33,357 bases of DNA from Bryobacteraceae bacterium. Lineage in GTDB: Bacteria > Acidobacteriota > Terriglobia > Bryobacterales > Bryobacteraceae. The translations under genes were made by a program, and so were the position numbers. The stretch lies in NCBI GenBank assembly GCA_030041985.1, contig JASIAM010000063.1:1-33357 (forward strand), read 5' to 3'. This document shows, in pieces, positions 1 through 33,357 of this stretch. The notes under the pieces are model-generated. The model was not told where the DNA came from, ran no database searches, and saw only the letters and a list, made by a program, of their open reading frames with translations. The first letter of the stretch is position 1, and each line of letters starts with the position of its first letter.

Positions 1-107
1 CGGGCATGTTCTGGACCGAACGCGGCGCCAATGCGATCTTGGCGCTCCGATGTTGCTACCTCAATAGCCGCTTTGAGGACTACTGGGCTGCCCGACCGGC
101 TGCGTAA
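1..107 (+). CDS. Transposase C-terminal end (partial, ISKra4-like)
   Basis: The frame open from the left edge encodes about 34 residues, beginning GMFWTERGANAILALRCC and ending at the TAA at 105-107. A tail with a W-x-x-x-GANAILALRC core and an FEDYW ending is what I associate with the C-termini of ISKra4-type transposases. Only the last residues are in the window, so neither the full gene nor the left end of the element can be judged. No terminal inverted repeat was recognised downstream. The family name is from memory of the motif and is tentative; that this is the end of a transposase is more secure. Confidence 0.5.
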   Translation, partial: GMFWTERGANAILALRCCYLNSRFEDYWAARPAA

Positions 108-270
108 GTTGCACTTCTATGTCGCGCACCCCATCCCCGGCTGCGGCTCCGGCCATGAGCGATTCACGGGTTTTTCGAATTTTTCTAACCACTTCCAAAA
201 TCAGTTATTTATTCCCAAATCCGAGTAGCCGAAGGGCCCTGTTCACAAGCCCGGGAACTACACTGGGCGC

Positions 271-289
271 AGGAGGGTTCGGTTCCTTG
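271..289 (+). promoter_or_regulatory. Shine-Dalgarno fixing a TTG start
   Basis: AGGAGGG at 271-277 lies nine bases before the TTG at 287-289. The first ATG in this frame (119) has no such site and would put about 56 residues of non-signal sequence before an otherwise clean signal peptide. The TTG is therefore the better start for the next gene. Confidence 0.7.
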
Positions 290-1639
290 AAGACGTTCTT
301 ACGTGCGCTCTGCGCGGCAGGTTTGCTGAGCTGGCCGGCGCTTGCGGCGCCGCCGCTCACCACCATCGAAGATACTCTCTACAAAGCCGACGGCACGCGG
401 TTCAACGGTATTGTGACCATCTCCTGGAGCAGTTTTATTGCATCGGACCAGTCGTCTATCGCGGCCCAGACGATCACTGTGATGGTGGTCAATGGCCTTT
501 TGTATGTGCGACTGGTGCCCACCACCACCACCAACCCAGAGATCTTTTACAACGTTACTTACAATAGCGAAGGTATGGTGCAATTCAGCGAGACGTGGTC
601 TGTGCCTCCCAGCACGCGGCCGCTGCGATTGGTGGATGTGCGGGTGCCGGGGACTACCGTCACAGGCATCGGCACTACTACCACGGGCAATGGCACCGGC
701 AACGACACTAATGCCCAAGGGCCAGTCCCGGAATCGGACGTCACGGGCCTCGTGGCGGATTTGGCTGCCCGGCCGATAGAGGGTCCCGCGTATGCGCCCG
801 GCGCCGTAGCCATGGTCGATTCCCAAGGACTGATCGATTCCGTCGTTGGCAATCCTGGCGATTGCGTGTTCGTGAATGGTTCGTCCGGTCCTTGTGGCGG
901 GACCGTGCCCGCCTTTATGGATGGCGACCTCCCCTCGGGTATCGTAGACGGCTCCAATAATTCGTTCACTTTGTCCGCCGTCCCCAGTCCGTCCACCAGC
1001 CTCGCCATGTATCGGAACGGCCTGTTGCAGAATCAGGGTGTCGATTACACGCTCGTCAACAGCAACATAGTGCAATTCGCCACCGGTAACGTGCCGCAAC
1101 CGGGTGACACTCTGCTGGCCAATTACCGGACAACTCCCAACACCAGTAACGCTCTGCCTGCTAATTTCCGTCTGACGAATCGCGGCGCGGCTGTACCGCC
1201 GGTGTACCCTACCGCGCAGGTTCTTTGTCACGGTAGCGGAACTGCCGTGAGCGCCTCCCGCTTCGCCAACCTGGCCACCTGCACCATTCCGCAAGGATCT
1301 CTCAGCGCGGGCGATCGCGTGGAGATCAGATTCGATTTGGCGCATCGGGGAAAGGCCGGCGGGTTCACCTTCCGCTTACAGTGGGGTGCCACCACCGTGC
1401 TCGAGCGGACCGCCGCTCCCGGCGATGCGCAGGTCTCCGGCCGCGCGGATGGCGGGCTCGACCAGAGCGGCGCCCAGGTGAGCACTGAGTCCTGGGGTAC
1501 GGCGCTGCCCTTGAAAGCTACCGTCGGCAATGCGGCCGGTACCTGGTCCCGCGGCTTGGTTCTCAATTTCCAAGGCTCCGTGGGCGCCGCGGGTGATAGC
1601 CTGATGATGCGCAACTATGTCGTGGTCCGCTTGCCGTAG
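287..1639 (+). CDS. Secreted hypothetical protein with phage-tail-like module
   Basis: A protein of about 450 residues beginning with a signal peptide (MKTFLRALCAAGLLSWPALA, cleavage probably after ALA). The start is the TTG backed by AGGAGGG. The N-terminal third is beta-rich and hydrophilic, followed by a Thr/Gly-rich linker (TGIGTTTTGNGTG). In the middle is a module of the type DGSNNSFTLSAVPSPSTSLA then YRNGLLQNQGVDYTL, a pattern I know from phage and prophage tail proteins and from large secreted acidobacterial proteins. The C-terminal region resembles no family I can name. No enzymatic motif is visible. It is probably surface-exposed or extracellular; function unknown. It lies just downstream of a transposase remnant, so lateral acquisition is possible. 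Confidence 0.7.
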   Translation: MKTFLRALCAAGLLSWPALAAPPLTTIEDTLYKADGTRFNGIVTISWSSFIASDQSSIAAQTITVMVVNGLLYVRLVPTTTTNPEIFYNVTYNSEGMVQFSETWSVPPSTRPLRLVDVRVPGTTVTGIGTTTTGNGTGNDTNAQGPVPESDVTGLVADLAARPIEGPAYAPGAVAMVDSQGLIDSVVGNPGDCVFVNGSSGPCGGTVPAFMDGDLPSGIVDGSNNSFTLSAVPSPSTSLAMYRNGLLQNQGVDYTLVNSNIVQFATGNVPQPGDTLLANYRTTPNTSNALPANFRLTNRGAAVPPVYPTAQVLCHGSGTAVSASRFANLATCTIPQGSLSAGDRVEIRFDLAHRGKAGGFTFRLQWGATTVLERTAAPGDAQVSGRADGGLDQSGAQVSTESWGTALPLKATVGNAAGTWSRGLVLNFQGSVGAAGDSLMMRNYVVVRLP

Positions 1640-1726
1640 AGTCGGCCTACCGGCTCGCCGCTCCGCCGCATTTGACTTCACCATCGCCTCACGATATAGT
1701 GCCGAGCATCGGTTCGACCACAAACG

Positions 1727-2836
1727 ATGCGAACCCGCCTTCGCACTATCGGCCTCTTCCTGCTCGGTTCAAGCTGGATTTACGCCCAGCCGCAGCCGGA
1801 ACAGAAGGCCCTGCCCGCCGAAAAGTACTTCAAGAATGTTCAGGTATTGAAGGGTATTTCGGTAGACGAATTCATGGCGACGATGGGCTTCTTTTCCGCC
1901 TCTCTGGGTGAAAATTGCACTTACTGCCATGTCCCCGAGAGCAGTGGAAGCTGGGAAAGATATGCGGATGATAACCCCAACAAGCAGACAGCGCGCAAAA
2001 TGCTCGTCATGGTATCCGCCATCAGCCGCACTTATTTCGGTGGACAACGCGCCATCACCTGCTACTCCTGCCATCGCGGCGGCGACCGGCCGAAAATCAC
2101 GCCCAGCCTAGCGGAGCTATACGGTCCGCCCCCTCCCGACGAACCGGACACCTTCGTGACCGATGGCCCTCCTTCCCCTACCGCGGACCAGGTGCTCGAC
2201 AAATACCTGCAATCCCTCGGCGGAGCCCAGCCGCTGGCTGCACTAACCAGCTTTGTTGCAAAAGGCACTTATAAAGGCTTCTCGGACCCGGACAAGCGTC
2301 CCGTAGAAATTTACGCGAAAGCGCCAAACCAGCGGACCACCATCGTCCACACTGCCGGGGGCGACACGATTACCACATTTAGCGGCCATGATGGCTGGAG
2401 CGCCGCGCCCGCCGTGTATAGCCCCATGCCGGTTCTCGATCTCACCGGGGACAATCTCGATGGCGCGCGGCTGGACGCGGAGTTATCCTTTCCCTTCGGT
2501 ATCAAGCAGGCTCTCAAACAATGGCGGGTCGGCTATCCGGGCGTGATTGATGGCCACGATGTTCAGCTTGTCCAGGGTTCCATCGATGGCCGCTACCCGG
2601 TGAATCTTTATTTCGATAGCAAGTCGGGCCTGTTGGTGCGTCTGGTGCGTTACGCGGATTCGCCGGTGGGTCTCGCTCCCACGCAAATCGATTACGCCGA
2701 TTACCGCGAAGTGGCTGGCGTGAAGATGCCCTTTCGTTGGACTGTAAGTTGGCTCGATGGCCGATCCACCACCGAGTTAAGCGAGGTGCAGCCCAACGTC
2801 ACCATCGACGCAGCGAAATTCGCCCGGCGGCAGTAG
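1727..2836 (+). CDS. Diheme c-type cytochrome with PRC cytochrome c-like domain
   Basis: A 369-residue exported protein with a signal peptide ending near YAQ (about residue 21). Two haem-attachment motifs are present: CTYCH at 64-68 and CYSCH at 112-116. The spacing and the text between them (a helix around KMLVMVSAISRTYF, then CHRGG) match the photosynthetic reaction centre cytochrome c subunit domain (CytoC_RC). In Acidobacteriota this domain occurs in many proteins unrelated to photosynthesis. A proline-rich linker (about 133-145) leads to a C-terminal region of about 210 residues with alternating beta strands resembling LolA/DUF4292-like lipoprotein-binding folds. The likely role is periplasmic electron transfer; the partner is unknown. 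No strong ribosome site precedes the ATG. It is unrelated in strand to the sdh genes downstream. Confidence 0.8.
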   Translation: MRTRLRTIGLFLLGSSWIYAQPQPEQKALPAEKYFKNVQVLKGISVDEFMATMGFFSASLGENCTYCHVPESSGSWERYADDNPNKQTARKMLVMVSAISRTYFGGQRAITCYSCHRGGDRPKITPSLAELYGPPPPDEPDTFVTDGPPSPTADQVLDKYLQSLGGAQPLAALTSFVAKGTYKGFSDPDKRPVEIYAKAPNQRTTIVHTAGGDTITTFSGHDGWSAAPAVYSPMPVLDLTGDNLDGARLDAELSFPFGIKQALKQWRVGYPGVIDGHDVQLVQGSIDGRYPVNLYFDSKSGLLVRLVRYADSPVGLAPTQIDYADYREVAGVKMPFRWTVSWLDGRSTTELSEVQPNVTIDAAKFARRQ

Positions 2837-2856
2837 CTCACTCGGACCCGCAGTAC

Positions 2857-3065
2857 TCACTCCGAAATGATGGGCTCCGGCCTTTCTTCAGGCTCCGGCT
2901 GAAGTTGAGGATTGCGCAGGAGCACCCGCGCTCCCCTGTCGAACTCATCGGTCAGGGCCAGAATCAGAATGATCAGCGCCTGCTCGTTGTCAGGATCGAT
3001 GCGCAGAACGTCCTGGCAAATGCTCTCGCTTTGCCATGGCTCATGTGCAGCGCCTTCAGTTCCAT
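2857..3065 (-). pseudogene. Frameshifted, truncated TPR-protein remnant
   Basis: Directly downstream of sdhB on the same strand, an ATG at 3065 preceded by GGGAGG starts MELKALHMSHGK and then runs out of frame. Shifting by one base restores ESICQDVLRIDPDNEQALI, followed by LILALTDEF, ending at the TGA at 2857-2859. That second part has the signature of a small tetratricopeptide-repeat protein (VLRIDPDN, ALxxLILALTD). The span is 209 bases, not a multiple of three, so no single frame covers it. The TPR homologues I recall are longer (roughly 150-180 residues), so the C-terminal part also appears to be missing. It could be a decayed gene or an assembly error. No slippery heptamer is seen at the junction. 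Confidence 0.55.
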
Positions 3066-3087
3066 CACGGCCTCCCGCTCGGCCCCA

Positions 3088-3831
3088 CTAGGTTCCGAAA
3101 ATCTTCCTTACGATCATTTTCAGTGGATCGTAATACTGGTCCACCACGCGTTCCTTCAGCGGAATAATTGCGTTGTCCGTGATGTGAATTTCTTCGGGGC
3201 ACACATTGGTACAGCACTTGGTGATATTGCAGTACCCCACGTTGTGTTTGTCTTTCAGATCCTCGCTGCGGGATTGTGTATCGAGCGGATGCAGCTCGAG
3301 CGCGGCCGTGTGCACGAAGAATCGCGGCCCTGCGAACTCATCGAACTTGCGGTGATCCCGCAGCACGTGGCAAACATCCTGGCAGAGGTAACACTCGATG
3401 CACTTGCGGAACTCCTGGATACGGTTCACATCCTTCTGGCCCATTTTCCAGGAGCCATCGGCGAAGTCCCCCTTGCGCGGCGCGAACTTCTTGATCGTTT
3501 TCTTCACGCGGTAGTTCCAGGCGACGTCGGTCACCAGGTCCTTGATCAGCGGAAAGGTCCGCATCGGCTCCACGGTAACCGGCTCCTCCATGGGCAGCGA
3601 ATTGAGCCGTGTCATGCACATGAGCTTGGGCTTGCCGTTGATCTCCGCCGAACACGACCCGCACTTGCCGCATTTGCAATTCCACCGCACCGCCAAATCA
3701 CCCGCTTGTTCCGCCTGTACCTTGAGGACGGCATCCAGCACGACCATGCCCTCTGATACTTCGGTGTTATAGTCTTGAAACTTCCCGCCATTCGGGTCGC
3801 CCCGCCAGATTCGAAACATCGCGCTGGCCAC
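3088..3831 (-). CDS. sdhB: Succinate dehydrogenase iron-sulfur subunit
   Basis: A 247-residue protein with all three iron-sulfur signatures of SdhB/FrdB. C52, C57, C60 and C72 bind the [2Fe-2S] cluster. The [4Fe-4S] motif is CIECYLCQDVC (C144, C147, C150, C154). C201, C207 and C211 in CNITKCCTNVC belong to the [3Fe-4S]/[4Fe-4S] region. It passes electrons from the SdhA flavin to the membrane anchor. The start is GTG at 3831, placed immediately after the sdhA stop and preceded by GAGGAG; the internal ATG at 3819 has no ribosome site at a usable distance. The length matches the iron-sulfur subunit of mycobacterial Sdh1. It is the last intact gene of sdhC-sdhA-sdhB. Confidence 0.95.
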   Translation of the reverse strand: MASAMFRIWRGDPNGGKFQDYNTEVSEGMVVLDAVLKVQAEQAGDLAVRWNCKCGKCGSCSAEINGKPKLMCMTRLNSLPMEEPVTVEPMRTFPLIKDLVTDVAWNYRVKKTIKKFAPRKGDFADGSWKMGQKDVNRIQEFRKCIECYLCQDVCHVLRDHRKFDEFAGPRFFVHTAALELHPLDTQSRSEDLKDKHNVGYCNITKCCTNVCPEEIHITDNAIIPLKERVVDQYYDPLKMIVRKIFGT

Positions 3832-5649
3832 TTATTTCATCTCCTCGATTACTTGCTTCAATTCTGCCGGCATTTCCGTAATCGGCACTCTCTCCAGTTG
3901 CATCTCTCCATCGGAGCCTTGCCGGATTACGATATTAAACTTGGCCGCTTCCGGGTCCTTCTCGGGAAAATCCTCGCGGAAGTGCGCGCCCCGGCTCTCC
4001 TTCCGTTCGAGAGCCGCGCGCGCGACCGCTTCCGAAACTGTCAGCAGGTTCTGCAAATCCAGGGCCGTATGCCAGCCATTGTTGAATTCGCGGTTGCCGT
4101 AAACGCCCACTTTGGCAGCGCGCTCGCGCAGCTTCCCGATGCCTTCGAGCGCCTTCCGCATTTCCTGATCATTGCGTACAATGCCCACTTCGTCCTGCAT
4201 CATACTCTGCAACTCGTGCTGGATCTGATAGGGATTCTCGGCTCCACTTTGCTGGCGATCAAAGGGCATTAGCGCTTCCCGCGCGGCCCTCTCCACCTGG
4301 CCCGAATCGGAGCGCACATCGCCGTGCTCTTTAGCGAAGCAGGCTGCGTAGAGGCCGGCGCGCCGGCCGAACACCAGCAGATCGGAAAGCGAATTGCCGC
4401 CCAGGCGGTTAGCACCGTGCAAGCCCGCCGCGCATTCCCCCGCAGCAAACAGGCCTGGAACCGTGGACATCTGCGTTTCGGCATCTACCTTCACCCCGCC
4501 CATCACGTAGTGCGTCGTGGGGCCGATCTCCATCGGCTCTTTGGTGATGTCGATATCGGCAAGCTGCTTGAACTGCTGATACATGGTTGGCAGTTTGCGC
4601 TTGATGTACTCTTCCGCATTGGGCACTTTTTCTTTGATCCAGGCAATATCCAGGAACACACCGCCGTGCGGGCTGCCGCGGCCGGCCTTGATCTCCCGTA
4701 CAATACAGCGCGCCACGTGGTCGCGGGTTAGCAATTCCGGCGGACGGCGCGCATTCTTGTCGCCCTGCGTATAACGCCAGCCTTCTTCCGGATCGTCAGC
4801 CGTCTGGCTGCGATAGTTCTCGGGAATGTCATCGAACATGAAACGGCGCCCCTCTCTGTTGCGTAACACGCCGCCGTCGCCGCGTATCCCTTCGGTCACG
4901 AGAATGCCTTGCACGCTTGGCGGCCAGATCATCCCTGTGGGGTGGAACTGCACGAATTCCATGTCCAGAAGCGCAGCGCCCGCATGATAAGCCAACGAAT
5001 GACCATCGCCGGTGTACTCCCAACTGTTGCTGGTGACGCGGAACGCGCGGCCGATGCCGCCGGTGGACAGCACCACGGCTTTGGCGGGAAACAAGAGGAA
5101 GCGGCCGCGTTCGCGATCGTAGCCGAACGCTCCCGCTACGCGCCCGCCATCGAGCAGCAGGGTGAGCACAGTGGTCTCCATGTGCACTTCCATGCCTTGA
5201 TGGATCCCGTGGTCCTGGAGCGTGCGGATGATTTCCAGACCCGTGCGATCTCCCACGTGCGCCAGGCGCGGATAGCGATGCCCGCCGAAATTGCGCTGCA
5301 GAATGCGGCCTTCGGGCGTGCGGTCGAATACCGCACCCCAGGCTTCCAGTTCGCGCACCCGGTCAGGCGCCTCTTTGGCATGCAGTTCCGCCATGCGCCA
5401 GTTATTCAGGTACTGCCCGCCGCGCATAGTGTCGGAGAAATGGACTCTCCAATTATCGCGGTCGTCCACGTTGGCCAGCGCCGCCGCCACGCCGCCTTCC
5501 GCCATTACAGTGTGCGCCTTGCCCAACAGCGATTTGGTGATAACGCCTACGCGTGCGCCATCGGCCGAAGCCTTGATAGCCGCGCTCAACCCCGAGCCGC
5601 CAGCCCCAATCACCAGCACATCGTAGGCATGTGTCTGATATTCGACCAT
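3832..5649 (-). CDS. sdhA: Succinate dehydrogenase flavoprotein subunit
   Basis: A 605-residue flavoprotein that oxidises succinate to fumarate on the cytoplasmic side of complex II. The N-terminal dinucleotide-binding motif is GAGGSG (15-20). The covalent FAD histidine is H46 in KAHTVMAEGG. Further family blocks are EFVQFHPTG, REGRRFM and, near the C-terminal end of the FAD domain, GLFAAGECA with HGANRLGGNSL. The start is the ATG at 5649, which overlaps the sdhC stop as TGATG and has GGAG nine bases upstream; a longer TTG start at 5664 is less likely. It is translationally coupled to sdhC and abuts sdhB. The order C-A-B and the subunit sizes resemble mycobacterial Sdh1. Confidence 0.95.
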   Translation of the reverse strand: MVEYQTHAYDVLVIGAGGSGLSAAIKASADGARVGVITKSLLGKAHTVMAEGGVAAALANVDDRDNWRVHFSDTMRGGQYLNNWRMAELHAKEAPDRVRELEAWGAVFDRTPEGRILQRNFGGHRYPRLAHVGDRTGLEIIRTLQDHGIHQGMEVHMETTVLTLLLDGGRVAGAFGYDRERGRFLLFPAKAVVLSTGGIGRAFRVTSNSWEYTGDGHSLAYHAGAALLDMEFVQFHPTGMIWPPSVQGILVTEGIRGDGGVLRNREGRRFMFDDIPENYRSQTADDPEEGWRYTQGDKNARRPPELLTRDHVARCIVREIKAGRGSPHGGVFLDIAWIKEKVPNAEEYIKRKLPTMYQQFKQLADIDITKEPMEIGPTTHYVMGGVKVDAETQMSTVPGLFAAGECAAGLHGANRLGGNSLSDLLVFGRRAGLYAACFAKEHGDVRSDSGQVERAAREALMPFDRQQSGAENPYQIQHELQSMMQDEVGIVRNDQEMRKALEGIGKLRERAAKVGVYGNREFNNGWHTALDLQNLLTVSEAVARAALERKESRGAHFREDFPEKDPEAAKFNIVIRQGSDGEMQLERVPITEMPAELKQVIEEMK

Positions 5650-6446
5650 CAGATGATTCTCCAATCTCTAATGATGCCCGATGCGCACAGACGGATATAG
5701 ATATCGCAGATTCCGACCGAAAACAGGCTCATCCATGCCCAGAGCTGATGGCGGCCATTGAGACAAGTCACGCACTCGTAGGACTTCTGGCGGAAGGCCG
5801 AGATCCGGTCGAAGCGGCCGCCCACCAGGTGCCGCAGCGAGTGGCAGCCGAACGTGTAGCCACCGAGAAACACCACGTTCGCAGCCAGAATCAGCGTGCC
5901 CAGCCCGATGCCGAACTGCGTCCCGCCGGCGGGATTGGGAAACCATAGCGCATCCCACACGTCATACGCCAAGACACCCAGGAAGAACAAAGCGATGTAA
6001 AAAAAGTAGCGGTGGACGTTAAATAGGATTAGCGGAAAATGGCGCTCCCCAAGATACGTCTTGCGCGGCTCCCCCACCGCGCACGAGGGCGGGTCCGCCC
6101 AGAAGGCTTTGTAATAAGCGCCGCGATAGTAATAGCAGGTAAGTCGAAACAGGCCAGGGAACGGCAGAATGATCAGCGCGGGCGAAAAAATTAGCCAGGA
6201 AGGCCACCACGCTGGCATCGGGCCGAACCACGCGAACGGCGAACTGCCGAAAATCTCCGGCGAGTAAAAGGGCGAAAGATACGGCCCCCAGTAATAATTC
6301 TTCCCTTGAAACGCGGCCCACGTGGTGTAGACGACAAATGCGCCCAAGCCCAGAAAAACCAGCAGCGGCATCTGCCACCATCGATCGCGGCGCATCGTCT
6401 GGCCGAACCCTCTGCGCCGATCCCAGGACACCTGGGCAAAAGACAT
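5649..6446 (-). CDS. sdhC: Succinate dehydrogenase membrane anchor, Sdh1-like
   Basis: A 265-residue membrane protein, first gene of the sdh operon, with GAGGGG nine bases before its ATG. Five hydrophobic segments can be placed at about 25-45, 82-104, 143-163, 180-200 and 235-253. It is much larger than the usual SdhC or SdhD and matches the single anchor of mycobacterial Sdh1 in size and gene order. Possible cofactor ligands are H145, C201-H202, H206, C225, C228 and H233, in the motifs GCHSLRH and ECVTCLNGRH. In mycobacterial Sdh1 the anchor holds a membrane-embedded Rieske-type [2Fe-2S] cluster, and these Cys/His pairs would be the obvious candidates here. That equivalence is inference. The protein anchors SdhAB and reduces quinone. 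Confidence 0.85.
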   Translation of the reverse strand: MSFAQVSWDRRRGFGQTMRRDRWWQMPLLVFLGLGAFVVYTTWAAFQGKNYYWGPYLSPFYSPEIFGSSPFAWFGPMPAWWPSWLIFSPALIILPFPGLFRLTCYYYRGAYYKAFWADPPSCAVGEPRKTYLGERHFPLILFNVHRYFFYIALFFLGVLAYDVWDALWFPNPAGGTQFGIGLGTLILAANVVFLGGYTFGCHSLRHLVGGRFDRISAFRQKSYECVTCLNGRHQLWAWMSLFSVGICDIYIRLCASGIIRDWRII

Positions 6447-6548
6447 AGACGGAATCCCCTCTCTGACCGGAATGATAGCCGGAACCCAATGATATCGGGT
6501 CTCTGCTGTTCATTTCAAGTTTGCGCACGGACGGAGTACGATGTAACC

Positions 6549-7112
6549 ATGGGTGCGGTTACCACAAGGCTGCTGACCTTTGAGGAGTTTGAACGCATGC
6601 CCGAGCAAGACAGCATTGGAAAGACCGAGTTGCTCGATGGAGAGTTGATCGAAGTGCCGCCTTCGGACCTGGAACATTCCAGATTTGCAAAATTGATTTA
6701 CCACTTGCTTTTCAACGCCCTTGAAGCGGCTCACGCGCGGGGCGAAGCCCAGGATCTAGGCGAAGTATTTCTCGAAGCAGGTTATAAGATGCCGGGCCGG
6801 CACTACTTTATTCCCGATGTAAGCGTAACCCACGCGGCGCAAGCCCAGGCGAAATATCTCATGAACTCGCCGGCTATCGCCATCGAGGTGGTGTCCGAAA
6901 GCAATACCGCGCGCGAGATGGAAAAGAAAGTAGCGATGTACTTTCGTTATGGGGCGCGCGAAGTGTGGCGGGTTTACAGCGATCCGGTGCACATCGTGAT
7001 TCACTTCAACGGCAGCTCGCGCAGCATCAACGAAGGTTCCGTCACGACGCCGTTGCTGCGGGGTTTCGAACTGCCGCTCGCGACGCTAGAAGCTCTAATT
7101 CAAAAAACGTAA
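6549..7112 (+). CDS. Uma2 family (DUF820) nuclease-fold protein
   Basis: A protein of 187 residues. It has the Uma2 pattern of a restriction-endonuclease-like core: ELLDGELIEV (27-36), a catalytic aspartate at D90 in IPDVSV, E113 in IAIEVVSESN, and K126 or K127 after it, followed by YFRYGAREVWRVY. The start is the ATG at 6549; the frame is open further upstream but that region overlaps sdhC and its promoter. Uma2 proteins are very numerous in Cyanobacteria and Acidobacteriota, and their biological role is not settled. No partner gene and no transposon ends were seen nearby. It is divergent from sdhC with a 102-base gap. Confidence 0.85.
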   Translation: MGAVTTRLLTFEEFERMPEQDSIGKTELLDGELIEVPPSDLEHSRFAKLIYHLLFNALEAAHARGEAQDLGEVFLEAGYKMPGRHYFIPDVSVTHAAQAQAKYLMNSPAIAIEVVSESNTAREMEKKVAMYFRYGAREVWRVYSDPVHIVIHFNGSSRSINEGSVTTPLLRGFELPLATLEALIQKT

Positions 7113-7114
7113 AC

Positions 7115-7142
7115 GGGCCAGCAGTGTTTATGCCACTGGCCC
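7115..7142. terminator. Hairpin between convergent Uma2 gene and metK
   Basis: GGGCCAG (7115-7121) pairs perfectly with CTGGCCC (7136-7142) around a 14-base loop. On the minus strand the stem is followed about ten bases later by a run of six T. It could terminate metK and possibly act for both converging genes. Confidence 0.5.
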
Positions 7143-7159
7143 CCTCATGATAGAAGTTG

Positions 7160-8329
7160 CTACCTGACCGCTGCGGTCGCAACCGCGGCAGAATCCTTCA
7201 GGGCCTGGGCCTTGTCAGTTTTTTCCCAGGTGAAGGTTTCTTCGTTGCGGCCGAAGTGACCGAAGGCGGCTGTGTTGCGGTAGATAGGCCGGCGGAGATT
7301 CAAGGCTTCAATGATGCCGCGGGGCGTAAGTTTGAAATTATGGCGGACCAGTTCCGTGAACCGGCTGTCCGGAATTGCGCCCGTGCCAAACGTGTCCACC
7401 GTCACCGACACCGGCTCGGCGACGCCGATGGCGTACGCCAGTTGGACTTCGCAGCGGGAAGCGAGTCCGGCGGCCACCAGATTCTTAGCGATATAGCGGG
7501 CTATGTAGCACGCCGAACGGTCCACTTTCGTGGGATCCTTGCCGCATAGGGCTCCACCGCCGTGCCGGCCCATACCGCCGTAAGTATCCACAATAATCTT
7601 GCGGCCGGTCAAGCCGGTGTCGCCGTGCGGCCCGCCCACTACGAAACGCCCCGTGGGATTGATGTGGTACTTAGTTTGCGAATCCACCATGCCCGAAGGA
7701 ATCACCGGGTCAATGATGTGCTTCTTCACTTGGCGGCGCAATTCCTCAGTGCTGATTTCGGGAGCGTGTTGCGTGGAAATGACCACGGCTTCAATGCGCT
7801 TGGGCTTGTTGTTCACGTATTCCACCGACACCTGGCTTTTGCCATCGGGACGGAGAAATTCGAGGATGCCCTGGCGGCGCGCTTCCGAAAGACGCCGGAC
7901 CAGTTTATGCGCCATCTCGATCGGCAGAGGCATGAGTTCCGGGGTCTCATCGCAGGCATAGCCGAACATCATGCCCTGGTCGCCAGCGCCGCCGGTGTCC
8001 ACGCCCATAGCGATGTCCGGCGACTGCGTCTGGAGCAGGTTGTGCACGCCACAAGTGTGGCAATCATACCCGTAGCTGGCGTCGTTGTAGCCGACATATT
8101 CAATAGTCCCGCGGGCCACGCGCGGAATATCCAGGTGCGCTGTGGTGGTGACCTCACCGGCCACGATACACGTGCCGGTCGTCACCAGCGTCTCGCAACC
8201 TACGCGACCCATCGGATCCTCCGCCATTACGGCGTCGAGCACGGCATCGGAAATCTGATCGGCCATTTTGTCCGGATGACCTTCAGTAACCGACTCCGAT
8301 GTAAAAAGAAATTTCTGCGTTTCTGCCAC
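7160..8329 (-). CDS. metK: S-adenosylmethionine synthetase
   Basis: A 389-residue protein making SAM from methionine and ATP in the cytoplasm. Signatures are the N-terminal [11 protein letters not shown] (ATP/metal site, H18 and D20), [12 protein letters not shown], and the phosphate-binding segment [19 protein letters not shown] followed by the KVDRSAAY-like block [16 protein letters not shown]. The length is normal for the family. The start is GTG at 8329, supported by an exact AGGAGG five bases upstream. It lies 29 bases downstream of ahcY on the same strand, so the two form an operon that regenerates SAM: AhcY removes the SAH produced by methyltransferases and MetK makes new SAM. Confidence 0.96.
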
Positions 8330-8334
8330 TTTAT

Positions 8335-8340
8335 CCTCCT
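8335..8340 (-). promoter_or_regulatory. Strong Shine-Dalgarno for metK GTG start
   Basis: AGGAGG on the minus strand, five bases before the GTG at 8329-8327. It fixes the non-ATG start. Confidence 0.75.
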
Positions 8341-8358
8341 AGGGGATCTTTCTAACAC

Positions 8359-9786
8359 TTAGTATCTGTAATGGTCCGCCTTGTACGGCCCTTCCACCGG
8401 CACTCCCAAATAATCGGCCTGCCTCTTCGTTAGCGTGGTGAGCTTAACGCCGATTTTCTCCAGATGCAACCGCGCCACCTCTTCGTCGAGCCTCTTAGGC
8501 AGCGTGTACACTCCGGGCTTGTAGGTGTCGCGGTTCTTCCACAGATCGATCTGCGCCAGCGTCTGGTTGGAAAAGCTGTTGCTCATGACGAAGCTGGGGT
8601 GGCCGGTGGCGCAACCCAGATTCACCAGGCGTCCCTCGGCCAGAATGAAAATGCTATGGCCGCCGGAGAAAGTATACATATCCACCTGCGGTTTGATGTT
8701 GGTCTTCTTGGCGCCGGAAGTGTTCAGCGCGTCCATCTGGATTTCGTTATCGAAGTGACCGATGTTGCACACAATCGCCTGATCCTTCATGTGCTGCATA
8801 TGTTCGAGCGTGATAATATCCACATTGCCGGTGCAGGTCACGTAGATGTCGCCACGCCCCAGGGTGTCTTCCAGGGTAGTGACTTCGAAGCCTTCCATGG
8901 CGGCCTGCAGCGCGTTGATCGGATCGATTTCCGTAACTACCACGCGCGCGCCCATGCCCCGCAGCGAATGCGCCGAGCCCTTGCCCACATCGCCATAGCC
9001 GCAAACCACGCAGACTTTGCCAGCCACCATTACGTCCGTCGCGCGCTTGATGCCGTCGGCCAGCGATTCGCGGCAGCCATATAGGTTGTCGAATTTGGAT
9101 TTGGTTACCGAGTCATTCACATTGATCGCCGGAACCAGTAATGAGCCGGCCTCCTGCATCTTATATAACCGGTGCACACCGGTAGTGGTCTCTTCGGAAA
9201 CGCCGCGCCAATCCTTCACGATTTCATGCCAGCGGCGCGGGTTCTGGTTGAAAACATGCTTCAACAGGTTCTTGATCACCGTCTCTTCGTGGCTGTCGGA
9301 CCGGCTGTTCACCCAATCGCTGCCATTTTCGAGCTCACATCCCTTGTGCACCAGCAGCGTGGCGTCTCCGCCATCATCCACGATCAGTTGCGGGCCTTTG
9401 CCATCCGGATGGCTGATGGCCTGATAGGTGCACCACCAGTATTCTTCGAGAGATTCGCCCTTCCAGGCAAACACCGGTATACCGGCCGCGGCAATCGCCG
9501 CCGCAGCGTGATCCTGCGTGGAAAAAATGTTGCAGCTTGCCCAACGCACCGAAGCGCCCAGGTCCGCCAGCGTCTCGATCAGCACCGCGGTCTGGATGGT
9601 CATGTGCAGCGAACCCGTAACGCGCACCCCGGCCAGCGGACGCTCCTTGGCGTATTTGCGCCGGATCGACATGAGCCCCGGCATTTCGAATTCGGCAATC
9701 GAGATCTCTTTGCGGCCCCAATCGGCCAGCGCGAGGTCGGCTACTTTGTAATCGGTTGCGGTTTGATTCAGCGTTGCAGTACCCAT
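8359..9786 (-). CDS. ahcY: S-adenosylhomocysteine hydrolase
   Basis: A 475-residue NAD-dependent enzyme that splits SAH to homocysteine and adenosine. Visible hallmarks are [18 protein letters not shown] near the N-terminus, [15 protein letters not shown], the Rossmann motif GYGDVG (263-268) inside [15 protein letters not shown], and the C-terminal KADHYRY that completes the NAD site. The start is the ATG at 9786, with GAGGAG five to six bases upstream; the frame extends upstream to 9864 but that stretch is AT-rich promoter DNA. First gene of ahcY-metK, divergent from an ArsR-methyltransferase gene across only 68 bases, which suggests a shared control region. Confidence 0.96.
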
Positions 9787-9799
9787 GCGATCTCCTCGT

Positions 9800-9845
9800 C
9801 TATAAACTATCGTATCTATAAATCTTGATAGGATGATATTATAAT
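9800..9845. promoter_or_regulatory. Divergent promoter/operator between ahcY and ArsR-methyltransferase gene
   Basis: This AT-rich stretch holds a perfect TATAAT at 9840-9845 for the rightward gene, placing transcription start at about 9852 and its ATG at 9855, so the mRNA would be nearly leaderless. Upstream lie an inverted repeat TATC (9813-9816) and GATA (9827-9830), further TATC (9808-9811) and GATA (9835-9838) half-sites, and a direct repeat CTATAAA (9800-9806 and 9816-9822). It is a plausible operator for the adjacent regulator. Confidence 0.5.
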
Positions 9846-9854
9846 AAAACAACC

Positions 9855-10802
9855 ATGGCGTCAATCCTGAAAACGTTGCGCCTGGCTTCCGACCCGAACC
9901 GCCTGCGCCTCCTGTTGCTGCTCGAGCAGGAAGAACTGTCCGTAAACGAACTGCAAGAAATCCTGGGCAAGGGCCAGAGCCAGATTTCCACCAATCTTTC
10001 GCAGCTCAAACAAGCGGGAATGGTGGATGACCGCCGCACAGGAAAAAACGCATTCTACCGCCTGAACGTTCCCTCCGCGCTAATGGATCTGCTGCGGGAG
10101 GGTGCGCGCGAAGTTCCGGAGGCCGCGCGGGACCGCGATGCCCTCCGCTTGGTGTTGCGCAAACGCAACGATAAAATGCGCCGCTATTTCGACGAACTCG
10201 CCGGCCGCTTCGGGCGCGAATACGTCCCTGGACGCTCCTGGAAAGGCATCGCGGAAGCGCTCCTGAAGATGCTTCCACCCATGGTGATTGCCGACCTGGG
10301 AGCGGGCGAAGGAACCATCGCGCAGCTCATGGCGCAGCGCGCCCGGAAAGTGATTGCCATTGATAATTCGGAGAAAATGGTGGAATTCGGAAGCGAACTG
10401 GCGCGCCGCCACGGGATTGGCAATCTGGAATACCGGCTGGGCGACCTGGAAGAGGTGCCCATCCGCAGCGGCACAGTGGACTTGGCCTTCCTCAGCCAGG
10501 CGCTGCACCACGCGCGCCATCCCGAGCGCGCGGTCTCCGAGGCTTGGCGGATCCTCAAGCCGGGCGGGCGTATCACGATCCTCGATTTGAACCGGCACCA
10601 CTTCGAACAAGCGCGGGAACTCTACGCCGACCTTTGGCTGGGCTTTACCGAGCTGGAGCTGGAACAGCAGTTACGCGCCGCCGGATTTCAAAACCTGGAA
10701 ACGGCCATTGTTCACCGCGAGAGCGAGCCGCCGCATTTCGAGACTATGCTGGCGGTGGGGGAGAAACCGGCGGCACTGCTCCACAAGCCAGACGCTGCTT
10801 GA
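9855..10802 (+). CDS. ArsR-type HTH fused to SAM-dependent methyltransferase domain
   Basis: A 315-residue two-domain protein. Residues about 1-85 form an ArsR winged helix ([21 protein letters not shown], then a recognition helix around [17 protein letters not shown]). Residues about 128-270 are a class I methyltransferase: motif I DLGAGEG (147-153), acidic D170 in [32 protein letters not shown] and [12 protein letters not shown]. The same architecture is known for SAH/SAM-sensing ArsR regulators such as proteobacterial SahR, which control methionine-cycle genes. The divergent placement against ahcY-metK makes regulation by SAH or SAM the leading interpretation. Catalytic methylation cannot be excluded. 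No ribosome site precedes the ATG, in keeping with a near-leaderless transcript. Confidence 0.85.
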
Positions 10803-10806
10803 TGAC

Positions 10807-11610
10807 TTACGCCGGCGCCGCTTCCACCAGGCTGCTGGTTTCTGAGATAGTTTCCAGACGCTCGGCCAACTCGGCGATCTGGTCCGGATACCGCGAATCG
10901 GGCACACGCAAATCCAACATCACGCGCGATCCCTCGCCGCCCGATGAAGCCGCTAGCACGATCACCCGGGTCCCCATGCGCAGGGCCTCGTGCGTGTTGT
11001 GGGTGACAAACAGGATGGTGGTTCCGGTGGCTTGCCACAGCGAACGAATCAGCCGCTGCATCTCTTTGCGCGTGCCCGGATCGAGCGCGCTGAAGGCTTC
11101 GTCCATAAGCAGAATGCGCGGCTCGCTCATCAATGCCTGCGCGATCGCTACGCGTTGCTGCATGCCGCCGGAAAGCTGGTCGGGATATTTGGAGCCGTCA
11201 GCCTCGGATAACCCGATGCGCCGCAGGTAATCGAGCGCCTCCCGCCGCAATTCGCGCCGGCGCTTGCGAAACTCCGGCATCCAACGCCGCCACAATCCAA
11301 ACTCACTTACCTCGGGCCCGAAGGTGATGTTATCGAGCACCGTTTTATCGGGGAACAGTGAATACTTCTGCGGCACGTAACCGCGCGAGCGATCGGGCCG
11401 GCGATGCTCGCGGCCGTCAATCAGGATGCGTCCATCCACCGGCTGCTCCGAGCCGAGCAGCAAACGCAACAGGGTGGATTTGCCGCAGCCGGTCTGCCCC
11501 AGCACGCATACGAACTCGCCTTCTTCGATCGACAAATCGATGCCGTTGAGCACCGTCCGTGGAGGCGCCCCGTAGGACATCGAAACGTGATCGATTTCAA
11601 TTAATGGCAT
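10807..11610 (-). CDS. ABC transporter ATPase, urea carboxylase/guanidine-associated type
   Basis: A 267-residue nucleotide-binding subunit of the nitrate/taurine importer group. It shows Walker A GQTGCGKST (38-46), Q-loop Q81, signature LSGGMQQR (146-153), Walker B ILLMDEAFSALD (166-177), and the switch histidine in LFVTHNTHEA. It has a long arginine-rich insertion around 108-125. It is the third gene of the minus-strand set (binding protein, permease, ATPase; gaps of 6 and 20 bases). It powers import of the substrate captured by the binding protein at 12492-13544. The gene converges with the ArsR-methyltransferase gene, with four bases between stops. Confidence 0.9.
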   Translation of the reverse strand: MPLIEIDHVSMSYGAPPRTVLNGIDLSIEEGEFVCVLGQTGCGKSTLLRLLLGSEQPVDGRILIDGREHRRPDRSRGYVPQKYSLFPDKTVLDNITFGPEVSEFGLWRRWMPEFRKRRRELRREALDYLRRIGLSEADGSKYPDQLSGGMQQRVAIAQALMSEPRILLMDEAFSALDPGTRKEMQRLIRSLWQATGTTILFVTHNTHEALRMGTRVIVLAASSGGEGSRVMLDLRVPDSRYPDQIAELAERLETISETSSLVEAAPA

Positions 11611-11630
11611 GGCGACTCACTCCCGGAGCA

Positions 11631-12485
11631 TCATTCGTGAAACCACGGGTGGAGTTTGCGGTTGGCAAAACGCATCCCCCAATCCACCACAAACAGCAGC
11701 AGCGCAACCCACAGCACGTAAGGGACGATCACATCCATTCCCATATGGCGCCGCAGCAGTGCGATGCGGTATGCGAGACCGTCCGTAGAGGCGATCATCT
11801 CGCCCGCAAACAGGAACAGCATGACCGCCTTGAGGTTCAATCGGATGCTGTTGAGAACGCGCGGCAGGATCTGCTTCAGCACCACGCGGTACGCCACATC
11901 GAAATCCCCGGCTCCCAGCGTGAACGCTTTGACGATCTGCTCGGGGGGCACTCCGCGGGTCAGGTTGAAGGTGTCCAGAATGACCGTAGGCGCCACTCCG
12001 ATTACGATCAGCATGATCTTGGATAGCTCATCGATGCCAAACGCGATGAACAAAATGGGCAGCAGCGATAGGGCCACGATTTTGTCAAAGAACAAAATGA
12101 AACGCAGAAAAAAGACGCCCACGTAGGGGAACAGGCCCATGTGGAGGCCCAAAAGCACCGCCGGAATCAGCAGCAGCATGCTGTAGAGGAAACGCCGCGA
12201 GCTTGCCTTAGTGTCTTTCCACAACATGCTATGCGGAAAATCCTGCCAGAAATTGCCGGTCTCCGTTTGGACTTCATCATCTTCGGCGGGGTGCAGCGCC
12301 GCACTATACATGCCGCGGGCCATCTGCTCGATGGTCGGCATCACGCGGTCCTCGGGATTGTCGCGATGGCGGGCATGCGACACGTAAAAATAGAGCGCAA
12401 TTCCACAAGCGAACAAGGCCCAGGAGAGGATGAGCGTTGCAGCGCGGTTCGGCTTGGCGTGGACTGACAATACCCCGGCAGACAT
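11631..12485 (-). CDS. ABC transporter permease, urea carboxylase/guanidine-associated type
   Basis: A 284-residue inner-membrane protein of the BPD_transp_1 (SsuC/TauC-like) family. An N-terminal membrane segment (about 16-36) is followed by a hydrophilic loop containing NPEDRVMPTIEQMARGMY and WKDTKASSRRFLYSM, both of which I recognise from permeases encoded beside urea carboxylase. Further membrane segments lie at about 100-135, 140-170 and 215-270. The coupling-helix region is VLDTFNLTRGVPPEQIVKAFTLGA with the EAA-like GAGDFDVAYRVVLKQILP. It forms the channel for the substrate delivered by the neighbouring binding protein. It starts six bases after the binding protein gene; no clear ribosome site is seen, which fits translational coupling. 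Confidence 0.88.
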   Translation of the reverse strand: MSAGVLSVHAKPNRAATLILSWALFACGIALYFYVSHARHRDNPEDRVMPTIEQMARGMYSAALHPAEDDEVQTETGNFWQDFPHSMLWKDTKASSRRFLYSMLLLIPAVLLGLHMGLFPYVGVFFLRFILFFDKIVALSLLPILFIAFGIDELSKIMLIVIGVAPTVILDTFNLTRGVPPEQIVKAFTLGAGDFDVAYRVVLKQILPRVLNSIRLNLKAVMLFLFAGEMIASTDGLAYRIALLRRHMGMDVIVPYVLWVALLLFVVDWGMRFANRKLHPWFHE

Positions 12486-12491
12486 GAGCTT

Positions 12492-13544
12492 TTACAGTTT
12501 TCCTTCCGCTGCCATCTGCATGAATGCCAGGTCGAACGCAAAACGCACGCGATCCGCCTTACCTTGAATTGCGCCATCGGGATAGCGGATGGCGACATCG
12601 TCCACCGATTTCGTATTCTCGCCGAGCAGCCCGTGATCAAAACAGAACTGCCGCACCAGGGCCATTTTTTGCTTGATATCCGGAGAAGCCGCAAATGCCG
12701 CGGCGGATTGCGGCGTGTAGAACATTTTGGTGGTGCCGAGTTGCTCCTTGTAAGAAGCCAGCGTGTCCTCGGAACCTTCAGCGATCGCGGCCAGCACTTT
12801 GTCCGCGCCAGGCCCGGTCATCATGGCCATCATCTCGTACCAGGCTCCAGCCAGTGCCTGGGCGAACTTGCGGCCGGAGCCATCGGGCCGGTTGAGGACA
12901 TCGGTGCGCACCACGGTGAGATCCAGGATTTCTCCGGGAATCCGGGAGGAATTAAAAAGCGAAGTAATGCCCTTCTGTTTTGAAATCTGAGAGACCATCG
13001 GCTTCCAGGTGACCACGGCGGAAGTGCTGGTGTCGCTCAGAAAAGCGATGGCAATATCGGAATCCGAGGTATTGATCATGCGCACCTGTTTGAGTTGACT
13101 GCGCAGGCCCTCGATGGTCATGGCGCGATCGAACAGATACTCGGAGACGGTCTTCTGTACCAGCAGCATCTTTTTGCCGGCCAAGTCCTTCATCTGCAGA
13201 CCATTGCGCACCAGCAGAGCGTCATTCCCGTTGGAGTAATCGCCGATCAGAATGGCCGTGGTCGGAACGCCCGATGCGGCGGGCATATCCAAAGCCTCCA
13301 TGTTGGTCATGGTGACGGCCTCGATATTGCGTGCTACGAAGGCATCGAGTGAAGGCGCATAGTCGAAGCGCTGTACCTTAATCGTGATGCCATACTTGTC
13401 GGCCCACTTCTTGAGCAGACCGGATTTGTTCATGTAAAAGTACGGAGTCCAGCCGGCGTAGATCGACCAGCCCACAGTAAAGGCCGGCTGGCCGGCAAAG
13501 GCAGAAACGGAGAAAAGCGCAAAAAAAGCGAGAAGTTTTCGCAT
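12492..13544 (-). CDS. ABC transporter substrate-binding protein, TIGR03427-like (guanidine/urea-type)
   Basis: A 350-residue periplasmic binding protein with a signal peptide MRKLLAFFALFSVSAFAG. The mature start FTVGWSIYAGWTPYFYM, then LLKKWADKYGI, VTMTNMEALDMPAASGV and ILIGDYSNGNDALLVR match the periplasmic binding family named for its location beside urea carboxylase (TIGR03427). Those carboxylases are now known to act on guanidine, so guanidine is the best substrate guess; nothing in the sequence proves it. The start is the ATG at 13544 with AGGA upstream; the frame extends back to 13691 through the divergent promoter, which I reject as coding. First gene of the importer set, divergent from a BlaI-like gene. 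Confidence 0.85.
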   Translation of the reverse strand: MRKLLAFFALFSVSAFAGQPAFTVGWSIYAGWTPYFYMNKSGLLKKWADKYGITIKVQRFDYAPSLDAFVARNIEAVTMTNMEALDMPAASGVPTTAILIGDYSNGNDALLVRNGLQMKDLAGKKMLLVQKTVSEYLFDRAMTIEGLRSQLKQVRMINTSDSDIAIAFLSDTSTSAVVTWKPMVSQISKQKGITSLFNSSRIPGEILDLTVVRTDVLNRPDGSGRKFAQALAGAWYEMMAMMTGPGADKVLAAIAEGSEDTLASYKEQLGTTKMFYTPQSAAAFAASPDIKQKMALVRQFCFDHGLLGENTKSVDDVAIRYPDGAIQGKADRVRFAFDLAFMQMAAEGKL

Positions 13545-13653
13545 CGTCGTCCTGGGGCGGGCTGCATAGACCGGAATGGCGACGAGGCCGAAAAGGTGAG
13601 TGTAGCACACCATCTGCCGCGGCCCGGCCAAATTGCGAAAACTCCAAAAACTC

Positions 13654-13683
13654 TTGCAACGTAGAAAAACATCGTTGTATAGT
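13654..13683 (+). promoter_or_regulatory. Promoter with inverted repeat upstream of the BlaI-like gene
   Basis: TTGCAA (13654-13659) and TATAGT (13678-13683) form a sigma70-like promoter with an 18-base spacer. CAACG (13657-13661) and CGTTG (13673-13677) make a perfect five-base inverted repeat in the spacer, where a dimeric repressor would block polymerase. The predicted transcription start (about 13690) lies next to the ATG at 13692, so the message looks leaderless. Confidence 0.5.
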
Positions 13684-13691
13684 AGATGCAA

Positions 13692-14069
13692 ATGAAGTTG
13701 CCGAAGCTCACCGCATTGGAACTCCAGATCATGGAGGCACTCTGGAATCAGCGGCGGCTCTCCATTCGGGAAGTCCAGGAGACTTTTCCGGAGCCGGGAC
13801 GTCCCGCATATACGACAATCCAGAGCACCGTTTACCGGCTAGAAGAGAAGGGCGCGGTCCGGCGTGTGAGGAAAATTGGCAACGCACATATCTTTGAAGC
13901 AGTGGTGTCCCGGCGCGATGCGAGCGGCCGCTTGATCGACGATCTGTTGAGTCTTTTCGGCGGCCGGACCCAACCAGTCATGGCTCACTTGGCGGAATCG
14001 GGCAAGCTTACGCTCGACGATATTCGCGAGGCCGAAAAGCTGATCCGGGATCTCCACCGAAAGAAATGA
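13692..14069 (+). CDS. BlaI/MecI/CopY family transcriptional repressor
   Basis: A winged-helix protein of 125 residues (127 if the ATG at 13686 is used). It begins MKLPKLTALELQIMEALW, the usual start of this family, then RLSIREVQETFP and the recognition region AYTTIQSTVYRLEEKGAVRR. The C-terminal half, with RLIDDLLSLFGG and a closing helix LTLDDIREAEKLIRDL, is the dimerisation part. Such repressors are inactivated by proteolysis triggered by a BlaR1-type membrane protease, which is the next gene (13 bases downstream). I chose the second ATG because the first lies upstream of the predicted transcription start; no ribosome site precedes either. The operator is probably the inverted repeat in its own promoter. 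Confidence 0.9.
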   Translation: MKLPKLTALELQIMEALWNQRRLSIREVQETFPEPGRPAYTTIQSTVYRLEEKGAVRRVRKIGNAHIFEAVVSRRDASGRLIDDLLSLFGGRTQPVMAHLAESGKLTLDDIREAEKLIRDLHRKK

Positions 14070-14082
14070 AGGACGCAAGCTC

Positions 14083-15756
14083 ATGAACCACCTGCTCAAT
14101 CACCTCTGGCAATCCACGGTTTTCGCGGCGGCTGTCGCGTTGGCCACAATGGCGTTCGAGCGCAACGCGGCGCGGGTGCGCTACTGGCTTTGGCTCGCGG
14201 CCTCGCTCAAGTTCCTGGTTCCGTTTTCTGTGCTGGTCAGCGTGGGCGGAGAGGCCGCAAGACCAACTGCAGCGCCTGTTTTCCCAGCTCTCACTGTAAT
14301 GCAGGTCTCCACTTACTTCGCTCCTGCTCCCACTTTCCCCGCGATAACGCCGGCAGCGGCGCACTCGTATTGGCGCATCATGATTGCCGCTATTTGGGCG
14401 GCAGGAGCGCTTCTCTTGTTATTCCGTTGGCGCCGCCGTTGGCGTGCGATCCGAAATGCTGCTCGAAACGCAAGGCCTTTGCTGATAAATTCCTCACTGC
14501 CGGCTTTCTCGTCGCGTTCCACAATCGAGCCGGGAGTTTTCGGCCTCTTCCGTCCTATCCTCCTATTGCCGGAGGGACTTGCCGGCAGCCTCACACCGGA
14601 ACAATTGCAGGCGATTCTATCCCATGAGCTGTGCCATGTGCGCTACCGCGACAATCTCACGGCCGCTCTGCACATGTGTGTCGAAACCCTATTTTGGTTC
14701 CATCCTATCGTGTGGTGGATCGGGGCCAAGCTGGTGGAGGAGCGCGAGCGCGCCTGCGATGAGAACGTTCTCAACCGCGGGAGCCAGCCGGCCGATTACG
14801 CAGAGGGAATCGTCAATGTCTGCAAGACCTACCTTGCGTCGCCGCTCCCGTGTGTCTCGGGCATCACGGGCGCCAGTCTGAAGAAGCGAATTCGCGAGAT
14901 CATGACGTGGCGCGGTACGCTTCACCTGACCTTCATGCGCAAGTCGATGCTGGCAATGGCGGGCACTCTGGCCGTGGCTGTGCCCCTGGGCATTGGACTG
15001 ATTCGCGCTCAAACTCTTCCGCCGCCTCCGGCTTACACGTATGAGGTGGTTTCCATCCACAAATCGAGCCCTGGGCAGAGGGGCGTGTGGTTTGGGCCGG
15101 GCCCCGGCGGCGGCATTCGTACCCAAAACACTAGCGCGATGGACTTGTTAACTTGGGCCTACAAGGTCCGCGATTACCAAATCGCCGGGGCGCCCGCTTG
15201 GGTGAAATCCGACCGGTTCGACGTGAGCTTTACGCCGGATAAAACGGAGGCTCCTCCCAGTCCCGGAACCGCGCCGAAAGAGATCGAGACACTCATAGGC
15301 AGAGAGCAGCAGCGAATGCAAGCCGTCTTGCGCGACCGCTTTGGCCTCGTACTCCGGGCCGAGATGCACGAGTTGCCCATTTATGCCCTGGTTCCGGCCA
15401 AAGGCGGGCTGAAGCTCACTTCGTCAGCGCAACCCAAGGAAGGGCCACATCTCCGAGCGGGCCTCGGACGGGTCGAGGGCGGCAGCGTGACACTCCGGAT
15501 GCTCGCCGACCATCTTTCAGCGGTGCTTGGCCGCCCGGTCACGGATGAAACCGGCACTGACAAGCAGTATGATTTCAAGCTCGAATACAAGCCGGAAACA
15601 GCGGTTCCGGGGGGGCCGGAAGAAACGCCGTCTCCATCCGACGCTCCATCAATCTTCACCGCACTGACCGAGCAACTCGGGCTGCGCCTCGAACCCCGAA
15701 AGGGTCCTGTGCAGGTATATGTGATCGAGAAGATCGAAAAACCAGCGGAAAACTGA
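14083..15756 (+). CDS. BlaR1-type M56 membrane peptidase with C-terminal TIGR03435 domain
   Basis: A 557-residue membrane protein. Hydrophobic segments at about 8-25, 35-53, 97-113 and 288-306 frame a cytoplasmic M56 peptidase with zinc motif HELCH (181-185) and a downstream RERACDE (221-227) that supplies the third ligand. The last membrane segment is followed by a proline stretch and a roughly 240-residue exported domain (about 318-557) starting YEVVSIHKSSP and containing MQAVLRDRFGLVLRAEMHELPIYALV and the closing LRLEPRKGPVQVYVIEKIEKP. That matches the TIGR03435 family of soil Acidobacteria. This domain replaces the penicillin-binding sensor of BlaR1, so the signal is probably not a beta-lactam. 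GAAGGA precedes the ATG. Its likely target is the BlaI-like repressor just upstream. Confidence 0.88.
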   Translation: MNHLLNHLWQSTVFAAAVALATMAFERNAARVRYWLWLAASLKFLVPFSVLVSVGGEAARPTAAPVFPALTVMQVSTYFAPAPTFPAITPAAAHSYWRIMIAAIWAAGALLLLFRWRRRWRAIRNAARNARPLLINSSLPAFSSRSTIEPGVFGLFRPILLLPEGLAGSLTPEQLQAILSHELCHVRYRDNLTAALHMCVETLFWFHPIVWWIGAKLVEERERACDENVLNRGSQPADYAEGIVNVCKTYLASPLPCVSGITGASLKKRIREIMTWRGTLHLTFMRKSMLAMAGTLAVAVPLGIGLIRAQTLPPPPAYTYEVVSIHKSSPGQRGVWFGPGPGGGIRTQNTSAMDLLTWAYKVRDYQIAGAPAWVKSDRFDVSFTPDKTEAPPSPGTAPKEIETLIGREQQRMQAVLRDRFGLVLRAEMHELPIYALVPAKGGLKLTSSAQPKEGPHLRAGLGRVEGGSVTLRMLADHLSAVLGRPVTDETGTDKQYDFKLEYKPETAVPGGPEETPSPSDAPSIFTALTEQLGLRLEPRKGPVQVYVIEKIEKPAEN

Positions 15757-15762
15757 GCCCGT

Positions 15763-15800
15763 AAAAAGGGTCACCCCGCGGTCTCGTCCCGCCCCTTTTT
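15763..15800 (+). terminator. Probable intrinsic terminator after the M56 gene
   Basis: AAAAAGGG (15763-15770) pairs with CCCTTTTT (15793-15800) around a 22-base GC-rich loop, so the descending arm ends in five T. It follows the stop codon at 15756 closely and would separate the BlaI/M56 unit from the ureohydrolase gene. Confidence 0.5.
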
Positions 15801-15922
15801 CGAGCCGTAGAAATTGGGCCTGATGGTGGGAACGTGGTCTTCTGTCAGTTTCTCCCTACGGAATTATTCCAGATTGTACAGGACGAGAACTCTGCGCTAA
15901 GCTCCATATTTACGGAAAATCC

Positions 15923-17071
15923 ATGGCCTTCTACAAAACCCACGCACCGAAGCACCGCGAACACCAGAGAGAATTATTGTTGCCGGAACTCGAGGGCATG
16001 AAAGCCCTCCGCGATGAAGCAGCTATTCCCTCGCGCCAATGGCAGGAAGAAGTCCGGCGCGGCAAAGAGTGGGGCCTCGAGTGTGTAGATTCGATACAGG
16101 ACAAAGCCGAGATCAGTTGCTTCCAGCGCGGTGAGCTGCCGCATTGGTCCGGCATCAACACCTTCCTGAAAACCCACTATTTGGAAGATATCCGGCGCGT
16201 TGGGGAGTATGACGTGGCTTTCCTGGGAGTCCCGTTCGATATCGCGACCACCTACCGCGCGGGAACGCGCTTCGGCCCGCAAGGTATCCGGCGCATATCG
16301 TCCCTCTACACCACTTACAACTTCGAGCTGGGCGTGGATCTGCGCGAGTCACTGAAAATGTGCGACGCGGGCGATGTCTTCTGCCCCGCCAATATCACCA
16401 AGAGCCACGATCAAATATCGAAAGCCGTGGCGCACGTCTTGTCCGAAGGCACGTTGCCCATGATTATGGGCGGCGATCACTCGATCGGCTATCCATGCGT
16501 GCGCGGAGTGGCGCAGTGTATCGAAGGCAAGGTCGGTATCATTCACCTGGACCGTCACATCGATACCCAGGAAAAAGATATGGACGAAATTATGCACACC
16601 TGCCCCTGGTTTCATGCCACCAATATTCCCAACTGCCCGCCCACCAACCTGGTGCAAGTGGGAATCGGAGGCTGGCAGGTACCGCGGCCGGGAGTGAAAA
16701 AGGGCCGGGAGCGGGGATCGACCGTGCTCACGATCCAGGATATCGAGCGGATCGGAATCGAGAAGACGGTAGAGATTGCGCTCGAGGTTGCCTGGAAGGG
16801 CGCGAGCGCAGTCTATCTTTCCTTCGATATCGATTCGGTGGATGCGGGATTTGTCCCTGGCACCGGCTGGCCGGAACCGGGAGGTTTTCTGCCCCGCGAA
16901 GCTCTGGCGATTCTGAAAGGCGTTGCCAAAGAGGGAATCGTCGCCATGGAGGCAGTGGAGGTGTCGCCTCCTTACGATATTTCCGATATCACGGCGCTCC
17001 TGGCGGTGCGCGCCCTGGTCGATGTCCTGGCCACAATGGTCAAGCATGGGAGAATCGGCGGGAAACTGTAA
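15923..17071 (+). CDS. Ureohydrolase family protein, probable guanidine hydrolase (agmatinase-like)
   Basis: A 382-residue member of the arginase/agmatinase fold, hydrolysing a guanidino group to release urea or ammonia. All six metal ligands are present: H186 (GGDHS), D210, H212 and D214 (LDRHIDTQ), D302 and D304 (FDIDSVD). It differs from ordinary agmatinases in an N-terminal extension of about 90 residues, in DRHID instead of DAHxD, and in the blocks YRAGTRFGPQGIRRISSLY, GVDLRESLKMCDAGDVF and GTGWPEPGGFLPREAL. These fit my recollection of cyanobacterial Ni-dependent guanidine hydrolase (GdmH, Sll1077; about 390 residues). The nearby importer supports this. Agmatinase or another ureohydrolase remains possible. 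The 3' end overlaps the chelatase fusion gene by 26 bases. Confidence 0.85.
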   Translation: MAFYKTHAPKHREHQRELLLPELEGMKALRDEAAIPSRQWQEEVRRGKEWGLECVDSIQDKAEISCFQRGELPHWSGINTFLKTHYLEDIRRVGEYDVAFLGVPFDIATTYRAGTRFGPQGIRRISSLYTTYNFELGVDLRESLKMCDAGDVFCPANITKSHDQISKAVAHVLSEGTLPMIMGGDHSIGYPCVRGVAQCIEGKVGIIHLDRHIDTQEKDMDEIMHTCPWFHATNIPNCPPTNLVQVGIGGWQVPRPGVKKGRERGSTVLTIQDIERIGIEKTVEIALEVAWKGASAVYLSFDIDSVDAGFVPGTGWPEPGGFLPREALAILKGVAKEGIVAMEAVEVSPPYDISDITALLAVRALVDVLATMVKHGRIGGKL

Positions 17072-18818
17072 AACTGCCTTTCTGCTCGCGGCGGATCTTC
17101 AACCGCATGAAGCGGCCTGGCGGGACTGGGAGGGTTACGCGCAAAGGGCGGCGGCCGCCAGCGCGCCTCTACTGGGCTTCATGCCGCAAGTGCGCGCCGC
17201 CGCGCTGGATGAAACTCTCTACCAATCGCTGGCCGCGATAGCCACCGAGGATTTTGCGGAGATCCTGGTTCTTCCGGTGGCGCAGGATTTGAATCTGCTC
17301 GAGCGCGAAATGCTGGGGCGAGTGCTGGCGGAAGCCCGGCGCGCTCATCCTGCCATAGCGATTCATCATGATGATATCGACCCGGGCGATCCGCTGCTGG
17401 TCGAATTTTTTGCCGCCCGCCTGGGACAAACGCTCGAACAGCATGGCCTCATTGCGCAGCGCACCGGCTTGATCCTGGCGGCCAGCGGCAAAGGCGATGC
17501 TGCGAGCCGCGCACAGAGCTACCGGTTTCTGCGCCTCTTGTGGGAACGCGCGGGCCTAGCGGCCGGCGAGATCGGCTTCGTGCGCCACGAGCAGCCGTTT
17601 CTCCTCCGAACCTTCGAGCGCTGTGCCAAATACAATCTCCCGTGGATCGTTGTCCCGCACATGCTTTGGAAGTCCGAGTATTTCTGCTATGCCGAAGTGA
17701 TCCTGGAAAATTTCCGCAAAGATCACGCGCCCGCTGCAGGGTGGCCCATGGCCGCGCCCCCCAAAGATAATCCCGGCATGACAGCATGGCTGGCGCGGCG
17801 CATGACGCAACTGTGGCGGGACAAGCGCCGCCGCGAACTAGCGCGGCAGGCCTCCCCCAAGCGAGCCGCTCCGCCGCCCGCATCCACGTACGTGGTGGGC
17901 AGCGGGACAATCGCAGCGGTCACGAGCAAATCCGAGATGGCGAAGCTGCTGCATGATTTGTGGGGCGGGCAACATCACGGCCGGGTCTTCATAAAAGTTA
18001 CCTGGCACGGCTACGCCACCGGGACCTATACCGATCCGGCCGCGCTCGACCTGCTGTTGGGAGCGCTGCCCACGCCGGCGGTCGTGCTCGAAGGCCACAC
18101 CAGCAGCCGCAATTTAGGCGGCGCCGCATTTGATTGGGAAACACAGGCCCGGGAAAATCGGGCCTGGATTCGCCAGCAGGAGGCCGAATACCTGCGCCGA
18201 ACGGGCCTGGCGGAGGTGCTCGCACGTCACAGCGCCCAATATGTGAACATCACGGAATCCTACTGGGATGACGCTTGCGTTCGGCCGGAAGATGTCTGCC
18301 GCGTGCTCGAACAACGGGGAGTGAAATTGCTTTATCCGCAGCTTGCGCACTTCATTCCGCAAATTCTATGGGAACATGCCGGCTGTCCCCTGATCAGCTT
18401 CGCGAAATTCAAAGGCGCCACGCGACTTACTATATCGAACATGTTTGGGCTGCTACCTGAACCTCTGCGCGCGGCCTGGCATGGTCCCAATATCACCTAC
18501 ATGGCGCGCGTCTGCTGTGACCTTATCAAGTTATACGGCGTCCTGTTTCCGCTGTTTGGCATCGCCGAAGCGCTGTACACCGCGATCCGATGGGACCGGC
18601 GCGGTCTGTATCGTAGCCGTTGGGGGAATTACGACCTGATCGAAAACGCCGGTTATGTTACGGCAAGCCGCGGGTTGGTAACCGCCGACATTCTGGCGAG
18701 CCGCCTGCAGGGTCAGGATGTGAATCGCAGTGCGTTTTTCGATGTGGTCAGAAGCGAGTTAGGCTGGGACGAGGCAGCCGCGAACGCGCCCCTGCCGCTG
18801 ACGGTGCTCGCATCATAA
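17046..18818 (+). CDS. CbiX-like chelatase domain fused to DUF362 domain
   Basis: A 590-residue cytoplasmic protein. Residues about 9-265 resemble a two-repeat CbiX/SirB-type chelatase: FAEILVLPVAQDLNLLEREM and RAHPAIAIHHDDIDPGDPLLVEFF in the first half, then GLILAASGKGDAASRAQSYRF, RLLWERAGL and LPWIVVPHMLW in the second. The usual GHGS metal-binding motif is replaced by AADLQPH; H107, H108, H181 and H205 remain as candidate ligands. A Pro/Ala-rich linker (270-280) leads to a DUF362-like domain (about 310-575): VFIKVTWHG, VVLEGHTSSRN, LISFAKFKGATRLTISNMFGLLP. The ATG at 17046 overlaps the ureohydrolase by 26 bases, implying coupled translation. A metal-insertion role for that enzyme is inference. 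The longer upstream open frame is a shadow of the ureohydrolase. Confidence 0.75.
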   Translation: MGESAGNCKTAFLLAADLQPHEAAWRDWEGYAQRAAAASAPLLGFMPQVRAAALDETLYQSLAAIATEDFAEILVLPVAQDLNLLEREMLGRVLAEARRAHPAIAIHHDDIDPGDPLLVEFFAARLGQTLEQHGLIAQRTGLILAASGKGDAASRAQSYRFLRLLWERAGLAAGEIGFVRHEQPFLLRTFERCAKYNLPWIVVPHMLWKSEYFCYAEVILENFRKDHAPAAGWPMAAPPKDNPGMTAWLARRMTQLWRDKRRRELARQASPKRAAPPPASTYVVGSGTIAAVTSKSEMAKLLHDLWGGQHHGRVFIKVTWHGYATGTYTDPAALDLLLGALPTPAVVLEGHTSSRNLGGAAFDWETQARENRAWIRQQEAEYLRRTGLAEVLARHSAQYVNITESYWDDACVRPEDVCRVLEQRGVKLLYPQLAHFIPQILWEHAGCPLISFAKFKGATRLTISNMFGLLPEPLRAAWHGPNITYMARVCCDLIKLYGVLFPLFGIAEALYTAIRWDRRGLYRSRWGNYDLIENAGYVTASRGLVTADILASRLQGQDVNRSAFFDVVRSELGWDEAAANAPLPLTVLAS

Positions 18819-18844
18819 CTTCCCCACTGAAAACGCGTCTGTCT

Positions 18845-19498
18845 TTACGCAGTTTCGAGGACTGGTTGTGCCAGTAGCCCTTTCTCTTTCAGGCCGGATA
18901 GAGCAAGACCATAACGACCGTGGATACCGGTCTTCTCAAAGATATGCTTCAGGTGGATCTTGACCGTACCTGTCTGTATGCCGAGAGCTTTGGCAATATC
19001 TTTGTTCTTCATGCCCCGCTCCACCAATTCCCGCACCTGCAGCTCGCGCGCCGTTAGCGCGCACCGCGTGCCCGCCGCACGCTCCCAGCCGCGAGTTACT
19101 TCCTGCTCCATCCAGGTGGCGCCCGACGCTACCGAGCGAAGGCATTGGATTAAAGTCGATAATGGTGCCGTCTTGCGCACAATTCCGGCACATCCCGCCT
19201 GCAAAAAGCGAACCGATTCGGCTTCCGACAACGCGGCGCCCCAAACCACGGCCGATGTGGAGATGTCCGCTTCCCGCAACTCCCGCAAGCAGTCCATCAC
19301 GCCTTGAATGCCGTACGCCTTATCTACCAGCAGCACCGATGGCGCTAAGGCGCGCGTCGCCTCCATCGCCTCGGGCAGAGAACTCTCTGCGGCCACGACA
19401 TTAAAGTCGTCCGCCGGTTCCAGCACTTTGCGTAAGCCCTCAATAGCAACGGGTTCCGTGTCACAAATTACGAGTGTATGCACCAATTCACCATCCAC
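18845..19498 (-). CDS. NarL/LuxR-family response regulator (orphan)
   Basis: A 217-residue protein with an N-terminal receiver domain and C-terminal LuxR helix-turn-helix. In the receiver, D13 contributes to the acidic pocket, D59 in SVLLVDK is the probable phosphorylation site, and K109 in GIVRKTAP is the conserved lysine. The second acidic residue next to D13 is absent (CDTEP), so phosphorylation may be weak or atypical. The HTH spans about 147-207 (LTARELQVRELVERGMKNKDIA, then TVKIHLKHIFEKTGI). The start is a GTG at 19498 without a strong ribosome site, so the exact start is uncertain. No histidine kinase is adjacent. It converges with the chelatase-DUF362 gene 26 bases away. Confidence 0.88.
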   Translation of the reverse strand: MDGELVHTLVICDTEPVAIEGLRKVLEPADDFNVVAAESSLPEAMEATRALAPSVLLVDKAYGIQGVMDCLRELREADISTSAVVWGAALSEAESVRFLQAGCAGIVRKTAPLSTLIQCLRSVASGATWMEQEVTRGWERAAGTRCALTARELQVRELVERGMKNKDIAKALGIQTGTVKIHLKHIFEKTGIHGRYGLALSGLKEKGLLAQPVLETA

Positions 19499-19591
19499 TG
19501 GTATATCGGCCTGAAGTTTCGAATACTTTAGTTCCGTCGGAGTAGGGGATCTCTCAACTATCGATTATTCGGCTCGCAGCCGATACTGTGA

Positions 19592-20149
19592 TCAATGGTA
19601 CAGTTGCGTGATCCGGGCGCGATCATCAGCGGAAAGGCCCGAATGTTTGCGTATATCCGCGCGTATCATAAGCTGCCGGCGATAGCGCCCGAAATATTCG
19701 GGAATATTGCCGCCGTACTGGAAGCTATACATGATGTCCGCGAATGCCGCTGTGTGCTGCAAACCCAGCGCGTGCCCCGTTTCATGCAGGCATGTCAAAT
19801 AGACGATCGTATCGCGCATCAACGGATCGTCCGGAGTCTCCGCAGGCGGCAGCACATACACTTCGGCTCCCCGAATCCCGTTCACGGTGATGGGCTGTGC
19901 CTCGCCGTATAAACCTTGGTTGCCGCTCGCCCAGTTCACGCGAATCTGTGCCTTCGCCCGATCCGGCGTCTCGGCGAATGTCAGTTTGCCTCCGCTGGCC
20001 TTCTGCCAGGCTTCGAGAGCCCATTTAGCCAGCTCTTCATCCCCGCGATGGCAGCCGGTCTCAGGCCGTGAGCAGGAATCGATCCAAAAATTCAAGGTTG
20101 CGGCCGGCGCGACCCAAGAGAGCAGCAGCAGGAATCCGAGAGCTTTCAT
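19592..20149 (-). CDS. Secreted matrixin-like metalloprotease (M10)
   Basis: A 185-residue exported protein with a short signal peptide (MKALGFLLLLSWVAPAA). The zinc site is complete: HETGHALGLQH (H122, E123, H126, H132), followed by a Met-turn methionine at M140 in DIMYS. This is a compact matrixin/metzincin catalytic domain with no propeptide or C-terminal domain, as is common in bacterial examples. The substrate is unknown; extracellular or periplasmic protein is likely. An exact AGGAGG lies five bases before its ATG, and that ATG overlaps the stop of yceH as ATGA, so the two are co-transcribed on the minus strand. Confidence 0.88.
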   Translation of the reverse strand: MKALGFLLLLSWVAPAATLNFWIDSCSRPETGCHRGDEELAKWALEAWQKASGGKLTFAETPDRAKAQIRVNWASGNQGLYGEAQPITVNGIRGAEVYVLPPAETPDDPLMRDTIVYLTCLHETGHALGLQHTAAFADIMYSFQYGGNIPEYFGRYRRQLMIRADIRKHSGLSADDRARITQLYH

Positions 20150-20787
20150 TCGAACCTCCTCCGGAAGTCATCGAATTCCCGTCTCAGTTGGCCGAGATTT
20201 TCTTCGAGCGCGCTAATCCTTTCGAGAAGCGCCCTCTCCACAATCGCGCCGTTGTCGCGTGCGGCCGCCATTTCGAGCGGACGCTCCTCCGGAACATCGA
20301 CGTCACCGGCCAGCAAGTGAGCATAGCGGGACTCCCGCGTTCCGGCCTGGCGCGCCAGTTTCTTCACCAGCGCTGCTTCCGCGAGCCGGTTGAGCGCGCC
20401 CTCCACGGCCTCAATATCGTCGAAGGAATACAACCGCTCCGAACGGGAGCGCAGCTCGCCTGGAGTCTGCGGACCGCGCAGCATGAGCACACACATCAGA
20501 GCCGCCTCCCGCCGCCCCAGGTTCAGCACCTCCGTAAATCGCTGCCCATGTTTGGGCACACGGCTGTCGCCTGTAATGCGCACCGCCAGTCCCTTGCGCC
20601 GCAGGCCATCCAGTGCTGTCTCCACCGTGTCCTCGCCGTAAGCCACTACCGGCTCCCGGTTGGATTTCTGATTGCACGCATTGATCAGCGCGTTGAGAGA
20701 AAGCGGATAATATTCGGGCGTGGCGATTTCCTTCTCCAGAAGTGATCCCAGCACCCGCACCTCGCTGGCGTCAAGCTGCCAATCCAT
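20146..20787 (-). CDS. yceH: YceH family protein (DUF480)
   Basis: A 213-residue cytoplasmic protein. It matches the YceH family, which folds as two winged helices: LDASEVRVLGSLLEKEIATPEYYPLSLNAL at the N-terminus, NQKSNREPVV, then VLMLRGPQTPGELRSRSERLY, and a C-terminal coiled-coil tail (about 180-212; ISALEENLGQLRREFDDFRR). The role is not established; the fold suggests a regulator. It is the upstream gene of a two-gene unit with the matrixin protease through a four-base ATGA overlap. The start is the ATG at 20787. Confidence 0.9.
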   Translation of the reverse strand: MDWQLDASEVRVLGSLLEKEIATPEYYPLSLNALINACNQKSNREPVVAYGEDTVETALDGLRRKGLAVRITGDSRVPKHGQRFTEVLNLGRREAALMCVLMLRGPQTPGELRSRSERLYSFDDIEAVEGALNRLAEAALVKKLARQAGTRESRYAHLLAGDVDVPEERPLEMAAARDNGAIVERALLERISALEENLGQLRREFDDFRRRFE

Positions 20788-20837
20788 CTTTTACAGTGTA
20801 CGATTCGTCCGCCCGCTGTGCTTTTGTGCGTCCGGGC

Positions 20838-21701
20838 TCACGCCGCCGGCCGCTGGCTGCCCTTGATCTGCGTCCGGTGCAGGATACGCCGGAATGCCGG
20901 CTCAAAAGCATCCCGGCGATGCATGGTGGAACGATTGTCCCACAGCACGAGATCGCCAACCTGCCATTGGTGGCCCCACACCCATTCCGGCCGCGTAGCA
21001 TGTGACCAGATCTCATCCAGCAGGCTTTCGGATTCCGCCAGCGGCAGACCGCTAATCAACGCGTTGCGGCGCCGCCCGAGATACAGCACCCGGCGTCCCG
21101 TTTCGGGATGAATGGGCGCGAGAGGATGGTACACGCCCGGAGACTCCACAGGATCATCGACAGCCGTTAGACCCTGCCGAACATATCCGCCACTGTTGTA
21201 AGTGGCATCGTGCTTGACAGTGAGCCCGGCGGCCTGCATCTTGAGGGCGTCCGGCAAGCTTTCGTAAGCCTGAACCATGTTGCAGAAATACGTATTCCCG
21301 CCCGCGGCAGGCACCTCCAGAGCGTACAGGATGCTTGCCTTGGGCGGAGTTTCGAGATACGACATATCGGTGTGCCAGACGGCTTCCCCCGCGCCCAGGC
21401 TGCCGATCGGCACTCCATTCTCCACCACGTTGGAAACCACGTAAATCTCCGGATGCCCTTCAACGAAGCGGCGCCCCGTTTCCTGCACCGGCGCCCAATC
21501 GAGATCGCCGAAGCGCCTGCTGAACCGGATCAGATCCGCATCCGTCAGGTGCTGCCCGCGAAACAGCAGAACCAGATGATCGAGCCACGCGCGGTGCACC
21601 GCGGTGAACTCCTCATCGCTTAGATTTCTCAGGTCCACTCCAAGAACTTCGGCAGCGAGAGCCTCTCCCGTGGGCACGATTGTCATATTCCTATTAAACA
21701 C
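20838..21701 (-). CDS. TauD/TfdA family Fe(II)/2-oxoglutarate dioxygenase
   Basis: A 287-residue cytoplasmic oxygenase. The iron ligands are H110 and D112 (VWHTDMSY) and H261 (NRSTMHRRDAF), and R272 or R276 (FRRILHRTQI) would hold 2-oxoglutarate. The N-terminal segment TGEALAAEVLGVDLRNLSDEEF and LLFRGQHLTDADLIRFSRRFG are typical of the TauD/TfdA group. The substrate cannot be read from sequence; taurine, sulfonates and aryloxyacids are used by relatives. No sulfonate transporter is adjacent. The start is uncertain: GTG at 21701 or ATG at 21686 (AGGA only two bases away). Confidence 0.88.
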   Translation of the reverse strand: MFNRNMTIVPTGEALAAEVLGVDLRNLSDEEFTAVHRAWLDHLVLLFRGQHLTDADLIRFSRRFGDLDWAPVQETGRRFVEGHPEIYVVSNVVENGVPIGSLGAGEAVWHTDMSYLETPPKASILYALEVPAAGGNTYFCNMVQAYESLPDALKMQAAGLTVKHDATYNSGGYVRQGLTAVDDPVESPGVYHPLAPIHPETGRRVLYLGRRRNALISGLPLAESESLLDEIWSHATRPEWVWGHQWQVGDLVLWDNRSTMHRRDAFEPAFRRILHRTQIKGSQRPAA

Positions 21702-21773
21702 TGGCGTCCGCCGGAAATGGACTATGACCCGCCAGCTTGACCCCGCCGCAACCCCAACCTATACTCGCTTTCC

Positions 21774-22091
21774 ATGAGACGCATTTTCCTGCTCGCCCTC
21801 TACTCCACTCTCTCCGTAGTCGCTCAGTCTGACCGAGGAAGCATCGACGGAACCGTGAGTGACCGCATCGGTCACAAGGTCGCAAGTGCTTCCGTGGAAG
21901 CCAGGAACATGGATAATGGTGCGGTGTTTCACGCCGAAACCGATGCCCGGGGCGTCTATACCCTGTCTCTGCCAAGAGGCACTTACGAGGTTTCTATAAC
22001 CGCTGCCGGTCATAAGTCCACGCAGCGGGGAGTGGTTGTCACTCCAGACCGGCTCTTGCATGGCATCGATGTAGTCCTGGCTATTCCGTAG
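21774..22091 (+). CDS. Small secreted CarboxypepD_reg domain protein
   Basis: A 105-residue exported protein. A signal peptide (MRRIFLLALYSTLSVVAQ) precedes a single carboxypeptidase regulatory-like beta sandwich: GSIDGTVSDRIGHKVASASVEA, then DARGVYTLSLPRGTYEVSITAAGHKS. In Acidobacteriota this module normally forms the N-terminus of TonB-dependent receptors of about 1000 residues (Oar-like). Here the gene stops right after the module, so it is either a genuine stand-alone domain or the stub of such a receptor. No remaining receptor sequence is seen downstream; the next gene starts 56 bases later. Confidence 0.75.
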   Translation: MRRIFLLALYSTLSVVAQSDRGSIDGTVSDRIGHKVASASVEARNMDNGAVFHAETDARGVYTLSLPRGTYEVSITAAGHKSTQRGVVVTPDRLLHGIDVVLAIP

Positions 22092-22147
22092 CGCAAGACG
22101 CCCCGAACCCCGCTGGCTTTTTGGACCTTGACGGGGCACAATGAGCT

Positions 22148-23828
22148 ATGCGTTACCTGATTTCCCTCGTGGTGCTCGCCGCGCCGCTGTTTGCTCAGGA
22201 AACCCGTACCGACCGGCCCGATCTTACCATCATCAGCCGGATCAAAACTGAGGCGTTCGAAAAATCCCAGGTCATGGACACGCTCGGCTATCTCACCGAT
22301 GCTTACGGTCCGCGTCTCACTGCTTCCCCGGAATTCCGCGAGGCCGCCGATTGGGTGGTCAAGCGCCTCCAGAGCTACGGTGTGCAGGACGCACATTTAG
22401 AAAGATGGGGGCCGTTTGGACGAAGCTGGTCGCTCAAGCAATATGCGCTCGAGATGATCGAGCCGCGCTATGCCCTGCTCGATGCGGCGCCCCTGGCATG
22501 GTCGGACAGCACGCCTTCGTCGGTGTCCGGTGAGATCGTAATCGCTCCCTTCGCTGGGGGCCGCCCTACACTCGATCCGGCCAGGCTCGAAGCCGAACAG
22601 AATCGCTACTTTAACGAGTGGAAAGGGAAATTGCGGGGCAAGATCGTGCTGCTGGCGCCCTTGCGCGAGATTCGGCCCGAGACCCAGCCGCGCTTCGAAC
22701 GCTACACCGATCCACAACTCGCCGGCCTAGCCTTGGCCCCGGCTCCCCTCGCCACGCGGTCCGATGTAAGTGACCTGCGGTTTCCCGACGATCCCGATGA
22801 GGCGCGCCGCTTCAACCAGAGCCTTCCCAGTTATGTGCGCGAACAGTTTGCCAGACAGCGCGAGCGGCTGGCCGTGAAGCGCGCCCAGTTCTTTCGCAAC
22901 GAAGGCGCATTGGCACTGATCAACACCAGCGACACCTCGCGGGATGGGCTGGTGTTTGCCCAAAGCGCGGGCTCTTATGATGAGAAAGACCCGCTTGCCC
23001 TACCCACTTTCGTAGTGACGCGCGAGCAGTACAACCGCATGGCGCGCCTGCTCGAAAAGAAGATTGCGGTGAAAGTTCGAGCCAGCCTTCAGGCCGATAT
23101 CTCCAAAACCAACCAGGATTCCTACAACGTTACCGGTGAAATCCCGGGCGGCGCCAAAAAAGACGAGTTAATCATGATTGGCGCGCATCTCGACTCCTGG
23201 CATTCAGGCACGGGAGCGACCGACAACGGCGCCGGTTCCGCGGTCATGATCGAAGTGATGCGCATTCTCAAGGCGCTCAACCTCAAGCTTGATCGTACCG
23301 TGCGGATCGCCCTCTGGAGCGGTGAAGAAGAGGGACTGCTCGGTTCCAAGGCGTACGTCAAGGAGCACTTCGGCGATCCCGGCACTATGAAGCTCACCGC
23401 CGCCCATGCCCGCCTGTCGGGTTACTTCAATCTCGACAACGGCAGCGGCAAAAATTCGCGGCGTCTACCTGCAAGGCAACGACGCCATGCGGCCCATTTT
23501 CGAGCAATGGCTCGCGCCCTTCCGTGACGAGGGCGTAACGGCCATCAGCATCCGCAATACCGGCGGTACCGACCACCTCTCTTTCGATGATGTCGGTCTG
23601 CCCGGCTTCCAGTTCATTCAGGATCCACTCGACTACGAAACGTCTACCCACCACTCCAACATGGACACGCTCGACCACATCCAGGCTGCCGACCTGATGC
23701 AAGCTGCCGCCGTGATCACCAGTGTGGTGTACGATGCCGCCAACCGCGCGGAAATGCTGCCGCGTAAAGCGCTGCCCAAACCGCAGCCAAAAGCGAACCC
23801 CGCCATCCAGGCGAGCGGAGCGTTCTAG
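22148..23828 (+). pseudogene. Secreted M28 aminopeptidase interrupted by a frameshift
   Basis: An exported M28 metallopeptidase with a signal peptide (MRYLISLVVLAAPLFAQ). The first frame (22148-23527) carries the protease-associated insert and zinc ligands H347 (AHLDSWHSG), D359 (ATDNGAG) and E393/E394 (SGEEEGLLG). Around 23450-23454 a run of five A puts the rest in another frame: reading four A instead gives [14 protein letters not shown] and continues through [10 protein letters not shown] and STHHSNMDT, which hold the last aspartate and histidine ligands, to the stop at 23826-23828. The repaired product would be 559 residues, normal for the family. As sequenced, the protein lacks two metal ligands. 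A homopolymer error is as likely as a true mutation. Confidence 0.8.
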
Positions 23829-23832
23829 CGGT

Positions 23833-25155
23833 CTACAGCTTCATCCGCTCCAACTTACGATAGAGAGTCTTGCGCTCAATGCCCAGCAGTTGCGCGGCCT
23901 TGCTCTTGTTGCCGCCCGTAGCTTGCAGGATTTTGCGGATCTGGTCCTCTTCGGCTTCCGCCAGAGTTTCGACCGCCCGATCCCGCGATTCCATGGCAGT
24001 GAGAGCCTGGCCGACCGACTCCGCATCCACGCGTTGCGCCAGAATGGTCAACCGCTCGATCAAGTGCTGCAATTGGCGCACATTCCCCGGCCAGGTGTGA
24101 TTCTGCAGCGCCCGCAGACCCGAATCCAGCAGCTTCACCTTGCGCTCATAGCGCTCGTTGTACTTATTCAAAAAGAACTGCGTCAGTAAAGGAATATCGC
24201 CGCGCCGCTCCGTCAGCGGAGGCAGGAAGATGCGCACGGTGTTCAAGCGGTACCACAAGTCTTCTCTAAATTTTTTCTCCTCCACCAGCCGCTGCAGATT
24301 GAGGTTGGTGGCCGCAATCACCCGCACATCCACTTCCTTGGAGCGCGCAGCGCCCAGCGGCCGCACCTGGCGGGTGTCCAGAAAACGCAGCAGCGCAAGC
24401 TGAAACTTCAGATCGATTTCGCCGATTTCGTCCAGGAATACGGTTCCTTTTGCGGCCGCTTCCAGCACTCCCAGACGGTCCCGGTCCGCGCCCGTAAATG
24501 CCCCGCGCGTCGCGCCAAACAACTCGCTTTCGAGCAGGTTGGAACTAACCAGGGCGGCGCAATCGACGGGCATAAAGGAATGGCTCGCGCGCCGGCTCAT
24601 GTTGTGGATCATCCGCGCCACCAGTTCCTTGCCCGTGCCGGTTTCCCCTTCGATAATCACCGTGGCATCGGTCTCGGCTACGCGGTCCACGGTCTTGTAA
24701 ATCTCAATCATCGCCGGCGAGCTGCCAATCATTTCTGTTTCCGGCAGTTCCCCGTCTTCAACTTCGTTCTCCTCGCCGGCCCGCGCCGCTTCGGCCCGCT
24801 CGATAGCATCGAGCATCACGTCTAACTCAAAAGGTTTGGCGATGTAATCGAAAGCGCCCCCGCGTGAGGCTGCCCGCACGGTTTCTATCGTGCCGCGGCC
24901 GGTCATCAGGATCACGGAACACTGCGGGTCTTTGCGCTTGGCTTCGTTCAGTACGTCGAGCCCGGTCCGCTCATCGATATAAATATCCGAGATTACGATG
25001 GGATACTTTTCCCCGGCCAGCCGCTCGATGGCCTCTTCGGTAGTGGATACGGCCTCCACCTGATAACCCTTCTCCTCTAGTGCGGTCTGAATCGTGAACT
25101 GAAGGGCTTGATCGTCTTCAACCAATAACAGTCTTTGCATCAGCGTGCTTTGCAT
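23833..25155 (-). CDS. NtrC-family sigma54-dependent response regulator
   Basis: A 440-residue regulator of three domains. The receiver has E13-D14-D15, phospho-acceptor D57 (VISDIYID) and K107. The AAA+ domain has Walker A GETGTGKE (170-177), the sigma54-contact loop GAFTGA (218-223) and Walker B VFLDEIGE. The C-terminal Fis-type HTH is near QATGGNKSKAAQLLGIERKTLYRKLERM. It should activate sigma54 promoters when phosphorylated by the upstream CHASE2 kinase. The start at 25155 overlaps the kinase stop as TGATG; because of a local duplication a second in-frame ATG (25140), giving the more typical MQRLLLVEDD, is equally possible. Confidence 0.93.
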   Translation of the reverse strand: MQSTLMQRLLLVEDDQALQFTIQTALEEKGYQVEAVSTTEEAIERLAGEKYPIVISDIYIDERTGLDVLNEAKRKDPQCSVILMTGRGTIETVRAASRGGAFDYIAKPFELDVMLDAIERAEAARAGEENEVEDGELPETEMIGSSPAMIEIYKTVDRVAETDATVIIEGETGTGKELVARMIHNMSRRASHSFMPVDCAALVSSNLLESELFGATRGAFTGADRDRLGVLEAAAKGTVFLDEIGEIDLKFQLALLRFLDTRQVRPLGAARSKEVDVRVIAATNLNLQRLVEEKKFREDLWYRLNTVRIFLPPLTERRGDIPLLTQFFLNKYNERYERKVKLLDSGLRALQNHTWPGNVRQLQHLIERLTILAQRVDAESVGQALTAMESRDRAVETLAEAEEDQIRKILQATGGNKSKAAQLLGIERKTLYRKLERMKL

Positions 25156-25160
25156 CAGCG
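25133..25160 (-). repeat. 13-base tandem repeat at the kinase/regulator junction
   Basis: CGCTGATGCAAAG occurs twice on the minus strand with a 15-base period (25148-25160 and 25133-25145). Each copy contains a TGATG. The first holds the kinase stop and one possible regulator start; the second is an in-frame alternative start five codons on. Confidence 0.9.
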
Positions 25161-27035
25161 CGGCCGCGCTGCGGCCGAGATCGGCGCGGCGGCCGGCAGT
25201 ACTAGCGTGAAACACGACCCCACGCCTGGCTTGCTCGTCACTTCAATTCTTCCTTCGTGTTGTTCCACAATCTGCTGCACGATCGACAGGCCGATTCCCG
25301 TGCCTGCTTCTCCCGATTGCTCGGCTTTGCGGGTGCGATAGAACTTCCTGAAGACTTTCTTTACTTCGTTACGATCCATCCCCATCCCCTGGTCTCTCAC
25401 AGAGACGTAAATACGGCCATCTTCGTTGCGAACCGAGATCGTAACTTGGGTTCGCTGTGGAGAGTACTTCACAGCATTTGTGAGTAAATTGTAACAAGCG
25501 TGGTCCAACAGCTCGCGGTCACCTGTGATCCGCAAGCTATTCGTTTCGCCAGCGCTGGTTATATGGCTTGCGCCGGGTTCCGCCTCCAGCAGGATGTGTT
25601 TCCGCTCGGCTAACGGGCGCGCGCGCTCCACGCAAGCAGCCACCCATTCCTCTACGAGTACGTCTTCTTTCTTCAACTCCATCTGCCCCGCGGAAAGTCG
25701 CTCCACGTTGAGAAAGATTTCAATCATGCGGGCGAGGCGGCGCGATTCCGAGTTAATGAGCTGCGCAAGCTGTTTTTGTTTTTGCTCGCTCAAAGCGTAG
25801 CGCGTAATCAGCTCGCTTGATCCCTGTATGGAGGAAAGCGGCGTGCGCATCTCATGGGTAACGAAGTGCATGGCCTGCTGGTAGCGCGTCCGTTCGGCTT
25901 CCACTCGCCGCAAATTGCGCCGCACCAGCAACGTCTGCCACGCGGCCGCCGCGGCAAACCCGAGCGTTGCCGCAGAAGCCGGCATGGCAAACGCGAACAC
26001 GCGCTGATGCTCGAAAAAGACGTAAGGTGTTACCAAAGCCGCAACGAGCACCGCCACAGCGCCTGCATACGCTTTCCATCCCGGCAGCCACGCGAATGCG
26101 CAACCTTGTGCCACAACCAACAGCAGACTGAACAGCAGACGCCAATCCCAAGGCACATCGGTCAGAAACAGGTGATGCGCGATGGTTTCGAAGGCATCCG
26201 CATGAATTTCGATTCCACTCGTGTTCGAGTACGGCGTAAACAGCCGGTCCCCCACATCCGGCGCCGTAACACCGACAAACACCACCTTACCCGCGAATTC
26301 TCTCGCGCGCTCGGGATGGGCCAACAGGCTCTTCAGAGAGACGCGCGGGACCGGCCTGTCGGGAGGCAGATAGCGGACGCGCATCAGCCGCCCCGAATCG
26401 GTTCTGCGAAGCGGAATCACGGTGCCCGCCACTTCCACATCCTCCGGCGATTCGAGCGGCGTGCCGCCGCCACGGCTAAGCCGGAAGGCTTCGAGTGCGA
26501 TGGCCCAGCGTTGCTCATGGCCCGCATGCTTATCGAGTGGAATTACACGCGTCACTGAATCTTCGACATCCGGCTGCGCATACACGTGACCCATGGCAGC
26601 GGCGCTGCGTGCAAACTCGGGAAGCGGATCCTGCCAACCCGGTGGATCATCCCGCAGCATGGACGAAAGCACCAGGCGCGGTGTTGTGCGGAAGGCATCG
26701 GCCAATTCTTTGTCTGCCGCGTGCTCGTGCCGGTCGGCAAGAATCAGGTCGATGGCCACCGCCTTCGGCCCGGCGGCGTTGATCAGCCGCAGCGCCCGCG
26801 CCAGAGATGGCCGGATGTTGTCGAGGCCGTTGACCGAGGCGAGCGAGTCATCATCGATGGCCAGAATAATCGACTCGGGCTTGACCGGCGGCGGATCGTA
26901 TAGCCGGAACATGGCATCGTAGGAATAGTTATTTACCTCTGCTCCGAAACGCGAACTGACCCACACGGCAACCAGCAGCACGCCTGCTAGCAGACCGGCG
27001 TAGGCCCAGTGGGAATGAGTGCGCCGCGGTTTCAT
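25155..27035 (-). CDS. CHASE2-domain sensor histidine kinase
   Basis: A 626-residue membrane kinase. One N-terminal membrane helix (about 12-28) is followed by a large extracytoplasmic CHASE2 domain (about 35-290; SYDAMFRLYDPPP, ILAIDDDSL, KAVAIDLILAD, GKVVFVGVTAPDVGDRLFTP). Three more membrane helices (about 298-370) lead to the kinase core. The phospho-acceptor is H394 in FVTHEMRTPLSSIQGS. The ATPase has N-box HACYNLLTNAVKYSP, then VRDQGMGMD and GTGIGLSIVQQIVEQHEG. It senses an unknown periplasmic signal and should phosphorylate the adjacent NtrC-type regulator. It overlaps its neighbours on both sides (ATGA with the upstream peptidase, TGATG with the regulator). Confidence 0.93.
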   Translation of the reverse strand: MKPRRTHSHWAYAGLLAGVLLVAVWVSSRFGAEVNNYSYDAMFRLYDPPPVKPESIILAIDDDSLASVNGLDNIRPSLARALRLINAAGPKAVAIDLILADRHEHAADKELADAFRTTPRLVLSSMLRDDPPGWQDPLPEFARSAAAMGHVYAQPDVEDSVTRVIPLDKHAGHEQRWAIALEAFRLSRGGGTPLESPEDVEVAGTVIPLRRTDSGRLMRVRYLPPDRPVPRVSLKSLLAHPERAREFAGKVVFVGVTAPDVGDRLFTPYSNTSGIEIHADAFETIAHHLFLTDVPWDWRLLFSLLLVVAQGCAFAWLPGWKAYAGAVAVLVAALVTPYVFFEHQRVFAFAMPASAATLGFAAAAAWQTLLVRRNLRRVEAERTRYQQAMHFVTHEMRTPLSSIQGSSELITRYALSEQKQKQLAQLINSESRRLARMIEIFLNVERLSAGQMELKKEDVLVEEWVAACVERARPLAERKHILLEAEPGASHITSAGETNSLRITGDRELLDHACYNLLTNAVKYSPQRTQVTISVRNEDGRIYVSVRDQGMGMDRNEVKKVFRKFYRTRKAEQSGEAGTGIGLSIVQQIVEQHEGRIEVTSKPGVGSCFTLVLPAAAPISAAARPR

Positions 27036-28246
27036 CGCGCCATGATTCTTTCAATATCCGCGGCTTCGCGCGGCAGGGCGGCCGTCAGCACGCGGCAGCC
27101 GTTGTGCGTTACCAGCACCATGTCTTCAATCCGGATGCCCATCTGTTCCTCGGGAATGTAGAGGCCCGGTTCCACGCTGATCACCATGCCCTCCGCCAGC
27201 GGTGCATCGATGTCGGAAGCGTCGTGCACTTCAAGGCCAATGTGATGGCTCACGCCGTGGATGAAGTATTGTCCCAAAGGCTCGCCGTGGAGGTCCCGGC
27301 CATGAGTGTCCAGATAATCGTAAGCCACCTGGTAGAGGCTGCTGGGTTGCGAGTGAGTGCGGCCGATTGCCATACCCGGCTTCACCGCCGCGATTACCGA
27401 TTTCTGCGCACCCAGCACGATGTCGTAGAGCTCGCGCTGCCGCGGCGTGAAACGGCCATCCACCGGAATGGTGCGTGTTACGTCCGCGGCATAGCCCGCG
27501 CACTCCGCGCCCACATCCATCAGCAGCAGTTCGCCGTGTTCCATGCGGCGCGAGCCGCGGTTGTAATGGAGGAAAAGTCCATTGGGACCCGAGCCGATAA
27601 TGGGCGCGTAAGCGCTGCGTTCGCAACCGCGGTCCAGGTAAACTGCCATCATCAAGGCTGCAATCTGATATTCGTACATGCCCGCTCGGGCGCTCTTCCA
27701 AGCCGCCACATGCGCGGCGATGGTGGCATCAATCGAGTGCCCGATCAGCTCGATCTCCGCCGGAGACTTTGTCATCCGCAAACGAGTCAGCGCATTTTGA
27801 ACAGTCTGTGCTTTGGCACGCGCGCCGGCGGCATGCAATTCCTCATCGAACCGGCCGATGAGCAGCACCGTGTCAAAGCCAGTCTTCTCGTTGATCCCCG
27901 GATCGCCCGCGGCAGCCAGAGGCCCCATCGCCCGTTCGCGTTGGGCATCGTGCGGGGGAAGAAAGAGAATCTCGCGGTGGTGATCGATCAATAGCCGCGC
28001 ACCCGGCTCGAGCCATCCCGTCAGGTAATAAAAATTCGGCTCCTGGAAAAACGGCGAGCGCAAATCCTCGATTCCTTGCATCGCCCCGCTCAGCACAATC
28101 ACACCCTCCGGCACTGCCTTGCGAAGAGCATCCCGCCGCGCGCGATATTCCGGATCTGCGGCAACTCCCGACGCTCGAAATAGCGCGCACAACAGCGCGG
28201 CGCACACCATCGCTCGCGCGCCGCGCGGGAGCCGTACGCAACCCAT
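27032..28246 (-). CDS. Secreted Xaa-Pro aminopeptidase (M24B)
   Basis: A 404-residue metallopeptidase removing residues N-terminal to proline. An N-terminal hydrophobic segment (about 12-30, ending GVAA) suggests export, unlike the usual cytoplasmic PepP. An AMP_N domain (about 31-150; PNFYYLTGWLEPGA) precedes the pita-bread catalytic domain. Metal ligands are D244 (LLMDVGAE), D255 (AADVTRT), the histidine of SHHIGLEVHD (H334/H335), E359 (SVEPGLY) and E374 (IRIEDM). GGGGAA lies just upstream of the ATG. It is the first gene of a three-gene unit with the CHASE2 kinase (four-base ATGA overlap) and its regulator, an unusual context for this enzyme. Confidence 0.93.
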   Translation of the reverse strand: MGCVRLPRGARAMVCAALLCALFRASGVAADPEYRARRDALRKAVPEGVIVLSGAMQGIEDLRSPFFQEPNFYYLTGWLEPGARLLIDHHREILFLPPHDAQRERAMGPLAAAGDPGINEKTGFDTVLLIGRFDEELHAAGARAKAQTVQNALTRLRMTKSPAEIELIGHSIDATIAAHVAAWKSARAGMYEYQIAALMMAVYLDRGCERSAYAPIIGSGPNGLFLHYNRGSRRMEHGELLLMDVGAECAGYAADVTRTIPVDGRFTPRQRELYDIVLGAQKSVIAAVKPGMAIGRTHSQPSSLYQVAYDYLDTHGRDLHGEPLGQYFIHGVSHHIGLEVHDASDIDAPLAEGMVISVEPGLYIPEEQMGIRIEDMVLVTHNGCRVLTAALPREAADIERIMAR

Positions 28247-28299
28247 ACGTTCCCCATTTTAACGGCTGGCGAAAGGCATGGGACAGGATGAAACCACTG

Positions 28300-28325
28300 G
28301 TGCCGGCCGTTTTTGGGGCCGGCGC
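28300..28325. terminator. GC-rich hairpin after the toxin gene
   Basis: GCCGGCC (28302-28308) pairs with GGCCGGC (28317-28323), extended by one wobble and one G-C pair, with an eight-base loop. It sits eight bases past the end of the DUF5615 gene on the minus strand. No T-run follows, so it may be a processing or pausing element rather than an intrinsic terminator. Confidence 0.45.
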
Positions 28326-28332
28326 AAGCACT

Positions 28333-28695
28333 TCAACGGAACGGCAGATAGATGATTCGATTGCTCCACTCTGCGGCTTCGGACGCAGCCCATACCAGAA
28401 GGATCGCTTCGATGGTTGCGCCGATCCTGCTCGGCTCTTGAGGAACGATGAACAAGCCAGGTGCCTCTCCTCCAGCTTCGATACGCTCGCAAAAATATCG
28501 CGTCATCGTATCGCGGTCGTGCGAGATTACGACGCGGTCATCTTGAAAAGCGAGTTCGAGGAGCACTGGATCTTGGGTCCCACGCAATCCTGCCGCTGCT
28601 TTCACATCGAGAATGTCAATCGCCGGTTCCCGAGCGCGCAGACCTCGAATGATGGCACTGTCTAAATCTTCATCTGCCAGGAAGCGGACCGTCAC
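28333..28695 (-). CDS. DUF5615 PIN-like toxin component
   Basis: A 120-residue protein. It has the DUF5615 form of the PIN-like fold: MTVRFLADEDLDSAIIRGLR at the start with the acidic cluster D8-E9-D10, then DPVLLELAFQDDRVVISHDRDT with D60/D62, and GLFIVPQE. PIN-like proteins are usually RNases acting as toxins. The start is a GTG at 28695 that overlaps the TAG stop of the DUF433 gene by one base, so translation is coupled to the antitoxin. Function is inferred from family and pairing. Confidence 0.82.
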   Translation of the reverse strand: MTVRFLADEDLDSAIIRGLRAREPAIDILDVKAAAGLRGTQDPVLLELAFQDDRVVISHDRDTMTRYFCERIEAGGEAPGLFIVPQEPSRIGATIEAILLVWAASEAAEWSNRIIYLPFR

Positions 28696-29018
28696 TAGCG
28701 CTTCGAAGCCATTCTCTCGCGCGCCGCTTGCAAACGCGCAAATAGCTCGGGATTCGATTGGCTCAGTGGTGGAACGGTTCGTTCGAGTTCACGCTCACAC
28801 TCAGCAATGTACTCGTCGACCAGCTCTCGGTTGTCCAGATAAAAAGCAATTGCACCATAAGCCTTCGCAAGGGACATGGTCGGAAATGATTCGACGATCC
28901 GTTCGGGAGTTCGGCCCTCTCGGAAGTGGACCACCACCGAGGAGAGCGATACACGAGTACCCGCGATCCTAAGCCCCCCGTCACGCTCTTCAATATACTG
29001 CGACGCTGGAAATGCCAT
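28695..29018 (-). CDS. DUF433 family antitoxin
   Basis: A 107-residue protein. The sequence YIEERDGGLRIAGTRVSLSSVVVHFREGRTPERIVESFPTMSLAKAYGAIAFYLDN is a clear DUF433 domain (an HTH of the VapB-like antitoxin type). The C-terminal tail (about 70-107) is charged and helical and probably wraps the toxin. It is first in the pair with the DUF5615 gene, the common order of antitoxin before toxin. Such antitoxins usually repress their own promoter, which would lie in 29019-29082, shared with the divergent ATP synthase genes. Confidence 0.85.
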   Translation of the reverse strand: MAFPASQYIEERDGGLRIAGTRVSLSSVVVHFREGRTPERIVESFPTMSLAKAYGAIAFYLDNRELVDEYIAECERELERTVPPLSQSNPELFARLQAARERMASKR

Positions 29019-29082
29019 AGGCCCCGATTTCAGTCTACCGCACGCTCCTCTGCCCCTTCCATACCCACTATCATCAAACTAG

Positions 29083-29307
29083 ATGGCACGGCGCAAAAGA
29101 TCAGCTATGGCAACCGTTGCCTTATATCTGTCTCTGTCCATGATGCTGCCGATCTCGATGGTAGTCGGATATTTTATGGGTCAGTTTCTCGATAAAGCTT
29201 TCCACACGCATTTCCTGACGATCGTGTTTCTACTGGCCGGAATCTTCTCCGGCTTTCTGCAGCTATTCCGCCAAGTGATGCGAGACTCGAAAGATGACAG
29301 CCAGTAA
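29083..29307 (+). CDS. atpZ: AtpZ/AtpI-type ATP synthase accessory protein
   Basis: A 74-residue protein with two membrane helices (about 10-30 and 43-63): ATVALYLSLSMMLPISMVVGYFMG, then LTIVFLLAGIFSGFLQLFRQV. This is the AtpZ/AtpI family of small proteins at the start of atp operons, linked to assembly of the c-ring or Mg2+ handling. It overlaps the next gene by 14 bases, so it is co-translated. The start could be 29083 or the ATG at 29107; no clear ribosome site decides. Confidence 0.75.
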   Translation: MARRKRSAMATVALYLSLSMMLPISMVVGYFMGQFLDKAFHTHFLTIVFLLAGIFSGFLQLFRQVMRDSKDDSQ

Positions 29308-29680
29308 CGAAGACGTGTACCGGCGGGCCGTCGGCCGCATCTTGCGATTCATGAAAATTCTTACCGGCATCGGCACCCTGGCCGCCTTTGCCTGGCGCGG
29401 AGGCCGGGCCGGCATGGGCTTCCTGTTCGGGGCCGCGATCGCCTGGGTCAGTTTTCTCTTTCTCAAGCGAATGGTGGATTCGCTGGGCGCTGCGCCAGCG
29501 AAGGCTTCCACCCGCGGCGCCGTCCTTTTGGGGTCCCGATATCTGATTCTGGGCGGACTAGCCTATGCTATACTCAGGCTTACCGGCATCAATACGCTGG
29601 CGGCCGTAACGGGGCTGTTCGTGTCGCTGGCCGCGGTTCTCATCGAAATTCTATTCGAACTGGTGTATGCAAGAGACTGA
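29294..29680 (+). CDS. atpI: ATP synthase subunit I-like protein
   Basis: A 128-residue membrane protein with four hydrophobic segments (about 17-35, 40-58, 76-93 and 98-124). Position between atpZ and atpB, size, and the pattern GGRAGMGFLFGAAIAWVSFLFLKRMV fit the AtpI/subunit I group that helps assemble the F0 ring. Sequence conservation in this family is low, so the call rests mainly on context. It overlaps both neighbours by 14 bases, implying coupled translation. Confidence 0.72.
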   Translation: MTASNEDVYRRAVGRILRFMKILTGIGTLAAFAWRGGRAGMGFLFGAAIAWVSFLFLKRMVDSLGAAPAKASTRGAVLLGSRYLILGGLAYAILRLTGINTLAAVTGLFVSLAAVLIEILFELVYARD

Positions 29681-30401
29681 AGTCTGGCTTACCAAGCTGT
29701 TCAACGACTATCTCGCCGGCCTCGGCAACGCGATTCTCGGCGTGGTTGGGATGGCGCACCAGGCGCGGCCCTGGACCAACTTCATCACTATGCAGCTCCT
29801 GGTGGCGGCCATCATCGTTGTGCTGTTCGCTGTGTTGCGAACGCGCTTCTCAGTCGAACGGCCGGGTAAATTCCAGCAGACCTTCGAGCTGATTTACGAG
29901 TTTGTCCACGGGCAGACGGAAGACATCATGGGGCACGGCGGAGACCGCTACATGGCTTTCTTCGGCGCCTTGTTCATCTTCATTTTGTTCGGAAACCTGA
30001 TCGGCATCATCCCCGGTTTTGAGGCCCCCACCATGTACGCTTACGTGCCGCTCGGCTGCGCCGTGGCCAGCTTCCTCTACTACAACATGGTGGGTGCGCA
30101 GGCGCACGGGCTCGTGAAACACCTGGCGCATTTGGTAGGGCCTATCTGGTGGCTATTCCCTCTGATGATTCCGATTGAGATCTTCAGCAACCTCGCCCGG
30201 CCGCTGTCTCTCACGCTACGTCTCTACGCCAACATGTATGCTGGCGAGCAGATTACCGGCGTGTTTGTGATGCTCACCAAGCTCGTACTCCCGGCGGTCT
30301 TCATGGGATTTCACATTTTCGTATCTCTGCTGCAAGCTTACATTTTCATGCTGTTAACGATGGCATACGTCGGCGGCGCGGTTGCCCACGACGAGGAGTA
30401 A
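29667..30401 (+). CDS. atpB: ATP synthase F0 subunit a
   Basis: A 244-residue membrane protein forming the ion half-channels of F1F0 ATP synthase. The essential arginine is R185 in SLTLRLYANMYAGE, and the preceding helix has PIEIFSNLARPLSL. Earlier blocks FELIYEFVHGQTEDIMG and FIFILFGNLIGIIPGF are typical of the family. Five to six membrane segments are visible. It overlaps atpI by 14 bases. The neighbours atpZ-atpI-atpB-atpE form the standard 5' half of an atp operon. Confidence 0.95.
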   Translation: MQETEVWLTKLFNDYLAGLGNAILGVVGMAHQARPWTNFITMQLLVAAIIVVLFAVLRTRFSVERPGKFQQTFELIYEFVHGQTEDIMGHGGDRYMAFFGALFIFILFGNLIGIIPGFEAPTMYAYVPLGCAVASFLYYNMVGAQAHGLVKHLAHLVGPIWWLFPLMIPIEIFSNLARPLSLTLRLYANMYAGEQITGVFVMLTKLVLPAVFMGFHIFVSLLQAYIFMLLTMAYVGGAVAHDEE

Positions 30402-30433
30402 TACCGGCTTTATGCCGCCCGTCCAGCGTGAGA

Positions 30434-30456
30434 CCGCCGGCTCCCAAGCACGGCGG
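30434..30456 (+). promoter_or_regulatory. Hairpin in the atpB-atpE gap
   Basis: CCGCCG (30434-30439) and CGGCGG (30451-30456) form a perfect six-pair stem with an 11-base loop, about 40 bases before atpE. AAGGAG (30484-30489) is an exposed ribosome site for atpE. A stem here could stabilise the downstream mRNA, since subunit c is needed in excess. Confidence 0.35.
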
Positions 30457-30497
30457 GAACCACCTCCTGCGGGCGATTCTTACAAGGAGAAACACAC

Positions 30498-30800
30498 ATG
30501 AAGAGAATGCTGCTGTTACTGGGGCTGCTCTTGCTGGCAAGTCCCATGATCTTTGCGCAAACGCCCAAATACCCTACCCCGGGCGGACATTGGGTGCCCA
30601 TAGCGGCCGCCATCGGTATGGCCATCGCTTCCGGTCTCTGCGGTATCGGACAGGGAATGGCGACCAAGGGGGCGGCGGAAGGCATTGCTCGCAATCCGGG
30701 AGCCAACGCCGCGATCCGTCTCGCGTTAATTCTCGGTCTAGCGCTAATTGAGTCACTGGCTCTCTACACTTTCGTGATCATTCTGATCGATGTCGGTTGA
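30498..30800 (+). CDS. atpE: ATP synthase F0 subunit c with N-terminal leader
   Basis: A 100-residue protein with a signal-peptide-like first 20 residues (MKRMLLLLGLLLLASPMIFA) ahead of the usual two-helix hairpin. The first helix has GLCGIGQGMA, the polar loop is EGIARNPGAN (R65, N66, P67), and the second helix carries the ion-binding carboxylate E85 in GLALIESLALYTF. Q52, E85, S86 and Y90 correspond to the residues that bind Na+ in Ilyobacter subunit c, although the following threonine is L87 here. Without the leader the length is the normal 80. AAGGAG precedes the ATG. The F1 genes do not follow; a glycosyltransferase gene does. Confidence 0.93.
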   Translation: MKRMLLLLGLLLLASPMIFAQTPKYPTPGGHWVPIAAAIGMAIASGLCGIGQGMATKGAAEGIARNPGANAAIRLALILGLALIESLALYTFVIILIDVG

Positions 30801-30838
30801 TTTCTACTGAAAACCCGTTCCAAGTCACACTGCCCGCG

Positions 30839-30878
30839 TCCCCTGAATCCCGCATGGAATAATGACAGGGGATGCGGG
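30839..30878 (+). promoter_or_regulatory. Overlapping inverted repeats across the GT4 start codon
   Basis: TCCCCTG (30839-30845) is complementary to CAGGGGA (30866-30872), and CCCGCAT (30849-30855) to ATGCGGG (30872-30878), which contains the ATG of the glycosyltransferase gene. The two stems interleave and share base 30872, so they are alternative hairpins, or less likely a strained pseudoknot. Either would hide the start codon or the bases before it. Confidence 0.4.
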
Positions 30879-31966
30879 TTCTCTTCGTTTCCACTCCCAT
30901 TTCACCGATTGGCGATGGCGATGGCGGCGGCGTAGAAACTATGCTCTCCGAGCTCGCGCCGGCGTTGCGCGGCCGCGGTCACACCGTTGCCGTTATTGCC
31001 CCCGCGGGAAGCTGCCTGCCGGCTGGCATCCCGATTTACCAGGTCCCCGGTGATCCGCCGCCCAATGCCACCACCGGTTCGCGCGATGCCGCAATTGCCG
31101 TCCAGTCGCAAGGCGTGCTGGAGCGCATGTGGGCCCAAGCGCGCCGGGTAGCCCACTCGTTCGATGTCATCACCTCCGTCACGTATGATTGGCTCTCGTT
31201 TTATCTGACGCCCTTCCTTCCCGTTCCCGTCCTGCACTGGGTCTCTGTCTCCTCATCCATCAAGGCCGTGGATGAGGAAATCCGCGAGCAGTATTCCCGC
31301 CTTCCCGGTCACTTCACCTTCTGGTCGCAAACCCAGGCCTCCACCTTTTCTCTTCCGGGCCCGCAGGCTCGGATTATTCCCGGGGCGGTCAATACGGATC
31401 GGTTCCCATTCAGCGCTCTGCCCGACCCCATTCTGGTGTGGGCCGCGCGCATTTCACCCGAGAAAGGTTTGGAAGACGCGGTCCAGGTGGCAACCGAAAC
31501 GGGCTTGCCTCTGCACGTTTGCGGAAAAATTCAGGACCAGGAGTATTGGCAGCGCATCTGCAACTCGGTTCCCGCCGGTACCATCGCTTATCACGGCTTA
31601 CTTCCGGATCACCGCCTCGCGCAGGTTTTAGGCAAAGCCATCGCCATGTTCGTCACACCGAAGTGGGTAGAAGCTTTCGGTCTCACCGTGATTGAAGCAT
31701 TATCGTGTGGGACTCCCGTCATCGCTTACGCACAGGGTGGGCCCACCGAGATCATCGAACACGGGAAGAGTGGCTTTCTAGTCCCGCCTGACGATGTGCC
31801 GGCAATGGTGGATGCGCTTAGAAAAATCGGCGCGCTCCAGCGGACGGAAGCGCGGCGCCGGGCAGAAGAGTACGCCATTCCGCGATTGGCCGATAACATG
31901 GAGCATTGGATTGCTTCAGTCCTTTCTGCCGCCCATGCTTCTCCGCAATGGCGCGCGGCGCCGTGA
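30872..31966 (+). CDS. GT4 family glycosyltransferase
   Basis: A 364-residue GT-B glycosyltransferase. The N-terminus [20 protein letters not shown] then [17 protein letters not shown] gives the glycine-rich acceptor-domain loop. The C-terminal donor domain has [21 protein letters not shown] and the E-x7-E motif EAFGLTVIE (E267, E275) followed by [11 protein letters not shown]. The opening resembles cyanobacterial UDP-glucose:tetrahydrobiopterin glucosyltransferase as I remember it, so a pterin or other small-molecule acceptor is possible; this is weak. The donor sugar is unknown. No normal ribosome site precedes the ATG and inverted repeats cover it. The 3' end overlaps the MFS gene. Confidence 0.88.
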
Positions 31967-33150
31967 AGGGCACAGTGGACCGCCGCACAGCCGCGGTGAT
32001 GCTGGCCGGTTTCTGCGCATTCCTCAACCTCTATGCGCCGCAGCCGTTGCTGCCATTGCTCGCCCGCGAATTCCACACCACCGCCGCAGGAATCAGCCTG
32101 CTCATCACGGTTTCCACCGTGGCCGTCGCCATTGCAGCGCCGTTCACAGGGATTCTGGCTGATCACGTGGGGCGCAAGCGTGTCATCGTCCCCGCGGCTC
32201 TGCTGCTGGCGGTGCCTTCAGGCCTTGCCGCCACGGCCACCACTTTGCAGCAACTCGTTTTCTGGCGTTTCTGGCAGGGCATTTTCACGCCGGGAATCGC
32301 CGTGGTGGTCTCGGCGTACATCAACGATGAATGGGATGAAGGCATCGGGAGAGGGATGTCCGCTTACGTTTCCGGCACAGTGCTCGGCGGATTCTGCGGG
32401 CGCACGCTGACAGGACTCATCGCCGGCCACTTCCTCTGGCGTTGGGCATTTGCCGTGCTGGGGATCTTGTCGGTTGCCGGCGGATTGCTGGTATGGGCAT
32501 GGTTGCCCGCCGGAAAGCGTTTCGTGAAAGCTCCGAGGGCTTCCGCCACTGCGCGCGCCATGGCCCGTCACCTTCGCAATTCACGCCTGCTGGCGACTTA
32601 TGGCGTAGGTTTCTGTGTGCTCTTCTCCATGCTGGCCACGTTTACCTACGTGAATTTCTATCTGGCCGCGCCGCCGTTCGGATGGAGCGCCTCGGCCTTG
32701 GGTTTACTGTTTGTGGTGTATCTCGCCGGGGCGGCAGCCTCGCCCATTGCCGGCCGCTGGATTGACCGTGTGGGCCAGCGCCTTACCATTACGGTCGCTT
32801 TCGGCGGCGGTATGCTTGGCATTTTGCTGACGCTCATCCCTTCGCCGCCAATGATTCTGCTCGGTCTCGCCCTATGCTGCATCGGTACGTTTAGCGCGCA
32901 ATCGGCTTCCACGAGCTACGTCGGTGTCGTAGCCCACGAAGCCCGCGCCGCGGCGGTCGGCTTGTACGTGTTGTTTTACTACGTTGGCGGCAGCTTCGGC
33001 GCGGCCGTCCCGGGCCAGTTCTGGAGCCGTGGCGGATGGCCCGCCTGTGTCGCCCTGATTGCCGCGGTGCAGGCCCTGACCATTCTTCTGGCGGCGCTCT
33101 TCTGGCGCCCTGTAAAGCCGGTTCCCGCGGCCCTGCCCGGCCCGGTTTAG
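31948..33150 (+). CDS. MFS transporter (drug/metabolite exporter type)
   Basis: A protein of about 400 residues with twelve membrane helices of the major facilitator superfamily. The loop 2-3 motif is [18 protein letters not shown], and the N-terminus [21 protein letters not shown] resembles the YnfM-like exporter group. The second half repeats the fold, with [17 protein letters not shown] as the equivalent motif. The substrate is unknown. The start is uncertain: ATG at 31948, GTG at 31963 (overlapping the GT4 stop as GTGA) or GTG at 31975 with GAAGGG just upstream. Overlap with the glycosyltransferase gene suggests one transcript, perhaps for making and exporting the same compound. Confidence 0.88.
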
Positions 33151-33179
33151 TCTCAATAAAAGGGATTACAAAATTATCC

Positions 33180-33357
33180 ATGGAAACTGTCCAAATTCTG
33201 CACCGATTCGAAAGAGTCACCGGAAAATTCGAGCGAGCAGCGGTGGAAGCGGCCGTAGCGCGCCGGGAGGAAATCACGCCCGAACTTCTGCGCATCCTCG
33301 AGGATATTGTGGAACGCGCAGCCGAGCTCGATGCCGAAGGCGATTACATGGCGCACT
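33180..33357 (+). CDS. DUF1186-like protein (N-terminal fragment)
   Basis: The frame runs from the ATG at 33180 off the right edge; 59 codons are visible. METVQILHRFERVTGKFERA is followed by a helix ending EITPELLRILEDIVERA. The pairing of an N-terminal helix with ITPELLRILEDI resembles the start of DUF1186/HEAT-like proteins. The rest is outside the window, so the call is provisional. It starts 30 bases after the MFS gene, with AAAAGGG well upstream as a weak ribosome site. Confidence 0.5.
   Translation, partial: METVQILHRFERVTGKFERAAVEAAVARREEITPELLRILEDIVERAAELDAEGDYMAH

Follow-up and report, generated by a model that had tools for sequence, protein, structure and literature searches.

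A candidate guanidine uptake and hydrolysis locus in a plausible acidobacterium, with a chelatase-fold gene that accompanies its guanidinase

Layout of the locus

The window, the whole stretch of 33,357 nucleotides that we analysed, carries an ABC importer, a BlaI/M56 gene pair, a ureohydrolase gene that we call gdmH, and a long reading frame termed ORF7 (Table 1). An earlier note, made from the letters, had placed an importer in this region, and its ATPase, permease and binding protein are indeed encoded together on the minus strand. The same note had located the BlaI/M56 pair between importer and ureohydrolase, and this arrangement is confirmed: the pair lies on the plus strand, opposite to the importer, which is thus a separate unit. 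The stretch considered in the note stops at 18818, the end of ORF7, yet this reading frame was not discussed there. Family scans of the window, which covered 28 different ORFs with Pfam and part of these 28 with NCBIfam, name no urease, urea carboxylase, allophanate hydrolase or arginine decarboxylase, as the note had also stated.

Table 1. Genes and features of the locus, in window coordinates; L numbers denote loci of relatives.
Feature	Coordinates	Strand	Basis
ABC importer ATPase	10807..11610	-	ABC_tran 117.7 bits; 63% / 68% identical to ATPases near gdmH in L003 / L004
ABC importer permease	11631..12485	-	BPD_transp_1 44.8 bits; 74% identical to L004 permease near gdmH
Importer periplasmic binding protein, TIGR03427	12492..13544	-	471.0 bits versus cut-off 333.9; 69% / 66% identical to L003 / L004 binding proteins
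BlaI-type repressor, probably a bystander	13686..14069	+	Penicillinase_R 86.7 bits
M56 peptidase fused to DUF3738, probably a bystander	14083..15756	+	Peptidase_M56 107.1 bits, DUF3738 171.6 bits
gdmH upstream region, without known guanidine riboswitch	15757..15922	+	Rfam scan
Guanidine hydrolase (guanidinase, GdmH), 382 aa	15923..17071	+	Bits to 9fek and 7esr/7oi1; tree; four guanidinase residues
ORF7	17046..18818	+	Class II chelatase fold in the N-terminal half, no solved counterpart for the C-terminal domain; co-occurrence with gdmH subclade

The source organism is plausibly an acidobacterium, and the closest gdmH relatives of the window enzyme come from Terriglobia MAGs. Its habitat is probably soil. 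The M56 protein of the window contains the TIGR03435 'Soli' domain according to the NCBIfam scan.

For comparison we used the loci of relatives, defined as the best 80 of 565 confirmed gdmH stretches. Because tblastn at E 1e-5 finds neither BlaI nor the M56-DUF3738 protein in these 80 loci, we consider it unlikely that the pair regulates the guanidine system or has any other guanidine-specific role. BlaI and the importer have a divergent upstream region in common, and an effect of BlaI on the importer is possible.

The guanidinase and its importer

The ureohydrolase had been proposed to be a guanidinase of the Sll1077 kind, and bit scores, tree placement and diagnostic residues all agree with this assignment. 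First, the protein scores 497.6 bits to 9fek and 492.7 bits to 7esr/7oi1, the next solved family reaching 168.5, and it is 60% identical to each of two characterised guanidinases (9fek and Synechocystis Sll1077). Second, a quick tree with long outgroup branches places it inside an 83-row clade that includes both characterised guanidinases (SH-aLRT 100) and is separate from agmatinase, guanidinobutyrase, guanidinopropionase, proclavaminate amidinohydrolase and arginase. Placement with agmatinases or arginases had been named in the earlier note as the outcome that would speak against its proposal; the enzyme falls among the guanidinases. Third, the N. inopinata residues tied to guanidine use in the accessible part of PMC11410670, Thr105, His222, Trp313 and Glu344, correspond to T110, H225, W316 and E346 of the window enzyme, all invariant in alignment A1; here the chain index is taken to run 2 ahead of the published numbering, an offset with which all four letters fit. 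The long N-terminal extension that had been noted is real, with the Pfam Arginase domain starting at residue 97 and the alignment to 9fek at residue 24.

A shifted substrate is conceivable despite this annotation, and the metformin and dimethylguanidine hydrolases, as described in the accessible part of PMC11399263, are nickel ureohydrolases in which such a shift has occurred. An enzyme that acts on another small guanidino compound, such as methylguanidine or guanidinopropionate, with the importer supplying that compound, nevertheless seems highly improbable to us in view of the identity to two characterised guanidinases and the position inside their clade, the retention of all four cited residues, and the distance to the nearest other solved ureohydrolase (169 versus 498 bits). 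We infer that guanidine is the substrate of GdmH in the source organism and that the enzyme depends on nickel.

The ORF list starts the binding protein at a TTG at 13691; starting instead at the ATG at 13544 gives an apparent signal peptide by eye. The protein passes the curated cut-off of TIGR03427, and the one solved relative recovered from its sequence binds taurine (E 0.00015). The family is named 'putative urea', and we assign the binding protein to guanidine here. That name, together with the lack of a riboswitch before the importer in the window, L003 and L004, would suit a urea transporter standing near gdmH by chance. We give this explanation very little credence, since the same type of binding protein occurs behind guanidine-I riboswitches in gdmH operons, as in L029 (TIGR03427, 509.4 bits), and since the importer of L004 belongs to one gene string with gdmH. 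The one-strand order in L004 is gdmH, ORF7, a metallo-beta-lactamase-type gene, binding protein, permease and ATPase; in L003 importer and gdmH diverge, and between them lies the lactamase-type gene again, without any BlaI/M56 match. Divergent importer and gdmH units are likewise found in L028 and L034, each unit with its own guanidine-I riboswitch. These four loci bear out the pairing of importer and ureohydrolase that the earlier note had suggested, and 47 of the 80 gdmH loci (best 80 of 565) have, in the flanks retrieved with them, a binding protein scoring at least 250 bits to that of the window. The importer therefore very probably carries guanidine, as judged from these gene associations.

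A guanidine-I riboswitch is present in 11 of 13 Rfam-scanned loci with this importer type, the positive loci being L018, L029, L028, L034 and seven that were picked for this importer; the two misses are L003 and L004. The window itself has no Rfam match at gathering score, and lowering the threshold to E up to 5 for positions 9500-19000 yields just two weak, unrelated matches and no guanidine riboswitch. No class I guanidine riboswitch was found among the 150 of 225 candidates scored in the organism's own genome. These negative results count against the guanidine reading of the locus. Known guanidine riboswitches are absent from all 11 loci of the window's gdmH subclade, compared with 16 of 21 positive among the loci scanned outside it, and inspection by eye of the upstream stretches of this clade reveals no obvious conserved RNA. 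This is a guanidinase lineage in which no known guanidine riboswitch was found, and in which guanidine may be sensed otherwise.

The urease that would complete the route is encoded outside the window, as a urease alpha match in the organism's own genome shows. Urease alpha is also present in 10 of 11 genomes searched, including 8 of 9 from the ORF7 clade. We considered whether the organism has another guanidinase, or an agmatinase, and rejected this, its sole other ureohydrolase match being an arginase. The clade of the enzyme, the family of the importer, their conserved association and the urease gene are established at the level of sequence. We hold with considerable confidence that the locus serves a route in which guanidine would enter through the ATP-driven ABC importer, the nickel-type guanidinase GdmH would convert it to urea and ammonium, and the urease encoded elsewhere would finish the urea. 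This reading extends the combination of guanidinase and ABC importer to probable acidobacteria of the soil.

ORF7, a chelatase-fold protein that accompanies the guanidinase

With ATG 17046 chosen as its start, ORF7 overlaps the end of gdmH by 26 bases, and because of this overlap the two proteins are probably produced together. The association extends well beyond the window: ORF7 adjoins gdmH in 9 of 10 relatives from the window's tree clade and in none of the 70 other loci (best 80 of 565). In the tenth relative, L006, ORF7 lies about 35 kb from gdmH, on a contig equal in length to that of gdmH. All 11 genomes bearing this gdmH subclade, from five phyla, encode ORF7, two of them as the N-terminal half alone, and outside these genomes three phylum samples yielded no full-length copy. 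L007 has the chelatase-fold half by itself beside gdmH, with no other ORF7 match in its genome. Clade members are mostly MAGs, some on short contigs (L005, 3.5 kb; L007, 15.9 kb; L004, 16.1 kb; L009, 17.1 kb), and single cases may be binning errors; L012, Singulisphaera sp. GP187, does not carry a MAG label.

This distribution bears on the history of the genes. Of 396 genomes in the phylum sample, one has a gdmH match at E 1e-80, and three further acidobacterial records carry gdmH (L003, L004 and L006). Transfer of gdmH may be argued from this patchy distribution and from the mixture of phyla within the clade. Base composition gave no sign of foreign origin, as gdmH (GC 0.582, GC3 0.705) and ORF7 (GC 0.618, GC3 0.699) resemble the rest of the window (GC 0.594). 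A plasmid origin was likewise rejected: gdmH is present at E 1e-80 or better in 11 plasmid records, none of which has an ORF7 match at E 1e-5.

ORF7 divides into a chelatase fold at about residues 6-262 and a C-terminal domain at about 280-590. Its N-terminal half matches SirB 5zt7 (Foldseek E 1.6e-9, target TM 0.80) and CpfC 8aw7 (Z 24.0, 2.3 A over 252 residues). On the window protein Pfam CbiX scores 13.0 bits, below its cut-off of 22; across the family, 9 of 10 members match it with E no higher than 1, the best at 1.2e-13. H181 of ORF7 is invariant. For the C-terminal domain, Foldseek returns no match at E 0.001 or better, and the best Z, 6.1 to a cyclodipeptide synthase, lies within background and carries no weight. 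Pfam DUF362 has no match to the window protein at E 10, picks up 6 of 8 members, with E 0.0089 for the best of them, and aligns with the C-terminal half in hhalign over 43 columns (probability 6.3, E 0.0059; two unrelated pairs 0.3 and 0.1). A relationship to DUF362 is, on these comparisons, suggestive only.

What might such a protein do beside a guanidinase? Synechocystis guanidinase is served by accessory nickel proteins, and co-expressed nickel chaperones matter for related ureohydrolases, as far as the accessible parts of the sources (for the latter PMC11399263 and PMC11410670) describe. From position, co-occurrence and fold we tentatively propose, at somewhat below an even chance, that ORF7 is a nickel-handling partner of GdmH. 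It would bind, deliver or insert Ni2+, standing in for the HypA/HypB-like proteins of Synechocystis. The gene immediately downstream of gdmH in other loci is compatible with such a role. A single cluster of small proteins fills this slot in 53 of the 80 loci (best 80 of 565; median gap 4 bases), 40 of these 53 proteins having at least 10 His in their first 70 residues; in L015 the slot gene is CbiM, and in L034 it is UreD.

Several observations speak against a nickel role. The slot holds no small protein, ORF7, CbiM or UreD-type gene in 15 of the 80 loci (best 80 of 565); among these exceptions are L017, with a creatininase, and L013 and L014, with a metallophosphoesterase-like gene, so that the slot is not for metal genes only. 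The organism's own HypA and HypB, with matches over cut-off on contig C264, could load GdmH without ORF7; over-cut-off matches are absent from C20, and hypA and hypB thus do not stand beside gdmH. The comammox guanidinase has no known nickel chaperone according to the accessible part of PMC11410670. Finally, His76 of SirB, a metal ligand in the accessible part of PMC11301274, is missing: with an inferred offset of 12 in the SirB chain numbering, the ten ORF7 members have L, W, F, R, T, D, E, W, F and F in this column, and His in none. The Arg134 position is never His; as for the SirB ligands His10 and Glu43, the alignment starts at Glu43 and does not reach His10.

The absence of the His76 ligand would fit an ORF7 that is no metal factor and merely travels with gdmH, whether as a regulator or as a protein that binds or converts a guanidine-derived or tetrapyrrole-like compound. 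Conserved residues of the C-terminal domain (His, Asp, Cys and Arg) could build a separate active site, and HypB is above cut-off in 5 of the 11 clade genomes. Against this stand the 6 of 11 without HypB above cut-off, the mostly His-rich proteins, CbiM or UreD in the same slot elsewhere, and the retention in L007 of just the chelatase-fold half. We consider this non-metal explanation a serious one that falls slightly short of an even chance.

Returning to the nickel proposal, one may go further and envisage ORF7 as an undescribed class of metallation factor, in which a chelatase fold has turned from tetrapyrroles to the nickel loading of a protein active site, has joined a second domain that no solved structure matches, and has spread between phyla with the guanidinase in a clade that senses guanidine otherwise. 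This larger picture is speculative, and we think it rather doubtful. A gene with a chelatase fold that accompanies one guanidinase subclade in five phyla offers a way into the question of how guanidinases acquire nickel.

Comparison with known systems

The sll1077 (gdmH) operon of Synechocystis PCC 6803, as far as the accessible part of its description extends, resembles the window in its ABC importer with an SsuA-family binding protein, its 60% identical guanidinase and the passage of urea to urease. It differs in having a guanidine-I riboswitch and nickel accessory genes, whereas the window lacks a known riboswitch, has its importer in a separate unit and places ORF7 after gdmH. The guanidinase of Nitrospira inopinata (9FEK) is also 60% identical to the window enzyme and, in the accessible part of PMC11410670, likewise has no nickel chaperones in its neighbourhood; there, an APC permease lies behind a riboswitch, in contrast to the ABC importer and ORF7 of the window.

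Alphaproteobacterial gdmH operons (L029, Thioclava; L043, Bradyrhizobium) combine the same importer type with gdmH, but are preceded by a guanidine-I riboswitch and encode, in the place of ORF7, a small protein that is His-rich in most of them. The class II chelatases SirB and CbiX have the fold of the N-terminal half of ORF7 in common with it. Unlike them, ORF7 lacks the His76 ligand, is encoded by a gene that goes with a guanidinase, and is extended in its full-length members by a C-terminal domain of about 310 residues.

Guanidinase-type enzyme and importer

The earlier note had proposed a guanidine uptake-and-hydrolysis locus at 10807-18818, and its coordinates hold. Among all solved chains, the ureohydrolase encoded by gdmH is closest to the guanidinases of Nitrospira inopinata (9fek, 497.6 bits) and Synechocystis (Sll1077, 7esr/7oi1, 492.7 bits), and is 60% identical to each; guanidinobutyrase comes next at 168.5 bits. 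We placed it in a quick tree of 90 rows, comprising 81 gdmH products (the window's included), these 2 characterised guanidinases and 7 others (agmatinase, guanidinobutyrase, guanidinopropionase, proclavaminate amidinohydrolase, two solved arginases and the genome's second ureohydrolase). The window enzyme and both characterised guanidinases belong to one clade of 83 rows, supported at 100; it includes 0 of the 7 others, which sit on long outgroup branches. On this quick tree, the enzyme is of the guanidinase type, as first suggested, and stands apart from agmatinase and the arginases. It carries H186, D210, H212, D214, D302 and D304, all at what we take to be the usual ureohydrolase metal-ligand positions. 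Just one further ureohydrolase match occurs in the genome, an arginase that scores 330.5 bits against 1cev. Finally, four positions that PMC11410670 ties to guanidine use in the N. inopinata enzyme correspond to T110, H225, W316 and E346, by a numbering offset of two that we infer.

Features of the window, and of gdmH loci (L numbers) from the genome records of relatives
Feature	Position	Strand	Remark
S-adenosylmethionine synthetase, adenosylhomocysteinase, ArsR-methyltransferase fusion gene	7160-10802		grouped together
ABC importer: ATPase, permease, binding protein	10807-13544	minus	
BlaI	between importer and ureohydrolase	plus	
M56 peptidase fused to DUF3738/TIGR03435	14083-15756		beside BlaI, on the plus strand
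Ureohydrolase (gdmH)	15923-17071	plus	
ORF7	17046-18818	plus	590 residues; ATG at 17046 taken as start, giving a 26-base overlap with gdmH
TauD-family dioxygenase	20838-21701		score under taurine dioxygenase cut-off
Metallo-beta-lactamase-type gene	L003:8833-9675, L004:9492-10388, L089:11041-11883		three acidobacterial relatives; lies close to importer or ORF7
Binding-protein gene before gdmH	L010:4708-5214		appears internally deleted relative to L009
Chelatase-fold half of ORF7 only	L007:11167-12057		296 aa; binding-protein gene directly after
Small-protein cluster, example	L059:11198-11698		plus 52 further loci
CbiM	L015:11153-11824		after gdmH
Creatininase-family gene	L017:11140-11928		after gdmH; verrucomicrobial MAG
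Metallophosphoesterase-like gene, amino acid permease	L013:11178-13782		after gdmH; same-cluster pair in L014

The binding protein scores 471.0 bits against TIGR03427 (cut-off 333.9). For comparison, we took the best 80 of 565 confirmed gdmH stretches from genome records, a sample biased towards close relatives, with flanks of up to 10 kb that contig ends shorten in some cases. A binding protein that matches the window's with 250 bits or more is present in the flanks of 47 of these best 80 of 565, and any binding-protein match at E 1e-5 in 60 of the same 80. In L004, a Terriglobia MAG, gdmH is followed in the same orientation by ORF7, a metallo-beta-lactamase-type gene and then the genes for binding protein, permease and ATPase; L003 has the importer divergent from gdmH, and the metallo-beta-lactamase-type gene recurs between the two. 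The L003 and L089 copies of that gene are 64% and 58% identical to the L004 copy, and searching the window for it at E 1e-4 gave nothing.

Riboswitch scans at Rfam gathering scores (window positions 9500-19000 also at E of at most 5) place a guanidine-I riboswitch before the importer in 7/7 loci chosen for the window's importer type. Such a riboswitch occurs in 11 of the 13 scanned loci with this importer, namely those seven plus L018, L029, L028 and L034; scanning of the other two, L003 and L004, gave none. In L028 and L034 the importer diverges from gdmH, and each unit has its own guanidine-I riboswitch. The window shows this divergent layout with no riboswitch match, and the parallel makes the pairing of importer and gdmH in the window credible despite the two units. 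The original view that the importer belongs with the ureohydrolase is very probably right.

Distribution and predicted fold of ORF7

For ORF7, the gene overlapping the end of gdmH, neither Pfam nor NCBIfam gives a match at E 0.001. In the quick tree, the window's gdmH and those of 10 relatives form an 11-row subclade with support 100 (the ORF7 clade), whose record titles name five phyla: Acidobacteriota, Myxococcota, Thermodesulfobacteriota, Latescibacterota and Planctomycetota. Within the best 80 of 565, ORF7 adjoins gdmH in 9/10 clade relatives versus 0/70 other loci (Fisher p 4e-11, treating related loci as independent). In the tenth relative, L006, it lies about 35 kb away, taking the contig, which is equal in length, to be the same. 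ORF7 is thus found in 11/11 clade genomes (own included), and in 0/3 tested genomes outside the clade. In 2/11 the N-terminal half alone is seen, where either the gene (L007) or the contig (L005) stops.

Phylum samples held ORF7 in 1/396 and 1/282 genomes, and full-length ORF7 in 1/392 genomes of a third, for which the search profile included the positive genome's own sequence. That third sample also gave four weak matches (42-56 bits) confined to the chelatase part; the full-length-positive genome accounts for one of these. All three positive genomes carry this gdmH type, gdmH itself having been searched in the first sample only.

The full ORF7 model (mean pLDDT 82.1, pTM 0.55, 10 sequences) predicts a class II chelatase fold for residues ~6-262, matched by Foldseek to SirB 5zt7 (E 1.6e-9, target TM 0.80), and the modelled N-terminal part aligns with coproporphyrin ferrochelatase over 252 residues (Z 24.0, 2.3 A). 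Pfam CbiX appears at E of at most 1 in 9/10 members (best 1.2e-13), the window copy being under the cut-off. PMC11301274 gives His10, Glu43 and His76 as the SirB metal ligands. With chain numbering taken as offset by 12, the His76 column holds His in 0/10 ORF7 members, and the column of Arg134, a His in the SirB variant that chelates nickel better, holds S, A, N or D; His10 falls outside the printed ORF7 alignment, whose first column is that of Glu43. ORF7 is thus no sirohydrochlorin chelatase of the canonical kind. In 10/10 members D109, R155, R163, R180 and H181 are invariant.

Modelled alone, the C-terminal half (pLDDT 81.9, pTM 0.85, 8 sequences) has no significant match among solved structures. 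Weak DUF362 traces occur in 6/8 members at E of at most 10 (best 0.0089), and hhalign gives this half a probability of 6.3 against DUF362, versus 0.3 and 0.1 for unrelated pairs. PMC11770544 assigns DUF362 and the nickel-pincer LarA family to one Pfam clan, a tie that we treat as a lead, not as evidence.

The slot after gdmH and nickel

In 53 of the best 80 of 565 loci, the slot after gdmH is occupied by one cluster of small proteins (median gap 4 bases), with at least 10 His in the first 70 residues in 40/53 and one His only in 3; two of these proteins, searched against Pfam, gave no match. The slot holds CbiM, a metal importer component, in L015 and UreD in L034, with whose protein that of L026 clusters. 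Neither small protein, ORF7, CbiM nor UreD type is present in the slot in 15 of the best 80 of 565; some of these 15 carry unrelated genes in that place, such as the creatininase-family gene of L017 and the metallophosphoesterase-like gene of L013 and L014.

These slot contents are suggestive of a role for ORF7. The Synechocystis guanidinase operon includes nickel-delivery genes (PMC12186494), and metformin hydrolase, a related enzyme, depends on HypA/HypB co-expression (PMC11399263). HypB is above cut-off in only 5/11 clade genomes (own included); MAG incompleteness may explain some absences. From these observations, ORF7 might handle nickel for GdmH. The missing equivalent of SirB His76 argues against this role, as do the HypA and HypB of the window's own genome, and we judge the proposal to be about evenly balanced.

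Control, urease and comparison with known systems

A guanidine-I riboswitch is found at 0/11 loci inside the ORF7 clade versus 16/21 scanned loci outside it (Fisher p 7e-5, with relatedness ignored and 7 of the 21 chosen for their importer). The outside misses are L014, L017, L023, L027 and L058, the last two having little upstream sequence.

No urease turned up in the window, as had been noted, and urease alpha sits elsewhere in the genome, on contig C102, beside genes whose first residues, read by eye, suggest ureB, ureA, ureD and ureF. Of 11 genomes tested, 10 have urease alpha, all but that of L007; the ORF7 clade supplies nine of the 11, and 8 of these nine carry it.

Our search of the open-access literature found no paper that brings guanidinase (or guanidine hydrolase) together with any of Acidobacteria, chelatase and histidine-rich and, among the matches listed, none pairing guanidinase terms with CbiX or sirohydrochlorin. 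Both enzyme and importer add members to families already known; what is new is their combination with ORF7 where no known riboswitch is present.
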